From Auraticoccus cholistanensis (GTDB taxonomy: Bacteria > Actinomycetota > Actinomycetes > Propionibacteriales > Propionibacteriaceae), in the NCBI RefSeq assembly GCF_009742705.1, contig NZ_WPCU01000005.1, forward strand, positions 425,370 to 489,369: a DNA stretch of 64,000 nt, written 5' to 3'. Position numbers and translations under genes: made by a program. This document shows, piece by piece, positions 1 through 64,000 of the stretch. The number at the start of each line of letters is the position of its first letter. Position 1 is the first letter of the stretch. The notes below the pieces were generated by a model. That model saw only the letters and a program-made list of their open reading frames with translations. It was not told the origin of the DNA and made no database searches.

Positions 1-1280
1 AGCGGCGCGTCCACCACCCACAGCAGCGACCAGGCCGACTCGTCGACCAGCCCGCAGCGTCGCCCGATCTCCAGCCGGGCCGCGCCCAGCAGCGCCCGCG
101 CGGCCTTGGGGGTGCCTGCGCCGAAGAAGATGCAGTCCCCCGGCTGGGCGCCGGTGTGGGCGGCCAGGCCGGCCGCCTCGCTCTCGGAGATGTTCTTGGC
201 CACCGGGCCGCCCAGGGTGCCGTCCTCGGCCACCGTGACGTAGGCCAGCCCCTTGGCGCCGCGCTGCTTCGCCCACTCCTGCCAGGCGTCGAAGGTCCGG
301 CGGGGCTGCGAGGCACCGCCGGGCATCACGACCGCGCCGACGTACTCGGCCTGGAACACCCGGAACGGGGTGCTGGCGAAGTAGGCGGTGCAGTCGACCA
401 GCTCGCAGCCGAAGCGCAGGTCGGGCTTGTCGGTGCCGAAGCGCTCCATCGCCTCGCGGTAGGTCATCCGCGGGAACGGGGTGCTGAGCTCGACACCGAC
501 CAGCTGCCACAGCGCGCGGGCGATCGCCTCGCCCAGCTCGATGACGTCGTCCTGGTCCACGAAGCTCATCTCGATGTCGAGCTGGGTGAACTCGGGCTGG
601 CGGTCGGCCCGGAAGTCCTCGTCGCGGTAGCAGCGGGCGATCTGGTAGTACCGCTCCAGACCGGCCACCATCAGCAGCTGCTTGAACAGCTGCGGGCTCT
701 GCGGCAGGGCGTACCAGGAGCCGGGGGCCAGCCGGGCCGGCACCAGGAAGTCGCGGGCGCCCTCGGGGGTGGAACGGGTCAGCGTCGGGGTCTCGACCTC
801 GACGAAGTCGCGCTCGGCCAGCACGGCGCGGGCGGCCTGGTTGACCTTCGAGCGCAGCCGGATGGCCCGGGACGGGCCCGGACGGCGCAGGTCGAGGTAG
901 CGGTGCTTGAGGCGGGCCTCCTCGCCGACGTCGGTGCGCTCGTCGATCTGGAACGGCAGCGGCGCGGAGGGGTTGAGGACCTCCAGCTCGCGCACCGAGA
1001 CCTCGACCTCACCGGTGGGCAGGTCGGGGTTGGCGTTGCCCTCGGGGCGGGTCTCCACCACCCCGGTGACGGCGATGCAGTACTCGTTGCGCAGCTCGTG
1101 GGCGCCGGAGGCCTCCAGCACCTCGTCGCGGACGACCACCTGGACGATGCCGCTGGCGTCGCGCAGGTCGAGGAAGGCGACACCGCCGTGGTCGCGGCGG
1201 CGGGCCACCCAGCCGGCCAGGGTGACCTGGTCGCCGGCGTGCTCGGCGCGCAGGCTGCCGGCTTCGTGCGTTCGGATCAT
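1..1280 (-). CDS. aspS: Aspartyl-tRNA synthetase (3' end beyond the window)
   Basis: Class II aminoacyl-tRNA synthetase that charges tRNA with aspartate in the cytoplasm. About 426 codons are visible, against roughly 590 for the bacterial family, and the C-terminal part including class II motif 3 lies before position 1. The N-terminal OB-fold anticodon-binding domain fills about residues 1-105. The catalytic core follows, with HRYLDLRRP near residue 125, [21 protein letters not shown] and [21 protein letters not shown], the last being class II motif 2. The ATG at 1280 has an AAAGGA ribosome binding site eight bases upstream. The long leader folds as a probable T-box, listed separately. Whether the enzyme is discriminating or also charges tRNA-Asn cannot be settled from this part. 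gatCAB in the same window makes a non-discriminating role, with transamidation, possible (inference). Confidence 0.97.
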
Positions 1281-1489
1281 GGTCGCGGTCCTTTCGGGTC
1301 GGGTCCCGAAGGGGGGCACCTCCGGGACGAGGAGCCCAGGAGGTGTGGGCGGGGGCCAGATCGCGGTGCCACCACACCTTCGCCGCGCACCCCGGGGACC
1401 GGGGACGGGCCTCTCGTCGGTACGCCGGACGCGCGGTCACCGGCTGCCCCGCGGGCGGGCGGGTCGTCACTCCGCCACCGGTTCCGTCC
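1281..1489 (-). promoter_or_regulatory. Probable tRNA-Asp T-box riboswitch in the aspS leader (translational type)
   Basis: The leader carries a T-box core, GGTGGCACCGCG, at 1373-1362. Its bulge TGGC (1371-1368) is complementary to GCCA-3', the end of a tRNA with discriminator G73, as tRNA-Asp has. AGGTGTGG (1379-1372) pairs perfectly with CCACACCT (1348-1341), forming the tRNA-bound helix. A competing helix is CACCTCC (1345-1339) with GGAGGTG (1323-1317). GTCCCG (1328-1323) can pair with CGGGAC (1308-1303). Alternatively TTCGGG (1310-1305) pairs with CCCGAA (1298-1293), hiding the AAAGGA ribosome binding site (1294-1289). This is an on/off chain ending at the Shine-Dalgarno. GGACGG (1489-1484) with CCGTCC (1408-1403) could close Stem I, and a GAC aspartate codon sits at 1418-1416 on its 3' side. 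The Stem I assignment is inference. Confidence 0.72.
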
Positions 1490-1492
1490 GTC

Positions 1493-1498
1493 ACTGTA
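1493..1498 (-). promoter_or_regulatory. -10 element for aspS
   Basis: TACAGT (1498-1493) fits the TANNNT pattern. It would start the transcript near 1486, giving a leader of about 205 nt, a normal length for a T-box. A TTCGCG 18 bases upstream is a weak -35. Confidence 0.45.
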
Positions 1499-1551
1499 GC
1501 CGCCTCCCCGGGTGCCCGCGAACCGGTTCGCGGGGGGCCGCCGGACGGGTG

Positions 1552-1557
1552 TTGGAT
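1552..1557 (+). promoter_or_regulatory. -10 element for leaderless rarD
   Basis: TTGGAT ends exactly six bases before the GTG at 1564 and no ribosome binding site is present. Transcription would start at or next to the start codon, as at several other genes in this window. Confidence 0.4.
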
Positions 1558-1563
1558 GGGTCG

Positions 1564-2529
1564 GTGACCGCCGCTCCGACACCCCCTGCCGACGAGCACG
1601 CGAGAGGTCTGGTCTTCACGACCGCGGCCTACCTGCTGTGGGGCGCGATGCCGCTCTACTTCGTGCTGCTGGTCCCGGCGACCGCGATCGAGATCGTGGC
1701 CCACCGGGTGCTGTGGAGCCTGCTGGTGTGCCTGGCGCTGAGCGCGCTGGTGGGGCGGTGGCGCCGTCGTCGCGGCGGCCTGGGGATGCTGGCCACGCTG
1801 CGGCGGCTGGGCACCCGGTCGTGGCTGCTGCTCGGGCTGGCCGGGGTGCTGGTGGCGGCGAACTGGGTGATCTACGTGCTGGCGGTCAACTCCGGGCACG
1901 TGGTGGAGGCGGCGCTGGGCTACTTCATCAACCCGGTGCTCAGCGTGGTGCTGGGAGTGGTGTTCCTGCGGGAGCGGCTGAGCTGGGCCCGCTGGCTGGC
2001 GGTGGGGATCTCGGTGGTCGCGGTGCTGGTGCTGGCCGTCGGCTACGGCCGTCCGCCGTGGATCTCGCTGGGGCTGGCGGCCTCCTTCGGCCTCTACGGG
2101 CTGGTGAAGAAGACGGTGCCCACCGACGCGGTCACCTCGCTGTCGGTGGAGACGGCCTGGCTGACGCCGGTGGCGGCGGTGACGCTGCTGGTGCTGGGGC
2201 CGGCGAACACGTTCGCCGCGCTGGGGGTGGGGCACGCGCTGCTGCTGGTCTCCTCGGGGCTGGCCACCACCATCCCGCTGCTGTTCTTCGGCGCCGGCGC
2301 GCGCCGCATCCCGCTGTCGCTGGTGGGGCTGCTGCAGAACCTGACCCCGGTGATGCAGTTCGCCATGGGGGTCTGGCTGTTCCACGAGGCGATGCCGTTG
2401 GTGCGCTGGGTCGGCTTCGCCCTGGTCTGGGTCGCCCTGCTGGTGCTGATGGGCGACATCCTGGCCCGCGGGCGGCGCCGGGGCCTCCGGCGGCGCGAGA
2501 GCGCCGCGCCGGAGCCCACCGGCGCCTGA
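1564..2529 (+). CDS. rarD: EamA-family transporter, RarD type
   Basis: A 321-residue inner-membrane protein of the drug/metabolite transporter superfamily. The sequence shows about ten hydrophobic segments arranged as two EamA halves. RarD-type features are YLLWGAMPLYF near the N-terminus, IEIVAHRVLWSL, ANWVIYVLAVNSGHVVEAAL, GYFINPVLSVVLGVV, and LVGLLQNLTPVMQF in the second half. Substrates of RarD proteins are poorly defined; chloramphenicol sensitivity was the phenotype that named the family. The GTG at 1564 is preferred because a -10-like TTGGAT lies six bases upstream and the hydrophobic core starts about 18 residues later. The gene converges on hisS with only three bases between the two stop codons. 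Confidence 0.88.
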   Translation: MTAAPTPPADEHARGLVFTTAAYLLWGAMPLYFVLLVPATAIEIVAHRVLWSLLVCLALSALVGRWRRRRGGLGMLATLRRLGTRSWLLLGLAGVLVAANWVIYVLAVNSGHVVEAALGYFINPVLSVVLGVVFLRERLSWARWLAVGISVVAVLVLAVGYGRPPWISLGLAASFGLYGLVKKTVPTDAVTSLSVETAWLTPVAAVTLLVLGPANTFAALGVGHALLLVSSGLATTIPLLFFGAGARRIPLSLVGLLQNLTPVMQFAMGVWLFHEAMPLVRWVGFALVWVALLVLMGDILARGRRRGLRRRESAAPEPTGA

Positions 2530-2532
2530 GCC

Positions 2533-3873
2533 TCAGTCGGTGAGGACCCGGGGGCGCAGGTCCTCCGCCGGCGGTTCCCAGCGGCGCGCGTCGGCGTCCA
2601 GCTGGTCGCCGGAGCGGATGTCCTTGACCTGGCCCTCGACCCCGCCGAACCACACGAAGGGGATGCCGCGGCGCTCGGCGAAGCGGATCTGCTTGCCGAA
2701 CCGGTCGGCGCGGGGTGCCACCTCGCAGCTGATGCGGCGGGCCCGCAGCGCGGCGGCCACCTGCTCGGCGGCGCCGCGGGTCTCCTCCGTGTCCACGGCG
2801 ACCAGCACCGCGCTGGGGACCGGGCGGGAGGCCCGCAGCGCGTCGCGGGCGAACAGCGGGGCCAGCATCCGGGTGACCCCGAAGGAGAAGCCGACACCGG
2901 GGTAGGTGGTGCGGCCGTCGCTGGCGAGGGAGTCGTAGCGTCCGCCGGAGCCGACCGAGCCCATCGACTCGTGCCCGGCGAGCTCGGTCTCGTAGACGGT
3001 GCCGGTGTAGTAGTCCAGGCCGCGGGCGATGCTGAGGTCGGCCACCAGCCGGCCCGGCACGCGCTCGGCGGCGGCCGCGACCAGCGTCGACAGCAGCTCC
3101 AGACCCTCCTCCAGCAGCGGGTGCTCGACGCCGAGGGCGCGGACCCGGTCGACGAAGCTGCTGTCGGGGCTGGTGATCTGCGACAGCTGCAGGCAGGCGT
3201 CGGCGGCGTCCTGGGCCAGGCCGACCTCCTCGACCAGCAGCGCGCGGACCTTGTCGGCGCCGATCTTGTCCAGCTTGTCGACCCGCTGCAGCACGGCGGC
3301 GGGCTCGGTCACGCCGAGGCCGCGGTAGAAGCCCTCGGCGAGCTTGCGGTTGTTGACGCGCATCCGCACCGCCGGCAGCCCCAGCTCGGTGTGCAGCCGC
3401 TCGAAGGCCTCGAGGGCGACCAGCGGGATCTCCAGGTCGTGGTGGTCGGCCAGCCGCTCGGCGCCGACCACGTCGATGTCGGCCTGGGTGAACTCGCGGT
3501 AGCGGCCCTCCTGCGGGCGCTCGCCCCGCCAGACCCGCTGGATCTGGTAGCGGCGGAAGGGGAAGGACAGCCGTCCGCCGAACTCCTGCACGTAGCGGGC
3601 GAAGGGGACGGTGAGGTCGTAGTGCAGGCCGAGCTGGTCGGGGCCGGTCGCCGCCTCCTCGTCGGTGGCGTGGAGCCGGCGGACGACGTAGATCTCCTTG
3701 TCGATCTCGCCCTTGCGGGCCAGCTGGCTCATCGGCTCCACCGCCCGGGTCTCGATCGGTGCGTAGCCGTGCAGCTCGAAGGTCTCCCGCAGCACCTGGA
3801 GCACCTGCTGCTCCACCATGCGCTGGCCGGGCAGGAACTCCGGGTAGCCCGACATCGCCGACAGACGGCTCAT
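2533..3873 (-). CDS. hisS: Histidyl-tRNA synthetase
   Basis: Class II synthetase of 446 residues that charges tRNA-His. The N-terminal MSGYPEFLPGQRMVEQQVL segment leads into the catalytic core. ELHGYAPIETRAVEP carries motif 1, and QIQRVWRGERPQEGRYREF carries motif 2 with its arginine. The histidine-specific LSIARGLDYYTGTVYE follows, then GGRYDSL and VGFSFGVTRML (motif 3). A C-terminal anticodon-binding domain includes VLVAVDTEETRGAAEQVAAALR. The ATG at 3873 overlaps the TGA of the upstream hydrolase gene as ATGA, so the two are co-transcribed and probably translationally coupled. hisS next to a metallo-beta-lactamase-fold gene and near rel is a common actinobacterial order. Confidence 0.97.
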   Translation of the reverse strand: MSRLSAMSGYPEFLPGQRMVEQQVLQVLRETFELHGYAPIETRAVEPMSQLARKGEIDKEIYVVRRLHATDEEAATGPDQLGLHYDLTVPFARYVQEFGGRLSFPFRRYQIQRVWRGERPQEGRYREFTQADIDVVGAERLADHHDLEIPLVALEAFERLHTELGLPAVRMRVNNRKLAEGFYRGLGVTEPAAVLQRVDKLDKIGADKVRALLVEEVGLAQDAADACLQLSQITSPDSSFVDRVRALGVEHPLLEEGLELLSTLVAAAAERVPGRLVADLSIARGLDYYTGTVYETELAGHESMGSVGSGGRYDSLASDGRTTYPGVGFSFGVTRMLAPLFARDALRASRPVPSAVLVAVDTEETRGAAEQVAAALRARRISCEVAPRADRFGKQIRFAERRGIPFVWFGGVEGQVKDIRSGDQLDADARRWEPPAEDLRPRVLTD

Positions 3874-4571
3874 CACTTCACTCCGAACGACTCGAGGGTG
3901 GTCTGCTGCAGGAAGGGGTTGGTGGCGCGCTCGCGTCCGATGCTGGTCTGGCCGCCGTGGCCGGGGAGCACCGCCAGGCGGTCGTCGAGACCGAGCACGA
4001 CCTCGCGCAGGGTGCGGGCCATGGCGCCGGGGTCGGACCCCGGCAGGTCCACCCGGCCGACGGAGCCGGCGAAGAGGACGTCGCCGGAGAAGAGCACCCC
4101 GCTGACGGACTCGTCGGGGTGGTCGGCGCTGAGCAGCACGCAGCCGGCGGTGTGGCCGGGTGCCTCGGCCAGCCGGAAGGAGATGCCGGCCAGCTCGACC
4201 CCGGAGCCGACCAGGTCGAGCACCTCGGGCGGCTCGCTCATCGGCCGTCCCGAGGTCAGCTGCTGCAGCAGCGGTGCGGCGGCGGGGCCGATGCCGGCCA
4301 GCGGGTCGGTGAGCAGGTGCCGGTCGGCCGGGGAGATCCACAGCGGCGCGTCGAGCTCGCGGCACAGCGTCGTGGCGTCGAAGACGTGGTCGAGGTGGCC
4401 GTGGGTGGCCACCACCGCCGTGGCGGTCAGCCGCTGCTCGGCCAGCACCTGGCGGACCAGGTCGGCGGAGCCGGGACCGGGGTCGAGCACCAGGCAGTCG
4501 CCGCCCGGCTCGGCGGCGACCACGTAGCAGTTGCTCTGCCACGGCCCGACGGCGAAGGAGGCGATCAGCAC
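3873..4571 (-). CDS. Metallo-beta-lactamase-fold hydrolase (glyoxalase II-like)
   Basis: A 232-residue cytoplasmic hydrolase of the MBL superfamily. The two-metal signature is visible as THGHLDH near residue 67. Further ligands are the histidine in EAPGHTAGC and the aspartate in LFSGDVLFAG. The terminal histidine lies in LPGHGGQTSIGRE. This layout matches the YcbL/glyoxalase II-like group, which hydrolyses thioesters such as hydroxyacyl-glutathione; the natural substrate in an actinobacterium that uses mycothiol is unknown. The GTG at 4571 is chosen because TAGGGT, a good -10, lies seven bases upstream, suggesting a leaderless transcript. The GTG at 4580 would have no room for initiation signals. 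It is the first gene of an operon with hisS. Confidence 0.85.
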   Translation of the reverse strand: MLIASFAVGPWQSNCYVVAAEPGGDCLVLDPGPGSADLVRQVLAEQRLTATAVVATHGHLDHVFDATTLCRELDAPLWISPADRHLLTDPLAGIGPAAAPLLQQLTSGRPMSEPPEVLDLVGSGVELAGISFRLAEAPGHTAGCVLLSADHPDESVSGVLFSGDVLFAGSVGRVDLPGSDPGAMARTLREVVLGLDDRLAVLPGHGGQTSIGRERATNPFLQQTTLESFGVK

Positions 4572-4578
4572 ATCGAGC

Positions 4579-4584
4579 ACCCTA
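4579..4584 (-). promoter_or_regulatory. -10 element for the MBL hydrolase-hisS operon
   Basis: TAGGGT (4584-4579) lies seven bases before the chosen GTG. It faces away from the DUF349 gene, so 4585-4656 serves as a short divergent promoter region. Confidence 0.45.
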
Positions 4585-4656
4585 CCGAGCGCCGCCCGGC
4601 CTGTCGGCGCAGTTCTCGTGGGCTCCGCGGCGACCCGGTGGCGCTGGGCGATAGGG

Positions 4657-4662
4657 CAAGAT
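4657..4662 (+). promoter_or_regulatory. -10 element for the leaderless DUF349 gene
   Basis: CAAGAT ends six bases before the ATG at 4669. No Shine-Dalgarno sequence is present, which supports a leaderless message. Confidence 0.4.
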
Positions 4663-4668
4663 GGCCCC

Positions 4669-5913
4669 ATGACGCAGACACCAGGTCCGGAGTCCTTCGG
4701 CCGTGTGGCCGAGGACATGACGGTCTACGTCCGCACCGCTGACGGTGAGCGGGCGGTCGGTCAGGTGCCCGGCGTGACGCCGGAGGAGGCCCTGGCCTTC
4801 TACGTGCGTCGCTTCCAGGCGCTGGAGCTGGAGGTGAACCTGCTGGTCGCCCGGGTGCGGCAGGGGACGCTCTCCCCCGACGAGGCCCGCAAGTCGATCG
4901 CCACGGTCCGCAGCTCGCTGACCAACGCCTCCGCCGTCGGCGACCTGGCCGCCCTCGAGGCCCAGCTCGACAGCCTGGCCCCGGCGCTGGCCGAGCAGGC
5001 CGAGCAGCGTCGCGCCGCCCGGGCCCAGCAGGCCGAGGCGACCCGCACGGCCAAGGAGAAGATGGTCGCCGAGGCCGAGAAGCTGGCCGCCGGCAACGAC
5101 TGGCGCGGCGGGGTCAACCGGTTCCGGGCGCTGCTCGAGGAGTGGAAGAGCCTGCCCCGGATCGACCGGGCCACCGACGAGGCGCTGTGGCACCGCTTCT
5201 CCAGCGCCCGCACCACCTACACCAAGCGCCGCAAGGCCCAGTTCGCCGAGCAGGCCACGCGCCGGGAGTCCGCCCGCGTGACCAAGGAGCGGATCATCGC
5301 CGAGGCCGAGAAGCTGGCCACCTCGACCGAGTGGGGGCCGACCAGCGCCGCGTTCCGCGACCTGATGCAGCAGTGGAAGGCGGCCGGTCCGGCTCCGCGC
5401 GAGGTCGACGACAAGCTGTGGAAGCGGTTCCGCGGTCTGCAGGACCAGTTCTTCGGCGCCCGGCAGGCCGAGCAGGAGGCCCAGGACGCGGAGTTCACCG
5501 GCAACCAGCAGGCCAAGGAGGCGCTGCTCGCCGAGTACGAGCCGCAGATCGTGCCGGTGGAGGACCTGGAGCGGTCCCGCGCCGCCTACCGCGCCCTGCT
5601 GGAGCGCTGGAGCGAGATCGGCAAGGTCCCCCGCGACGCCATCCGCCCGCTCGACAACCGGATGCGCCAGCTGGAGACGGCGATCCGGACCGCCGAGGAG
5701 GAGCAGTGGAAGCGGACCGACCCCGAGGCCCGCGCCCGGGCCGAGGAGACCGCCGCCAAGCTGCGCGACCAGATCGCCACCCTGGAGGCCCGGGCGGCCG
5801 AGGCCGAGGCCCGCGGCAAGGACAAGGACGCCCAGCAGGCCCGGGAGGCCGCCGAGACCTACCGCTCCTGGTTGGAGCAGGCCGAGCGGGCGGTCCAGGA
5901 CTTCAGCGGCTGA
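4669..5913 (+). CDS. DUF349 domain-containing protein
   Basis: A 414-residue, highly charged and largely helical protein with three DUF349 repeats. The repeats are visible as EKMVAEAEKLAAGNDWRGGV with EEWKSLPRID, then ERIIAEAEKLATSTEWGPTS with QQWKAAGPAP, and a more divergent one with LLERWSEIGKVPRDA. Each repeat holds the pattern of a conserved tryptophan, a short loop and LWxRF. The last 80 residues are predicted coiled coil, rich in Glu, Ala and Arg. The biochemical role of the family is not established. It is conserved next to hisS and rel in actinobacteria, which hints at a link to translation or the stringent response (inference). The ATG start is fixed by the -10 CAAGAT six bases upstream. 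It is divergent from the hydrolase-hisS operon. Confidence 0.9.
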   Translation: MTQTPGPESFGRVAEDMTVYVRTADGERAVGQVPGVTPEEALAFYVRRFQALELEVNLLVARVRQGTLSPDEARKSIATVRSSLTNASAVGDLAALEAQLDSLAPALAEQAEQRRAARAQQAEATRTAKEKMVAEAEKLAAGNDWRGGVNRFRALLEEWKSLPRIDRATDEALWHRFSSARTTYTKRRKAQFAEQATRRESARVTKERIIAEAEKLATSTEWGPTSAAFRDLMQQWKAAGPAPREVDDKLWKRFRGLQDQFFGARQAEQEAQDAEFTGNQQAKEALLAEYEPQIVPVEDLERSRAAYRALLERWSEIGKVPRDAIRPLDNRMRQLETAIRTAEEEQWKRTDPEARARAEETAAKLRDQIATLEARAAEAEARGKDKDAQQAREAAETYRSWLEQAERAVQDFSG

Positions 5914-5942
5914 GCCGTCCGGGTGCCGGGACCGGGTGGAGC

Positions 5943-6198
5943 CTGAGGAGCAGGACGCCCAGGTACCGGTCCATCCAGCGGGACGGCGTGATCGAGGTGC
6001 AGGAGCACCACGACCTCACGCACCCCGGGGGTCAGCGGGAGATCAGCACCTATGTCTTCCGGATGCGTCCGTGGACGGTCGCCGAGCTGCGGCGAAGGCT
6101 CCACCGGGCCGGGATCGACCGCGTCTCAGTCGCGTCAGGATCCGGGGGGACGGTCGCACGACCGGCTGCTCGTCGTCGCCCGGCGCACGGACCGGTAG
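5943..6198 (+). pseudogene. Frameshifted C-terminal remnant, probably a class I SAM methyltransferase
   Basis: No intact gene occupies 5914-6339, but one frame encodes a convincing protein tail without a start codon. It reads RYRSIQRDGVIEVQ, EHHDLTHPGGQREISTYVF and RMRPWTVAELRRRLHRAGID. Near 6120-6135 the similarity moves to the next frame, which gives DRLLVVARRTDR and then a TAG at 6196-6198. This wording is typical of the C-terminus of SAM-dependent methyltransferases, where the last strand reads RLLVVARR. The start, the SAM-binding half and the continuous frame are all missing, so it is a relic. It lies just downstream of the DUF349 gene and just upstream of the DUF222-HNH gene. The family assignment rests on pattern recognition only. 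Confidence 0.55.
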
Positions 6199-6327
6199 GG
6201 GTTCAGGCGCATCCGGTCGGACGCGCTGCACGGGCATCGACTCCGATGGGTGATCGAGTTGAGCGATCTCCGGCCTGAACAGGCTGACGACGCCTGGCTG
6301 CGGCCCGGAACTGTCAGACCCGGTCCG

Positions 6328-6333
6328 TAGATT
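6328..6333 (+). promoter_or_regulatory. -10 element for the leaderless DUF222-HNH gene
   Basis: TAGATT ends six bases before the ATG at 6340 and there is no ribosome binding site. It is the best match to TANNNT among the leaderless promoters of this window. Confidence 0.5.
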
Positions 6334-6339
6334 CGGGGC

Positions 6340-7779
6340 ATGTCGACCAGCAGTGACGCCACCGCCGCGCTGCTGGCCGACGCCCGGGCGCACCAGGCCG
6401 CCGAGCAGGCCGCCGCCGCGGCGCTGCTGCGCACCGCAGCCGACTGGGCCGATCTCCACCCGCCGGTCGAGGACGTCGCCGAGGCCACCTGGCAGGGCAG
6501 CCCCAGCGGGGTCCCGCTCGCCGGTCCCGGTGCCCCGGCCGTCGACGGGGCCTGCGTGGCCGAGCTCGCCGCAGCGCTGCGCTGCTCCACCGACGCCGGC
6601 ACCGCGCTGATCGGGCAGGCGCTCGAGCTGCGCCACCGGCTCCCCCGGCTGTGGGAGCTCGTCCACCGCGGCGAGGTCCCCGCCTGGCAGGCCCGCCGCG
6701 TCGCAGCCCGGACGATGGCGCTGACCCCCGAGGCCGCCGCCTACGTCGACGCCCAGGTCGCCGCCGTGGTGGGCCGGGTCGGTCCCACCCAGCTCGACCG
6801 GCTCATCACCACCGCCATCCTGCGGTTCATGCCCGCCGAGGCCGAACAGCAGCGGCTGGCCGCCGCCGACGGCCGCCGCTTCGACATCCACCACGACCGC
6901 GACGGGACGAGCTCCGGCCTCGCCGAGGTGACCGGCTGGCTCGACCTCCCCGACGCCCTCGACCTCGACGCCGCCGTCACCGACGGCGCCCAAGCCCTGG
7001 CGGAGGCCGGCTGCCACGCCTCCCTCGACGTCCGCCGGTCGATGGCCGTCGGCGAGCTCGCCCGCCGCCAGCCCGCCTTCGACCTCACCACCTCCTCCGA
7101 CAGCGAGCCCGCCACTCCGTCCGAGGGTGCTGGGGCGCCGGTACCGCGACCGCGGGTGCCCGTGACGCTCTACCTGCACCTAACGGCGGAGTCCCTCGGG
7201 TCAGGCACCGCACCCGGGTGGGTGGGAAACACCGGTACCCCGGTCACCGCCGGGCAGATCCGCGACTGGTGCGGCCGCCCCGGCAGCCGCATCACCGTCC
7301 GCCCGGTCATCGACCTCAACACCGACCAGACCGTGCCGGGCTACCAGGTCCCCGAGCGGATCCGTGAGCACATCGCCCTGCGCGACCGCACCTGCGTCTT
7401 CCCCTGGTGCAGCCGACCCGCTCACCCCCGACCACTCCGCACCGCCCGCAGCGACGGCGAACCCGGCTGGTCCACCGACGCCGACCACATCGTCCCCTTC
7501 GGCGCCGGCGGACCGACCGCCACCGACAACCTCGCTCCGCTGTGCCGCCGCCACCACCGGCTCAAGACCTTGCACGGCTGGCGCTACCGACGCACGGCCC
7601 CCGGCCGCTACCTGTGGACCAGCCCGCACGGGCTGCACTTCACCCGCGGCCCCGACGGCACCCCCCCCGGCAGCACCACCGGCCCGCCACCAGCAGCCGC
7701 GACGGCACCACGCACCTGGACGATCACGCTCCCACCCGACGCCCGCCCACGAGAACGCGACCCGGTCCCCACCGGCTGA
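6340..7779 (+). CDS. DUF222 and HNH nuclease domain protein (13E12 repeat family)
   Basis: A 479-residue protein of the actinobacterial DUF222-HNH family, known in mycobacteria as the 13E12 repeat family and present there in many copies. The N-terminal helical DUF222 domain covers about residues 40-330 and includes LPRLWELVHRGEVPAWQARRV. The C-terminal HNH endonuclease domain starts near RDRTCVFPWCSRPA, with a cysteine pair. It continues through STDADHIVPFGAGGPTATDN to LAPLCRRHHRLKTLHGWRY, which carries the HNH residues and a further Cys/His. The function is unknown; a role as a selfish or mobile-element nuclease is suspected for the family. The tail after residue 450 is Pro-, Thr- and Arg-rich. 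It sits between a methyltransferase relic and a solitary mraY. Confidence 0.88.
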   Translation: MSTSSDATAALLADARAHQAAEQAAAAALLRTAADWADLHPPVEDVAEATWQGSPSGVPLAGPGAPAVDGACVAELAAALRCSTDAGTALIGQALELRHRLPRLWELVHRGEVPAWQARRVAARTMALTPEAAAYVDAQVAAVVGRVGPTQLDRLITTAILRFMPAEAEQQRLAAADGRRFDIHHDRDGTSSGLAEVTGWLDLPDALDLDAAVTDGAQALAEAGCHASLDVRRSMAVGELARRQPAFDLTTSSDSEPATPSEGAGAPVPRPRVPVTLYLHLTAESLGSGTAPGWVGNTGTPVTAGQIRDWCGRPGSRITVRPVIDLNTDQTVPGYQVPERIREHIALRDRTCVFPWCSRPAHPRPLRTARSDGEPGWSTDADHIVPFGAGGPTATDNLAPLCRRHHRLKTLHGWRYRRTAPGRYLWTSPHGLHFTRGPDGTPPGSTTGPPPAAATAPRTWTITLPPDARPRERDPVPTG

Positions 7780-7828
7780 GCCCAGCCGTCCACCCGCACA
7801 CTGGTCCCACGCCACCTCTCCAGCCGTC

Positions 7829-7855
7829 AGCCGTGCCCGAAGACCGGGCACGGCT
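7829..7855. terminator. Bidirectional hairpin between the HNH gene and mraY
   Basis: AGCCGTGCCCG (7829-7839) and CGGGCACGGCT (7845-7855) form a perfect 11-bp stem with loop AAGAC. It lies between two convergent stop codons. There is no U-tract, as is common in high-GC actinobacteria. Confidence 0.7.
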
Positions 7856-7869
7856 ACGGGCGCGCGTGG

Positions 7870-8970
7870 TCAGAGGGTGCCGGTCCCCGTCCTCAGCAGC
7901 CAGGTGGCGTAGAAGACCGCGACCGCAGCCACCGCCCCCAACGCGGAGATCAGCCAGAACCGGACGGTCACCGTGGTCTCGGACCAGCCCTTCAGCTCGA
8001 AGTGGTGGTGCAGCGGCGCCATCTTGAACAGCCGCTTCCCACCGGTGAGCCGGAAGTAGTACCGCTGCAGCAGCACCGAGGACGCCACCATCACGTACAC
8101 CACCCCGATCACGGGCAGCAGCAGCTCGGTGCGGGACAGGATGGCCAGCGCCACGAGGAACCCGCCGAGGCCGAGCGAGCCGGTGTCGCCCATGAAGATC
8201 TGGGCCGGGTAGCAGGACCACCACAGGTAGCCAGCGAGGTTGCCCAGCAGGGCGCAGGTCACCACCGCCAGGTCGTGGGCGTCGACCGTCTCGAAGCACC
8301 CTGCGGTGAGCACCCCGGCGCAGGAGTTGCGGGCCTGGAAGAACAGGATCAGTGCGTAGGCGGAGAGGCTGGCGATCGCGCAGCCGGTGAGCAGCCCGTC
8401 CAGGCCGTCGGCGATGTTCACCCCGTTGGTGGTGCCCACGGTCAGGAAGGCGTACCAGACGAGCGCGAGCACCACGGCCACCACCGGGCCGAACCGCGCG
8501 AGGTCGAGCCAGCCGACGTCACCCACGAACGTGATGTGGGAGGACAGCAGCGGACGGCCTGCACGCTCGCTCCCCCACAGCACCACCGGGACCAGCGCCC
8601 CGATGACGAGCAGCTGCCCGAGGATCTTGGCGCGTTCGGGCAGTCCACCCGAGTTCTGGTGGTGGGTCTTCAGGTAGTCGTCGACGAACCCCACCGCCCC
8701 CATCCCGGCCATGCTCAGCAGCACCAGCAGCGCCGACACGGTGACCGGCTCCCCGGTGACCAGGTGCGCGGTGCCGTAGGCCACCACCGTGCCGAGGCCG
8801 AACACCAGACCGCCCTTGGTCGGGGTGCCCTTCTTGACCAGGTGGGTCTGCGGGCCGTCCGCGCGCACGTACTGCGACCAGCCCAGCCGCTTGAGGACCG
8901 TGATGGCGGGCCGCACCAGCAGCAGGCAGAACAGCACGCCGACGCAGAAGGCGACGATGGCCGCAATCAC
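7870..8970 (-). CDS. mraY: Phospho-N-acetylmuramoyl-pentapeptide-transferase
   Basis: Integral membrane enzyme of 366 residues with about ten transmembrane helices. It moves phospho-MurNAc-pentapeptide from UDP to undecaprenyl phosphate, producing lipid I for peptidoglycan. Diagnostic motifs are VGFVDDYLKT (aspartates 97-98), NGVNIADGLDGL (182-193), FMGDTGSLGLGG, and MAPLHHHFELKGW with the HHH at 321-323. That last motif separates MraY from WecA or TagO relatives. The GTG at 8970 has GGAGG seven bases upstream and gives the usual family length; the GTG at 9009 would add 13 residues without a ribosome binding site. MraY is normally inside the dcw cluster. Here it has no mur or fts neighbours, so it is either a relocated gene or a second copy. 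No catalytic residue appears missing. Confidence 0.93.
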   Translation of the reverse strand: MIAAIVAFCVGVLFCLLLVRPAITVLKRLGWSQYVRADGPQTHLVKKGTPTKGGLVFGLGTVVAYGTAHLVTGEPVTVSALLVLLSMAGMGAVGFVDDYLKTHHQNSGGLPERAKILGQLLVIGALVPVVLWGSERAGRPLLSSHITFVGDVGWLDLARFGPVVAVVLALVWYAFLTVGTTNGVNIADGLDGLLTGCAIASLSAYALILFFQARNSCAGVLTAGCFETVDAHDLAVVTCALLGNLAGYLWWSCYPAQIFMGDTGSLGLGGFLVALAILSRTELLLPVIGVVYVMVASSVLLQRYYFRLTGGKRLFKMAPLHHHFELKGWSETTVTVRFWLISALGAVAAVAVFYATWLLRTGTGTL

Positions 8971-9051
8971 TCGTTCGCCTCCGGGAAGCCGTGGGATGTC
9001 GGAGGGCACGACGCTAGCGGCTCGGCCCGTCCGCCCCGGGGCAACGCGCCG

Positions 9052-9945
9052 TCAGCCGGTCCGCAATCGGCCGCCGCGCGCCCCCACCCGGACGACGCGC
9101 GGCGGGAGGCCGTACGGGGAGTAGGTCGTCACCCGCTCACCCGGGTGCAGCCGCTCGTCCTCGCGGTAGCGCGCCGACAGCTCGGCCTCGGCACCCTCGT
9201 CCCCGGCGTCCGCGGCCACCAGCAGACGGGCCAGCTCGTCGGTCAGGGCCAGGTCCGGCGGGTCCTCCTCGATCGCTCCCCAGCCGTCCCACAGCAGCAT
9301 CTCGTCGCCGTAGCGGTGCGCCACCTCGAACACCACGTAGCCGCGGACGAAGTCGGGCCCGCAGAGCCCGGACTCCGGGGTGACGCCGTAGCGGGACAGG
9401 TCGCGGTCCCCGGCCCGCCAGCCGAGCCAGGCCTCGGCGGCGGTCTCGAAGGGCGCCTCCGGACCGGTCGGCAGGTCGTGCTCGTCGAACCCCCGCTGGG
9501 GCCCGAGCTCGGGGTCGGACCGCCGCCAGCGACCCTGAGACCAGTGCTCCACCACCACGTGGTCGGCCGCCCACCCCGCTGCGAGGTAGTGGGCGAAGCC
9601 GATCCGGGTGCGCGCCGGCAGCCCACGCTGCCGCAGCGCCCCGACCACCAGCAGCGAGTGGTCCCGGCAGCAGCCGGCCACCCGCTCCTCCGGCGGCCGC
9701 GGCTGGTCCAGGCCCGCCGGGTGGCGCTCCCGGTCCAGCTCGAGCACCGCCTCCAGCCACCGGCTGTCGACCTCGCCGCGGCGCTCCTCGGGCAGATCCG
9801 GCAGCTCGGCGCGGTAGTGGGCGATCACGTTGCGCGAGGCGGCGGACAGGCTGGCGACGTCCCCGGGCAGCGCCGCCAGCCGGTCGGCGTGCCGCCCGGG
9901 CGACGAGTAGGGGCTCTGCCGCACGAACCGGTCCAGGTCGCTCAC
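9052..9945 (-). CDS. Transglutaminase-like domain protein
   Basis: A 297-residue soluble protein with the papain-like transglutaminase fold. The triad is visible as the cysteine pair in VAGCCRDHSLLVVGAL near residues 91-92, the histidine in AADHVVVEHW and the aspartate in RWRRSDPEL. Residues RQRGLPARTRIGFAHYL between them form the typical strand after the catalytic helix. There is no signal peptide or membrane segment, so it is cytoplasmic. Members of this group are annotated as putative proteases or amidases and the substrate is unknown. The GTG at 9945 has GGAGG seven bases upstream. It lies 55 bases after rel in the same direction and 81 bases before mraY. Confidence 0.82.
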   Translation of the reverse strand: MSDLDRFVRQSPYSSPGRHADRLAALPGDVASLSAASRNVIAHYRAELPDLPEERRGEVDSRWLEAVLELDRERHPAGLDQPRPPEERVAGCCRDHSLLVVGALRQRGLPARTRIGFAHYLAAGWAADHVVVEHWSQGRWRRSDPELGPQRGFDEHDLPTGPEAPFETAAEAWLGWRAGDRDLSRYGVTPESGLCGPDFVRGYVVFEVAHRYGDEMLLWDGWGAIEEDPPDLALTDELARLLVAADAGDEGAEAELSARYREDERLHPGERVTTYSPYGLPPRVVRVGARGGRLRTG

Positions 9946-10000
9946 CGTCGCACCTCCCCCGGACCAGACGCCGCCCGGGCTCAGCCGGCGGCGCGCGTCC

Positions 10001-12307
10001 TCACTGCTTGACGCGGTAGACGTCGTAGACGCCGGGGATCCGCCGCAGCCCGTTCACCAGGTGGTCGAGGTGCTTGGGGTCGGGCGTCTCGAAGGTCAGC
10101 TTGATCTTGCACAGCCGGTCCTTGGTGGTGTTCACCTGCGCGGCCTGGATCGACACGTGCTGGTCCGAGATGGACCGGGTGATGTCGGACAGCAGCCCGT
10201 GACGGTCGATCGACTCCACCTGGATGGCCACCAGGAACGAGCTGGCCGCCGTCGGCGCCCAGCTGACGTCCACCAGCCGCTCCGGGTGGCGCTGCAGGTC
10301 CGCGGCGTTGGTGCAGTCGGTGCTGTGCACCGACACCCCCGACCCGCGGGTGATGAACCCCAGGATCTGGTCCCCCGGCACCGGCGTGCAGCACTTGGCC
10401 AGCTTGACCCACAGGTCCGTCGCCCCGTGCACGGCCACCCCGGTGTCGTCCCCGCCCGACACCCGCCGGCGCGGCGTGATCGGCCGGTCCTCGTGGGTCT
10501 CGTCCAGCGCGCCGTCCTGGTCGCCCTCGGTGCCGATCAGCCGGCTCATCACCGCCTGCGGGGCCACGTGGCCCTCCCCCACGGCGGCGTAGAGCGCGGT
10601 GACGTCGGGCACCCGGAAGTCGGCGGCCACGGCCGTCAGCCGGTCCAGGGTCAGCAGCCGCTGCAGCGGCAGCCCGGAACGGCGCATCTGGCGGGCCAGC
10701 GCCTCCTTGCCGGCGTCGATGGCCTCCTCCCGGCGCTCCTTGGTGAACCAGTGCCGGATCTTGTTCCGGGCCCGCGGGCTCTTGACGAACTCCAGCCAGT
10801 CCCGGCTCGGACCGGCGTTCTCGTCCTTCGACGTCTGGATGTCCACCACGTCACCGATGGCCAGCACCGACTCCAGCGGCACCAGCCGGCCGTTGACCTT
10901 GGCCCCCACGCAGCGGTGCCCCACCTCGGTGTGCACCGCGTAGGCGAAGTCGACCGGGGTCGACCCCTGCGGCAGCGCGATGATGTCGCCGCGCGGCGTG
11001 TAGGCGTAGACCTCGGAGGAGTTGATCTGGAACCGCAGCGACTCCAGGAACTCACCGGGGTCGGCGGTCTCCTTCTGCCACTCCGTCAGGTTCTGCACCC
11101 ACGACAGGTCGTCCGGCGTCTGGGTCCGGCTGCTGCCGCCCATGGCCTTGTACTTCCAGTGCGCCGCCACGCCGTACTCGGCCTTGCGGTGCATGTCCCA
11201 GGTGCGGATCTGCAGCTCGACCGGCGCGCCCTGCGGACCCATCACGGTGGTGTGCAGCGACTGGTACAGGTTGAACTTCGGGCTGGAGATGTAGTCCTTG
11301 AACCGGCCCGGCAGCGGCCGCCAGCGGGCGTGCAGGATGCCCATCACCGCGTAGCACTGCTGCTTCTCCTCCACCAGGATCCGCAGCGCCACCAGGTCGT
11401 AGATGTCGGAGAAGTCGCGGCCGCGCACGACCATCTTCTGGTAGATCGAGTAGTAGTGCTTCGGCCGCCCGGTCACGGTGGCCTTGATCTTGGCCGCCTT
11501 CAGGTCGGCCTCGATCTGGGCGGTGATCTGGGCCAGCACCTTCTCCCGCTGCGGGGCCCGCTCGGCCACCAGGTGCACGATCTCGTCGTAGACCTTGGGG
11601 TGCAGCACCGAGAACGCGAGGTCCTCCAGCTCCCACTTGATGGCGTTCATACCCAGCCGGTGGGCCAGCGGGGCGAAGATCTCCAGCGTCTCGCGCGCGA
11701 TCCTCGTCTGCTTGTCGTGGCGCAGGTAGTGCAGGGTGCGCATGTTGTGCAGCCGGTCGGCGAGCTTGATGACGAGCACCCGGATGTCACGGCTCATCGC
11801 CACGATCATCTTGCGGATGGTCTCGGCCTGCGCCGACTCCCCGTACTTGACCTTGTCCAGCTTGGTGACGCCGTCGACCAGCTGGGCGACCTCGCTGCCG
11901 AAGTCGCGGGTCAGCTGCTCAAGCGTGTAGGGGGTGTCCTCCACGGTGTCGTGCAGCAGCGCGGCGACCAGCGTCGGCTCGGTCATCCCCAGCTCGGCCA
12001 GGATGGTGGTGACGGCCAGCGGGTGGGTGATGTAGGCGTCCCCGGACTTGCGGGTCTGGCCGCGGTGGTAGTGCTCGGCCGTGCGGTAGGCCCGCTCCAC
12101 CATGGCCACGTCGGCCTTGGGGTGCGCGGCGCGCATCGCGCGGAACAGCGGGTCGAGGACGGCCGTCTGCGGCTGGCGGGCGGCACCGAGCCGCGCCAGC
12201 CGGTGCCGCATGCTCAGCCGGGGCTGCTCCGGGCCGCTGCTGAGCCGGTCCGGGGTCGCGGCCGCGCGCGTCTGGGCCGTCTCGCGCTCGCTGACCTTCT
12301 CGCTCAC
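10001..12307 (-). CDS. rel: Bifunctional (p)ppGpp synthetase/hydrolase
   Basis: Stringent-response enzyme of 768 residues that makes and degrades the alarmone (p)ppGpp and senses uncharged tRNA on the ribosome. The hydrolase HD domain is intact, with LLHDTVEDT at about 118-125. The synthetase domain contains [14 protein letters not shown] upstream and [24 protein letters not shown] is the RxKD version found in bifunctional enzymes. A TGS domain ([24 protein letters not shown]), a zinc-finger-like region ([24 protein letters not shown]) and a C-terminal ACT domain follow. Both activities are therefore expected. The GTG at 12307 has GGGAGGGG just upstream. The neighbourhood of apt, secDF, hisS and the MBL hydrolase is the usual actinobacterial setting. 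Confidence 0.97.
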
Positions 12308-12420
12308 CCGTCCCCTCCCACGTGCCTCTGGTCGGTCAGTCTATGCCGCACCGACCCCGCGCCCTCGCACCCGGGCGCCTCACCGACGTCAACGCCCGCG
12401 GACCGCCCGTGCTTCCCGGC

Positions 12421-13524
12421 TCACCAGCCCCCGTCGTCGGGCGCCGGCTTGCTGCGCTCCTTGCTCGGCAGCGACTCGGTGGTGATGTCGCTCGAGCTGC
12501 GGCGCACCACCACCAGCATGTCGCCCGGCTCGAGCTTGGCCACGGTCGGGTCGTAGTAGCGGCGCAGCGTCTGGTTGCGGACGACGGCCACCACCCGCTC
12601 CCGCTCGACCGCGCTGGGCGGGCGCCCGACCTCGTCCGCGGTCACCTGCCGCTCGGCGATCTCCAGCCCCTCACCGGACGACAGCAGGTCCTCGATCACC
12701 GTGCCGATGGAGGGGTTCACCGCCGACAGGCCCAGCAGGCGACCGACCGCGTCGGAGGAGGTGACCACCGAGTCCGCACCGGACTGGCGCAGCAGCGAGA
12801 CGTTCTCGTGCTCGCGCACCGAGACCACGACGTGGGCGCTGGGGTTCAGCTGGCGGACGGTGAGGGTGGCCAGGATGGCGGAGTCGTCGCGGTCGAGGGT
12901 GATGACCACCTCACGGGCCCGGCTGATCTCGGCCCGGCGCAGGATGTCGCGGCGGGTGCCGTTGCCCTCGATCGCGGCCAGGCCGTCGAGGTTGGCGTCC
13001 TGCAGCGCCGTCGGGTTGCCGTCGATCACGACGACCTTCTCCATCGGGATGTTGTTGCGGCGCATGGTGGCCGCGGCGGCACGTCCCTTCGTGCCGTAAC
13101 CGATGAGCACCACGTGGTTGCGCATCTGCTTCCTCCAACGGGCGTCGATGATGATGCGGCGGCCCTCGGTGGCCAGCACCTCGATGGTGGTACCGACCAG
13201 GAGCACCAGGAAGGCGACCCGGAGCGGGGTGACGACCACGGCGTTGATGATCCGCGCGTGCGGGGCGAGCGGGACGATGTCGCCGTACCCGGTGGTCGAC
13301 ATGGTGACCGTCGAGTAGTACAGCGCGTCCAGCAGGCTGACGCCGTCCTTGCCGGTCTGGTCGACGTAGGCGTCGCGGTCGAACCACACCAGCAGCGTGG
13401 CGAAGACCAGCAGCCCCAGGGCCATCGAGCCGCGCAGCAGCAGGGTGCGCCCCGGGGAGCTCGCCCGCGCCGGCATGCGCACCAGCGGCTGGTAGCGCGT
13501 GCTGCGGAACCCGCTCTCGGCCAC
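12421..13524 (-). CDS. Potassium channel with RCK (TrkA-N) domain
   Basis: A 367-residue two-transmembrane channel subunit. The first helix is SMALGLLVFATLLVWF. A pore helix and selectivity filter follow in STVTMSTTGYGDIVPL, where TTGYGD is the potassium filter. The second helix is VVVTPLRVAFLVLLVG. The cytoplasmic RCK domain starts at NHVVLIGYGTKGRAAA, a GxGxxG nucleotide-binding loop, and continues through VVVIDGNPTALQDA; TrkA-C-like residues follow near ERQVTADEVGR. It should form a ligand-gated tetrameric potassium channel. The GTG at 13524 lies nine bases after the apt stop, so expression is coupled to apt even though the ribosome binding site is weak. A start at the internal ATG of MPARASSPG is also possible. 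Confidence 0.9.
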   Translation of the reverse strand: MAESGFRSTRYQPLVRMPARASSPGRTLLLRGSMALGLLVFATLLVWFDRDAYVDQTGKDGVSLLDALYYSTVTMSTTGYGDIVPLAPHARIINAVVVTPLRVAFLVLLVGTTIEVLATEGRRIIIDARWRKQMRNHVVLIGYGTKGRAAAATMRRNNIPMEKVVVIDGNPTALQDANLDGLAAIEGNGTRRDILRRAEISRAREVVITLDRDDSAILATLTVRQLNPSAHVVVSVREHENVSLLRQSGADSVVTSSDAVGRLLGLSAVNPSIGTVIEDLLSSGEGLEIAERQVTADEVGRPPSAVERERVVAVVRNQTLRRYYDPTVAKLEPGDMLVVVRRSSSDITTESLPSKERSKPAPDDGGW

Positions 13525-13533
13525 CGAGGACGC

Positions 13534-14088
13534 CTAGTCGGTGGTGACCAGCGAGGTCACGTCGACGCCCAGCTGCTGCAGCCGCTGGCGCCCGCCGAGG
13601 AAGCCGAGCTCGAGGACCACCGACACACCCAGCACCTCGGCGCCGAGGCGCCGGAGCAGGTCGACCGTCGCGGCCACCGTGCCGCCGGTGGCGAGCACGT
13701 CGTCGACCACCAGCACCCGGGCCCCGGCCGGCACCGCGTCGGTGTGCACGGCGAGCGTCTCGCGGCCGTACTCCAGCTCGTAGGACTGGGAGTAGGTCTC
13801 GCGCGGCAGCTTGCCCGGCTTGCGGACCGGGACGAAGCCGGCGCCCAGCGCGAGCGCGACCGGCGCGGCGAACAGGAAGCCGCGGGCCTCGGTGCCGACC
13901 ACCAGGTCGACGTCCCCCGGCGCCCCCGACACCAGCTCGGTGACGGCGGCGGAGAAGCCGCCCGGGGAGGCCAGCAGCGGGGTGATGTCCTTGAAGGTCA
14001 CCCCGGGGGTCGGCCAGTCCGGGACGTCGACGATCAGGTCGGCCACCAGCCGGCGGTGCATGGCCGAGCGGTCCACGAGCGCGGTCAC
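13534..14088 (-). CDS. apt: Adenine phosphoribosyltransferase
   Basis: Cytoplasmic purine-salvage enzyme of 184 residues that joins adenine to PRPP to give AMP. The PRPP-binding motif is VLVVDDVLATGGT near residues 125-137. Upstream signatures are DVPDWPTPGVTFKDITPLL and VVGTEARGFLFAAPVALALG. The PGKLPRETYSQSYELEYG stretch is the flexible catalytic loop. Length and motifs are normal. The GTG at 14088 overlaps the secF stop as GTGA and is preceded by GGAGG five bases upstream. Its place between secF and rel is a conserved actinobacterial order, here with a potassium channel gene inserted before rel. Confidence 0.96.
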   Translation of the reverse strand: MTALVDRSAMHRRLVADLIVDVPDWPTPGVTFKDITPLLASPGGFSAAVTELVSGAPGDVDLVVGTEARGFLFAAPVALALGAGFVPVRKPGKLPRETYSQSYELEYGRETLAVHTDAVPAGARVLVVDDVLATGGTVAATVDLLRRLGAEVLGVSVVLELGFLGGRQRLQQLGVDVTSLVTTD

Positions 14089-15266
14089 GGCCGCCTCCGG
14101 TCGCTGCGGCTGGTGCGGCGCGGCTGTGGACGCCGGCTGGCGCCCTCGCTCAGCGGCCGGGCACCGGCACCGGCCCGCACCCGGTCGCGGCCGGCCGCGG
14201 CGGCGGACCCGTCACCGGCGGCGGCCGGGGAGGCCGGGGAGCCGGCGGACACCGGCACCGCCTCGGGACCGGGCTGCTCCTGGGCCTTCTGCTCCTTGGC
14301 CAGGCGGCGTTCCACGTTGCGGCGGTGCTCGGCCATCGCCGGCTCCCGCTCACGCAGCTTCGCCAGCACGACCGCGGCCAGGAAGATCGAGGAGTAGGCA
14401 CCGGCGACCATGCCGACGAACAGCGCCAGCGCCAGGTCCTTCAGCGGGCCCTGGCCGAGGACGGCCGCCCCGGCGATCAGCAGCGCGACCACCGGCAGCA
14501 CGCCGATGATCGTGGTGTTGAGCGAGCGGGCCAGCACCGCGTTCAGCGCCGCGTTGGCCGCCTGGGTGTAGGTGCGGCGCTGGTCGCGCAGGCCGACCAC
14601 GTTCTCGCGGACCTTGTCGAAGACCACCACCGTGTCGTACAGCGAGTAGCCGAGGATGGTCAGCACGCCGATCACCGTGGCGGGGGTGACGGTGAATCCG
14701 GACCAGGCGTAGATGCCGATGGTCACCACCAGGTCGTGCAGCAGCGCCGTGATGGCCGCCACCGACATCTTCCAGTCCTTGAAGTAGATCCAGATGACCA
14801 GCATCACCAGGACCAGGAAGACCCCGAGCGCGATCAGCGCCCGCTCGGTGATCTGCTCGCCCCAGGACGCCCCGATCAGGGAGTAGGCGACCTCCTCCGA
14901 GCCGATGCCCACCTGCTGGGCGATCGCCTCGCGGACGGTGACCACCTCGTCCACGCTCAGCGTCCGGGTCTGCACCCGCACGGTGGAGTCGCCGATGGTG
15001 GTGACGGTGGTGCCGTCGAGGTCGGGCAGGTCGGTGGCCTCGACCGCGGCGCGCATGTCGTCGACGGTGCTCTCGGTGACGGTGGTGGCGGCCTGGAAGT
15101 CGGCACCGCCGCGGAACTCGATGCCGAGGTTGAGCGGGCGGACCACCAGACCGAGCACGCAGAGGGCGAGCACGACGCCGCTGATGACGAACCAGCGCCG
15201 CCAGCGACCCAGGAAGTCGTAGTCGAGGGTGCCGGTGTTCAGCCGGTTGATGAAGTGGCGCATCAT
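14085..15266 (-). CDS. secF: Protein translocase subunit SecF
   Basis: Membrane protein of about 393 residues that works with SecD and YajC beside SecYEG to finish preprotein export using the proton gradient. It shows an N-terminal transmembrane segment, a periplasmic P1-like domain (GIEFRGGADFQAATTVTEST) and five C-terminal helices. TVIGVLTILGYSLYDTVVVF and DKVRENVVGLR are typical SecF motifs. The C-terminus has a long Pro/Ala/Arg-rich cytoplasmic tail of about 80 residues. Two adjacent ATG codons begin the frame, at 15266 and 15263. The first overlaps the secD stop as ATGA, while the second is better spaced from GAGGAGG. Confidence 0.96.
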   Translation of the reverse strand: MMRHFINRLNTGTLDYDFLGRWRRWFVISGVVLALCVLGLVVRPLNLGIEFRGGADFQAATTVTESTVDDMRAAVEATDLPDLDGTTVTTIGDSTVRVQTRTLSVDEVVTVREAIAQQVGIGSEEVAYSLIGASWGEQITERALIALGVFLVLVMLVIWIYFKDWKMSVAAITALLHDLVVTIGIYAWSGFTVTPATVIGVLTILGYSLYDTVVVFDKVRENVVGLRDQRRTYTQAANAALNAVLARSLNTTIIGVLPVVALLIAGAAVLGQGPLKDLALALFVGMVAGAYSSIFLAAVVLAKLREREPAMAEHRRNVERRLAKEQKAQEQPGPEAVPVSAGSPASPAAAGDGSAAAAGRDRVRAGAGARPLSEGASRRPQPRRTSRSDRRRP

Positions 15267-16996
15267 GCCTCCTCGGCGGGGCGGGCGGTGCGACCGCTGG
15301 CGCTCTCGACGACCCGCTCGGCCAGGGCCTTCGCGGGGGTGAGCGGGCGGCGGCGGGGACGGCTCCCCCGGACCCCGATGTGCTCGGGGTCGAGCCCGGA
15401 CCAGCGGCGGCCCGAGGTGAAGAAGCGGGTGCGGGCCAGCAGCGACATCAGCGGCTTGGTGAAGTAGAACACCACGACGATGTCGATCAGCGTCGTCAGC
15501 CCCAGGGTGAAGGCGAAGCCCTTGACCGAGCCGACGGCGAGGGCGAACAGCACCACCGCCGACAGCAGCTGCACGGCGTCGGCGATCAGGATGGTGCGCT
15601 TGGTCGCGTGCCAGCCCACCTCGACCGCCGAGCGCAGGCTGCGGCCGTCGCGCATCTCGTCGCGGATCCGCTCGAAGTAGATGACGAAGCTGTCCGCCGT
15701 CATGCCGATGGCCACGATCGCGCCGGCGATGCCGGGCAGGTTGAGCGCCATCCCGACCGACTCGCCCAGCAGCACCAGCAGCGCGTAGGTCAGCGCGGCC
15801 GCCACCACCAGGGAGCCGATCACCACCAGGCCGAGGCCGCGGTAGGCCAGCAGGCAGAACCCGACCACGAGCGCCAGGCCGATGGCGCCGGCGATGAAGC
15901 CGGCCTCCAGCTGCTCACCGCCCAGGGTGGCCGAGACGTTGTCCACCGAGGACACCTCGAAGGCCAGCGGCAGGGCGCCGTAGCGCAGCACGTTGGCCAG
16001 CTGGTTCGCGGTCTCCTGGTCGAAGCCGCCCTCGATCTGGGCCCGGCCGCCGGGGATGGCGGAGTCCACCGAGGGGGCGGAGATGGATCGGGCGTCGAGC
16101 ACGATCGCGAAGCGGTTCTGCGGGTCGGTGCGCTGGGCGAGCTCGCCGGTGGCGTTCTCGAACAGCTCCGCGCCCTCGGCGTCGAACTCGAGGTTCACCA
16201 CCCAGCTGAACTGGTTCTGCGGGATCCCGGCCGAGGCGTCGGCGAGCTTGTCGCCGTCGACCAGGGTCGGGCCGAGCAGGAACTTCTGGGTACCGGTCTG
16301 GTCGCAGGCGATCAGCGGCTGGTCGGAGACCTCGGGCATCTGCTGGTCGCAGGTGAAGGCGGCGAAGTCGGCCTGGTCGCGCTCGCTCGGCTGCCAGTTG
16401 ATCGCCTCCGCCGGCGGGGTGCCGCTGCCGGGCTCGGTGGGCCGCGGGGTGGGCGGTGCGGTGGGCAGCTGGACGGGCGGGCGGCCGTCCCCGGTGGGCG
16501 ACGGCACGGCACTCGGGTCACCCGGCTCGGCGCTGGCCGAGGGCTCGCCCGAGGGCGCGGCGGAGGGGTCGGTGCTGGGCTCGCCCGAGGGCGCCGGCGT
16601 GGGCTCGAGCGGCGGCTGCACGGCTGCCACGTCGTAGACGGCGCGGAAGGACAGCACGGCGGTCTGCCCGACCAGCCGGACGAGCTCGTCCTGCTGCACG
16701 TTCGGCACCGAGACGATGATCTGGTTGCCGTTGGCGGTGGTGACCTCGCTCTCGCCGACCCCCAGCCCGTTGACCCGCTGCTCGATGATGTCGCGGGCCT
16801 GCTCCAGGCTGTTGGGGTCGACCGAGCCGCCGCCGGTGGTGTTGGAGGCGGTCAGCGTGATGGTGGTGCCACCACGCAGGTCCAGACCCAGCTTCGGGCT
16901 CCAGATGCCGAACGCGGCCATCAGGCCGAACAGGCCTGCGATGACCGCGAACAGCACCACCAGGGTGCGTCCTGGGCGTGGGTGTCTGCTCGCCAC
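15263..16996 (-). CDS. secD: Protein translocase subunit SecD
   Basis: Membrane component of the SecDF complex, 577 residues. It has one N-terminal transmembrane helix, then the P1 domain beginning LGLDLRGGTTITLTA and containing RDIIEQRVNGLGVGESEV. Five C-terminal helices carry LVVGFCLLAYRGLGLVVIG, GIAGAIVAIGMTADSFVIYF and FERIRDEMRDG. A low-complexity insert of about 70 residues, rich in Pro, Ser, Glu and Thr with repeated PSGEPS-like units, divides P1 near residues 125-195. Such linkers occur in actinobacterial SecD but vary in length. The GTG at 16996 has GAGG eight bases upstream. Confidence 0.96.
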   Translation of the reverse strand: MASRHPRPGRTLVVLFAVIAGLFGLMAAFGIWSPKLGLDLRGGTTITLTASNTTGGGSVDPNSLEQARDIIEQRVNGLGVGESEVTTANGNQIIVSVPNVQQDELVRLVGQTAVLSFRAVYDVAAVQPPLEPTPAPSGEPSTDPSAAPSGEPSASAEPGDPSAVPSPTGDGRPPVQLPTAPPTPRPTEPGSGTPPAEAINWQPSERDQADFAAFTCDQQMPEVSDQPLIACDQTGTQKFLLGPTLVDGDKLADASAGIPQNQFSWVVNLEFDAEGAELFENATGELAQRTDPQNRFAIVLDARSISAPSVDSAIPGGRAQIEGGFDQETANQLANVLRYGALPLAFEVSSVDNVSATLGGEQLEAGFIAGAIGLALVVGFCLLAYRGLGLVVIGSLVVAAALTYALLVLLGESVGMALNLPGIAGAIVAIGMTADSFVIYFERIRDEMRDGRSLRSAVEVGWHATKRTILIADAVQLLSAVVLFALAVGSVKGFAFTLGLTTLIDIVVVFYFTKPLMSLLARTRFFTSGRRWSGLDPEHIGVRGSRPRRRPLTPAKALAERVVESASGRTARPAEEA

Positions 16997-17053
16997 GTGC
17001 TCGTCCTCGGGGGTTTCGGTGCGCCCTTGCGGGCGCGGGAGTTCAGGTGGGGG

Positions 17054-17446
17054 TCAGGAGTCGGTGCGGGGGGTGCCCGGCGAGCGCCGCTCGTCGCCGT
17101 CGGCGTCCAGCCCGGGCTCCAGGGGGTCGGGCTCCAGCGTGTCGGGCTCCACCCGGTCGGGCTCCAGCGCGGCCGGGTCGCTCCCGGCGGGGACGACCTG
17201 CACGACCGCCTGCTTGACCACGAAGCTGCTCAGCCCGGGGGCGAGCTCGACCTCGACGACGGTGTCCTGCACCTCCACCACGGTGGCGTAGAAGCCGTTG
17301 GCCAGCAGCACGCGGGTGCCCGGCGTCAGGGCCGAGAGGGTCTCACGCTGCGCCCTGGCCCGCTTCTGCTGCGGCCGGATCATGAGGAAGTAGAAGGCTG
17401 CCACCATCAGGACCAGCAGCAGAGGTGTGGTGAGTTGTTGTGGCAT
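17054..17446 (-). CDS. yajC: Preprotein translocase subunit YajC
   Basis: A 130-residue accessory subunit of the SecDF complex. An N-terminal membrane helix (LLLVLMVAAFYFLMIRPQQ) is followed by a small soluble domain with LSALTPGTRVLLANGFYATV. RPQQ directly after the helix is the hallmark of YajC. The C-terminal third is an acidic low-complexity tail with four LEPD-like units (ALEPDRVEPDTLEPDPLEP). It is the first gene of yajC-secD-secF-apt and is preceded by a -10 element about 95 bases upstream. Confidence 0.94.
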   Translation of the reverse strand: MPQQLTTPLLLVLMVAAFYFLMIRPQQKRARAQRETLSALTPGTRVLLANGFYATVVEVQDTVVEVELAPGLSSFVVKQAVVQVVPAGSDPAALEPDRVEPDTLEPDPLEPGLDADGDERRSPGTPRTDS

Positions 17447-17536
17447 GGCTCCGCATCGCGCTCGAGGTTCGTCCGACCTGCGGTGCGCACGCCGGGAGGC
17501 GGGCGCGAGCGATCACCGCAAGTTGCTGACCGCGGG

Positions 17537-17542
17537 AGTCTA
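17537..17542 (-). promoter_or_regulatory. -10 element for the yajC-secDF operon
   Basis: TAGACT (17542-17537) matches TANNNT and would give a 5' leader of about 85 nt before yajC. No clear -35 box is seen. The rest of 17447-17610 shows no gene. Confidence 0.45.
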
Positions 17543-17610
17543 GCCCGCCGTCCTGGGAAACGGCGACCGACGCGCTCCGGCCCTCCGGCGCACCCGGCGG
17601 CGCCCCCGGA

Positions 17611-18672
17611 TCAGGAGAACAGGTCGTCCCCGGAGCCGGGAGCCCCCCGAGGCGCGGTCAGCCCCAGGTGGGACCAGGCGGCCGGGGTCGCCACCCGTCC
17701 GCGCGGGGTGCGCATCAGCAGCCCCTGCCGGACGAGGAACGGCTCGGCCACCTCCTCGACGGTCTCCGGCTCCTCCCCCACCGAGATGGCCAGCGTGGAG
17801 AGCCCGACCGGACCGCCCGCGAAGCGCCGGCAGACGGCCTCCAGCACCCCGCGGTCGAGACGGTCCAGGCCGAGGTGGTCGACCTCGAACAGCTCCAGCG
17901 CCTCCTGCGCGAGCCGCAGCGTCACCCGGCCGTCGGCGCGTACCTGCGCGAAGTCGCGGACCCGGCGCAGCAGCCGGTTGGTGATGCGGGGGGTGCCCCG
18001 GGAGCGGCGGGCGATCTCGGCCGCCGCGTCGGGCACCACGTCGACGCCGAGGGTCTGCGCGGAGCGCAGCAGGATGTCGCGCAGCGCCGTGTGGTCGTAG
18101 AAGTCCAGCTGCGCGGTGAACCCGAACCGGTCTCGCAGCGGCCCCGGCAGCAGCCCGGCACGGGTGGTGGCGCCGACCAGGGTGAAGCGGGGGATGTCGA
18201 TCGGGATCGCGGTGGCGCCCGGACCCTTGCCCACCACCACGTCGACCCGGAAGTCCTCCATCGCCAGGTAGAGCAGCTCCTCGGCCGGGCGCGACATCCG
18301 GTGGATCTCGTCGAGGAAGAGCACCTCGCCCTCGCTCAGCCCCGACAGGATGGCGGCCAGGTCGCCGGCGTGCTGGATCGCCGGGCCGCTGGAGATCCGC
18401 AGCGGCGCCGACATCTCGGCGGCGATGATCATGGCCAGCGTCGTCTTGCCCAGCCCCGGCGGGCCGGAGAGCAGCACGTGGTCGGCCACGGCGTCGCGCT
18501 GGCGGGCGGCGGCCAGCACCAGCCCGAGCTGGTCGGAGACCCGCGGCTGGCCGTTGAACTCGGCCAGGCTGGCGGGGCGGAGCACGGCCTCGGCGGCGCG
18601 CTCGCTCTCGTCGGCGTACGGGTCGACGGTGCGGTGGGGCTCGTCGGTCTGTCCGGGCACGTCGGACCTCAC
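17611..18672 (-). CDS. ruvB: Holliday junction DNA helicase RuvB
   Basis: Hexameric AAA+ motor of 353 residues that drives branch migration of Holliday junctions with RuvA. Walker A is [16 protein letters not shown], Walker B is [13 protein letters not shown], and sensor/arginine-finger features are [12 protein letters not shown] and PLRDRFGF. The C-terminal winged helix includes [24 protein letters not shown], which binds DNA. Length and motifs are complete. The GTG at 18672 overlaps the ruvA stop as GTGA, so translation is coupled. It is the last gene of the SOS-controlled ruvC-ruvA-ruvB operon. Confidence 0.97.
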
Positions 18673-19283
18673 TTCTTGGCCAGGCTGCGCAGGGCGGCGC
18701 GCATCAGCTCGGCCACCGGCGGCTGCGGCTCGGCGGCGGCCAGCTCGCTGATCCGCTCGCAGGCGGCCTCGGCGTCACGGGCGGACCACCCCAGCCCCTG
18801 CAGGCCGCCGGCCACCTGCTCGCGCCACAGCTCGCGGGCGCCTGCGGCGGCCGGGACCTCCGGCGGTGCGGTGGTCAGCGCGAGGGCGTTGATCTTGTCG
18901 CGCAGCTCGATGCAGATCCGCTCCGCCCCCTTGCGACCCACGCCGGGGACCCGGGTGAGCGTGGCGAGGTCCTCCGAGGCGATGGCCTGGCGCAGCTCGG
19001 CCGGGCTGAGCACGGCGCAGGCGGCCTGGGCGATCCGCGGCCCCACGCCGGAGGCGGTGAGCAGCAGCTCGAAGCAGTCCCGTTCGTCGGTGGAGGCGAA
19101 GCCGTAGAGGGTGAGGGAGTCCTCGCGCACCACCAGGCTGGTCTGCAGCGTGGTGGTCTGCCCCAGCCGCAGGCCGCTGGCGGTCTGCGGGCTGCACTGC
19201 ACCAGCGTGCCGAAGCCGTTGACGTCCAGCACGGCGGCGGTGGCGCCGACGGCGGTCACCGTCCCGGTCAGGTGGGCGATCAC
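18669..19283 (-). CDS. ruvA: Holliday junction branch migration protein RuvA
   Basis: A 204-residue protein that binds the four-way junction as a tetramer and loads RuvB. The N-terminal OB fold begins [20 protein letters not shown]. Two helix-hairpin-helix motifs follow, [16 protein letters not shown] and [16 protein letters not shown], separated by a short loop. The C-terminal domain III, which contacts RuvB, includes [16 protein letters not shown]. The GTG at 19283 overlaps the ruvC stop as GTGA and gives the usual family length. Confidence 0.96.
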
Positions 19284-19840
19284 CGGGCCACCCGGGTGCC
19301 GCGGGCGTGGCCGGCCGGGCGGGCCGGACGGGCGTGGGCGGCCACCGCCTCGGCGTAGCGGTTGAGCGTGGGGCCCCGCCAGACGTGGGCGATGGCCAGC
19401 GCCACCGCGTCGGCGGCGTCGGCCGGCTTCGGCGGGGCGTCCAGCTTGAGGATGCGGGCGACCATGATGCCCACCTGTGACTTGTCGGCCCGGCCGGACC
19501 CGGTGACGGCGGCCTTGACCTCGCTGGGGGTGTGCAGCACGACCGGCTGGCCGTGCCGGGCGGCGACCAGCATGGCCACCCCGGCGGCCTGGGCGGTGCC
19601 CATCACGGTGTTGACGTTGTGCTGGGCGAAGACCCGCTCGACGGCCACCACCTCCGGCCGGTGGGTGCGCACCCACTCCTCGACGGCGACCTCGACCATC
19701 ACCAGCCGGCGGGCCACGTCGAGCTCGGCCGGCGTCCGCGCCACCCCGACGTCAACCAGGGTCGGCGCGCGGCCGGGGACGCCCTCGACGACCCCGAACC
19801 CGCACCGGGTCAACCCGGGGTCGATCCCCAGCACGCGCAC
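19280..19840 (-). CDS. ruvC: Crossover junction endodeoxyribonuclease RuvC
   Basis: Dimeric Holliday-junction resolvase of 186 residues with the RNase H fold. Catalytic acidic residues are visible in [12 protein letters not shown] (first Asp), [13 protein letters not shown] (Glu) and the C-terminal [14 protein letters not shown]. The frame opens with GTG codons at 19846 and 19840. GGAGG lies seven bases before 19840 but only one base before 19846, so 19840 is chosen, giving the typical MRVLGIDPG start. It is the first gene of ruvCAB and is controlled by the LexA box at 19859. Confidence 0.96.
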
Positions 19841-19858
19841 CCGCACACCTCCACGCAG

Positions 19859-19874
19859 TCGAACAGACGTTCGG
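19859..19874 (-). promoter_or_regulatory. LexA (SOS) box of ruvCAB
   Basis: TCGAAC-AGAC-GTTCGG matches 11 of 12 positions of the actinobacterial SOS box TCGAAC-N4-GTTCGA. It adjoins the -10 element, so bound LexA would cover the transcription start and repress until DNA damage. Confidence 0.85.
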
Positions 19875-19880
19875 AGCCTA
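19875..19880 (-). promoter_or_regulatory. -10 element for ruvCAB
   Basis: TAGGCT (19880-19875) directly adjoins the LexA box, placing the start of transcription inside it. Confidence 0.55.
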
Positions 19881-19921
19881 CCGGCCGGGCGCCCCCGGCG
19901 GCGGGAGGCGGCTCCGGCGGG

Positions 19922-20680
19922 TCAGAGGGAGGCGAGGACCTCGTCGGAGGCGTCGACGTTGGTGTAGACGTTCTGCACGTCGTCGCAGTCCTCCAGCGCG
20001 TCGACGACCCGCATCAGCTTCTCGGCCACCTCGGCGTCGACGGACTGGGTGTAGTCGGGGACGAAGGAGACCTCGGCCGAGTCGTAGTCGAGCCCGGCGT
20101 CCTGGATGGCGGTGCGGACGGCGACCAGGTCGGCGGGGTCGGAGATGATCTCGAACACCTCGCCGAGGTCGTTGACGTCCTCGGGGCCGGCGTCGAGGGT
20201 GGCCTCGAGCAGGTCGTCCTCGCCGAGGGTGCGCCCGTCCTGCTCCTTGCTGACCACCACCACCCCCTTGCGCTGGAACATCCGGGCGGTGGAGCCGACG
20301 TCGGCCATGGTGCCGCCGTTGCGCGTCACCGCGACCCGGACCTCGGAGGCGGAGCGGTTGCGGTTGTCGGTGAGGCACTCGATCAGCAGGGCGATGCCGG
20401 CCGGGCCGTAGGCCTCGTAGTACAGCGTCTCGTAGTCGGCGCCGCCGCCCTCGGCCCCCGAGCCGCGCTTGACCGCGCGGTCGATGTTGTCGTTGGGCAC
20501 CGAGCTCTTCTTCGCCTTCTGGATGGCGTCGTAGAGGGTGGGGTTGCCGGCGGGGTCACCGCCGCCCAGCCGGGCCGCGACCTCGACGTTCTTGATCAGC
20601 TTGGCGAACAGCTTGCCGCGCTTGGCGTCGATGACGGCCTTCTTGTGCTTGGTGGTGGCCCACTTGGAATGCCCGCTCAT
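19922..20680 (-). CDS. yebC: YebC/PmpR family transcriptional or translational regulator
   Basis: A 252-residue cytoplasmic protein of the YebC/TACO1 family. It begins with the hallmark [28 protein letters not shown]. Further family features are [34 protein letters not shown] and [18 protein letters not shown]. The family was first described as DNA-binding regulators, and more recent work ties members to translation of proline-rich stretches. It lies upstream of ruvCAB in the same direction, a frequent actinobacterial order. No ribosome binding site precedes the ATG at 20680. TAGCCT lies eight bases upstream, so a leaderless or nearly leaderless message is likely. Confidence 0.95.
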
Positions 20681-20688
20681 GACAGCCA

Positions 20689-20694
20689 AGGCTA
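20689..20694 (-). promoter_or_regulatory. -10 element for yebC
   Basis: TAGCCT (20694-20689) sits eight bases before the ATG and fits TANNNT. No good -35 is seen. Confidence 0.35.
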
Positions 20695-20745
20695 CAACGA
20701 CGAGCCGGTGCCCGGTCCGCCGTGACCGCGCCCGGGCCTGGGACG

Positions 20746-21738
20746 TCAGCGGCCGTCGTCGACCAGCTCGTGGCGCAGCACGCTGTCGGCCACCGTGTAG
20801 CCGAGCTCGTCGTAGGGCTGCAGCGGCCCGGAGACCCGGTCGGTGTCGACGCCCAGCCCCGCCGCCTGCAGCCCGGCGGCGGCGAAGGAGCGCATCGAGG
20901 ACACCAGCAGCGCCCGCGCCACCCCGCGGCCGCGCCAGGGCCGCCGGACGCCCAGCCGGTCGGTCCAGCCCTGGCTGAAGCCCTGCGCCGCCCACTCCTC
21001 GGTGCTGGCGGAGTTGATCGCGTAGCCGACCACCTCCCCGCTGGCCCGGTCCAGCGCCACCCACGACCACTGCGGGCGCGCGGCCTCGCGGGCGTGCGAG
21101 GCGGCCCACTCCTCCTGGGTGACCTCCCGGGCGCGCCAGACGTCGGAGAAGGCGTCGTTGTGGGCCAGCCGCACCGCCTCGCACAGCTCGTCCGACCAGG
21201 GCACGAGGTCGACCCCGGCCGGCAGCGGGACGTCGGGGACGTCGCCGGAGAGCGGGCGGTACAGGTCGAGGTGGCGGCGCACCGGGACCAGGCCGACCCG
21301 GCGGTAGAGACCCCGCCGGCCGGTCGACTTCTCGTCGCAGTGGGCCACCACCAGGCACTGCGCGCCCGCCTCACGCCGGCTCTGCACGTGGGCGCGCGCC
21401 TGCTCCAGCTGCCAGGCCAGCAGCCGACGCCCGATCCCCAGCTGGCGCCAGCTCGGGTGCACCCCGCCGGAGAGGAAGACCTGCTCGATGCCGTCCCGGG
21501 CCTCGCTCAGCAGGTTCCAGCCGAACGCCACCGCCGTGCCGCCCTCGAACCCGATCGCCGTCCCGGCCGCCGTCCGCTCGACGGAGGACATGTTGACGTC
21601 GAGCTCGTCGAGGCTGTGGCGCTCGGCGGCGTCGTCGTGGAGCTCGATCGCGGTCAGCAGCTCCGCCACGGCAGGGACGTCCCCCGGCTGCACGGCCCGC
21701 CACCGCAGCGACGTCACCGAGTCCAGGGCGTGCGTCAC
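20746..21738 (-). CDS. Tandem GNAT-fold N-acetyltransferase
   Basis: A 330-residue protein with two GNAT acetyltransferase domains in a row. The first has its acetyl-CoA loop in [16 protein letters not shown]. The second has [20 protein letters not shown] and the loop [19 protein letters not shown]. In both, R-x-x-G-x-G/A is preserved. Tandem GNAT proteins in actinobacteria include mycothiol synthase MshD, but the MshD wording is not clear here, so the substrate is left open. The GTG at 21738 has AAGGAG eight bases upstream. It is downstream of the acyltransferase gene in the same direction, separated by 75 bases that contain a possible -10, TAGCGT, overlapping that gene's stop. Confidence 0.8.
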
Positions 21739-21813
21739 CGGGTCGACTCCTTCGTCGTGCCGGGCGGTTCCGGCCGTGTGCTGCTGCTGTACCCCGGGTG
21801 GGGTCCGACCACG

Positions 21814-22671
21814 CTACCGCCAGATCCGTCGCTCGCCACCCCGTCCGCCGGCGGCGGCCGGTGCGGTGGCGGCCCAGATCCGCCGCCAGGTGGCGGCGGG
21901 GGCCGGCTGCGGAGGTGCTCCGACGAGCCCCTCCCACCAGGTGCGGGCGTCCTCGTCGAGCAGGTCGACCACGGCCTGCCGCAGCCGCTCGGCCAGCTCG
22001 GCGTCGGTGCCGCCGGTCGCTGCCACGGGGGCGGCGAAGCGGACCGACACCCGCGGCGGGGTGCCCTCGAGGGCGCCGCCCACGGTGCGCCGCGGGCTCG
22101 GCAGGGCGAAGGTGCCGCGGACCGCCACCGGCACCAGGTCGGCGCGGCGCCGGCGGGCCAGCTGCACCACCGCCGGGTCGAAGGGACCCACCGTGCCGTC
22201 CAGGCTGGGCGCCCCGTCGCCGAAGACCAGCAGCACCCGCGAGCCCACCGTCACCGCGGCGGGCAGCCGCGGCATCCGGGCGGCCGCGTGCAGGGCCCGG
22301 GGGCCGAGCACCAGCGTGGCCCGGGCCAGCGGCTCGGGCAGCGCGGCCCGGACCAGGTCGGCGTCGCGCAGGTGCTGGTGGTTGGCCACCAGCACGAGGG
22401 CCCGCTCGGGGTCGAGGTGTCCGGCGCCGACCACGTGCAGGTCGGTGCCGACCGCCATCAGCGGCCGGGTCAGGTGGGTGTGGCGCCACTCCCGCAGCAC
22501 CGAGGGTCCGCGACGGGGACGGGTCAGCACCCGGCGCCCCTCCGGGTCGCGGGACCAGCGTGCCCGCCGCACCAGCGCCAGGTCGGACCCGGCGCCGCTC
22601 AGCCGGCGCGCCAGCGAGGGCCGGGACGGGGAGGTCGCCCAGGCCGCCGGGGTCCGCTGCTGCTCGGCCAC
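21814..22671 (-). CDS. PlsC-like lysophospholipid acyltransferase family protein
   Basis: A 285-residue protein of the 1-acylglycerol-3-phosphate acyltransferase superfamily. The catalytic HX4D motif is in VLVANHQHLRDADL. The later substrate-binding motif is degenerate, LLVFGDGAPSLDG in place of the common FPEGTRS, and PVAVRG matches the fourth block. There is no obvious transmembrane helix, only hydrophobic patches. It would transfer an acyl chain to a lysophospholipid or a related alcohol at the membrane. It starts one base after the LarA-like stop codon and only two genes from a fatty acyl-CoA reductase, which suggests a joint lipid pathway. The GTG start overlaps its GAGG signal, so efficient translation depends on coupling. 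Confidence 0.8.
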   Translation of the reverse strand: MAEQQRTPAAWATSPSRPSLARRLSGAGSDLALVRRARWSRDPEGRRVLTRPRRGPSVLREWRHTHLTRPLMAVGTDLHVVGAGHLDPERALVLVANHQHLRDADLVRAALPEPLARATLVLGPRALHAAARMPRLPAAVTVGSRVLLVFGDGAPSLDGTVGPFDPAVVQLARRRRADLVPVAVRGTFALPSPRRTVGGALEGTPPRVSVRFAAPVAATGGTDAELAERLRQAVVDLLDEDARTWWEGLVGAPPQPAPAATWRRIWAATAPAAAGGRGGERRIWR

Positions 22672-22672
22672 C

Positions 22673-24178
22673 TCAGCCGGCCCTCACGTCGGTGACCAGC
22701 CCCGGCGGGGTGTGCAGGTAGCGGATCCGGGGGCTGCGGCCGACCGTGTCGGCGGCGATCTCCAGCGCGTCGGCCAGGGTGGTGGCGGCCCGGAAGCCCA
22801 TCCGCTCGGCGGCCGAGCGGTCGGCCCCGACCCAGATCACCTGCTCGACGCCCTGCCGGGCCGCGGTGAGCTCGGCCCACAGCTGGAAGGGCAGCACGCC
22901 GGCGTGCGCGTGCTGGTGCCGGTAGAGGTTCTGGTACCAGTCGTCGTCGGCGAAGCGCTGCTCCGCCCCGGCCATCTCGGCCGGGTCGGTGGTCTGGCTG
23001 AGCACGTCGGCGAAGAAGTCGGCCGAGGAGGGGTGCACCCGTCCGGAGAACGCCGGCCGCAGCGGGTGGAAGGCGATCACCACGCCCCCGTCGCGGACCG
23101 CCCGGGTGCCGGTGGTGGCGCCGAGCGCGCCGGCGAGCGCGGACCAGGCGGCGAGCAGCGGGTCGATGGCGGCGTCGGGGTTCCACGGCGTGCGGTGCGG
23201 CACGCCGGTGACGAGCACGTCGGCCTGGCCGTCCACCGGCACCGTCTCCTGCTCGCCCAGCCGCTCGGCCGTCCAGCCGGCCACCGCCGCCGCGGTGCCC
23301 GAGGCCACGGCCACCACGCCGCGGTCGGCCGGGGCCTGCAGCAGGCTGCGGCGGGTCTGGTCGGGGGTGAGCGCCGCCAGCCGGCGCAGCCCGAACCAGG
23401 TGGCCCGGTCCCGCAGCGTCCACTCCCACTCGCGACGGCCCAGGAACTCCAGCGCGGGCGGGTGCGCCACCTGGTCGAGCACGGCGCGCACGCAGACCAG
23501 CGGCAGGGCGGCCACCGCGGCGAGCACCCGGGGGTCGTCGTCGGCCGCGTCGCGGAACCGGCGCTGGGTGTCGAGGGAGGACAGGTTCTGCACCAGCGCA
23601 CGACCGGGGTCGACCCGGTCGCGGGCGGCCACGGAGACGTCGACCACCAGGTCCGACTCCGCCAGCCGGGCGTTGAGCTCGACACCGGGGGCCACCTCGA
23701 CCAGCTGGTCGCGGTCGTGGACGTCGTGGCTGCGCAGCCGTCCCTCGACCAGGAAGGAGCGCACCACCCGCTCCCCCAGCAGCTCGTGCAGCTGCTGGTC
23801 GGTCGGCCGCGGCCCGATGCCGTTGGCCACCAGCACCACCACGTCGTCCACGCCGGCCGAGGCGGCCAGCTCGAGGACCTGCTCGACCACCCGCTGGCGG
23901 ACGTCCATCCCGCGCGCGACCGGCTCGGCCAGCCCGGTGACGGTGATGGTCAGCCGCTGGCCGGGGGCCAGCCGGCCGGCGAGCGGGTCGGTGTCGAGGG
24001 CGTCGGCGAGCGCCGCGGCGACGGCCGCGTCGGCGTCCACCCGGCGTCCGCTGGTGTCGCTGGGGTAGACCACCTCGGTGCCGCGGGGGAAGGTCTGCAG
24101 CCGCAGACCCCCGCCCTCGGCCACCAGCAGGGGTGGGGTGCGGTCGTCGACGGTCAGGACGAAGCCCGGGCGAGCCAT
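22673..24178 (-). CDS. LarA-like (DUF2088) protein with altered active site
   Basis: A 501-residue protein recognisable as a relative of nickel-pincer lactate racemase LarA. Its first half has VVYPSDTSG, RLTITVTGLAEPV and VEQVLELAASAGVDDVVVLV in the expected order. Where LarA has GTHRP, with a catalytic histidine, this protein has ANGIGPRPT (119-126), so the histidine is absent. The second half (VVIAFHPLRPAFSGRVHPSS, EQVIWVGADRSAAERMGF) carries the C-terminal domain. Racemase activity is doubtful and the true reaction is unknown. The ATG at 24178 has GAGG five bases upstream. It lies between the acyl-CoA reductase/HAD fusion and the PlsC-like gene. Confidence 0.68.
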   Translation of the reverse strand: MARPGFVLTVDDRTPPLLVAEGGGLRLQTFPRGTEVVYPSDTSGRRVDADAAVAAALADALDTDPLAGRLAPGQRLTITVTGLAEPVARGMDVRQRVVEQVLELAASAGVDDVVVLVANGIGPRPTDQQLHELLGERVVRSFLVEGRLRSHDVHDRDQLVEVAPGVELNARLAESDLVVDVSVAARDRVDPGRALVQNLSSLDTQRRFRDAADDDPRVLAAVAALPLVCVRAVLDQVAHPPALEFLGRREWEWTLRDRATWFGLRRLAALTPDQTRRSLLQAPADRGVVAVASGTAAAVAGWTAERLGEQETVPVDGQADVLVTGVPHRTPWNPDAAIDPLLAAWSALAGALGATTGTRAVRDGGVVIAFHPLRPAFSGRVHPSSADFFADVLSQTTDPAEMAGAEQRFADDDWYQNLYRHQHAHAGVLPFQLWAELTAARQGVEQVIWVGADRSAAERMGFRAATTLADALEIAADTVGRSPRIRYLHTPPGLVTDVRAG

Positions 24179-24251
24179 CAGGCCCTCGCTTTCTCGTGCT
24201 CGGTGCAGCGTTCGCGGGTGCGGGTCACGGCGGTGGTGGCGGGGCGGGGGC

Positions 24252-26624
24252 TCACCGGCGCCTCGGCAGGCTCCAGCGGGGCAGCTGGGCGCTGGCCCGC
24301 CACTCCACGATGGACCACTGCTGGGCGTTGGCGGCCCGCATCAGCGCGACGTCGGGGCTGACCACCACCGGGTTGCCGACCACCGACAGCATCGGCAGGT
24401 CGACGTGGCTGTCGGCGTAGGCGTGGCTGCGGCTCAGGTCGATGTCGTTCAGCGCGGCGTAGTGGCGCAGCCAGGCGGCGCGGGACTCCCCCACCATGGG
24501 CGGGCCGGTGAGGAAGCCGGTGCAGCGCCCCGAGTCGTCGGTGGCCAGGTCGGAGGCCACCACGACGTCGAACAGCGGCTCCAGCGGCCGGGTCAGCGGG
24601 CGGATCGCACCGGTGATCAGCACGGTGGTGTGCCCGGCGGCGCGGTGCTCGCGGAGCCGGCGGACGGCGTCCGGGGACACCCGCTCGAGGATCCAGGAGG
24701 CCATCGTGGTGTCGACGAACTGCTCCAGCTGGGCCAGGTCGGCGCCGGCGTAGCGGCGGTAGACCGAGCGCAGGAAGGTGCCGCGGTCGCGCCGCTCGGC
24801 CCGCAGCCACATCGGCAGCCGCCGGGCCACGTCGCCCACCTCGCGGGCGCGGGCCAGCGGCCCCAGCTCGGGCAGCCGGGCCCACAGGTAGGTCTCGACC
24901 ACGTTGCTGGCCATCACGGTGCCGTCGAGGTCGAAGGCGGCCAGCACGCGGGCGCCGTCCGGCTCGCCGCCCAGCTCCTTGTAGGTGCGCGGGCGCTGGC
25001 CCCGGCGGCGGCGGACGGAGTCCATCCGGCGCACCGGCTCGGTGATGGAGGGGCAGTGCACGTCCTGCAGGTAGGTGCGCCAGTCGTAGGCCGCGGAGTC
25101 GAAGGCGAAGGCCTCCACGTCGTCGGGGTGCAGGCTGCGGTGCAGCGCGAGGGTGTTGTCGTCGACGAAGTGCAGCTCGGACTGGCCGTACTCGTTGTAC
25201 AGCGACAGGTAGCGGCGCAGGAACGTCAGCTCCTTGGTGGTGCGGTCCAGCCCCTGGGCGAGGGTGCGGATCCGCTTGGAGCGGGGCGCCAGCGAGATGG
25301 CCCGGTGCGCCACCGAGGCGGCCCGCTCGGAGGTGAACAGCAGCCGCTCGACCGAGGCCGCGCCCGGGAAGTCCCACTCCGGCAGCCGCGCCGCCCCGCG
25401 CGGGCCGCCCTCGAAGGGGTGCTGCAGGAAGTACTCGCGGACGTGGGAGTAGAGGTCGCGGAAGTTCAACGGGTTCCGGGCGCCGGAGCTGGAGTGGTAG
25501 TACACCGGCTGGCCGACCTCGGGCTCGGTGGCGCAGACCGCGACGATGGCGTTGACCACGAAGTCGCAGGGCACGATGTCGACCACCGAGTCCGGCGAGG
25601 CCGGGAACTCGGGCAGCTGGCCCTTGCCGTAGGCCAGGATCAGCGGCTCGGCCATCTTGAAGCCCTCGATCCAGCCCGGGTAGGGGTGCTTCCAGGAGGA
25701 CTCGACGATGGCCGGGCGGACGATGGAGACGCGGATGTCCTTGCCGACCTCGGCCACCACCTTCTCCCCCAGCGCCTTGGTGAAGGTGTAGACGTCGGTC
25801 CAGCCCAGCGAGCGGGCCCGCTCGGTGCCGGCCTCCACCAGCTTGCGCTGCACCCACTCCCGGCGCCGCCGCTCGGTGTCGGCGGCGGTCGTCAGGTAGC
25901 CGGCCTGCCGGTGCTCCCGCTCGGCCTCCTTGCGCAGCCGGGTCAGCTGCTCGGCGGTGCGGGACTGGGCCTCGATGAGCTCGAGCATGGCCAGCCCGCG
26001 CTCGGTCTCGGCCTGCGGGTCGACGTCGTGCTCGTGGGCGGCCTCGCGGATCGCCCCGCGACGCCGGCCGGCGGTGTAGGCGGTGGAGATGTGGACGTAG
26101 TGCGGGATCCGGGTCCGCTCGCCGTCGGGGCCGGTGACCGCGGCCAGCATCTTCTCCATCAGCGCCCGGGTGCCGATGGTGTTGGTGCGGAAGGCCTGGT
26201 CGATCGGCGGGTCGAAGGAGACGTCGCCGGCGCAGTGCAGCACCACGTCGAGGTCCGCCGGCAGGTCGGGCACGTTGGGCAGGTCGCCCTCGATCACCCG
26301 GATGCGGGCGTCCAGCAGCGCCTCGGCGCCGCCGGCGGCCTCACGCAGCTCGCTGAAGATCTTCTTCTTCAGCAGCGCCACGACGCGGTCGCGGGCCGGC
26401 GTGGAGCCCTTGCGGCGGACCAGCAGCGCGGGCGTGGTGTCGGGCAGCTCGGTGAGCATCTTCCACAGGATCTGCTCGCCGATGAAGCCGGTGACGCCGG
26501 TCAGCACGACCACCTTGCCGGCCAGCAGGTCCCGCAGCCGGCCGTCCAGCGTGGGCACCCGGGGCCGGGCGGTGGCGGTCTCGGCGTCGGCCAGCCGGCG
26601 GAAGGCGCTGGCGGGCGCGCTCAC
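24252..26624 (-). CDS. Fatty acyl-CoA reductase fused to a HAD-IB phosphatase
   Basis: A 790-residue two-domain enzyme. Residues 35-530 form an extended short-chain reductase of the fatty acyl-CoA reductase (male sterility) type. The NAD(P) loop is [12 protein letters not shown] (41-52), YTFTK (279-283) is the YxxxK active site, and [18 protein letters not shown] follows. Such domains reduce acyl-CoA or acyl-ACP to alcohols. Residues 562-770 are a HAD subclass IB hydrolase with [11 protein letters not shown] (nucleophile Asp near 565), LITGA, and [11 protein letters not shown] as motif IV. This class includes phosphoserine and lipid phosphate phosphatases. Similar fusions exist in other actinobacteria, but their product is not settled. 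The GTG at 26624 overlaps the priA stop, so it is translationally coupled to histidine synthesis. A 73-base gap precedes the LarA-like gene. Confidence 0.85.
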
Positions 26625-27436
26625 GAGGAGGCCCCGCCGCTCACCGACTCCACCGGCTCACCGGCCGCCACCCGCAGCGCCTCCGGCAGCCGCAGGTCGC
26701 CGACGTAGAGCGCGGTGCCGATGATGGCGCCCTCGACCCCCTGCGGGACGAGCGCGTGCAACGCGGCCACGTCGGCCAGCGTGGTGACCCCGCCGGAGGC
26801 GACGACCGGCTTGTCGGTGCGGGCGCACACCGTGCGCAGCAGCTCCAGGTTGGGTCCGGCGAGCATGCCGTCGGAGGCCACGTCGGTGACGACGAAGCGG
26901 GCGCAGCCGGCCTCGTCCAGACGCTCCAGGGTCTCGGCGAGCTCCCCGCCCTCGCGGGTCCAGCCGCGGGCGGCGAGCCGGGTGCCGCGGACGTCGAGGC
27001 CGACGGCGACGCGGTCGCCGTGCTCGGCGATGACCTCCGCCACCCACTCCGGCTGCTCGAGAGCGGCGGTGCCGATGTTGACCCGCCGGCAGCCGGTGGC
27101 CAGCGCCCGCTCCAGGCTGGCGGTGTCGCGGATGCCGCCGGAGAGCTCGACCTGCAGGTCGACGGCCTCGATCACCCGGGCCAGCACCTCGGCGTTGCTG
27201 CCGCGGCCGAAGGCGGCGTCGAGGTCGACCAGGTGGAGCCAGCGGGCGCCCTCGCGCTGCCAGCGCAGCGCCGCCTCCACCGGGTCGCCGAAGGTCTTCT
27301 CGGTGCCGGCGACCCCCTGGACCAGCTGGACCGCGGAGCCGTCGACGACGTCCACGGCCGGCAGCAGCTCCAGCGCCGGGGCGGCGCCGGGGAGGGAGGG
27401 CTCGGCAGCGGAGGGTCCGGTGGCGTCAGGATGCAC
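26621..27436 (-). CDS. priA: Phosphoribosyl isomerase A (HisA, probably also TrpF activity)
   Basis: A TIM-barrel isomerase of 271 residues that converts ProFAR to PRFAR in histidine synthesis. Typical signatures are [15 protein letters not shown] with the first catalytic Asp, [47 protein letters not shown] with the second Asp, and [13 protein letters not shown]. In actinobacteria this protein usually also isomerises phosphoribosylanthranilate (TrpF). The trp genes in this window include no trpF, in agreement. The N-terminus has about 20 extra residues before the barrel. The GTG at 27436 has AGGG seven bases upstream. The usual hisH neighbour is 4.3 kb away, separated by glycan genes. Confidence 0.93.
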
Positions 27437-27489
27437 CCGCCGACCCTATCCGGCCGGGCTGGCCGTCCGCACGTCCGCGGAGCCGGCGC

Positions 27490-28470
27490 TCAGGCCCGCC
27501 GGTGCCGGACCCGCTCCAGGAAGCTGTGGGCGTCGCGGGCGCGGGGGCCCGGCACCAGCCAGGACTCGGGCACGTCGAGGCCGGCCACCCGGACGCCGGT
27601 GCCGGCCAGCACCGTGGGCAGGGTGTAGAGGACGGTCGAGGGGAAGCTGAGGACGAGCTCCTCCACGGGGCCGCGGGCCAGCTCGACCTCCAGCGGCAGG
27701 TCGGGGCGCTGCACCTCGACCCCGAGGGAGGCCACGGCGGCCAGCTTGGCCTCCTCCTCGCGGCGGTGGGCCAGGTACCGGCGCAGCCCCTGCTGCTGCA
27801 CGAGCCCCGCGACGGCGTCCAGGTAGGCCTCGCCGCGCACCACCCCCGTCTCCACCAGCGAGGACCCGACCAGAGCGGCGCCGGGCAGCACGGCGGGGTG
27901 GGGGTGGCGGCGGCGCAGCCAGCGGTAGTGGTTGGGGCGGACCCGCAGCCCCAGGTCGTCCAGCGGCATGGCGGTGAACACCTCGAGCCGGCGTCGCCGC
28001 AGCAGGTCGGTGGTGCGGACGGCGCGCCGGTGCTGGCCGCGCCCGGGCGCCGCCACGTGCCAGCGCAGCATCGGCTCACCGGCCTGCATGCGGCTGGCGA
28101 ACTCGATGGTGGCGGTGCCGTCGTCGACGACCACCACCGTCTGCCCGGGGAAGACCGGCAGCAGCGTCTGGATCAGCCCCGAGAAGGGGTCGCCCAGCAC
28201 CAGCCGGCGGGCCCGTGCCACCAGGGGCAGCAGCCGTGCGGCCACCTGGCCGGCGTGCCAGGCGCTGCGCCGTGGTTCCAGCCAGCGGACGTGGACCCTG
28301 GGCCCGCGGACCAGCTCGACGGTGCCGCGGAGCTGGCGCCGTGACTCCTCACGCCACGGCGCCAGCACCACCAGGTCGGCCTCGATGTCGGGAGTGGCCG
28401 AGAGCCACTCCACCGCGTTCAGCAGCTGGGCCGGGCTCTCGACCAGCGCCAGCGTGTCGGTGCGGGTCAC
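27490..28470 (-). CDS. Sialyltransferase-like glycosyltransferase (GT52/polysialyltransferase type)
   Basis: A 326-residue cytosolic glycosyltransferase. It opens with TDTLALVESPAQLLNAVEWL, typical of sialyltransferase-like GT-B proteins near NeuB genes. VVVVDDGTATIEFA fits the D/E-D/E-G motif of bacterial sialyltransferases. YLAHRREEEAKL occupies the place of the HP motif, but without the proline. LVLSFPSTVLYTLP provides the Ser/Thr motif that contacts the CMP phosphate in the family. It would add a nonulosonic acid or similar sugar to a surface glycan. It starts 17 bases after neuB, so the two form an operon. The donor sugar is not known because no CMP-sugar synthetase is encoded nearby. 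Confidence 0.68.
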   Translation of the reverse strand: MTRTDTLALVESPAQLLNAVEWLSATPDIEADLVVLAPWREESRRQLRGTVELVRGPRVHVRWLEPRRSAWHAGQVAARLLPLVARARRLVLGDPFSGLIQTLLPVFPGQTVVVVDDGTATIEFASRMQAGEPMLRWHVAAPGRGQHRRAVRTTDLLRRRRLEVFTAMPLDDLGLRVRPNHYRWLRRRHPHPAVLPGAALVGSSLVETGVVRGEAYLDAVAGLVQQQGLRRYLAHRREEEAKLAAVASLGVEVQRPDLPLEVELARGPVEELVLSFPSTVLYTLPTVLAGTGVRVAGLDVPESWLVPGPRARDAHSFLERVRHRRA

Positions 28471-28487
28471 CCCCGGGGTGCGCGGGC

Positions 28488-29381
28488 TCAGACGCCGGCG
28501 CCGACCCGGCGCAGCTTCTTCATCGCGGCGAGCTCGCCCTCGTAGATCTTCTTGACGCCGTCGCCGCGGGCGGCCTCGATGACCCGGATGTCGCGGACCA
28601 GCCGCTCCAGCCCGCCCGGCTCCACCGAGGCGGCCTGGTCCGAGCCCCACATGGCCCGGTCCAGGGTGATGTGGCGCTCGACGAAGCAGGCGCCCAGGGC
28701 GACCGCGGCCAGGGTGGTCTGCAGCCCGGTCTCGTGCCCGGAGTAGCCGATCGGCACGTTGGGGTACTCGGCGCGGAGCGTGTTGATCATCCGCAGGTTC
28801 AGCTCCTCCGGCTTGGCCGGGTAGGTGCTGGTGGCGTGCAGCAGCACGATGTTGCTGCTGCCGAGCACCTCGACGGCGTGGCGGATCTGCTCCGGGGTGG
28901 ACATGCCGGTCGAGAGCACCACGGTGCGCCCGGTGGCCCGCATCCGGCGCAGCAGCTCGTCGTCGGTCAGCGAGGCCGAGGCCACCTTGTAGGCGGGCAC
29001 GTCGAACTCCTCGAGGAAGTCGACCGACTCCACGTCCCAGGGCGAGGCGAACCAGTGGATGCCCAGCTGCTTGCAGTAGGCGTCGATCTGGGCGTACTCC
29101 TCGTGGCCGAACTCGACGCGGTGGCGGTACTCGATGTAGGTCATCCGGCCCCAGGGGGTGTCGCGCTCCACGTCCCACTGGTCCCGCGGGGTGCAGACCT
29201 CGGGGGTCCGCTTCTGGAACTTCACGGCGTCGCAGCCGGCCGCCACGGCGGCGTCGATCAGGGCCATCGCGTTGCGCAGCTCGCCGTTGTGGTTGATGCC
29301 GATCTCGGCGCACACGTAGACGGGGTGGTCGGCCCCCAGCACGCGGTCGCCGATGGTGCGGGTGGGCTGAGCGATGCTCAT
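28488..29381 (-). CDS. neuB: NeuB-family N-acetylneuraminate synthase lacking the SAF domain
   Basis: A 297-residue TIM-barrel enzyme of the NeuB family, which joins phosphoenolpyruvate to an N-acyl hexosamine to make a nonulosonic acid. Signatures are VYVCAEIGINHNGELRNAMAL, CDAVKFQKR, YCKQLGIHWFASPWDVESVDF, YKVASASLTD, VLSTGMSTPEQI, LLHATSTYPAKPEELNL and IGYSGHETGLQTTL. The barrel is complete. Classic NeuB enzymes run to about 340-350 residues and end with an antifreeze-like SAF domain that completes the neighbouring active site; this protein stops right after the barrel (KIYEGELAAMKKLRRVGAGV). The ATG at 29381 has GAGG six bases upstream. No neuA or neuC homologue is in the window. Confidence 0.85.
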   Translation of the reverse strand: MSIAQPTRTIGDRVLGADHPVYVCAEIGINHNGELRNAMALIDAAVAAGCDAVKFQKRTPEVCTPRDQWDVERDTPWGRMTYIEYRHRVEFGHEEYAQIDAYCKQLGIHWFASPWDVESVDFLEEFDVPAYKVASASLTDDELLRRMRATGRTVVLSTGMSTPEQIRHAVEVLGSSNIVLLHATSTYPAKPEELNLRMINTLRAEYPNVPIGYSGHETGLQTTLAAVALGACFVERHITLDRAMWGSDQAASVEPGGLERLVRDIRVIEAARGDGVKKIYEGELAAMKKLRRVGAGV

Positions 29382-29529
29382 GGTGGTCCTCTCCAGCGGT
29401 TCTTCAGGTCCCTCCAGAAAACACACCCGCGACCGTGCCGGAGGGCCTGGAGCGGGCTCCCGGAGGCCTTTTCACCACCTGTTCACGGACTCGTCACCGA
29501 CGACGCCCCGACCGTCCACCGGGGCCGCT

Positions 29530-29535
29530 TAGACA
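29530..29535 (+). promoter_or_regulatory. -10 element for the leaderless glycosyltransferase gene
   Basis: TAGACA ends six bases before the GTG at 29542. The 160-base gap 29382-29541 between this gene and neuB is a divergent promoter region with a relatively AT-rich patch near 29470 and no coding potential. Confidence 0.4.
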
Positions 29536-29541
29536 GCTACC

Positions 29542-30528
29542 GTGAGCACTCGTGTCGCAGGACCCCAGCAGCACCCCGGCGCCCGGCTGACCGTCGTGGT
29601 CCCGGTGCTGTCGTCGGGGGCGAACACCACCGCCAAGACGCTGCTGCGCGGCACCGACGAGCGGGTGGAGCACCTGGTGGTGGACGCCACCGCCGACGCC
29701 GACCCCCGTGGCCGGATGCAGCGCGCCGTCGGGCGGCTGCCCCGCAGCCGGGCCGCGGCGATCCACGACCGGACCGCCGGGCCGGGCCGCCGGCGGGCCG
29801 AGGCGATCGCCCTGGCGCTGGCCGACCTGCGCACCGACTGGGTCACCGTGGTCGACGCCGGCGACTTCGTCGCCCCCGGCTTCCACCTGCGCGTGCTGGA
29901 GGCGGCCGAGCAGCTGGGCGCCCCGCTGGTGGGCTTCGGCCACACCCGGGTGCGCGGCCCCGTGCGGGTGCCCGAGCCGGCGACCGAGGACAGCTCCGGC
30001 GTCGTGGTCGCCCCGGCCTGGCGGGGCCTGGTGGGCCGCGGCCACCGGGTCGGACGGCTCTGGTCGCAGCTGGTGCACCGCTCGCTGCTGGACTCCCCCG
30101 GCGCGCCGGTCCCCGACGTCCGCCTGCACCACGGCGCGGACCACCTGCTGGGCTGGGCGCTGCACCTGGCGGCCGGCTCCAGCGCCCTGGTCGAGGTGCC
30201 GGGCTACTACCGCACCGTCCACGGCGACGCCGACACCTCCGAGGAGGCGCTGCTGGGCCGCGTCCGCGGCCACCAGCAGGCGATCGACCTGGCCCGCGGC
30301 CACATCCGCGCCGACGTGCTGGTGCCCGAGGCCGTCCGCGCCGCGCTGCGGATGATCTGCCGGCTGGTGCTGGCCGACCTCGACGCCGGCTCCCGGCCCC
30401 GGCCGCGGCTGGTGGAGCTGGCCGACGAGGTGATGACCGGGGTGGGCCGCCGCACCCTGGACGCCGCCCGCGCCGGGCTGGAACCGGGCGACCAGCGGCT
30501 GCTCGCCGCGCTGCGGCCGGCCGCCTGA
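29542..30528 (+). CDS. Family 2-like (GT-A) glycosyltransferase
   Basis: A 328-residue nucleotide-sugar glycosyltransferase. The N-terminal LTVVVPVLSSGA strand begins a GT-A fold. VTVVDAGDFVAPGF places two aspartates (105 and 108) in the metal-binding position. The acceptor half has LVGRGHRVGRLWSQLVHRSLL and HHGADHLLGWALHLA. It ends in a helical domain with no membrane segment. The sugar used is not predictable. The gene is divergent from neuB and is followed one base after its stop by a polysialyltransferase-like gene, so both should be transcribed together. The GTG start is supported by the -10 six bases upstream rather than by a ribosome binding site. Confidence 0.75.
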   Translation: MSTRVAGPQQHPGARLTVVVPVLSSGANTTAKTLLRGTDERVEHLVVDATADADPRGRMQRAVGRLPRSRAAAIHDRTAGPGRRRAEAIALALADLRTDWVTVVDAGDFVAPGFHLRVLEAAEQLGAPLVGFGHTRVRGPVRVPEPATEDSSGVVVAPAWRGLVGRGHRVGRLWSQLVHRSLLDSPGAPVPDVRLHHGADHLLGWALHLAAGSSALVEVPGYYRTVHGDADTSEEALLGRVRGHQQAIDLARGHIRADVLVPEAVRAALRMICRLVLADLDAGSRPRPRLVELADEVMTGVGRRTLDAARAGLEPGDQRLLAALRPAA

Positions 30529-30529
30529 G

Positions 30530-31723
30530 GTGGTCACCACCCCCACGCCGGGCACCCTCCTCGTCCTCGTCCCGCACAGCACCGCCTGGCTGTTCGTCAC
30601 CGCCGCGCTGCGGGCCGGGCTGCTCGGCCACCCCGAGCGGCTGGTGCTGGTCACCACCTCCCAGTCGGGGGTCCCCGAGGCCGGCGACGAGCTGCGTCGC
30701 ACGCTCGGCTGGGACCGGCTCAACACCGACGTGGACGTGGTGCTGGACCACGACGAGCTGGTGGCCCCGCACCACCCGCTGGGGTGGACGCCGACGACGC
30801 CGGCCGAGCTGGCCCGCTGGCGCGAGCTGCTCCTGCAGCGGGCCGGGCTGGGCGGCGGGCCGGTGCGGCTGCTGCTGCGCGACCTCCACCTGGCCCCGGC
30901 CCGCACGCTGGCCGCGGCCCTGCCCGAGGCGGCGGTGGACGTCTACGCCGAGGACCTGTCCGCCTGGGCCGCCACCCCCACCGTGCTGGAGCCCTCGGTG
31001 GCGGGCCGGGTGGGACGTCTGCTGCACGTCGACCTGTGGCCCGGCCTGATCCCGCGGCTGCTGGCCGAGACCGGCTGCCGCCCGGTGGCGCTCGACCCGG
31101 CGCAGCTGCGGGCGCTGGCGGGCGAGGTGGCACCACCGTCCGAGCCGGGCCGAGGACGGGTGGCGGTGCTGGTCGAGGAGGACCTCGCCGGTCTCGGGCT
31201 GGACGAGGAGGAGGTGGCCGCCCTGGTCGCGCGCCAGCTGGCCGCCGCCCACGCGGCGGGGGCCGACCGGGTGCGGGCGGTGCGCGACCCGCTGCCGGCG
31301 CTGGGCAGCGACTCCGAGGCGCTGGCCGAGGCCGGGCTGGTGGAGCTCGACGAGGACGCGGTGCCGCTGGCCGCGGTGCTGGCCGCCGACCCGGTGGTCG
31401 TGGTGGGGTGCCGCTCCACCCTGCTGCTCACCGCCGGGGTGCCGGCGGTGGCCGTCCAGCCGGAGGGGGTGCTGGAGCGGCTGCGGCCGTGGGCGCACCC
31501 CTCCCGGCTGCCGCTCGTGCTGACGGCGCTGCGCTGCGGGCCGGACGCACCGGCGGCCGGGCTGGCCGAGGTCCAGCAGCTGGTGGACGCGCTGGCCCAC
31601 ACCACGCAGCCGGCGCTGCACCCGGCCGGGGCGACCCCGGCCCGGGCGCTGGCGGCGGAGCGGCCCGGGCTCGCGGAGCGCTTCCTGCTGCCGGGGAACC
31701 CGCTGGTGGGCTCAGCCGGCTGA
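30530..31723 (+). CDS. Polysialyltransferase-family glycosyltransferase
   Basis: A 397-residue protein resembling bacterial alpha-2,8-polysialyltransferase family enzymes. The N-terminus LLVLVPHSTAWLFVTAALRA is the usual family opening. VRLLLRDLHLAPARTLAAAL and DVYAEDLSAWA follow. The C-terminal half contains VVVVGCRSTLLLTAGVPAVAV, in which RST matches the Ser/Thr donor-phosphate motif. It probably extends or caps a surface glycan with the sugar made by the neighbouring NeuB (inference). The GTG at 30530 follows the previous stop by one base, without a clear ribosome binding site, so translation is coupled. Its stop overlaps the convergent hisH stop by 12 bases. Confidence 0.7.
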   Translation: MVTTPTPGTLLVLVPHSTAWLFVTAALRAGLLGHPERLVLVTTSQSGVPEAGDELRRTLGWDRLNTDVDVVLDHDELVAPHHPLGWTPTTPAELARWRELLLQRAGLGGGPVRLLLRDLHLAPARTLAAALPEAAVDVYAEDLSAWAATPTVLEPSVAGRVGRLLHVDLWPGLIPRLLAETGCRPVALDPAQLRALAGEVAPPSEPGRGRVAVLVEEDLAGLGLDEEEVAALVARQLAAAHAAGADRVRAVRDPLPALGSDSEALAEAGLVELDEDAVPLAAVLAADPVVVVGCRSTLLLTAGVPAVAVQPEGVLERLRPWAHPSRLPLVLTALRCGPDAPAAGLAEVQQLVDALAHTTQPALHPAGATPARALAAERPGLAERFLLPGNPLVGSAG

Positions 31724-31724
31724 G
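31711..31724. repeat. Perfect 14-bp palindrome spanning two convergent stop codons
   Basis: CTCAGCCGGCTGAG contains the hisH TGA on one strand and the polysialyltransferase TGA on the other. It may act as a short bidirectional terminator, though a 14-bp palindrome without a loop is a weak one. Confidence 0.4.
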
Positions 31725-32350
31725 CCGAGCGAGCCCACCCAGTTGGCCAGCAGCGCGGCCCCGGCCCGCCCCGACTTCTCGGGGTGGAACTGGGTGGCCG
31801 CGACCGGGCCCTGCTCGATGCCGGCCACGAACACGTCCCCCTGGTGCTCCGCGGTGGTCACCACGGCGCCCTCCCGGCGCAGCCGCTCGACGTCGCGGAC
31901 GCCGTAGGAGTGCACGAAGTAGAACCGCTCGTCCTCGACGCGGGCGAACAGCCGCGACCGCGGGTCGGCCTGCACGGTGTTCCAGCCCATGTGCGGCAGC
32001 CGGGTGGCGCGGACCTGCTCGACCACGCCCGGCCAGATCCCGCACCCCTCGGTGCGGACCCCGTGCTCGATGCCGGCCTCGAAGAGGATCTGCGCCCCCA
32101 CGCAGATGCCCAGCGTGGGCAGCCCGGCGTCGCGGCGCTCGCGGACCACCTCGTCGCCGCCGATGCGGCGCAGGCCCTCCATGCAGGCGGCGAAGGCGCC
32201 GACCCCGGGCACCACCAGCCCCGGCGCGCTGCGGGCGCGGTCGGGGTCGGTGGTCACCTCGACCCGGGCCCCGGTCGCCTGCAGCGCCCGCTCCGCGGAG
32301 TGCAGGTTGCCCGAGCCGTAGTCGAGCAGCACGACCTCCGGGGTGCTCAC
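31712..32350 (-). CDS. hisH: Imidazole glycerol phosphate synthase, glutamine amidotransferase subunit
   Basis: A 212-residue class I amidotransferase that releases ammonia from glutamine for HisF during histidine synthesis. The catalytic cysteine is C83 in [13 protein letters not shown], and the His/Glu partners lie in [28 protein letters not shown] opens the family fold. The oxyanion segment [13 protein letters not shown] is present. The GTG at 32350 overlaps the hisB stop as GTGA. HisF, its obligate partner, is not in the window. hisH is normally followed by priA; here a glycan block intervenes. Confidence 0.96.
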
Positions 32351-32982
32351 AGCGCCCCCTTCGTGCTCGGCACGCCGCTGACCCGGGGGTCGGGCTCGAC
32401 GGCGGTGCGCAGCGCCCGGGCCAGCGCCTTGAACTGGGCCTCCACCACGTGGTGGGGGTCCCGCCCGGCCAGCACGGTGAGGTGGATGCAGATCCCGGCG
32501 TGCAGGGCGATGCTCTCCACCACGTGGCGGGTCAGCGAACCGGCGTAGGGGACGCTGCCGCGGCCGCCGCCGATGAGCGCGTACTGCTGGCCCTCCGGCT
32601 CGCCGCCGTGAACGACGTAGGGCCGTCCCGACAGGTCGACGACGCACTGGGCCAGCGCCTCGTCCAGCGGCACCAGGGCGTCGCCGAAGCGGCGGATGCC
32701 CCGCTTGTCGCCCAGCGCCTGCCGCAGCGCGTCGCCGAGGACGATGGCGGTGTCCTCCACGCTGTGGTGGGCGTCGATCTCGACGTCGCCGCTGGTGCGC
32801 ACCCGCAGGTCGATCAGCGAGTGCTTGGACAGCGCGGTCAGCATGTGGTCGTAGAAGGGCACGCCGGTGTCGACGTCGGCGGCGCCGGTGCCGTCCAGGT
32901 CGAGCCGGAGGCTGACCGAGGACTCGCTGGTGACGCGCTCGAGCTCGACCACGCGGGGCGAGGAGGCGGGGACGTCGCTCAT
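32347..32982 (-). CDS. hisB: Imidazoleglycerol-phosphate dehydratase
   Basis: A 211-residue monofunctional dehydratase that converts imidazole glycerol phosphate to imidazole acetol phosphate. Manganese-binding histidine motifs are [44 protein letters not shown] and [17 protein letters not shown]. There is no fused phosphatase domain, as expected in actinobacteria. The ATG at 32982 overlaps the hisC stop and has AGGAG seven bases upstream. It belongs to hisD-hisC-hisB-hisH. Confidence 0.97.
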
Positions 32983-34151
32983 GTGGGCTCTCCTGGGTCG
33001 TGGGGTGCGGGCGGGCGCCAGCCGGGCAGGGTCTGCTCGGCGGCGACCTCGGTGAGGGCGGCGCGGAAGGCGGCCATCTCCGCCGGGGTGCCGGCGCTGA
33101 CCCGCAGCCAGCCGTCGGGCCCCGTCTCGCGGATCAGCACGCCGCGCGCCAGCAGGCCCTGCCAGACGGCGTGGCGGTCGGCGAAGCGTCCGAACAGCAC
33201 GAAGTTCGCGTCGGACTCGGCCACCTCCAGCCCCCGCCCGGCCAGCCACCCGACCAGGGCGTCGCGCTCGCGGCGCAGCGCGTCCACCTGGGCCAGCATC
33301 TCCTCGGCGTGGGCGAGCGCCACCCGGGCGACCGCCTGGGTCACCGCGGACAGGTGGTAGGGCAGCCGCACGATCCGGCAGGCGTCGACCACCGCCGGGG
33401 CGGCGGCCAGGTAGCCGAGGCGTCCGCCGGCGAGGGCGAAGGCCTTGCTCATCGTGCGGCTGACCACCAGCCGGGGGTGGTCGGTGAGCAGGGTCAGCGC
33501 CGACGGCGTGCCGTCGCGGGCGAACTCCTGGTAGGCCTCGTCGACCACCACGAGCCCGTCGGCGGCGCGCAGCGCGGCCTCCACCACGTCCAGCGGGGTG
33601 GAGGTGCCGGTCGGGTTGTTGGGGGTCGTGATCAGCACCACGTCGGGACGGTGCTCGGCCACCGCCCGCTCCACCGTGGCGGCGTCGAGGGTGAAGTCGG
33701 CCCGCCGCGGGGCGGTGAGGTAGGCGGTGTGGGTGTTGCGGGCGTACTCGGGGTACATCGAGTAGCCGGGCGTGAAGGAGAGCACCGAGCGGCCGGGGCC
33801 GCCGAAGGCCTGGAGCAGGTGCGTCATCACCTCGTTGCTGCCGTTGGCCGCCCAGACGTTCTCCGGGCCCAGGCCGTGACCCAGGTAGCGGGCCAGGTCG
33901 GCGCGCAGCTCCCACGCCTCCCGGTCGGGGTAGCGGTTGAGCCCGGCGCCGGCCTCCGACACCGCCCGGGCCACGTCGGCCAGCACCGCCGGGCCGGGCG
34001 GGTAGGGGTTCTCGTTGACGTTGAGCCGGTGCGGGACGTCGAGCTGGGGGGCGCCGTAGGGCTCCTCCCCCACCAGCTCCGGCCGCAGCGGCAGGTCGGC
34101 CAGCCGCACCCCGGCTCCGGGGACGGTCGGCGGCGCCACCGGGCCGCTCAC
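32979..34151 (-). CDS. hisC: Histidinol-phosphate aminotransferase
   Basis: A 390-residue PLP-dependent aminotransferase of fold type I that makes histidinol phosphate from imidazole acetol phosphate and glutamate. Signatures are [12 protein letters not shown] at the N-terminus, [44 protein letters not shown] and [16 protein letters not shown] with the Schiff-base lysine. The C-terminus has [13 protein letters not shown]. The GTG at 34151 overlaps the hisD stop as GTGA. The length is normal with about 25 extra N-terminal residues. Confidence 0.96.
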
Positions 34152-35446
34152 GCGAACCTGGCCGAGACGGCCGCACCGTGGGCGGGCAGGTCCTCGGCCT
34201 CGGCCATCGCCTCGATGTGGCGGGCCACCAGCCGCAGCGCGTCGCGGTCGTAGCTGATCACGTTGACCGCCCGCAGGAAGGACTTGACGTTGAGCCCCGA
34301 GGAGTGGGCGGCCGCCCCGCCGGTGGGCAGCACGTGGGTGGATCCGGCGCAGTAGTCGCCCAGCGACACCGGCGACCAGGGGCCGACGAAGATGGCGCCG
34401 GCGTTGCGGACCCGGGCGGCGACCCGTTCGGCGTCGGCGGTGTGGATCTCCAGGTGCTCGGCGCCGTAGGCGTCGACCACGACCAGCCCCTGCTCGAGGT
34501 CGCGCACCAGCACGGTGGCCGACTGCGGGCCGCCGAGGGCGGCCCGGATCCGGTCGCCGTGCCGGGCGGCGGAGACCTGCACGGCCAGCTCGGCCGCCAC
34601 GGCCTCGGCCAGCGCCTCGGAGTCGGTCACCAGCACCGACCCGGCGCTGGGGTCGTGCTCGGCCTGCGAGACCAGGTCGGCGGCCACCAGCCGCGGGTCC
34701 GCGCCGGCGTCGGCCAGCACCGCGATCTCGGTGGGTCCGGCCTCGGAGTCGATCCCGACCAGGCCCTTGAGCAGCCGCTTCGCGGCCACCACGTAGATGT
34801 TGCCCGGACCGGTGACCAGGTCGACCCGGCGGCAGAGGCCCTCGACGCCGTGGGCGAACATGGCCACCGCCTGGGCGCCGCCCACGGCGTAGACCTCCTC
34901 GACGCCCAGCAGCGCGCAGACCGCCAGGATGGTCGGGTGCGGCAGGCCGCCGAACTCGGCCTGCGGCGGGGAGGCCACCGCGATCGACTCGACCCCGGCC
35001 ACCTGGGCGGGGACGACGTTCATGATCACCGAGGACGACAGCGGCGCGAGCCCGCCGGGGACGTAGAGCCCGACCCGCCGCACCGGGATCATCCGCTGCG
35101 CCACCAGCGCGCCGGGGGCCAGCTCGACCTCGGTGCGGGCGGTGCCCAGCTCGGCCTCGCTGACCTGGCGGCGGCGCCGGACGGCCAGCTCGACCGCCTC
35201 CCGCAGGGTGGGGTCGAGCTCGGCCAGCGCCTGCTGCATCGCCTCCGCCGGCACCCGCAGGTGCTCGGGGCGGACCCGGTCGAAGCGCTCGGACAGCTCG
35301 AGCAGGGCCTCGGCCCCGCGCTCGGCCACCGCCGCGCAGATCGGGCGGACGACCTCGACCGCGGCCTCCACGTCCAGCTCGGCGCGGGGCAGCAGGGAGC
35401 CGGGGTCGGCGAGGTCGGACTGCCTCAGGTCCAGGGTGCGCAACAC
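34148..35446 (-). CDS. hisD: Histidinol dehydrogenase
   Basis: A 432-residue zinc enzyme that oxidises histidinol to histidine in two NAD steps. Typical blocks are [88 protein letters not shown] and [11 protein letters not shown]. The C-terminus has [20 protein letters not shown]. The GTG at 35446 lacks a ribosome binding site, and TAGACT lies eight bases upstream, so the message is probably leaderless. It is the first gene of hisDCBH. Confidence 0.96.
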
Positions 35447-35454
35447 GACACCGC

Positions 35455-35460
35455 AGTCTA
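35455..35460 (-). promoter_or_regulatory. -10 element for the hisDCBH operon
   Basis: TAGACT (35460-35455) lies eight bases before the hisD start. No leader peptide or attenuator fits between them, so control by classical attenuation is unlikely. Confidence 0.5.
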
Positions 35461-35519
35461 GGTGGGGCCACCCACCGCACCGGCACCGTCCCAGCGGCCC
35501 GGACGCCGGCGGGGGCGGG

Positions 35520-35906
35520 TCACCGCGGCAGCGGCCGGAGCCGGTCGGTGGGCAGCTCGACCCGCAGCGGCTCCCCCAGCCGCGACGAGCCGACCACCAG
35601 GGCGAAGTCGGCCGTGCTGAGCACCGCCGACTCCGGCGTCACCTCCACCACGACCACCTGCTGCTCCTGCCCGGCCAGCGGGCCGTCGTCGTGACGCAGC
35701 AGCCACCGTTCCGCGAGGTAGGACAGCCCCACCTCCTCCAGCACCTGCTCGGCGGCGGGGACGCTCATCGGTGCGCCGAGCGGGGTGCCGAGCAGGGTCA
35801 TCGGCACCACCTGCTCGCCGTCGGCGCCGGGCTCGGCCGGAGCCAGGTACCCGATCAGCTCCAGGTCGTCGGCGCGGTAGGAGGGCAGCCAGCTCGACGG
35901 GATCAT
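35520..35906 (-). CDS. Conserved hypothetical protein, 128 residues
   Basis: Not recognised. The protein starts [23 protein letters not shown] and ends [13 protein letters not shown], with a mixed strand/helix pattern and no membrane segment or signal. The middle has [22 protein letters not shown] and [17 protein letters not shown], suggesting a small beta-rich domain. The ATG at 35906 is chosen because CAGGAT lies seven bases upstream, and the frame before it (ARMAA) looks unselected. It is divergent from ybaK and ends 59 bases before the hisD promoter. Confidence 0.68.
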
Positions 35907-35913
35907 GGCCGCC

Positions 35914-35919
35914 ATCCTG
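35914..35919 (-). promoter_or_regulatory. -10 element for the 128-residue hypothetical gene
   Basis: CAGGAT (35919-35914) is seven bases before the ATG, in the pattern of the other leaderless genes here. Confidence 0.35.
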
Positions 35920-35992
35920 GCGGCTACCGGTGCCGGGCCCCCACCGGTTTTCGCGCGTGGCGCGACGGCCCCACCGGTCCCGCCCGGTGTGC

Positions 35993-35998
35993 TGGGAT
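35993..35998 (+). promoter_or_regulatory. -10 element for ybaK
   Basis: TGGGAT ends six bases before the ATG at 36005. It is a weak match to TANNNT, but the spacing is the same as at the other leaderless genes. Confidence 0.35.
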
Positions 35999-36004
35999 GG
36001 GGCC

Positions 36005-36511
36005 ATGGCCAGGAGGGAACGAGGACCACGGGGACGCGCCGGTGCCGCCACGCCGGCGCTGGAGGTGCTGACCGCGGCGGGGACGGCGCACACGCTGCAC
36101 CCCTACGAGCACACCGAGGGCGAGACGCACTTCGGGCAGGAGGCGGTGGCCGCCCTGGGCGTGCCGGCCGAGCGGGTGCTCAAGACGGTGGTGGCCGACT
36201 GCGGCGGCGAGCTGGTGGTGACGGTCGTCCCGGTGGCGCGCCAGGTGGACCTCAAGGCGCTCGCCGCGGCGCTCGGTGCCAAGAAGGCGGCGATGGCGGC
36301 GCCGGCCGCGGCCGAGCGGAGCAGCGGCTACGTGGTGGGCGGGATCTCCCCGCTGGGGCAGCGGACCCGGCTGCGGACGGTGGTGGACGCCTCCGCGCTG
36401 GACCACACGACCGTGCTGGTCTCGGCCGGCCGCCGCGGGCTGCAGGTCGAGCTGGACCCGGCGGACCTGGTCGCCCTCACCGGCGCGGAGGTCGCCGCCG
36501 TCGGGCGCTGA
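36005..36511 (+). CDS. ybaK: Cys-tRNA(Pro)/Cys-tRNA(Cys) deacylase YbaK
   Basis: A 168-residue tRNA-editing protein that clears cysteine wrongly attached to tRNA-Pro. It has the YbaK fold blocks ALEVLTAAGTAHTLHPYEH, LGVPAERVLKTVVADCGG, ELVVTVVPVARQVDLKALA, GAKKAAMAAPAAAE and YVVGGISPLGQRTRLRTVVD. The lysine in VLKTVV is the conserved catalytic-site residue, and GGISPLG is the typical family loop. The length is normal. It is convergent with the membrane protein gene downstream, with ten bases between stops. Confidence 0.92.
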   Translation: MARRERGPRGRAGAATPALEVLTAAGTAHTLHPYEHTEGETHFGQEAVAALGVPAERVLKTVVADCGGELVVTVVPVARQVDLKALAAALGAKKAAMAAPAAAERSSGYVVGGISPLGQRTRLRTVVDASALDHTTVLVSAGRRGLQVELDPADLVALTGAEVAAVGR

Positions 36512-36521
36512 GCCGCCGAGC

Positions 36522-37247
36522 TCAGGGACGCCCGGGCGAGCCGGCCGAGGTCGGCTGGTCGACGGCCCCGCCCGGGTGCACCGGACCCGCGCCCGGCAGG
36601 TCCTCGGGCAGCACGCCCGCCACCGCCTCGTGCCGCCGGCGCCGCCCCGGCCCGCGCCGCCGGCCGAACAACGGGGTGGGCTCCTCGTTGTCGGGGGCCA
36701 GCGAGGACCACAGCAGGATCGGGATGCTGGCCATGAAGGGCCACACCAGCAGCGACACCGGGGCCCGCAGCGTCAGCTGGATCGGCACCAGGTCGCCGGG
36801 GCGGGCCTGGGCCAGCCGGGTCTCGAAGTCGCCGGGGCCCATCGTCCAGCCGACCAGCCAGGCCAGCCCGCCGGCCACCAGCGCGCCCGCCGCGGCGAGC
36901 AGGATGACCGTCCAGCCGACCCGCACCAGCCGCCACCAGGCCAGCACCCCGATCAGCAGCCCGCCGACGGCGGCCAGCAGGCAGAACCAGGCGTCCCCGC
37001 TGAACTGCTCGGCCAGCCCCCGCTCGCTGGTGGTCGCCCGGCCCTGGTCGTCGACCAGGTAGCCGGGCAGCACGGCCAGCTGCGACCACAGCAGCCCGGC
37101 CAGCGCGCCGACCACCAGGCAGGTGCCGAGGAAGACGCCCAGCTCCGACACCAGCCGGTGCCGGCGGGAGGTGCGGCTCTCCCCCGGCAGCAGCACCGGC
37201 TCCTCGCCCTCGGGCGCCGGGACGTCCGGGACGGCCTCGCCGTTCAC
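36522..37247 (-). CDS. Actinobacterial membrane protein of unknown function
   Basis: A 241-residue integral membrane protein, perhaps DUF2567-like. It has four hydrophobic segments: ELGVFLGTCLVVGALAGLLW, WFCLLAAVGGLLIGVLAWW, VILLAAAGALVAGGLAWLVG and VSLLVWPFMASIPILLW. A 60-residue Arg/Pro-rich cytoplasmic tail follows. The soluble loop between segments one and two (PGYLVDDQGRATTSERGLAEQF) is external. No enzymatic motif is seen. Two starts are possible. The GTG at 37247 forms a GTGA overlap with the dnaE stop, the pattern used by most genes here. The GTG at 37259 would overlap dnaE by 16 bases. Confidence 0.75.
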   Translation of the reverse strand: MNGEAVPDVPAPEGEEPVLLPGESRTSRRHRLVSELGVFLGTCLVVGALAGLLWSQLAVLPGYLVDDQGRATTSERGLAEQFSGDAWFCLLAAVGGLLIGVLAWWRLVRVGWTVILLAAAGALVAGGLAWLVGWTMGPGDFETRLAQARPGDLVPIQLTLRAPVSLLVWPFMASIPILLWSSLAPDNEEPTPLFGRRRGPGRRRRHEAVAGVLPEDLPGAGPVHPGGAVDQPTSAGSPGRP

Positions 37248-40200
37248 GCGCTCAGACACGACGGCCCCAGCAGCGCCTTCAGGTCGGCCATCAGCGGGGG
37301 CGAGGGGGTCACCCGCAGCTGCTGGTCGATCCGCCAGAGCGTGGTGCGGCTGCCCGAGGACAGCCGCAGCTGCACCTCGGTCATGCCCGGGTGGCTCTGC
37401 AGCACGCCGCGCAGCTGCTGCACCACCGGCGGGGTGCAGCGGGTGGCCGGCAGCGAGATCACCACGGGTCCGCTCGGGCCCTCGGTGATGTCGGGCAGCG
37501 TCATCTCGCTGCCCATCAGCTCCACGCTGTCGTCGGACTCGCGCACCCGGCCCTTCACCCGCACCACCGTGTCGGTGGCCAGCATGGTGGAGACCAGCTC
37601 GTAGGCCTTGGGGAACATCAGCACGTCGATGGAGGCCTCGAGGTCCTCGACGGTGACGATGGCCCAGATGTCGCCCTTCTTGGTGGTCTTGCGCTGGATC
37701 TGGGTGATCATGCCCGCGATCGTGGTGATGGTGTCGCGGGGCCCGTCCTCGGCCACCAGCTGGCCGATCGAGATCTCCCGCGAGGACTCCAGGATGTGCT
37801 CCAGCCCCTGCAGCGGGTGGTCGGAGACGTAGAGGCCGAGCATCTCGCGCTCGAAGGCGAGCTTGGTCCGCTTGTCCCAGTCCTCGACGGCAGGCACCAC
37901 CTTGGCCGCCATCGGGCTCTCGTCGGCGAACATGCCGAACAGGTCGTCCTGTCCGTTGGCCTCGTTGCGCTTGAGGTCGATGACCTCGTCCACCGCGGAG
38001 TCGAACACCTCCATCAGCGCGCGGCGGGTGTGGCCCATCGAGTCGAAGGCGCCGGCCTTGATCAGCGACTCGATCATCCGCTTGTTGCACACCACCAGCG
38101 GCGCGTGGTCGAGGAACTCGTAGAAGTCGCGGGCCTTGCCGTGCTCCTCGCGGGCGGCCACGATCGCCTGCACCACCGCCCCGCCCACGTTGCGGATGGC
38201 GTTCAGCCCGAAGCGGATGTCGGTGCCCACCGGGGTGAAGTCGGCCTCGGACTCGTTGACGTCGGGCGGCAGCACCTTGATGCCCATCCGCCGGCACTCG
38301 CCGAGGTAGATGGCCATCTTGTCCTTGTCGTCCTTGACCGAGGTCAGCACCGCGGCCATGTACTCGGCCGGGTAGTTGGCCTTCAGGTAGGCCGTCCAGT
38401 ACGAGACCAGCCCGTAGGCCGCGGAGTGGGCCTTGTTGAAGGCGTAGTCGGAGAACGGCACCAGGACGTCCCACAGCGCCTTGATCGCCTCGCGGGAGAA
38501 GCCGCGCTCGACCATGCCCTGCTCGAAGCCGACGTACTCCGCGTCGAGCACCTCGCGCTTCTTCTTGCCCATCGCGCGACGCAGCAGGTCGGCCTTGCCC
38601 AGCGTGTACCCGGCCAGCTTCTGGGCGATCTCCATCACCTGCTCCTGGTACACGATCAGCCCGTAGGTCGTGCCCAGGATGGGTTCGAGCGCCTCGGCCA
38701 GCTCCGGGTGCAGGTAGCTGACCTCCTGCTGGCCGTTCTTGCGCAGCGCGTAGTTGATGTGGCTGTTGGCCCCCATCGGCCCGGGCCGGTACAGCGCGCC
38801 GACGGCGGAGATGTCCTCGAAGTTGTCCGGCTTCATCAGCCGCAGCAGCGAGCGCATCGGGCCGCCGTCGAACTGGAACACCCCCAGGGTGTCGCCGCGG
38901 CCGAGCAGGGCGTAGGTGGCGGGGTCGTCGAGGTCCTTGCTCAGCGCGTCCAGGTCGATGCTCACCCCGGCGTTGAGCTCGACGTTGCGGACCGCGTCGT
39001 CGAGGATCGTCAGGTTCCGCAGCCCCAGGAAGTCCATCTTGACCAGCCCCAGGGACTCGCACCCGGGGTAGTCGAACTGGGTGATGATCGCGCCGTCGGC
39101 CTCGCGCTTCATGATCGGGATGACGTTCTCCAGCGGCTCGCTGGACATGATCACCCCGGCCGCGTGCACGCCCCACTGCCGCTTCAGGCCCTCGATCCCG
39201 GTGGCCTTGTCGACCACGGTCTTGACCTCGGCGTCGGCCTGGTACAGCGCCCGGAACTCCGCGCCCTCGGCGTAGCGCTTGTGCTCGGGGTTGAAGATCT
39301 CGGTGAGCGGGACGTCCTTGCCCATCACCGCCGGCGGCATCGCCTTGGTGATGCGGTCGCCGATGGCGAAGGGGTAGCCAAGCACCCGGCCGGCGTCCTT
39401 GACCGCCTGCTTGGCCTTGATGGTGCCGTAGGTGATGATCTGGCTGACCCGGTCGTCGCCGTACTTCTCGGTGACGTAGCGGATCACCTCGCCGCGGCGG
39501 CGCTCGTCGAAGTCGATGTCGAAGTCGGGCATCGACATGCGCTCGGGGTTGAGGAAGCGCTCGAAGATCAGCCCGTGCTGCAGCGGGTCGAGGTCGGTGA
39601 TCCGCATCGCGTAGGCGCACATGGAGCCCGCACCCGAGCCACGGCCCGGGCCGACCCGGATGCCGTTCTCCTTGGCCCAGCGGATGAAGTCCGAGACCAC
39701 GAGGAAGTAGCCGGCGTAGCCCTTGGAGATGATGACTTCCTGCTCGAACTCCGCCTGCCGGCGGACCGCGTCGGGCACGCCGCCCGGGTAGCGGCGGTGC
39801 AGACCGCGCTCGACCTCCTTGACGAACCACGACGTCTCGTCCTCCCCCGGCGGGCAGGGGAAGCGGGGCATGTAGCGCCCCTCGCCCTCGGTGAAGGAGA
39901 TCTGGCAGCGCTCGGCGATCTCGAGGGTGTTGTCGCAGGCCTCGGGCAGCTCGGCGAAGAGCCGGCGCATCTCGGCCGGGGACTTGAGGTAGTAGCCGTC
40001 GCCGTCGAGCTTGAACCGGTTGGGGTCGTCCATCGTCGACCCGGACTGGACGCAGAGCAGGATCTCGTGGGCGGCGGCGTCGCTCTGGTGGACGTAGTGC
40101 AGGTCGTTGGTGGCCAGCAGCGGCAGCTGCAGCTCCTTGGCCAGCCGGAGCAGGTCCTGGCGGACCCGGGTCTCGATGCTGAGCCCGTGGTCCATCAGCT

Positions 40201-40771
40201 CCAGGTAGTAGTTCCCGGCGCCGAAGATGTCGCGGAACTCCGCGGCGGAGGCCCGGGCGTTCTCGTACTGGCCCAGCCGCAGGTAGGTCTGAACCTCGCC
40301 CGAGGGGCAGCCGGTGGTGGCGATCAGCCCCTTGGCGTAGGTGCTGAGCAGCTCCCGGTCCGCGCGGGGCTTGTAGAAGAAGCCCTCCAGCCACGACTTC
40401 GAGCTGAGCCGGAACAGGTTGTGCATGCCGGCGTCGTCCTGGGCCAGCAGCGTCATGTGGGTGTAGGCGCCGCCGCCGGAGACGTCGTCGCCGCCGCCCT
40501 TGCCCCACTGCACCCGCTTGCGCTCGCTGCGATGGGTCTTGGGGGTGACGTAGGCCTCGAGGCCGATGATCGGCTTGACCGAGGTCTTCTTCGCCGCCTT
40601 GTAGAACTCGTAGGCGCCGTAGAGGTTGCCGTGGTCGGTCATCGCCAGGGCGGGCATCTGGTGGCGCTCGGCCTCGGCGAACAGGTCGGGCAGCCGTGCC
40701 GCTCCGTCCAGCATCGAGAACTCCGAGTGCACGTGCAGGTGGACGAACCCGTCCTTCTCAGACCCTGGCAT
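37244..40771 (-). CDS. dnaE: DNA polymerase III subunit alpha
   Basis: Replicative polymerase of 1175 residues. The N-terminal PHP domain begins FVHLHVHSEFSMLDGAARL and includes ALAMTDHGNLYGAYEF. The polymerase palm has GPGRGSGAGSMCAYAM and PDFDIDFDERRRGEVIRYV with the catalytic aspartates. Helix-hairpin-helix, OB-fold (DIWAIVTVEDLEASIDVLMF) and C-terminal domains follow. The sequence resembles the essential DnaE1 rather than the SOS mutagenesis enzyme DnaE2, and no LexA box precedes it. The ATG at 40771 has only a distant GAGGAAGGG. A possible -10, TAGTCT, lies near 40850. Confidence 0.97.
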   Translation of the reverse strand: MPGSEKDGFVHLHVHSEFSMLDGAARLPDLFAEAERHQMPALAMTDHGNLYGAYEFYKAAKKTSVKPIIGLEAYVTPKTHRSERKRVQWGKGGGDDVSGGGAYTHMTLLAQDDAGMHNLFRLSSKSWLEGFFYKPRADRELLSTYAKGLIATTGCPSGEVQTYLRLGQYENARASAAEFRDIFGAGNYYLELMDHGLSIETRVRQDLLRLAKELQLPLLATNDLHYVHQSDAAAHEILLCVQSGSTMDDPNRFKLDGDGYYLKSPAEMRRLFAELPEACDNTLEIAERCQISFTEGEGRYMPRFPCPPGEDETSWFVKEVERGLHRRYPGGVPDAVRRQAEFEQEVIISKGYAGYFLVVSDFIRWAKENGIRVGPGRGSGAGSMCAYAMRITDLDPLQHGLIFERFLNPERMSMPDFDIDFDERRRGEVIRYVTEKYGDDRVSQIITYGTIKAKQAVKDAGRVLGYPFAIGDRITKAMPPAVMGKDVPLTEIFNPEHKRYAEGAEFRALYQADAEVKTVVDKATGIEGLKRQWGVHAAGVIMSSEPLENVIPIMKREADGAIITQFDYPGCESLGLVKMDFLGLRNLTILDDAVRNVELNAGVSIDLDALSKDLDDPATYALLGRGDTLGVFQFDGGPMRSLLRLMKPDNFEDISAVGALYRPGPMGANSHINYALRKNGQQEVSYLHPELAEALEPILGTTYGLIVYQEQVMEIAQKLAGYTLGKADLLRRAMGKKKREVLDAEYVGFEQGMVERGFSREAIKALWDVLVPFSDYAFNKAHSAAYGLVSYWTAYLKANYPAEYMAAVLTSVKDDKDKMAIYLGECRRMGIKVLPPDVNESEADFTPVGTDIRFGLNAIRNVGGAVVQAIVAAREEHGKARDFYEFLDHAPLVVCNKRMIESLIKAGAFDSMGHTRRALMEVFDSAVDEVIDLKRNEANGQDDLFGMFADESPMAAKVVPAVEDWDKRTKLAFEREMLGLYVSDHPLQGLEHILESSREISIGQLVAEDGPRDTITTIAGMITQIQRKTTKKGDIWAIVTVEDLEASIDVLMFPKAYELVSTMLATDTVVRVKGRVRESDDSVELMGSEMTLPDITEGPSGPVVISLPATRCTPPVVQQLRGVLQSHPGMTEVQLRLSSGSRTTLWRIDQQLRVTPSPPLMADLKALLGPSCLSA

Positions 40772-40891
40772 GAGCGTGTGGCTGACCCTTCCTCGACACC
40801 CGGCGCCGCGTCCGGCGACTGCCCGCCCGACGGCTCGACGCGTCCGGGACAGACTAGTACCGAGCCCGGACAGAACCGACCACCCACGCCA

Positions 40892-40939
40892 CGGCGGCGC
40901 CCGATCAGCTGCGTGGTCGCAGCCGTTCGGGCGCCGCCG
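40892..40939 (-). terminator. Strong hairpin terminator after gltD
   Basis: CGGCGGCGCCCGA (40892-40904) pairs perfectly with TCGGGCGCCGCCG (40927-40939). Inside, GCTGCG (40908-40913) pairs with CGCAGC (40918-40923) around a TGGT loop. The structure starts 18 bases past the gltD stop, has no U-tract, and should insulate gltBD from dnaE. Confidence 0.78.
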
Positions 40940-40957
40940 GAGGTGGGGCTGGTGAGC

Positions 40958-42413
40958 TCAGGCGATCAGCGGGCGGACGTGCGGGCCGATCGGGCGGGGC
41001 AGCTTGGACGAGCCGCTGAGCAGGGCGTCCACGCCGTTGGCGCAGGAGCGGCCCTCGGCGATGGCCCACACGATCAGCGACTGACCGCGGCCGGCGTCAC
41101 CGCAGGCGAAGACGCCGGGCACGTTGGTGGCGTAGGACTCGTCGCGGGCGATGTTGCCGCGGGCGTCCAGCTCCACCCCCAGCTGCTCGACCACGGTGCC
41201 GGTCTCGGGGCCGGTGAAGCCCATCGCCAGCAGCACCAGGTCGGCCGGGATGGTCCGCTCGGTGCCCTCCACCGGGACGAAGCGGCCCTCGCTGAAGGTG
41301 ACCTCCGACAGCCGCAGCGCGGTGACCCGGCCGTCCTCGCCGAGGAACTCCGAGGTGGAGCTGGCGTAGATGCGCTCCCCGCCCTCCTCGTGGGCGGAGG
41401 AGACCCGGTAGATCATCGGGTAGGTCGGCCAGGGCTGGTGGCCCGGGCGGGCCTCCGGCGGCTGCGGCATGATCTCGAGCTGGGTGACCGAGGCGGCCCC
41501 CTGCCGGGTGGCGGTGCCGAGGCAGTCCGCACCGGTGTCGCCGCCGCCGATGATCACCACGTGCTTGCCGGCGGCGGTGATCTGGTCGGGCACCTGCTCC
41601 CCCAGCGCGGCCCGGTTGGCCTGCGGGAGGTACTCCATGGCCTGGTGGATGCCGGCGAGCTCGCGTCCCGGCACGGGCAGGTCGCGGGCCCGGGTGGAGC
41701 CGATGGCCAGCACGACGGCGTCGTAGCGCTCACGCAGCTGGTCGCCGGTGATGTCGACGCCCACGTCCACCCCGGAGCGGAAGATGGTGCCCTCGTTCTG
41801 CATCTGCCGGATCCGGCGGTCGAGGACCTTCTTCTCCATCTTGAACTCGGGGATCCCGTAGCGCAGCAGGCCGCCGGGGGCGTCGGCGCGCTCGTAGACC
41901 GCCACCGTGTGACCGGCCCGCGAGAGCTGCTGGGCCGCCGCCAGGCCGGCCGGGCCGGAGCCGATCACGGCCACCGTCTTGCCGGTGTGCCAGTCGGGGA
42001 TCTCGGGGCGGACGCGCTTGTCCTCCCAGCCCTTGTCGATGATCGAGACCTCGACGTTCTTGATGGTGACCGGGTCCTTGGAGATCCCGACCACGCACGC
42101 GGTCTCGCAGGGCGCCGGGCAGAGCCGTCCGGTGAACTCGGGGAAGTTGTTCGTGGCGTGCAGCCGCTCCAGCGCCTGCTCCCACTCCCCCCGCCAGACG
42201 AAGTCGTTCCACTCCGGGATCAGGTTCCCCAGCGGGCAGCCGCTGTGGCAGAACGGGATGCCGCAGTCCATGCAGCGCCCGGCCTGCTCGCTGATGATCG
42301 GCAGCAGCGCCCGGCCGGGTCCGCCGGGGTACACCTCGTTCCAGTCCCGGACGCGCTCGGCCACGGGCCGGCGCTCGGCCACCCGGACCGGGGTGGTCAT
42401 GAAGCCTCGGGGA

Positions 42414-42421
<8 letters not shown>
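40958..42421 (-). CDS. gltD: Glutamate synthase (NADPH) small subunit
   Basis: A 487-residue flavoprotein that passes electrons from NADPH through FAD and iron-sulfur clusters to GltB. The N-terminal cluster region has [19 protein letters not shown] and [14 protein letters not shown], eight cysteines in the usual arrangement. The FAD loop is [17 protein letters not shown], the NADPH loop [14 protein letters not shown], and the C-terminus has [19 protein letters not shown]. The ATG at 42421 overlaps the end of gltB by eight bases and has GAGG six bases upstream. Confidence 0.97.
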
Positions 42422-47039
<4,618 letters not shown>

Positions 47040-47276
47040 GTCGTCTCCCATCACTGTCTGGTCCTCCGCGGGGGTGTGGACCCTGGTGCTGCGCCAGGCC
47101 GGAGGCGCCGGCCCCGCGTCGTTCGGGCGCTCCTCGTCGAGGAGCGTGCTGGTGGGTGCTCGGGCGGCGGGGAGCCTATCGAGACGGTCCCACATCGTGA
47201 GCGGACTTGCCCAGATCTTGGACGTCTCAGCGCATGGGCGTGCGTCGTTGCGGAGACGTGCGGTGCGGTCGGAGGG
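47040..47276 (-). promoter_or_regulatory. Upstream region of gltBD
   Basis: This 237-base gap holds no convincing gene. TAGGCT (47178-47173) is the best -10, giving a leader of about 125 nt. I see no recognisable GlnR site. Confidence 0.35.
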
Positions 47277-47501
47277 TCAGCGACGGCGACGATCGGTCGC
47301 GCGGATGCGGACGGGTGCCGTCCGGGCTCGAGGGGCCCGGCCCAGGGCTGTGACCAGCGCCACGCCGGCCGCAGCGGCCAGGACCAGGACGGCTGCACCG
47401 GCCGTGGCCGGCGAAGACGACGCACCCACACCGGCGACGATGGCGGTGACCGTCACGGCGGCAGCGAGGAGCACCATGACGTGCACGGTGTTGCGGTTCA
47501 T
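47277..47501 (-). CDS. Small membrane protein, 74 residues
   Basis: Not assigned to a family. Two hydrophobic helices, VMVLLAAAVTVTAIVAGVGA and GAAVLVLAAAAGVALVTAL, are joined by a short SSSPAT turn. A basic tail (RAPRARTAPVRIRATDRRRR) follows, placing both termini in the cytoplasm by the positive-inside rule. The ATG at 47501 is fixed by GGAGG five bases upstream, while the GTG at 47507 lies too close to it. It is 52 bases after lgt and in the same direction. Confidence 0.65.
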   Translation of the reverse strand: MNRNTVHVMVLLAAAVTVTAIVAGVGASSSPATAGAAVLVLAAAAGVALVTALGRAPRARTAPVRIRATDRRRR

Positions 47502-47553
47502 GGGCACCTCCTGCTGCGAGCGACGATGGAGCGAGTATAGGAGTCGCCGCGAC

Positions 47554-48552
47554 TCAGCCTCGACCGGCGGACGGATCTGGACCGTCGGTCGCGTCCTCCT
47601 CCGGCTCGTCCATCTCCGGCCTCGACCGCGCTCCCGCCGGCTCCTCCCCCGCCGGCTCGTCCCCCGCCGGCTCGTCCCGGACCGCCCGGCTGGGCGCCGG
47701 CTGCTCGGCCTCGGCGTCGGTCGAGGGGGCGCCCGGCTCGACGGAGTCCTCCAGGCCGGGGCGGAAGCGCAGCAGCCAGACCAGCCACAGCAGGCCGCCG
47801 ACCAGCAGCACCAGGGTGGTGTAGTTGTTCAGCCGCAGCCCGCCGAACTCGTTGGCGGGGTCGATCCGCAGCGCCTCGATCCAGAACCGGCCCAGCGCGT
47901 AGAGCACGACGTAGAGGGCGAAGGTCTTGCCGCGGCCGAGGCGGAACCGTCTCCCCGCCCAGATCAGCAGCAGGCACACCCCGAGGTTCCACAGCAGCTC
48001 GTAGAGGAAGGTCGGGTGGAAGGTGGCGAACTCGGTGTAGCCGGTGGGCCGGTGGGCCTCGTCGATCTCCAGCGCCCAGGGCAGCGTGGTGGGCGCGCCG
48101 AACAGCTCCTGGTTGAAGTAGTTGCCCACCCGTCCGACGGCCTGGGCCAGCACCAGGCCGGGGGCGAGGGCGTCGGCCATGGCCAGGAAGCTGGCGCCGC
48201 GGCGCCGGGCCACCAGCCACACACCCAGGGCGCCGAGGGCGACGGCGCCGAAGATGCCCAGCCCGCCCTCCCAGATGTAGAGCGCGCGGACCGGGTCCCG
48301 GCCGGGGCCGAAGTAGAGCTGGGCGTCGGTGAGGACGTGGTAGATCCGGGCACCGACGATGCCCAGCGGGACCGCGACCAGCACGGCCGTCTCCAGGGTC
48401 TCCGGCCGCCCGCCGCGGGCGGCCCACCGGCGGGAGCCGACCACCCAGCCGACGACGATGCCGACCATGATGCAGAGCGCGTAGGCGCGGACGGGGAAGC
48501 CGAAGAGGTACCAGGTGCCCTGCGAGGGGCTGGGGATGAAGAACTCGGTCAC
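47554..48552 (-). CDS. lgt: Prolipoprotein diacylglyceryl transferase
   Basis: Integral membrane enzyme of 332 residues that attaches diacylglycerol to the lipobox cysteine of prolipoproteins. Family features are RAYALCIMVGIVVGWVVG, GIVGARIYHVLTD, YIWEGGLGIFGAV, the signature region LAQAVGRVGNYFNQELFG, and FHPTFLYELLWN. The C-terminus carries a cytoplasmic tail of about 75 residues rich in Glu, Pro, Ala and Asp with repeated PAGDEPAGEEPAG units. The GTG at 48552 overlaps the upstream stop. Its neighbour two genes upstream encodes a lipoprotein that would be its substrate. Confidence 0.96.
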   Translation of the reverse strand: MTEFFIPSPSQGTWYLFGFPVRAYALCIMVGIVVGWVVGSRRWAARGGRPETLETAVLVAVPLGIVGARIYHVLTDAQLYFGPGRDPVRALYIWEGGLGIFGAVALGALGVWLVARRRGASFLAMADALAPGLVLAQAVGRVGNYFNQELFGAPTTLPWALEIDEAHRPTGYTEFATFHPTFLYELLWNLGVCLLLIWAGRRFRLGRGKTFALYVVLYALGRFWIEALRIDPANEFGGLRLNNYTTLVLLVGGLLWLVWLLRFRPGLEDSVEPGAPSTDAEAEQPAPSRAVRDEPAGDEPAGEEPAGARSRPEMDEPEEDATDGPDPSAGRG

Positions 48553-49325
48553 GGGGTCTCCTGCAGCTGGGCGGCCAGGCTCGCCGGTGTGGTGGTGGCG
48601 AGGTCGAGCGGGGCGCCGTCGAGCAGCACCGTGGGGGTCGCCTCGACCCCGGCGGTCCGCGAGGCGGCGTCGACGGAGTCGAGGTAGGACTGGGCGCCGG
48701 TGTCGCGGACGCACCGGGTGAACGACTCCGGCAGCCCGGGGCTGACCTGCTCGGCCAGGGCGAGCAGCACCTCGTCGTCCCAGTCGGCGCGCCAGCTGGC
48801 GAAGAGGGCGTCGTGGTAGGCGGGACCGAAGCCGGCCTCGGTGGCGCAGGCGAAGGCGTTCCCGGCCCGGACCGAGGCGGGCGGCTGGACGAAGGTCAGC
48901 GGTGCGAGCTCCAGCCGCACGTGGCCCGCGGCCACCGCCTCGTGCAGCACGTCGCGGTAGCCGGTGGCGAAGTCGGCGCAGTGCGGGCAGGAGAAGTCGG
49001 CCCACACCGTCAGGGTGCGCGCGCCGTCCCCGCCGCCGAGCAGCACGGGACGACCCGGGGCCAGCGGCTGCGGCGCCCGCTCCGCGGCCGGCACCGGCTG
49101 CGGCACGACCAGCTCCCCGGCCGCCGCTCCCCCGCCACCCGGCCGCTGGCCCAGCACGACGGCCAGCGCGACCACCACGACGGCGGCCACGGCGACCGCG
49201 GCCAGCACCAGCAGCCGGCGCCGGCGGGCCGCGGCCTGGCGGGCGGCGGCGTCGGCCCGCAGCCGGGCGTTGCGGGCGGACCCGCCGGGGCCGGCGGGGC
49301 GTCGCCGGGTGGACCGTGCGCTCAC
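48549..49325 (-). CDS. Membrane-anchored DsbA-like thiol-disulfide oxidoreductase
   Basis: A 258-residue protein with an N-terminal Arg-rich cytoplasmic stretch, one transmembrane helix (LLVLAAVAVAAVVVVALAVV, about 38-57), a Gly/Ala linker and an extracellular thioredoxin-like domain. The active site is CPHC at 113-116 in WADFSCPHCADF. The cis-proline loop is GVEATPTVLLDG. Two more cysteines (FACATE and FTRCVRD) could form a structural disulfide. It probably oxidises or isomerises disulfides in exported proteins. The GTG at 49325 overlaps the SCO1-like stop, so these two and lgt are coupled. Confidence 0.87.
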   Translation of the reverse strand: MSARSTRRRPAGPGGSARNARLRADAAARQAAARRRRLLVLAAVAVAAVVVVALAVVLGQRPGGGGAAAGELVVPQPVPAAERAPQPLAPGRPVLLGGGDGARTLTVWADFSCPHCADFATGYRDVLHEAVAAGHVRLELAPLTFVQPPASVRAGNAFACATEAGFGPAYHDALFASWRADWDDEVLLALAEQVSPGLPESFTRCVRDTGAQSYLDSVDAASRTAGVEATPTVLLDGAPLDLATTTPASLAAQLQETP

Positions 49326-49957
49326 AGCTGCTCCTCCACGAAGGTCTCCAGGTCGGCGGCCAGCACGTCGGCGGAGGTCCCCTCGAGCCAGACCAGCCGG
49401 GCCCGCCGCTCCCGGTCGACGCCGACGACCTGCGCACCGTGGGCGATCTCGTAGTCGCCGTGCCCGCCCTGCTGCCGCCCGCCGATCTCGACCCCGAGGT
49501 CGCCGGCGACCTCGCGGACCTCGTCCAGGTCACCCCGCAGCCCGAGGTAGGACCCGTCCCAGCGGTCCAGCCAGTGGCGCAGCACCTCCGGGGTGTCGCG
49601 CTCGGGGTCGATGCTCACCACGACCACCTGCACCTTGGCGGCGAGGTGGTCCGGCAGCAGCTCGCGGGCCTTCGTGATGGTCGTCATCACCTGCGCGCAG
49701 CGGGTGGTGGAGGAGGTGTAGCCGAAGAACACCAGCACCACGGGCTTGGAGGGCGACGTCCGCAGGTTGAAGTGCTGGCCCTGGGTGTCGGTCAGCGTGG
49801 CGTCGGGCACCGGGTAGCCCTCGCTCAGCCAGGTGCCGGAGTAGCGGGCGGGAGCCGGCTCCGCCTGCGGCCCGGGCGCTGCGCCGCAGCCGGTGAGGGT
49901 GAGGGCCAGCGACAGCAGCACCCCGGTCACCGCGCGGGCGGGCAGCCGGGGCCGCAT
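49322..49957 (-). CDS. SCO1/SenC-like lipoprotein with one copper cysteine missing
   Basis: A 211-residue lipoprotein with a type II signal peptide (LLSLALTLTGC, lipid cysteine at 24) and a thioredoxin-fold SCO1 domain. The family delivers copper to cytochrome c oxidase through a GYTxCxxxC pair and a distal histidine. Here the first site reads GYTSSTTRC (79-87), so the first cysteine is Ser83 and only C87 remains. The distal His is present in DYEIAHGAQVV. Copper binding is probably altered, and a role as a thiol sensor or redox partner of the DsbA-like protein next door is possible (inference). The ATG at 49957 overlaps the trpA stop. Confidence 0.83.
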   Translation of the reverse strand: MRPRLPARAVTGVLLSLALTLTGCGAAPGPQAEPAPARYSGTWLSEGYPVPDATLTDTQGQHFNLRTSPSKPVVLVFFGYTSSTTRCAQVMTTITKARELLPDHLAAKVQVVVVSIDPERDTPEVLRHWLDRWDGSYLGLRGDLDEVREVAGDLGVEIGGRQQGGHGDYEIAHGAQVVGVDRERRARLVWLEGTSADVLAADLETFVEEQL

Positions 49958-50814
49958 CAGCCGATCGGCTGGGTGCGCCCGGAGCGCACCCCCGCGGCGA
50001 GGTCGTCCACCACGGCGCCGAGCCCGGTCAGGTCGTCGGGACGGCCGGCGTCCTCGGCGTCGAGCAGGGTGCGCACCAGGGCCGACCCGACGATGACCGC
50101 GTCGGCGAAGCCGCCCACCTCGGCGGCCTGGGCGCCGTCGGAGACGCCGAGCCCGACGCCGACCATGGTCTCGGGGTCGTGGGCCCGGACCCGGGCCACC
50201 AGCTCCGGTCCGGCGGTGGAGGTCTGGGCGCGGGCTCCGGTGACGCCCATCACCGAGGTGGCGTACACCCAGCCGCGGCAGGCGTCCACGGTGCTGGCCA
50301 GCCGCTCGTCGGTGCTCGACGGCGAGACCAGGAAGACGCGGTCCAGGCCGTGGGCGTCGGAGCCCTCCAGCCAGGGCCCGGCCTCGTCCGGGGTGAGGTC
50401 GGGCGTGATCAGCCCCGCGCCGCCGGCGGCCGACAGGTCCCGGCAGAAGGCGTCGACGCCGTACTGCTCGACGAGGTTCCAGTAGATCATCACCAGCGCC
50501 GGGGTGCCGGTGGCCGCGACCGCCTCGACGGCGCGGAAGACGTCGCGGGTGCGCACGCCGCGGGCCAGCGCCCGGGTGGTGGCCCGCTGGATGGTGACCC
50601 CGTCCATCACCGGGTCGCTGTAGGGCATCCCGATCTCGACGAGGTCGACGCCGGGGCGCCCCTCCTCGCCGGTCAGCCGGGTCATCGCCCGCACCGAGGT
50701 CTCGACGTCGGGGTGGCCCACCGGCAGGTAGCCGACGAGGGCGGCGCGGCCCTCGTCGCGGCAGGCCCGCAGGGTGCGGCCGCTGGTGCCGAGCCGGTCC
50801 TGGGTCGCGCTCAC
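49957..50814 (-). CDS. trpA: Tryptophan synthase alpha chain
   Basis: A 285-residue TIM-barrel subunit that cleaves indole-3-glycerol phosphate to indole and glyceraldehyde 3-phosphate. The catalytic Glu and Asp are in [32 protein letters not shown] and [18 protein letters not shown] are the typical phosphate-loop segments. The GTG at 50814 overlaps the trpB stop. The barrel is complete. It is followed with overlap by a SCO1-like lipoprotein gene, which ties a copper/redox gene to tryptophan synthesis. Confidence 0.96.
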
Positions 50815-52055
50815 TGGTCGCCTCCTGCCGTGGTGTCCGCCGTGCCGTCCAGCCCGAACCAGCTGATGGCCGTGGTGACGTCCTTGTCGCCCCGCCCGGA
50901 CAGGCAGACCAGCACCAGCGGCCGCGCCTCGGGACGGGTCTCGGCCCACTCCCGGCCCAGCTGCAGCACGCCGGCCAGGGCGTGGGCGGACTCGATGGCG
51001 GGCAGGATGCCCTCGGTGCGGGTGAGCAGCTGCAGGGCGTCCATCGCCTGGGCGTCCGTGACCGCCCGGTAGCGGGCCCGGCCGGCGTCGGCGAGCCAGG
51101 CGTGCTCGGGGCCGACGCCCGGGTAGTCCAGACCGGCGGAGATCGAGTGCGACTCCCGGGTCTGGCCGTCGTCGTCCATCAGCACGTAGGTGCGCATGCC
51201 GTGCAGCACGCCGACCCGTCCGCCGCTGATGGTGGCCGCGTGCCGGTCGGTGTCCACGCCGTCGCCGCCGGCCTCGAAGCCGTACAGCTCTACCTCGGTG
51301 TCGGGCAGGAACTCGGCGAAGGTGCCCATCGCGTTCGAGCCGCCGCCGACGCAGGCGGCGACCGCGTCGGGCAGCCGGCCGTAGCGCTCCAGCACCTGGG
51401 CGCGGGCCTCGGTGGAGATGATCCGCTGGAACTCGCGCACCAGCCACGGGAAGGGGTGCGGCCCGGCCACGGTGCCGATCAGGTAGTGGGTGTGGTCGAC
51501 CGAGGCCACCCAGTCGCGCATGGCCTCGTTCATGGCGTCCTTGAGCGTCTGGCTGCCCGCCTCGACCGCGACCACCTCGGCGCCCAGCAGCTGCATGCGG
51601 GCCACGTTGAGCGCCTGCCGGTCGGTGTCGACCTTGCCCATGTAGACCGTGCAGGACATCCCGAACAGGGCGGCCGCGGTGGCGGTGGCCACCCCGTGCT
51701 GGCCCGCCCCGGTCTCGGCGATCAGCCGGGTCTTGCCCATCCGCTGGGCGAGCAGCGCCTGGCCCAGCACGTTGTTGATCTTGTGCGACCCGGTGTGGTT
51801 CAGGTCCTCCCGCTTGGCCAGCACGGTGGCGTTGCCGGCGTGCCGGGAGAACCGCGACAGCTCGGTCAGCGGCGTCGGCCGGCCGGTGTAGCTGCGGCGC
51901 AGCTCGTCCAGCTGCAGCCCGAAGGAGGGGTCGGCGCTGGCCTCGGTGAAGGCGCGCTCGAGCTGGCCGAGCGCCGCGTGCAGCGCCTCGGGGACGAACT
52001 TGCCCCCGTAGCGGTCGAAGTGGCCGCTGTGGTCGGGCAGGCTCCGCGCAGTCAC
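50811..52055 (-). CDS. trpB: Tryptophan synthase beta chain
   Basis: A 414-residue PLP enzyme joining indole to serine. The lysine that holds PLP is in [49 protein letters not shown] and the phosphate loop [15 protein letters not shown] are all present. [18 protein letters not shown] is the family signature. The GTG at 52055 has GGAG five bases upstream. The 109-base gap to trpC holds a possible internal promoter and a small hairpin. Confidence 0.97.
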
Positions 52056-52080
52056 GCTCTCTCCAGTCCTTGGGTGGTGG

Positions 52081-52119
52081 CCCGGCGTCGTGCCGGGTTG
52101 GTCGATCCGCTCCACCTTA
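52081..52119 (-). promoter_or_regulatory. Possible internal promoter and leader hairpin before trpB
   Basis: TAAGGT (52119-52114) fits a -10 element. Downstream, CCCGGC (52097-52092) pairs with GCCGGG (52086-52081) around ACGAC. This could give trpBA independent expression. The hairpin may instead be a weak terminator between trpC and trpB. Confidence 0.35.
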
Positions 52120-52164
52120 GGCGACCCGGGCGGGCGGCGGGTCGCGCCGCGGCCGGTGCGGACC

Positions 52165-52971
52165 TCAGCCGCGGTGCTGCAGGGCCGGGTGGGCGCCGGC
52201 CGAGACCAGGTCGGCCACCGCGGCGCGGGGCTCGCGGCCGGTGACCAGCGCCTCCCCCACCAGCACCACGTCGGCACCGGCCTCGGCCAGCTCGAAGACG
52301 TCGTGCGGGGTGCGGACCCCGGACTCGGCGATCCGCACGATGCCGCTGGGGATGCGCGGGGCCAGCCGGGCGAAGGTGGTGGGGTCGACCTCGAGGGTCT
52401 GCAGGTTGCGGGCGTTGACGCCGATCACCCGGGCGCCGGCGTCGGCCGCGCGGGTGATCTCCTCGGCGGTGTGGGCCTCGACCAGCGGGGTGAGCCCGAT
52501 CGACTCGGCCCGCTCGATCAGCGACACCAGCTCGTCGTCGGTGAGCGCGGCCACGATCAGCAGGGCCAGGTCCGCGCCGGCCGCACGGGCCTCGAAGAGC
52601 TGGTAGGCGCTGACGATGAAGTCCTTGCGCAGCACCGGGATGTCCACCGCCCGCCGCACCTGCTCCAGGTCGGCCAGCGAGCCGCCGAAGCGCCGCCGCT
52701 CGGTCAGCACCGAGATGGCCGCCGCCCCGCCGGCCTCGTACTCGCGGGCCAGCGCGGCCGGGTCGGCGATGTCGGCCAGGGCGCCCTTGCTCGGGCTGGC
52801 CCGCTTCACCTCCGCGATCACCGAGACCCCGGGCGCCCGGAAGGTGGGCAGCGGGTCGAGGGCGCTGGGGAGCTTGCGGACGCGCTCCTTCAGCTCGTCC
52901 AGGCCGACCTGCTGCTTGCGGGCGGCCATGTCCTCGCGGACTCCGGCGACGATCTCGTCCAGCACTCCCAT
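52165..52971 (-). CDS. trpC: Indole-3-glycerol-phosphate synthase
   Basis: A 268-residue TIM barrel that closes the indole ring. Signatures are [17 protein letters not shown] with the catalytic Lys, [62 protein letters not shown] and [14 protein letters not shown]. It is not fused to TrpF. The ATG at 52971 has GGAGG five bases upstream. It lies 13 bases after the HGxxPAAW gene. Confidence 0.97.
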
Positions 52972-52984
52972 CGGGGCCTCCGGG

Positions 52985-53233
52985 TCAGTCGTTGCCGAGA
53001 CCGACGGCGCGCAGCACCACGGTGGCGATCATGCCTGCCACGACGATGGCGGCGCCGATGCCGATCACCAGCCAGTTGGGGTCGATCGCCTCCGGGTCGG
53101 GTCCGACCAGGAAGCCGATGCTGCCGACCACGAACCCCACCAGGCCGAGCAGCACGCCCGCCCAGGCCGCCGGTGAGCGTCCGTGGTGGTACTTCGGATG
53201 GCTGTGCACGGAGCGTTCTGCCGCCTCGGTCAT
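52985..53233 (-). CDS. HGxxPAAW family small membrane protein
   Basis: An 82-residue protein with the diagnostic HGRSPAAW at 17-24, followed by two transmembrane helices ([19 protein letters not shown] and [20 protein letters not shown]). The family is common in actinobacterial trp loci, but its function is unknown. The ATG at 53233 overlaps the previous stop as ATGA and has AGGGG five bases upstream. Its conserved place between the Trp membrane protein and trpC suggests a tryptophan-related membrane role (inference). Confidence 0.88.
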
Positions 53234-53892
53234 GGTCTCCCCTCGCGTCGGTCGTCCAGCAGGCCCGGCTCTGCTGGGGACATTGTGTCCTCCCCGGGGT
53301 CGAGTCGGCCAATCGGGTCCGGTGACGTGGCCGCGGCGGTGCCGGGCTCGTCGCGGGTCGGGTCCTCGCCGCGGTCCAGGGCCCGCCACGCCGCCGCCGG
53401 GTCGCCCGGGTCGACCGCGCTGCTGGTCTCGTAGCGGGCCGCCCGGCTGGGCCAGCCCGGCGCGGCCACCACCATCAGCGCCGAGGCGGCGAGCAGCAGC
53501 AGCCCGCCGGCGGCGAACACCCACGGCCAGGCGGTCGGGCTGGTCTGCCACCGGTCGGCCAGCGTGACGGCGCTCAGCGCGGCCTGCACCTCGGCGTCGG
53601 AGGGCCGAGGCGGGGCCGCGCCGAGCACCAGCGCACCCAGCCCGAGCAGTCCCAGCAGCACCCCCACCGCGCGCCGGCCGCGGGCGCGCAGCGTCAGCGA
53701 GAGCAGCAGCCCCAGCGGGGGCACCACCGCGAGCGCCTGGCTGAGCCCACCGGTCGTGGACGTCCCCGTCAGCGCGGTGCGCGCCCCCTCGGCGGTGACG
53801 GCGACCCAGTCCTGCCCGGCGCTGACCAGCAGCACGGCCGAGGCCAGGGCGATCCCGCCCCAGCTCACCGTGCGGCTGGTCGAGGGCCTCAC
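53230..53892 (-). CDS. Trp biosynthesis-associated membrane protein
   Basis: A 220-residue integral membrane protein of the actinobacterial trp-operon family (TIGR02234). It shows four hydrophobic segments: GIALASAVLLVSAGQDWVAV, LSQALAVVPPLGLLLSLTL, AVGVLLGLLGLGALVLG and WVFAAGGLLLLAASALMVVA. The SAGQDW motif after the first helix is typical. A cytoplasmic tail of about 65 residues is acidic and Pro-rich. The function is unknown. The GTG at 53892 overlaps the trpE stop. Confidence 0.85.
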   Translation of the reverse strand: MRPSTSRTVSWGGIALASAVLLVSAGQDWVAVTAEGARTALTGTSTTGGLSQALAVVPPLGLLLSLTLRARGRRAVGVLLGLLGLGALVLGAAPPRPSDAEVQAALSAVTLADRWQTSPTAWPWVFAAGGLLLLAASALMVVAAPGWPSRAARYETSSAVDPGDPAAAWRALDRGEDPTRDEPGTAAATSPDPIGRLDPGEDTMSPAEPGLLDDRREGRP

Positions 53893-55412
53893 GGCGTCCC
53901 GCCGCCCGGCGTGGGCCGGCTCGCGGCCAGCGGGGTCATCCGCTCGGCGCGGGCGATGGCCCGCATCACCGCGGCGGCCTTGTTGCGGGACTCGGCGTCC
54001 TCGGTGGCGGCGACCGAGTCGGCGACGATGCCGCCACCGGCCTGCACGTGGGCGATCCCGTCCCGGAGCACCGCGGTGCGGATGGCGATGGCCACGTCGG
54101 CGTCCCCGGCGAGGTCGAAGTAGCCGACCACGCCGCCGTAGAGACCCCGTCGCGACACCTCGAGCTCGTCGATGATCTGCATCGCCCGCACCTTGGGCGC
54201 CCCGGAGAGCGTGCCGGCGGGGAAGCAGGCCAGCACGGTGTCCAGCGCGGTGCGTCCCTGCCGCACCCGCCCGGAGACCGAGGACTCCAGGTGCATGATG
54301 TGGCTGTAGCGGCGCACCTGCATGAACTCCGTGACCGCCACCGTGCCGGGCTCGCAGACCCGGCCCAGGTCGTTGCGGGCCAGGTCGACCAGCATCAGGT
54401 GCTCGGCCCGCTCCTTGGGGTCGGCGAGCAGCTCGGCCTCCATCGCCTGGTCCGAGACGGGGTCGGCGCCGCGCGGCCGAGAGCCGGCGATCGGGTGGGT
54501 GGTGGCGCAGCCGTCCTCGATGGTGACCAGCGCCTCGGGGCTGGAGCCGATGACGTCGAAGCCGTCCAGCCGGAGCAGGTACAGGTAGGGGCTGGGGTTG
54601 CTCAGCCGCAGCACCCGGTAGACGTCCAGGGCGTCGGCGGTGGTGGTGACGTCGAAGCGCTGGCTGACCACCACCTGGAACGCCTCGCCGGAGCGGATCT
54701 CCTCCACCGCCGCCTCGACCGCCGCGGCGTACTCGGCGGTGGTGCGCTGGTCGTGCACCCGCAGCTCGGACTCCCCGTCGGGGACGGCCACCAGCGAGGG
54801 CGTCGGCTCCGCCAGCCGGGCGGCCATCGCCTCGATCCGGGCGACCGCGTCGGCGCGGGCCTCGTCGACGCGCTCGTCGGTGTCGTCGAAGTTGACCGCG
54901 TTGGCGATCAGCCACACCTCGCCGGTCTGGTGGTCCAGCACGGCGAGGTCGGAGATCAGCATCCACTGCAGCTCGGGCAGCCCCAGGTCGTCCACGTTGC
55001 CGTCGGGCAGGTCCTCGATGCGGCGCACGGTGTCGTAGCCGAGGTAGCCGACCAGACCCGAGGACAGCGGCGGCAGCCCCTCCTGACGGGGGCCGTGCAG
55101 CCGCTCCAGCGTCAGCGCCAGCGCCTCCAGCGGGTCACCGCCCTCGGGCAGCCCGACGGGCGGGCGCCCGTGCCAGACGGCCCGGCCGTCGCGCTCGGTC
55201 AGCGTGGCGACCGAGCCGACGCCGATGAAGGACCACCGCGACCACACCCCGTGCTCGACCGACTCCAGCAGGTAGCTGCCGGGACCGCCGGCCAGCTTGG
55301 CGTACAGACCCACCGGGGTCTCGGTGTCGGCCGCGAGCCGGGTGTGCACGCTGATCACCCGGGCCTCGCGCGCCAGCTCGCGGAAGCGTTCCACGCTGGG
55401 CTCGATGTGCAT
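53889..55412 (-). CDS. trpE: Anthranilate synthase component I
   Basis: A 507-residue chorismate-binding enzyme that makes anthranilate with TrpG. The feedback-site region LLESVEHGVWSRWSFIG near residues 48-64 holds the LLES motif for tryptophan binding. The catalytic half has EIRSGEAFQVVVSQRF, PIAGSRPRG, HLMLVDLARNDLGRV, FPAGTLSGAPKVRAMQII and the AGGGIVADS loop. No trpG or trpD is present here. The ATG at 55412 has no ribosome binding site, and TAGGCT ends six bases upstream, so it is leaderless. It heads trpE-membrane-HGxxPAAW-trpC-trpB-trpA. Confidence 0.97.
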   Translation of the reverse strand: MHIEPSVERFRELAREARVISVHTRLAADTETPVGLYAKLAGGPGSYLLESVEHGVWSRWSFIGVGSVATLTERDGRAVWHGRPPVGLPEGGDPLEALALTLERLHGPRQEGLPPLSSGLVGYLGYDTVRRIEDLPDGNVDDLGLPELQWMLISDLAVLDHQTGEVWLIANAVNFDDTDERVDEARADAVARIEAMAARLAEPTPSLVAVPDGESELRVHDQRTTAEYAAAVEAAVEEIRSGEAFQVVVSQRFDVTTTADALDVYRVLRLSNPSPYLYLLRLDGFDVIGSSPEALVTIEDGCATTHPIAGSRPRGADPVSDQAMEAELLADPKERAEHLMLVDLARNDLGRVCEPGTVAVTEFMQVRRYSHIMHLESSVSGRVRQGRTALDTVLACFPAGTLSGAPKVRAMQIIDELEVSRRGLYGGVVGYFDLAGDADVAIAIRTAVLRDGIAHVQAGGGIVADSVAATEDAESRNKAAAVMRAIARAERMTPLAASRPTPGGGTP

Positions 55413-55418
55413 CGCGCC

Positions 55419-55424
55419 AGCCTA
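55419..55424 (-). promoter_or_regulatory. -10 element for leaderless trpE, overlapping the hisI stop
   Basis: TAGGCT (55424-55419) contains the hisI TAG stop codon as its first three bases. It ends six bases before the trpE ATG, so hisI read-through and trpE initiation share sequence. Confidence 0.55.
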
Positions 55425-55778
55425 GTGGTGCTGCTCGTCGGCGAGCAGCGTGTGCGTGTCGAAGCAGGACGGCGCGCCGGTGTGGCAGGCCGGCCCGACC
55501 TGGTCCACCCGCAGCAGCAGCGCGTCGCGGTCGCAGTCCAGCTCGACCGAGCGCACGTGCTGGACGTGCCCGCTGGTCTCGCCCTTCACCCAGTACTCCT
55601 GGCGGCTGCGCGACCAGTAGGTGCCGCGGCGGGTGGTCAGCGTGCGGCGCAGCGCCTCGGCGTCCATCCAGGCCAGCATCAGCACCCGGCCGCTGGCGGC
55701 GTCCTGCACCACCGCGGGCAGCAGGCCGTCCTCGTTGGTCGCCAGCAGCGCGGGGAGGTCGTCGAGGTCGGTGCTCAC
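55422..55778 (-). CDS. hisI: Phosphoribosyl-AMP cyclohydrolase
   Basis: A 118-residue zinc enzyme that opens the purine ring of PR-AMP in histidine synthesis. Signatures are [39 protein letters not shown], the metal-binding DCDRDALLL and [13 protein letters not shown]. There is no fused HisE domain, which is normal for actinobacteria. The GTG at 55778 lacks a ribosome binding site, and CAGAAT ends six bases upstream. It stands ten bases before trpE, in the same direction. Confidence 0.95.
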
Positions 55779-55784
55779 CCGGCC

Positions 55785-55790
55785 ATTCTG
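55785..55790 (-). promoter_or_regulatory. -10 element for hisI
   Basis: CAGAAT (55790-55785) ends six bases before the hisI GTG. The same CAGAAT-N6-GTG arrangement occurs at ligA. Confidence 0.45.
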
Positions 55791-55854
55791 CCGTGCGCCG
55801 GCCGGGCCGGACGGGTCGTGCCGCGGTGCGGGCACCGCCGGTGGGGGCGTGTCC

Positions 55855-55860
55855 TAGAGT
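55855..55860 (+). promoter_or_regulatory. -10 element for the TIGR03085 gene
   Basis: TAGAGT ends six bases before the GTG at 55867. The short stretch 55779-55866 is a divergent promoter shared with hisI. Confidence 0.5.
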
Positions 55861-55866
55861 GCGAGG

Positions 55867-56508
55867 GTGCATCTTGCCCAGTCAGAACGAGCGGCCCTGT
55901 GCGACCTGCTGGACAGCGTCGGCCCGGACGCGCCCACCCTCTGCGGGGACTGGACGAGCCACGACCTCGCCGCCCACCTGTGGGTCCGCGAGACCGACCC
56001 GCTGGGGGCGCCCGGCATCGTGGCCAGGCCGCTGGCGGGGCTGACCGAGAAGCGGATGAACGAGACCAAGCAGCGCTGGTCCTACGCCGAGCTGGTGGAC
56101 AAGGTGCGCCGCGGCCCCAGCCGGTTCTCGCTGTTCGCGCTGCCGGGCGTGGACGAGCCCGCCAACGCCACGGAGTTCTTCATCCACCACGAGGACGTCC
56201 GCCGCGCCGGCCCGACGCCGCTCGGACCCCGCCCGCTGGACACCGCCACCGAGGACTGGCTGTGGCGGCGGCTCAAGCTGCTGGGCCGGGCCTCCTTCCG
56301 CCGGTCCCCCGTCGGGGTGGTGCTGGAGCGCGAGGACGGCTCGGCGGAGCCGCTGCGGGTGGCCTCGGGCAGCGAGACCGTGACCCTGGTGGGTCAGCCC
56401 TCGGAGCTGCTGCTCTACGCCTTCGGCCGCGGCCGGGTGAGCGAGGTGCGCGCCATCGGCGAGGAGGAGGCCCTGGCCCGGCTGGCCGGGGCCGACTTCA
56501 GCCACTGA
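55867..56508 (+). CDS. TIGR03085 family metal-binding protein
   Basis: A 213-residue protein of the DinB-like, mycothiol-dependent maleylpyruvate isomerase N-terminal superfamily. The metal ligands are the histidine in SHDLAAHLWVRETDP and the HH pair in FFIHHEDVRRAG, with a glutamate nearby. CGDWTSHDLAAHL is the characteristic opening motif. The C-terminal domain (SETVTLVGQPSELLLYAFGR) is of the SCP2-like type. The function is unknown, but relatives use mycothiol. It is followed 41 bases later by a small acidic protein gene. Confidence 0.9.
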   Translation: MHLAQSERAALCDLLDSVGPDAPTLCGDWTSHDLAAHLWVRETDPLGAPGIVARPLAGLTEKRMNETKQRWSYAELVDKVRRGPSRFSLFALPGVDEPANATEFFIHHEDVRRAGPTPLGPRPLDTATEDWLWRRLKLLGRASFRRSPVGVVLEREDGSAEPLRVASGSETVTLVGQPSELLLYAFGRGRVSEVRAIGEEEALARLAGADFSH

Positions 56509-56549
56509 CCGACGACCACGCGGCCCAGCGCCGCAGGAGAGGAGCGACC

Positions 56550-56723
56550 ATGACCAACCCGTCCCCCGACGTCCCCGAGGCCGACGCCCTGGAGCAGTCG
56601 CTGCCGGTGCACGACGCCCCCGAGGACGGTCTCGAGGAGATCACCGCCCCGCTGGAGGCGGACCCGGCCGACGTGGCCGAGCAGCACCTGGAGGTGCCCG
56701 ACGAGGACGACCGCCGCGACTGA
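56550..56723 (+). CDS. Small acidic protein, 57 residues
   Basis: A very acidic, probably disordered protein of 57 residues, with a Glu/Asp content far above Lys/Arg. Two imperfect copies of a short unit are visible, PEADALEQSLPV and DPADVAEQHLEVP, about 30 residues apart. Similar small acidic proteins with PEADALEQ wording occur in actinobacteria, without known function. The ATG at 56550 has a strong AGGAGAGGAG signal. It follows the TIGR03085 gene and is probably co-transcribed. Confidence 0.75.
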   Translation: MTNPSPDVPEADALEQSLPVHDAPEDGLEEITAPLEADPADVAEQHLEVPDEDDRRD

Positions 56724-56732
56724 GCCGGACGC

Positions 56733-57284
56733 TCAGACCTCGCGGTAGCGGGGCGAGCGGCGCAGCCGGATGCCGGAGAAGCCGAGCCCGGAGGCCACGA
56801 CCCGCTCCCACCAGCCGAACAGGTCGCCGGTCACCCGGAGGTCGATCCCGGCTCCCGCGTGGGCCGCGACGAGGTCGCCCACCCGGTGGGGGTCCCGCAG
56901 CGGCGTGACCGGCCGGTCGGCCACGTGGGCGTGCGGCGGGTCCCCGAAGGGACGGAAGTCCGCCGCCGCGAACGGGTAGGCCCACAGCACCGTGGTGGTC
57001 AGCGCCCGCAGCCACCCGTGCTCGAGGACGTGCAGCCGCTCCACCCCCGGCCCGAGCAGCCGGTCGGCCAGGTCGGGGTCGCAGCCGGGGACCCGCCAGG
57101 CCATCGCCCGCGGGCAGTCGCGGGGGAACCAGTAGTCCGGGCAGCGCGGGCCGTCGACCGCCCACACGTAGGCCTCCGGCTGCTGGGCGGTGGCCGCCAC
57201 GTGCGGGACGAACGAGGTGATGCCCGGGTCCTCGCTGAAGTGCCAGACCTCGCCCTCGGGCGCCCGCGCGTGCGTGGTCGTCAG
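56733..57284 (-). CDS. DUF6886-like protein, possibly with a CTG start
   Basis: A small protein of about 183 residues whose conserved core includes [25 protein letters not shown] and [15 protein letters not shown]. The first in-frame GTG, at 57200, would drop the N-terminal strand [18 protein letters not shown], which reads like a real family start. No ATG, GTG or TTG lies upstream in frame. A CTG at 57284 forms a CTGA overlap with the gatB stop and would give [19 protein letters not shown]. Either the start is CTG by coupled reinitiation, or the gene is N-terminally damaged. The family assignment is from wording memory and the biochemical role is unknown. Confidence 0.65.
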
Positions 57285-58774
57285 CCCAGCCGGGCGAGGA
57301 TCAGCTCGCGCACCCGGGCGGCGTCGGCCTGCCCGCGCATCTGCTTCATCACCGCACCGATCAGCGCGCCGGCGGCCTGCACCTTGCCGCCGCGGATCTT
57401 CTCGGCCACGTCGGGGTTGGCGGCGATGGCCGCGTCGACGGCCGCGCCCAGGGCGTCGTCGTCGGAGACCACCGCGAGCCCGCGGGACTCGACCACCTCG
57501 GCCGGCTCGCCCTCACCGGCCAGCACGCCCTCGATCACCTGGCGGGCCAGCTTGTCGTTGATGGTGCCGGCCTCGACCAGCTGCTGGAGCTGGGCCACCT
57601 GCGCCGGGCTGATGGGCAGCGCGTCGAGCTCGCTGCCGGTCTCGTTGGCGCGGCGGGCGAGCTCGCCCACCCACCACTTGCGGGCGGCCTGGGGGGCGCA
57701 CCCGGCGGCCACGGTCTGCTCGATGAGCTCCAGCGCGCCCGAGCTCACGACGTCGCGCATCTCCAGCTCGGTGTAGCCCCACTCGGCGAGCAGCCGCTTG
57801 CGGCGCAGGTGCGGCTGCTCCGGCAGCGTGGCCCGCAGCTCCTCGACCCACTCCCGGCTCGGGGCGACCGGCACCAGGTCGGGCTCGGGGAAGTAGCGGT
57901 AGTCCTCGGCGGTCTCCTTGCTGCGCCCGGCGGTGGTGGTGCCGGTGTCCTCGTGCCAGTGCCGGGTCTCCTGGGTGACCGGAGTGCCCTCGCGCAGCAG
58001 GGCGGCCTGCCGGGTGATCTCGTAGCGCAGCGCCCGCTCGACGCTGCGCAGCGAGTTGACGTTCTTGGTCTCGGTGCGCGTCCCCAGCGGTGCGGCCGGG
58101 TCCGGGCGCAGCGAGACGTTGGCGTCGCAGCGCAGCGAGCCCTGCTCCATCCGGACGTCGGAGACGCCGAGGGCGCGCAGCAGGTCGCGGAGGTGGGCCA
58201 CGTAGGCGCGGGCCACCTCGGGCGCGCGGGCGCCGGCCCCGGTGATCGGCTTGGTGACGATCTCGATCAGCGGCACGCCCGAGCGGTTGTAGTCCAGCAG
58301 CGAGTGGCTGGCGCCGTGGATGCGGCCGGTGGACCCGCCGACGTGCAGCGACTTGCCGGTGTCCTCCTCCATGTGAGCGCGCTCGATCTCGATGCGGAAC
58401 GGCTCCCCGTCCACGTCGACCTCGACCCAGCCGTCGAAGGCGATCGGCTCGTCGTACTGCGAGATCTGGTAGTTCTTCGGCATGTCCGGGTAGAAGTAGT
58501 TCTTCCGGGCGAACCGGCACCACTCCGCGATGGAGCAGTTGAGGGCGAGCCCGATCCGGATGGCCGACTCGACCGCGGTGCGGTTCACCACCGGCAGCGC
58601 GCCCGGCAGCCCCAGGCAGACCGGGCAGGTCTGGGTGTTCGGCGGGGCGCCGAAGGCGGTGGAGCACCCGCAGAACATCTTCGACGCCGTGCTCAGCTCG
58701 ACGTGCACCTCCAGCCCCATCACGGGGTCGAAGGCGGCCAGCGCCTCGTCGTAGTCCATCACCGCGGCACTCAT
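57281..58774 (-). CDS. gatB: Asp-tRNA(Asn)/Glu-tRNA(Gln) amidotransferase subunit B
   Basis: A 497-residue subunit that binds misacylated tRNA and activates its side chain with ATP. The N-terminal cradle has [37 protein letters not shown] with zinc cysteines, and [34 protein letters not shown] and [16 protein letters not shown] are further signatures. The helical and YqeY-like tail ends [22 protein letters not shown]. The ATG at 58774 overlaps the gatA stop and has GGAGG seven bases upstream. Confidence 0.97.
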
Positions 58775-60279
58775 GCCGACACCTCCGCACGCTCGGGGAC
58801 CCGGTCCAGCAGGGAGCCGCCCCACTGCTCGGTGAGGGCTCGCTCCAGCGCCGCCCCCACCCGGTACAGCCGGTCGTCGGCCATCGGCGGGGCGATGACC
58901 TGCAGCCCCACCGGCAGCCCGTCCTCGGGGGCGAGCCCGACCGGGAAGGAGGCCGACGCGTTGCCGGCCAGGTTGCTGGGGATGGTGCACAGGTCGGCGG
59001 CGTACATGGCCAGCGGGTCGTCCACCCGCTCCCCCAGCGGCCACGCGGTGGTCGGTGTGGTGGGTGAGACCAGCACGTCGACGGTCTCGAAGGCGGCGGC
59101 GAAGTCGCGCACGATCAGCGTCCGCACCTTCTGCGCCGAGCCGTAGTAGGCGTCGTAGTAGCCGCTGGAGAGGGCGTAGGTGCCGATGATGATGCGGCGC
59201 TTCACCTCGTCGCCGAAGCCGGCCTCGCGGGTGAGGTTCATGACCTCCTCCGCGCTGCGGCTGCCGTCGTCGCCGACCCGCAGCCCGAAGCGCATGGCGT
59301 CGAACTTGGCCAGGTTGGAGGAGCACTCGCTGGGCAGGATCAGGTAGTAGGCGGCCAGCGCCTGCTCGAAGCTGGGGCAGGACACCTCCACCACCTCCGC
59401 ACCGAGGGAGGACAGCAGCGCGACCGCCTCGTCGAAGCGCTGCTGGACGCCCGGCTGGTAGCCCGCCCCGCCGAGCTCGCGGACCACGCCCACCTTGAGC
59501 CCGGTGACGTCGCCGGAGCGGGCCGCGCCGACCACGTCCGGCACGGGGGCGTCGATCGAGGTGGAGTCGAGCGGGTCGTGCCCGCCGATCACCTCGTGCA
59601 GCAGGGCCGCGTCGAGCACCGTGCGGGCGCAGGGCCCGGGCTGGTCCAGGCTGGAGGCCAGCGCCACCAGGCCGTAGCGGGAGGTGCCGCCGTAGGTCGG
59701 CTTCACGCCCACCGTGCCGGTCACCGCGGCCGGCTGGCGGATCGAGCCGCCGGTGTCGGTGCCGATGGTCAGCGGCGCCTCGAAGGCGGCCAGCGCGGCC
59801 GCCGAGCCGCCTCCGGAGCCGCCGGGGATCCGGCTGGTGTCCCAGGGGTTGCGGGTGGGGCCGTAGGCGCTGTTCTCGGTGGAGGAGCCCATCGCGAACT
59901 CGTCCATGTTGGTCTTGCCCAGCACCACCAGCCCGGCCTCCAGCAGCCGGCGGGTGACCGTGGCGTCGTAGGGCGGGTGCCAGCCCTGCAGGATCTTCGA
60001 CCCGCAGGTGGTGGGGGCCCCGCGCATGGTCAGCACGTCCTTCAGACCCAGCGGGACGCCGGCCAGCGGGCCGACCGGCTCCCCGGCGGCCACGCGGGCG
60101 TCCACGTCCCGGGCCGCGGCCAGGGCGCGCTCGCCGTCGACGTGCAGGAAGGCGTGGACCTCCTCGTCGACGGCCTCGATGCGCTCCAGGTGGGCCCGGG
60201 TGACCTCCTCGCTGGAGATCCGCCGGGCGGCGATGTCGGCGGCCAGGTCGGCCGCGCTGCGGCGCAGGTGCTCGTTCAT
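58771..60279 (-). CDS. gatA: Asp-tRNA(Asn)/Glu-tRNA(Gln) amidotransferase subunit A
   Basis: A 502-residue amidase-signature enzyme that supplies ammonia from glutamine. The Ser-cisSer-Lys triad is in [14 protein letters not shown] (Lys), [15 protein letters not shown] and [14 protein letters not shown]. Further features are [20 protein letters not shown] and [17 protein letters not shown]. The length is normal. The ATG at 60279 overlaps the gatC stop and has GGAGG four bases upstream. With gatB and gatC it lets the cell make Gln-tRNA and possibly Asn-tRNA. Confidence 0.97.
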
Positions 60280-60575
60280 CAGGCCTCCTCGCCCAGGATC
60301 CGCGGGACCCGGAAACGGTCCTCCTCGGCGGCGGGTGCCCCGGCCAGCACGTCCTCGCGCGGCAGCGAGGGACGCACCTCGTCGGGGCGGAAGACGTTGG
60401 TCAGCGGCAGCGCGTGCGAGGTCGGCGGGATGTCGGCGTCGGCGACCTGCTGCACCGAGGCGACGGCCTCCAGGATCCCCTCGAGCTGGGGGGCCAGGTG
60501 CTGCAGCTCCTCCCCGGTCAGGTCGATCCGGGCCAGCGCGGCCAGCTTGGCCACGTCCTCGGGTGTCAGCGCCAC
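60279..60575 (-). CDS. gatC: Asp-tRNA(Asn)/Glu-tRNA(Gln) amidotransferase subunit C
   Basis: A 98-residue subunit that wraps around GatA and stabilises the complex. It has [40 protein letters not shown] and a C-terminal [19 protein letters not shown]. The GTG at 60575 has GGGAG six bases upstream and gives the family length. An upstream ATG at 60671 would add 32 unconserved residues and lies on the promoter -10. It heads gatC-gatA-gatB. Confidence 0.95.
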
Positions 60576-60669
60576 CAGGTGCTCCCATCGTCGTGCTCGG
60601 TGGTCCTCGGGGCGGGACCGCGGGGCGTGCGGGTCCGGGCGCAGCCACGGACCCTGGGCCCGGCGACCC

Positions 60670-60675
60670 ATCCTA
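60670..60675 (-). promoter_or_regulatory. -10 element for gatCAB
   Basis: TAGGAT (60675-60670) would give a leader of about 88 nt before gatC. The region 60576-60760 serves divergent transcription with the ACT-domain gene. Confidence 0.4.
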
Positions 60676-60748
60676 GGGGACCGGGACGGGCGCCGCCGGG
60701 TGCGCGTCCCGCCCAGTGGGGGGTTACACCGTCGTAGCGAAGATGGTT

Positions 60749-60754
60749 GAGAAT
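60749..60754 (+). promoter_or_regulatory. -10 element for the leaderless ACT-domain gene
   Basis: GAGAAT ends six bases before the GTG at 60761, and TTACAC about 19 bases upstream could be a -35. This decides the start against the ATG at 60743, which would lie on the promoter. Confidence 0.45.
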
Positions 60755-60760
60755 GTCCCC

Positions 60761-61384
60761 GTGTTCCTGATGCGAGTGTCGCTGCCCGACCGCCCCGGAT
60801 CCCTGGGGGCGGTGGCCAGTGCCGTCGGTACCGTGGGCGCCGACATCCGCTCGGTCGAGATCGTCGGCAAGCAGGACGGCGAGGCCGTCGACGACTTCAT
60901 GCTCACGCTGCCCAACGGCGCCATGCCCGACAACCTGGTGAGCGCTTGCACCGCCATCGAGGGCGTCCGGGTGCTCTGGTTCTCCCGCTACCCCGAGGGC
61001 GGCGGGCTGGAGTCCGACATCGAGGCGCTGGAGCGGATGCAGCAGTCCCCGGAGCAGGCGCCGGAGATCCTCACCGAGTCCGCGCCGCTGGTCTTCCACT
61101 GCCACTGGGCGCTGCTGCTCGACACCAGCTCGCGCACGGTCGCCTTCGCCACCGAGATGGCCCCCGACCTCACCGAGGAGGGGGTGCGGGCGCTGGAGCC
61201 GGTCGATCAGACCCACAGCGTCGAGCTCGCCGCCGACTGGCTGCCCTCCTGGGGCGAGACCACGGTGGCCATGGCCCCGGTCGGCGACAGCCGCACGCTG
61301 GTGATCGGGCGCCAGGGCGGGCCCAGCTTCCTGGCCTCGGAGATGGCCCGGCTCAAGCACCTCGCCGGGCTCGCCGCCGGCTGA
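60761..61384 (+). CDS. ACT-domain amino acid-binding protein
   Basis: A 207-residue protein whose first 70 residues form an ACT domain (FLMRVSLPDRPGSLGAVASA, with GADIRSVEIVGKQDGEAVDDF). The PDRPGSLG loop is the ligand-binding signature of the family. The remaining 135 residues have LVFHCHWALLLDTSSRTVAFATEM and TLVIGRQGGPSFLASEMARLKHL, perhaps a second, divergent domain. Ligand and partner are unknown, but amino acid sensing is likely. The GTG at 60761 is chosen from its promoter spacing. The gene is divergent from gatCAB. Confidence 0.83.
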   Translation: MFLMRVSLPDRPGSLGAVASAVGTVGADIRSVEIVGKQDGEAVDDFMLTLPNGAMPDNLVSACTAIEGVRVLWFSRYPEGGGLESDIEALERMQQSPEQAPEILTESAPLVFHCHWALLLDTSSRTVAFATEMAPDLTEEGVRALEPVDQTHSVELAADWLPSWGETTVAMAPVGDSRTLVIGRQGGPSFLASEMARLKHLAGLAAG

Positions 61385-61387
61385 GCC

Positions 61388-64000
<2,613 letters not shown>

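Follow-up and report, generated by a model that had tools for sequence, protein, structure and literature searches.

Between the histidine biosynthesis genes hisA/priA and hisH of the actinobacterium Auraticoccus cholistanensis lie four genes with the look of a surface-glycan block. Which polymer would they serve, and which enzyme would activate its sugar? Here, we address both questions in a stretch of 64,000 nucleotides (the window), in the remainder of the host genome, and in related genomes. We consider it probable that the genes belong to a teichulosonic-acid-type pathway that is distributed over at least three loci and switched by PhoP, and in which the glycosyltransferase gene (GT) and the polysialyltransferase-like gene (D) of the block are relics or encode pseudoenzymes.

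The block and the nature of its sugar

The initial annotation had described four open reading frames (ORFs) forming two divergent pairs, and these were confirmed at the coordinates given in Table 1. Since the sister species encodes a colinear homologue of every one of them, and dN is lower than dS in each comparison, we regard A, neuB, GT, and D as genes rather than chance ORFs. The same arrangement (A and NeuB on the minus strand, GT and D on the plus strand) was found again in six other genomes (G001, G009, G014, G018, G037, and G055).

Table 1. Features of the block and its flanks (window coordinates).
Feature	Position	Strand	Assignment
hisA/priA flank	26621..27436	-	Pfam His_biosynth, 229 bits
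A (326 aa)	27490..28470	-	Putative CMP-Kdn transferase; GT-B, sialyltransferase-like
NeuB	28488..29426 (likely start 29381)	-	Nonulosonate synthase without SAF domain
PHO-box-like site	29470..29502	+	GTTCACC-type repeat (three units of 11 nt) between the divergent genes, in their promoter region
GT	29542..30528	+	Diverged GT-A glycosyltransferase, DAGD for DGDD
D	30530..31723	+	Polysialyltransferase-like, without ADG and HP motifs
hisH flank	31712..32350	-	Pfam GATase, 72.6 bits

The neuB label is solid (Pfam NeuB domain, 279 bits against a cut-off of 22.1), and the protein is 78–82% identical to Streptomyces NeuB. Its best NCBIfam match is N-acetylneuraminate synthase (TIGR03569; 260.5 bits, under the cut-off of 399.65), and it scores 215.9 bits, under a cut-off of 340.25, with the pseudaminic acid synthase model. 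Profile searches of the genome (99.98% complete) returned no match for NeuC-type or NanE-type epimerases, with controls positive in 11/14 and 8/14 cases, respectively. The phosphomannose isomerase model (PF01238) is a 48-position C-terminal piece and was positive in only two of fourteen controls. Because neither epimerase type is matched, Kdn is favoured over N-acetylneuraminate, and the earlier suspicion that the donor may be something other than classical sialic acid is probably correct.

Two other donors have to be weighed against Kdn. A classical polysialic acid capsule, built with N-acetylneuraminic acid as donor, would explain the rank of TIGR03569 as top NCBIfam match (though under its cut-off) and the likeness of the A and D models to a polysialyltransferase; we judge this very improbable given the epimerase searches, the SAF domain missing from NeuB, and the link of the corresponding Streptomyces region to a Kdn polymer. 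Another nonulosonate, of the pseudaminic or legionaminic type and made by enzymes outside those searched, would accord with the match to pseudaminic acid synthase. That match, however, is below both its own cut-off and the NeuB-model score, and the protein's identity to Streptomyces NeuB likewise argues against such a sugar, which we regard as a very doubtful donor.

The activating enzyme and the PHO-box-like sites

The statement that NeuA is missing is accurate for the block but not for the genome, which encodes a fusion of a CMP-sugar synthetase with a HAD phosphatase (NeuA-HAD) 67 kb from the block, at C17:524132-525442. This gene is convergent with a DUF6716 gene (423 bits), the pair spanning C17:524132-526529; the literature searched, a limited collection, contained no mention of DUF6716 by name. 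The sole other CTP_transf_3 match of the genome, at C2:275738 (29 bits), was considered as a rival activating enzyme and rejected, as it proved to be a fusion of IspD (195.6 bits) and IspF (163.3 bits).

Among ninety-six related genomes, fifteen encode A, and all fifteen of these also encode NeuA-HAD, which was matched across both halves in eighteen of the ninety-six. NeuB at 74% identity or more is present in fourteen of the fifteen A-bearing relatives, the exception being G019, which is without such a NeuB. In a sample of the phylum, A was found in at least 6 of 198 genomes, all six being among the eight with NeuA-HAD, although in two of the six the match to the fusion begins only at residue 151 or 155; absences in these large searches are softer than those in single genomes because only part of the first-look candidates was scored (e.g. 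10/58). The activating enzyme had been thought to be borrowed from elsewhere. It does lie elsewhere in the genome, but its presence in every A-bearing relative indicates that it belongs with this gene set and is not another pathway's enzyme.

GTTCACC-type 11-nt repeats, by which members of the Pho regulon are recognized, occur at the promoters of both the block and neuA-HAD. The site in the block was noticed by eye, then scanned for with a consensus that was afterwards compared with published work. With 17/21 core matches, it is the best three-unit site in the window (the next has fourteen), and its two-unit part (12/14) ranks first of 127966. At the two mismatches of this two-unit site, 0.26 matches are expected in 64 kb, and at least one site of that grade was present in 24 of 100 shuffled windows; sites of the same grade occur forty-four times in the genome. 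The sister-species counterpart has 19/21 core matches. Directly 5' of neuA-HAD, at C17:524091-524108, is a PHO-like site with one mismatch, and other genomic sites with no more than one mismatch adjoin PhoU/sensor-kinase and PhoD genes. A PHO-type site ranks first or joint first within its locus in 61/71 Streptomyces-type loci but in only 5/14 related-family loci, and such a site stands 5' of neuA-HAD in only 3/13. These predicted sites suggest PhoP control of both loci, and their presence at both promoters fits a polymer made under scarce phosphate.

Protein A and the diverged GT-D pair

No Pfam or NCBIfam family matches A above cut-off, and sequence profiles of A and D run against solved chains gave only two chance-level ribosomal matches (E 0.3). 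The structure model of A (pLDDT 89.8) is nearest in fold to solved bacterial sialyltransferases: the best five Foldseek matches are the Neisseria LOS sialyltransferase (2yk4-2yk7) and a polysialyltransferase (5wc6), with TM scores of 0.39–0.51, and VIA aligned 308 residues of the model with 5wc6 (Z 18.2, rmsd 5.0), the 2yk entries being absent from its best fifty matches. The sialyltransferase families for comparison are GT52 and GT38; A matches solved sialyltransferases in fold without a sequence-family match above cut-off. It carries the motifs VDDGTA, AHRRE, and SFPST, and positions D116-D117-G118, H235-R236, and S275-T279 are invariant across thirty-six aligned rows. The likeness to sialyl- and polysialyltransferases ascribed to A is thus upheld at the level of the fold, by Foldseek and VIA, and A is the best candidate for the putative function of Kdn transferase.

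The labels given to GT and D hold as resemblances, but the family motifs are lost and the scores fall under cut-off. GT reaches 15.9 bits with Pfam GT2 (cut-off 23.3) and reads DAGD in both the window and the sister species, whereas D-x-D-D is found in all twenty-eight other homologues that have residues there. D has no match to PF07388 (A-2_8-polyST) up to E 1 and none to any Pfam or NCBIfam family above cut-off; in the window, AED replaces ADG and DP replaces HP, and neither motif is present in either sampled genome of the genus. A homologue of D in S. tendae passes A-2_8-polyST at 85.8 bits, and VIA placed 5wc6 on top for the D model (Z 16.0, 301 residues, rmsd 4.7); Foldseek ranked epimerases and plant UGTs first, with the polysialyltransferase absent from its best fifty rows, so that the fold claim for D comes from VIA only. 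Elsewhere in the same genome (C5), a motif-intact D (A-2_8-polyST, 58.2 bits) and a GT (91.6 bits) both pass Pfam. Given the lost motifs and these intact copies, the 'polysialyltransferase' of the block is probably a relic or pseudoenzyme.

By the NG86 method only, in a GC-rich species pair and with hisA left out, the dN/dS values of the window GT and D (0.76 and 0.70) are the highest of nine genes compared; the intact GT at C5 is close (0.68), and A (0.47), hisH (0.37), and NeuB (0.19) are lower. Trees do not place the window GT and D, which sit on long branches (1.4–2.2) with weak support nearby. In G001, neither GT nor D matches any Pfam family. This genome also has a second D-like copy (L055), likewise diverged.

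The four genes could instead form a single unit in which GT makes the acceptor and D polymerizes what NeuB and A produce. The recurrence of the arrangement, with intact motifs in five of the six other genomes (not in G001), is consistent with such a unit, as is the persistence in the genus of open GT and D frames with dN < dS. We nevertheless find it unlikely, in view of the motifs lost in both sampled genomes of the genus (DAGD in GT; ADG and HP gone from D), the lack of any Pfam match for either G001 protein, the very long branches, the top-ranking dN/dS values (although that of the C5 GT is near), and the intact copies at C5. We also give little credence to a bolder proposal, in which GT and D, preserved as open frames in the genus and located behind a PHO-like box, would be a co-degenerated pseudoenzyme pair that regulates or scaffolds a Kdn-polymer machinery with its catalytic copies at another locus, and A would found an unnamed family of CMP-Kdn transferases.

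The proposed pathway and comparison with known systems

In published work, SCO4873-4882 is given as the teichulosonic-acid region of S. coelicolor, under PhoP, and its polymer as a phosphate-free wall polymer with Gal and Kdn (PMC13011467, PMC2267785, PMC8269224). Of eighty NeuB loci from Streptomyces and Actinacidiphila, fifty-seven are longer than 20.8 kb, and A, NeuA-HAD, NeuB, and DUF6716 are present in 57/57 of these, D in 53/57, and a GT similar to that of the window in only 13/57; the loci are related to each other, and these counts are therefore not independent tests. The usual order (D-, GT-, DUF6716+, neuA-HAD+, NeuB+, A+) fits the published annotation of SCO4877-4882. The comparison was made with DNA of other Streptomyces species, S. 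coelicolor entering by published annotation only. DUF6716, neuA-HAD, NeuB, and A are also contiguous in three other genomes (G017, G039, and G049). All six genes of the SCO4877-4882-type set (D, GT, DUF6716, neuA-HAD, neuB, and A) are present in the host genome, not contiguous in two divergent groups but spread over three loci. The initial annotation was thus right to propose a surface-glycan pathway with its activating enzyme outside the block, but the pathway is not unrecognized, because the same genes are contiguous in Streptomyces and fit the published region.

In the pathway that we propose, Kdn 9-phosphate would be formed by NeuB, through condensation of mannose 6-phosphate and phosphoenolpyruvate. 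Of the NeuA-HAD fusion, the HAD half would strip the phosphate and the NeuA half would yield CMP-Kdn. A and DUF6716, together with the motif-intact GT and D of C5, would then make a phosphate-free, Kdn-containing wall polymer, an identity that we carry over from Streptomyces by homology, and PhoP would turn on both dedicated loci in response to scarce phosphate. The GT and D of the block would be a diverged second pair, reduced by loss of the family motifs to relics or pseudoenzymes.

An orphan-looking block is in this way linked to a defined wall-polymer pathway, and its seemingly missing activating enzyme is located. The Streptomyces teichulosonic-acid gene set is present in another actinobacterial family as well, in which it can be split while PHO-type sites are kept at both promoters; the split over three loci and the motif-less GT-D pair beside intact copies elsewhere are new. 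As A and DUF6716 (a 'putative glycosyltransferase') are closely tied to a CMP-sugar synthetase, it becomes directly testable which of the enzymes is the Kdn transferase.

Among solved structures, the models of A and D share the GT-B fold of polysialyltransferase 5wc6/5wcn and the Neisseria LOS sialyltransferase (2yk4-2yk7), at only 10–15% identity in the structural alignments; A retains DDG, H, and S-T motifs in an order similar to that in these bacterial sialyl- and polysialyltransferases, whereas the window D is without DG and HP. NeuB resembles Neisseria meningitidis NeuB (1xuu) in the catalytic domain, judged by the family profile, which aligns with that 349-residue protein only up to residue 283; the C-terminal SAF part is missing here and in ten other aligned members. 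Compared with the S. coelicolor region, the host set is split (A and NeuB within the his genes, neuA-HAD and DUF6716 67 kb away, and GT-D at C5), and the GT-D pair of the his locus lacks the family motifs. The two systems are alike in that homologues of A, neuA-HAD, DUF6716, and D are contiguous in Streptomyces, in NeuB (78–82% identity), and in PHO-type sites at the divergent promoter.

Gene block, predicted folds and activating enzyme

The genome carrying the window on its contig C17 (3.80 Mb, 99.98% complete) has four open reading frames in two divergent pairs within the hisA/priA–hisH interval, just as the initial annotation described them: genes for a sialyltransferase-like protein (A) and NeuB, and for a glycosyltransferase (GT) and a polysialyltransferase-like protein (D). 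The NeuB label is certain. In profile searches, A and D matched no Pfam or NCBIfam family above its cut-off, and GT matched GT2 in Pfam below threshold only.

The predicted structure of A is confident (pLDDT 89.8, pTM 0.88), and its five best Foldseek matches are Neisseria LOS sialyltransferase and polysialyltransferase (modest TM-scores, 0.39–0.51). Structural comparison with VIA placed A closest to the bacterial polysialyltransferase structure 5wc6 (Z 18.2, 308 residues, rmsd 5.0); 5wcn was followed by another sialyltransferase (13.4) and the first non-sialyltransferases (13.2). The motifs DDGTA and SFPST occur in 36/36 aligned rows of A, and H-R-R-E/D in 33/36. The D model (pLDDT 82.7) also lies closest to 5wc6 (Z 16.0, 301 residues, rmsd 4.7); epimerases come second at Z 12.8. 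The fold by itself does not reveal a donor.

NeuA and NeuC had both been described as absent from the block. Genome-wide, neither PF02350 (NeuC type; 11 of 14 controls positive) nor PF04131 (NanE; 8 of 14 controls positive) has a match. A search of the genome did find an activating enzyme, a fusion of CMP-sugar synthetase and HAD phosphatase (neuA-HAD); it lies 67 kb from the near end of the block and 35 kb past the window. This protein exceeds the Pfam cut-offs for CTP_transf_3 and Hydrolase_3 and bears the motifs ARGGSQGVPGKN, DFDGVHT and GNDLND. The genome's sole further CTP_transf_3 match, a candidate second activating enzyme, is an IspD–IspF fusion instead. Among 13 further neuA-HAD loci, nine (L139–L147) repeat the convergent arrangement of neuA-HAD with a DUF6716 gene; the two genes share a strand in three others (G008, G058 and G076), and the G007 locus has no DUF6716 gene within the stretch inspected.

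Features in and around the block (window positions unless a contig is named)
Feature	Position	Strand	Remark
Fatty-acyl-reductase-like/HAD fusion	24252-26624	-	adjoins hisA
A	27490-28470	-	sialyltransferase-like
NeuB	28488-29381/29426	-	
Divergent intergenic stretch	29427-29541		three 11-nt PHO-type repeats
GT	29542-30528	+	
D	30530-31723	+	polysialyltransferase-like
neuA-HAD	C17:524132-525442		CMP-sugar synthetase + HAD phosphatase fusion
DUF6716 gene			convergent with neuA-HAD; PF20471, 423 bits

Distribution and position inside his

Among 96 relatives (the window's genome included), A is present in 15 and D-like proteins in 11, every one among those 15. The neuA-HAD fusion, with both halves matched, occurs in 18, including all 15 with A (any match, 24/96). 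NeuB at least 74% identical is found in 14 of the 15 A-bearing relatives; the exception, G019, keeps A, GT and D, and its sole NeuB is 38% identical and lies at another locus. In that genome, A, GT and D sit in his without a NeuB of this clade (L152, G019:C2:869000-883000; L046), and the 38% protein is a possible replacement. The fusion occurs without A in G007, G058 and G076, each with a 60–61% identical NeuB adjoining it. At the G058 and G076 loci (L150 and L151), a smaller set of neuA-HAD, NeuB (60–61%) and DUF6716 was seen, A and D were undetected, and the upstream PHO-type three-unit site is the best of its stretch; this set may be a reduced version of the pathway. Across the phylum, 198 evenly sampled genomes, again including the window's, have A in six cases and the fusion in eight, all six A-bearers among them; in two of the six the fusion matches only from residue 151 or 155 onward.

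In 8 of the 15, A occupies the hisA–hisH interval and both flanks were seen (G000, the window's genome, counted from the window; G001, its sister species; G009, G015, G018, G019, G037 and G040). In three (G003, G014 and G055) it is close to hisA, the only side seen, and in four (G008, G017, G039 and G049) it is at other places. G049 has its gene set elsewhere and a four-base hisA/hisH overlap, and this one empty site supports insertion between hisH and hisA.

A fatty-acyl-reductase-like/HAD fusion adjoins hisA in the window and lies beside it in 10/10 loci of relatives with A near hisA; it was not found at the G049 his locus, which lacks the gene set (L056). Because its HAD half scores 81 bits, under cut-off, to histidinol-phosphatase models, that half might supply the histidinol-phosphatase step.

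PHO-type sites and the diverged GT–D pair

The repeats between neuB and GT form the window's best two-unit and three-unit PHO-type site. Since chance sites occur (0.26 expected per window at 2 mismatches; 24 of 100 shuffles contain one somewhere), it is the location in the 115-base divergent promoter that makes this one telling. The genome holds 49 sites with at most 2 mismatches, versus 3 for the reversed control, and five with at most 1: one ending about 25 bases 5' of neuA-HAD, one flanked by genes for PhoU and a sensor kinase, one immediately 5' of a PhoD gene, one immediately 5' of the gene for a phosphodiester-glycosidase-like protein (L185, G000:C6:100009), and one at an ABC permease gene, whose exact start is unsure. 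The L185 protein has 540 aa and a phosphodiester-glycosidase (NAGPA) domain (119.7 bits). Cross-relative support is mixed. The best or joint best site lies at the promoter in 5 of 14 family loci (NeuB 3, DUF6716 2), at neuA-HAD in 3 of 13 neuA-HAD loci of relatives, and at the DUF6716 promoter in 61 of 71 Streptomyces-type loci, where scores of at least 15 occur in 58/71 versus 22/355 random stretches.

The GT motif reads DAGD in the window and G001 and D-x-D-D in 28/28 other rows with residues there (one further row is gapped). In D, the window and G001 have AED or VDD; the 21 other rows have ADG (18), SDG (G008b), ASG (G001rplU_1) or neither (G049b, a poor match). HP has become DP in the D of the window and of the G001 his locus and is retained in 20 of the 21 others, G049b being the exception. 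An intact D (PF07388, 58.2 bits) adjoins an intact GT (GT2, 91.6 bits) on contig C5 of the window's genome. G001 has an intact pair adjoining the ribosomal L27 and L21 genes; at E 0.1, neither the GT nor the D of its his locus matches a Pfam family. Near that intact pair (L055, G001:C1:4296000-4315000) lies a second, strongly diverged D-like protein, in which ASG replaces ADG and HP is retained. In G015, which belongs to another genus, A and NeuB are followed by hisH, with no GT or D between, and the intact pair adjoins genes that by eye look like L21/L27. The D of the window shares 58% identity with that of G001 and 33% with the C5 copy in its own genome. NG86 dN/dS values are 0.76 (GT), 0.70 (D), 0.47 (A) and 0.19 (NeuB) for the his block and 0.68 (GT) and 0.49 (D) for the C5 pair. 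We infer that the GT–D pair may have been copied and that the copy then took over; G015 would have lost the old pair, which in the window's genus would now be decaying or have been given a new role. The GT and D trees do not decide the origin of the window's pair.

Comparison with Streptomyces and the teichulosonic-acid region

A NeuB family profile scan of the contigs of named genomes, which may omit records very close to the window's genome, gave at least 80 loci (79 Streptomyces, 1 Actinacidiphila), with NeuB identities of 78–82% among the matches listed. Of these 80, 61 have the gene order D-, (GT-), DUF6716+, neuA-HAD+, NeuB+, A+; in the other 19, D or more is missing from the stretch, or the strand or order of D differs. 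Among the 57 listed loci longer than 20.8 kb, neuA-HAD, DUF6716, NeuB and A are each present in all, D in 53 and a window-like GT in only 13. The D of S. tendae (locus L102) has a Pfam A-2_8-polyST match of 85.8 bits; the GT adjoining it reaches 119 bits for GT2, and the DUF6716 protein there 365.5 bits.

For S. coelicolor, passages of one study place SCO4877 (hypothetical), SCO4878 (glycosyltransferase), SCO4879 (conserved hypothetical), SCO4880 (transferase) and SCO4881 (polysaccharide biosynthesis) with genes behaving as phosphate-starvation genes, and also name neuAB (PMC2267785). Activated counterparts of SCO4877, SCO4878 (GT2), SCO4879, SCO4880 and SCO4882 are tabulated in part of another (PMC8269224), which labels the SCO4880 counterpart sialic acid synthase, in conflict with ‘transferase’. 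Our assignment of S. coelicolor SCO numbers rests on gene order and published descriptions. In excerpts of further reports, SCO4873–4882 are PhoP-controlled teichulosonic-acid genes (PMC13011467), and the polymer of this region is phosphate-free, with galactose and Kdn (PMC11481543; PMC7831098). With the same genes grouped in Streptomyces and fitting these descriptions, the pathway, initially annotated as an unrecognised surface-glycan pathway, is of a known kind; its unusual features are the split over three loci, the position inside his and the motif-less GT–D pair.
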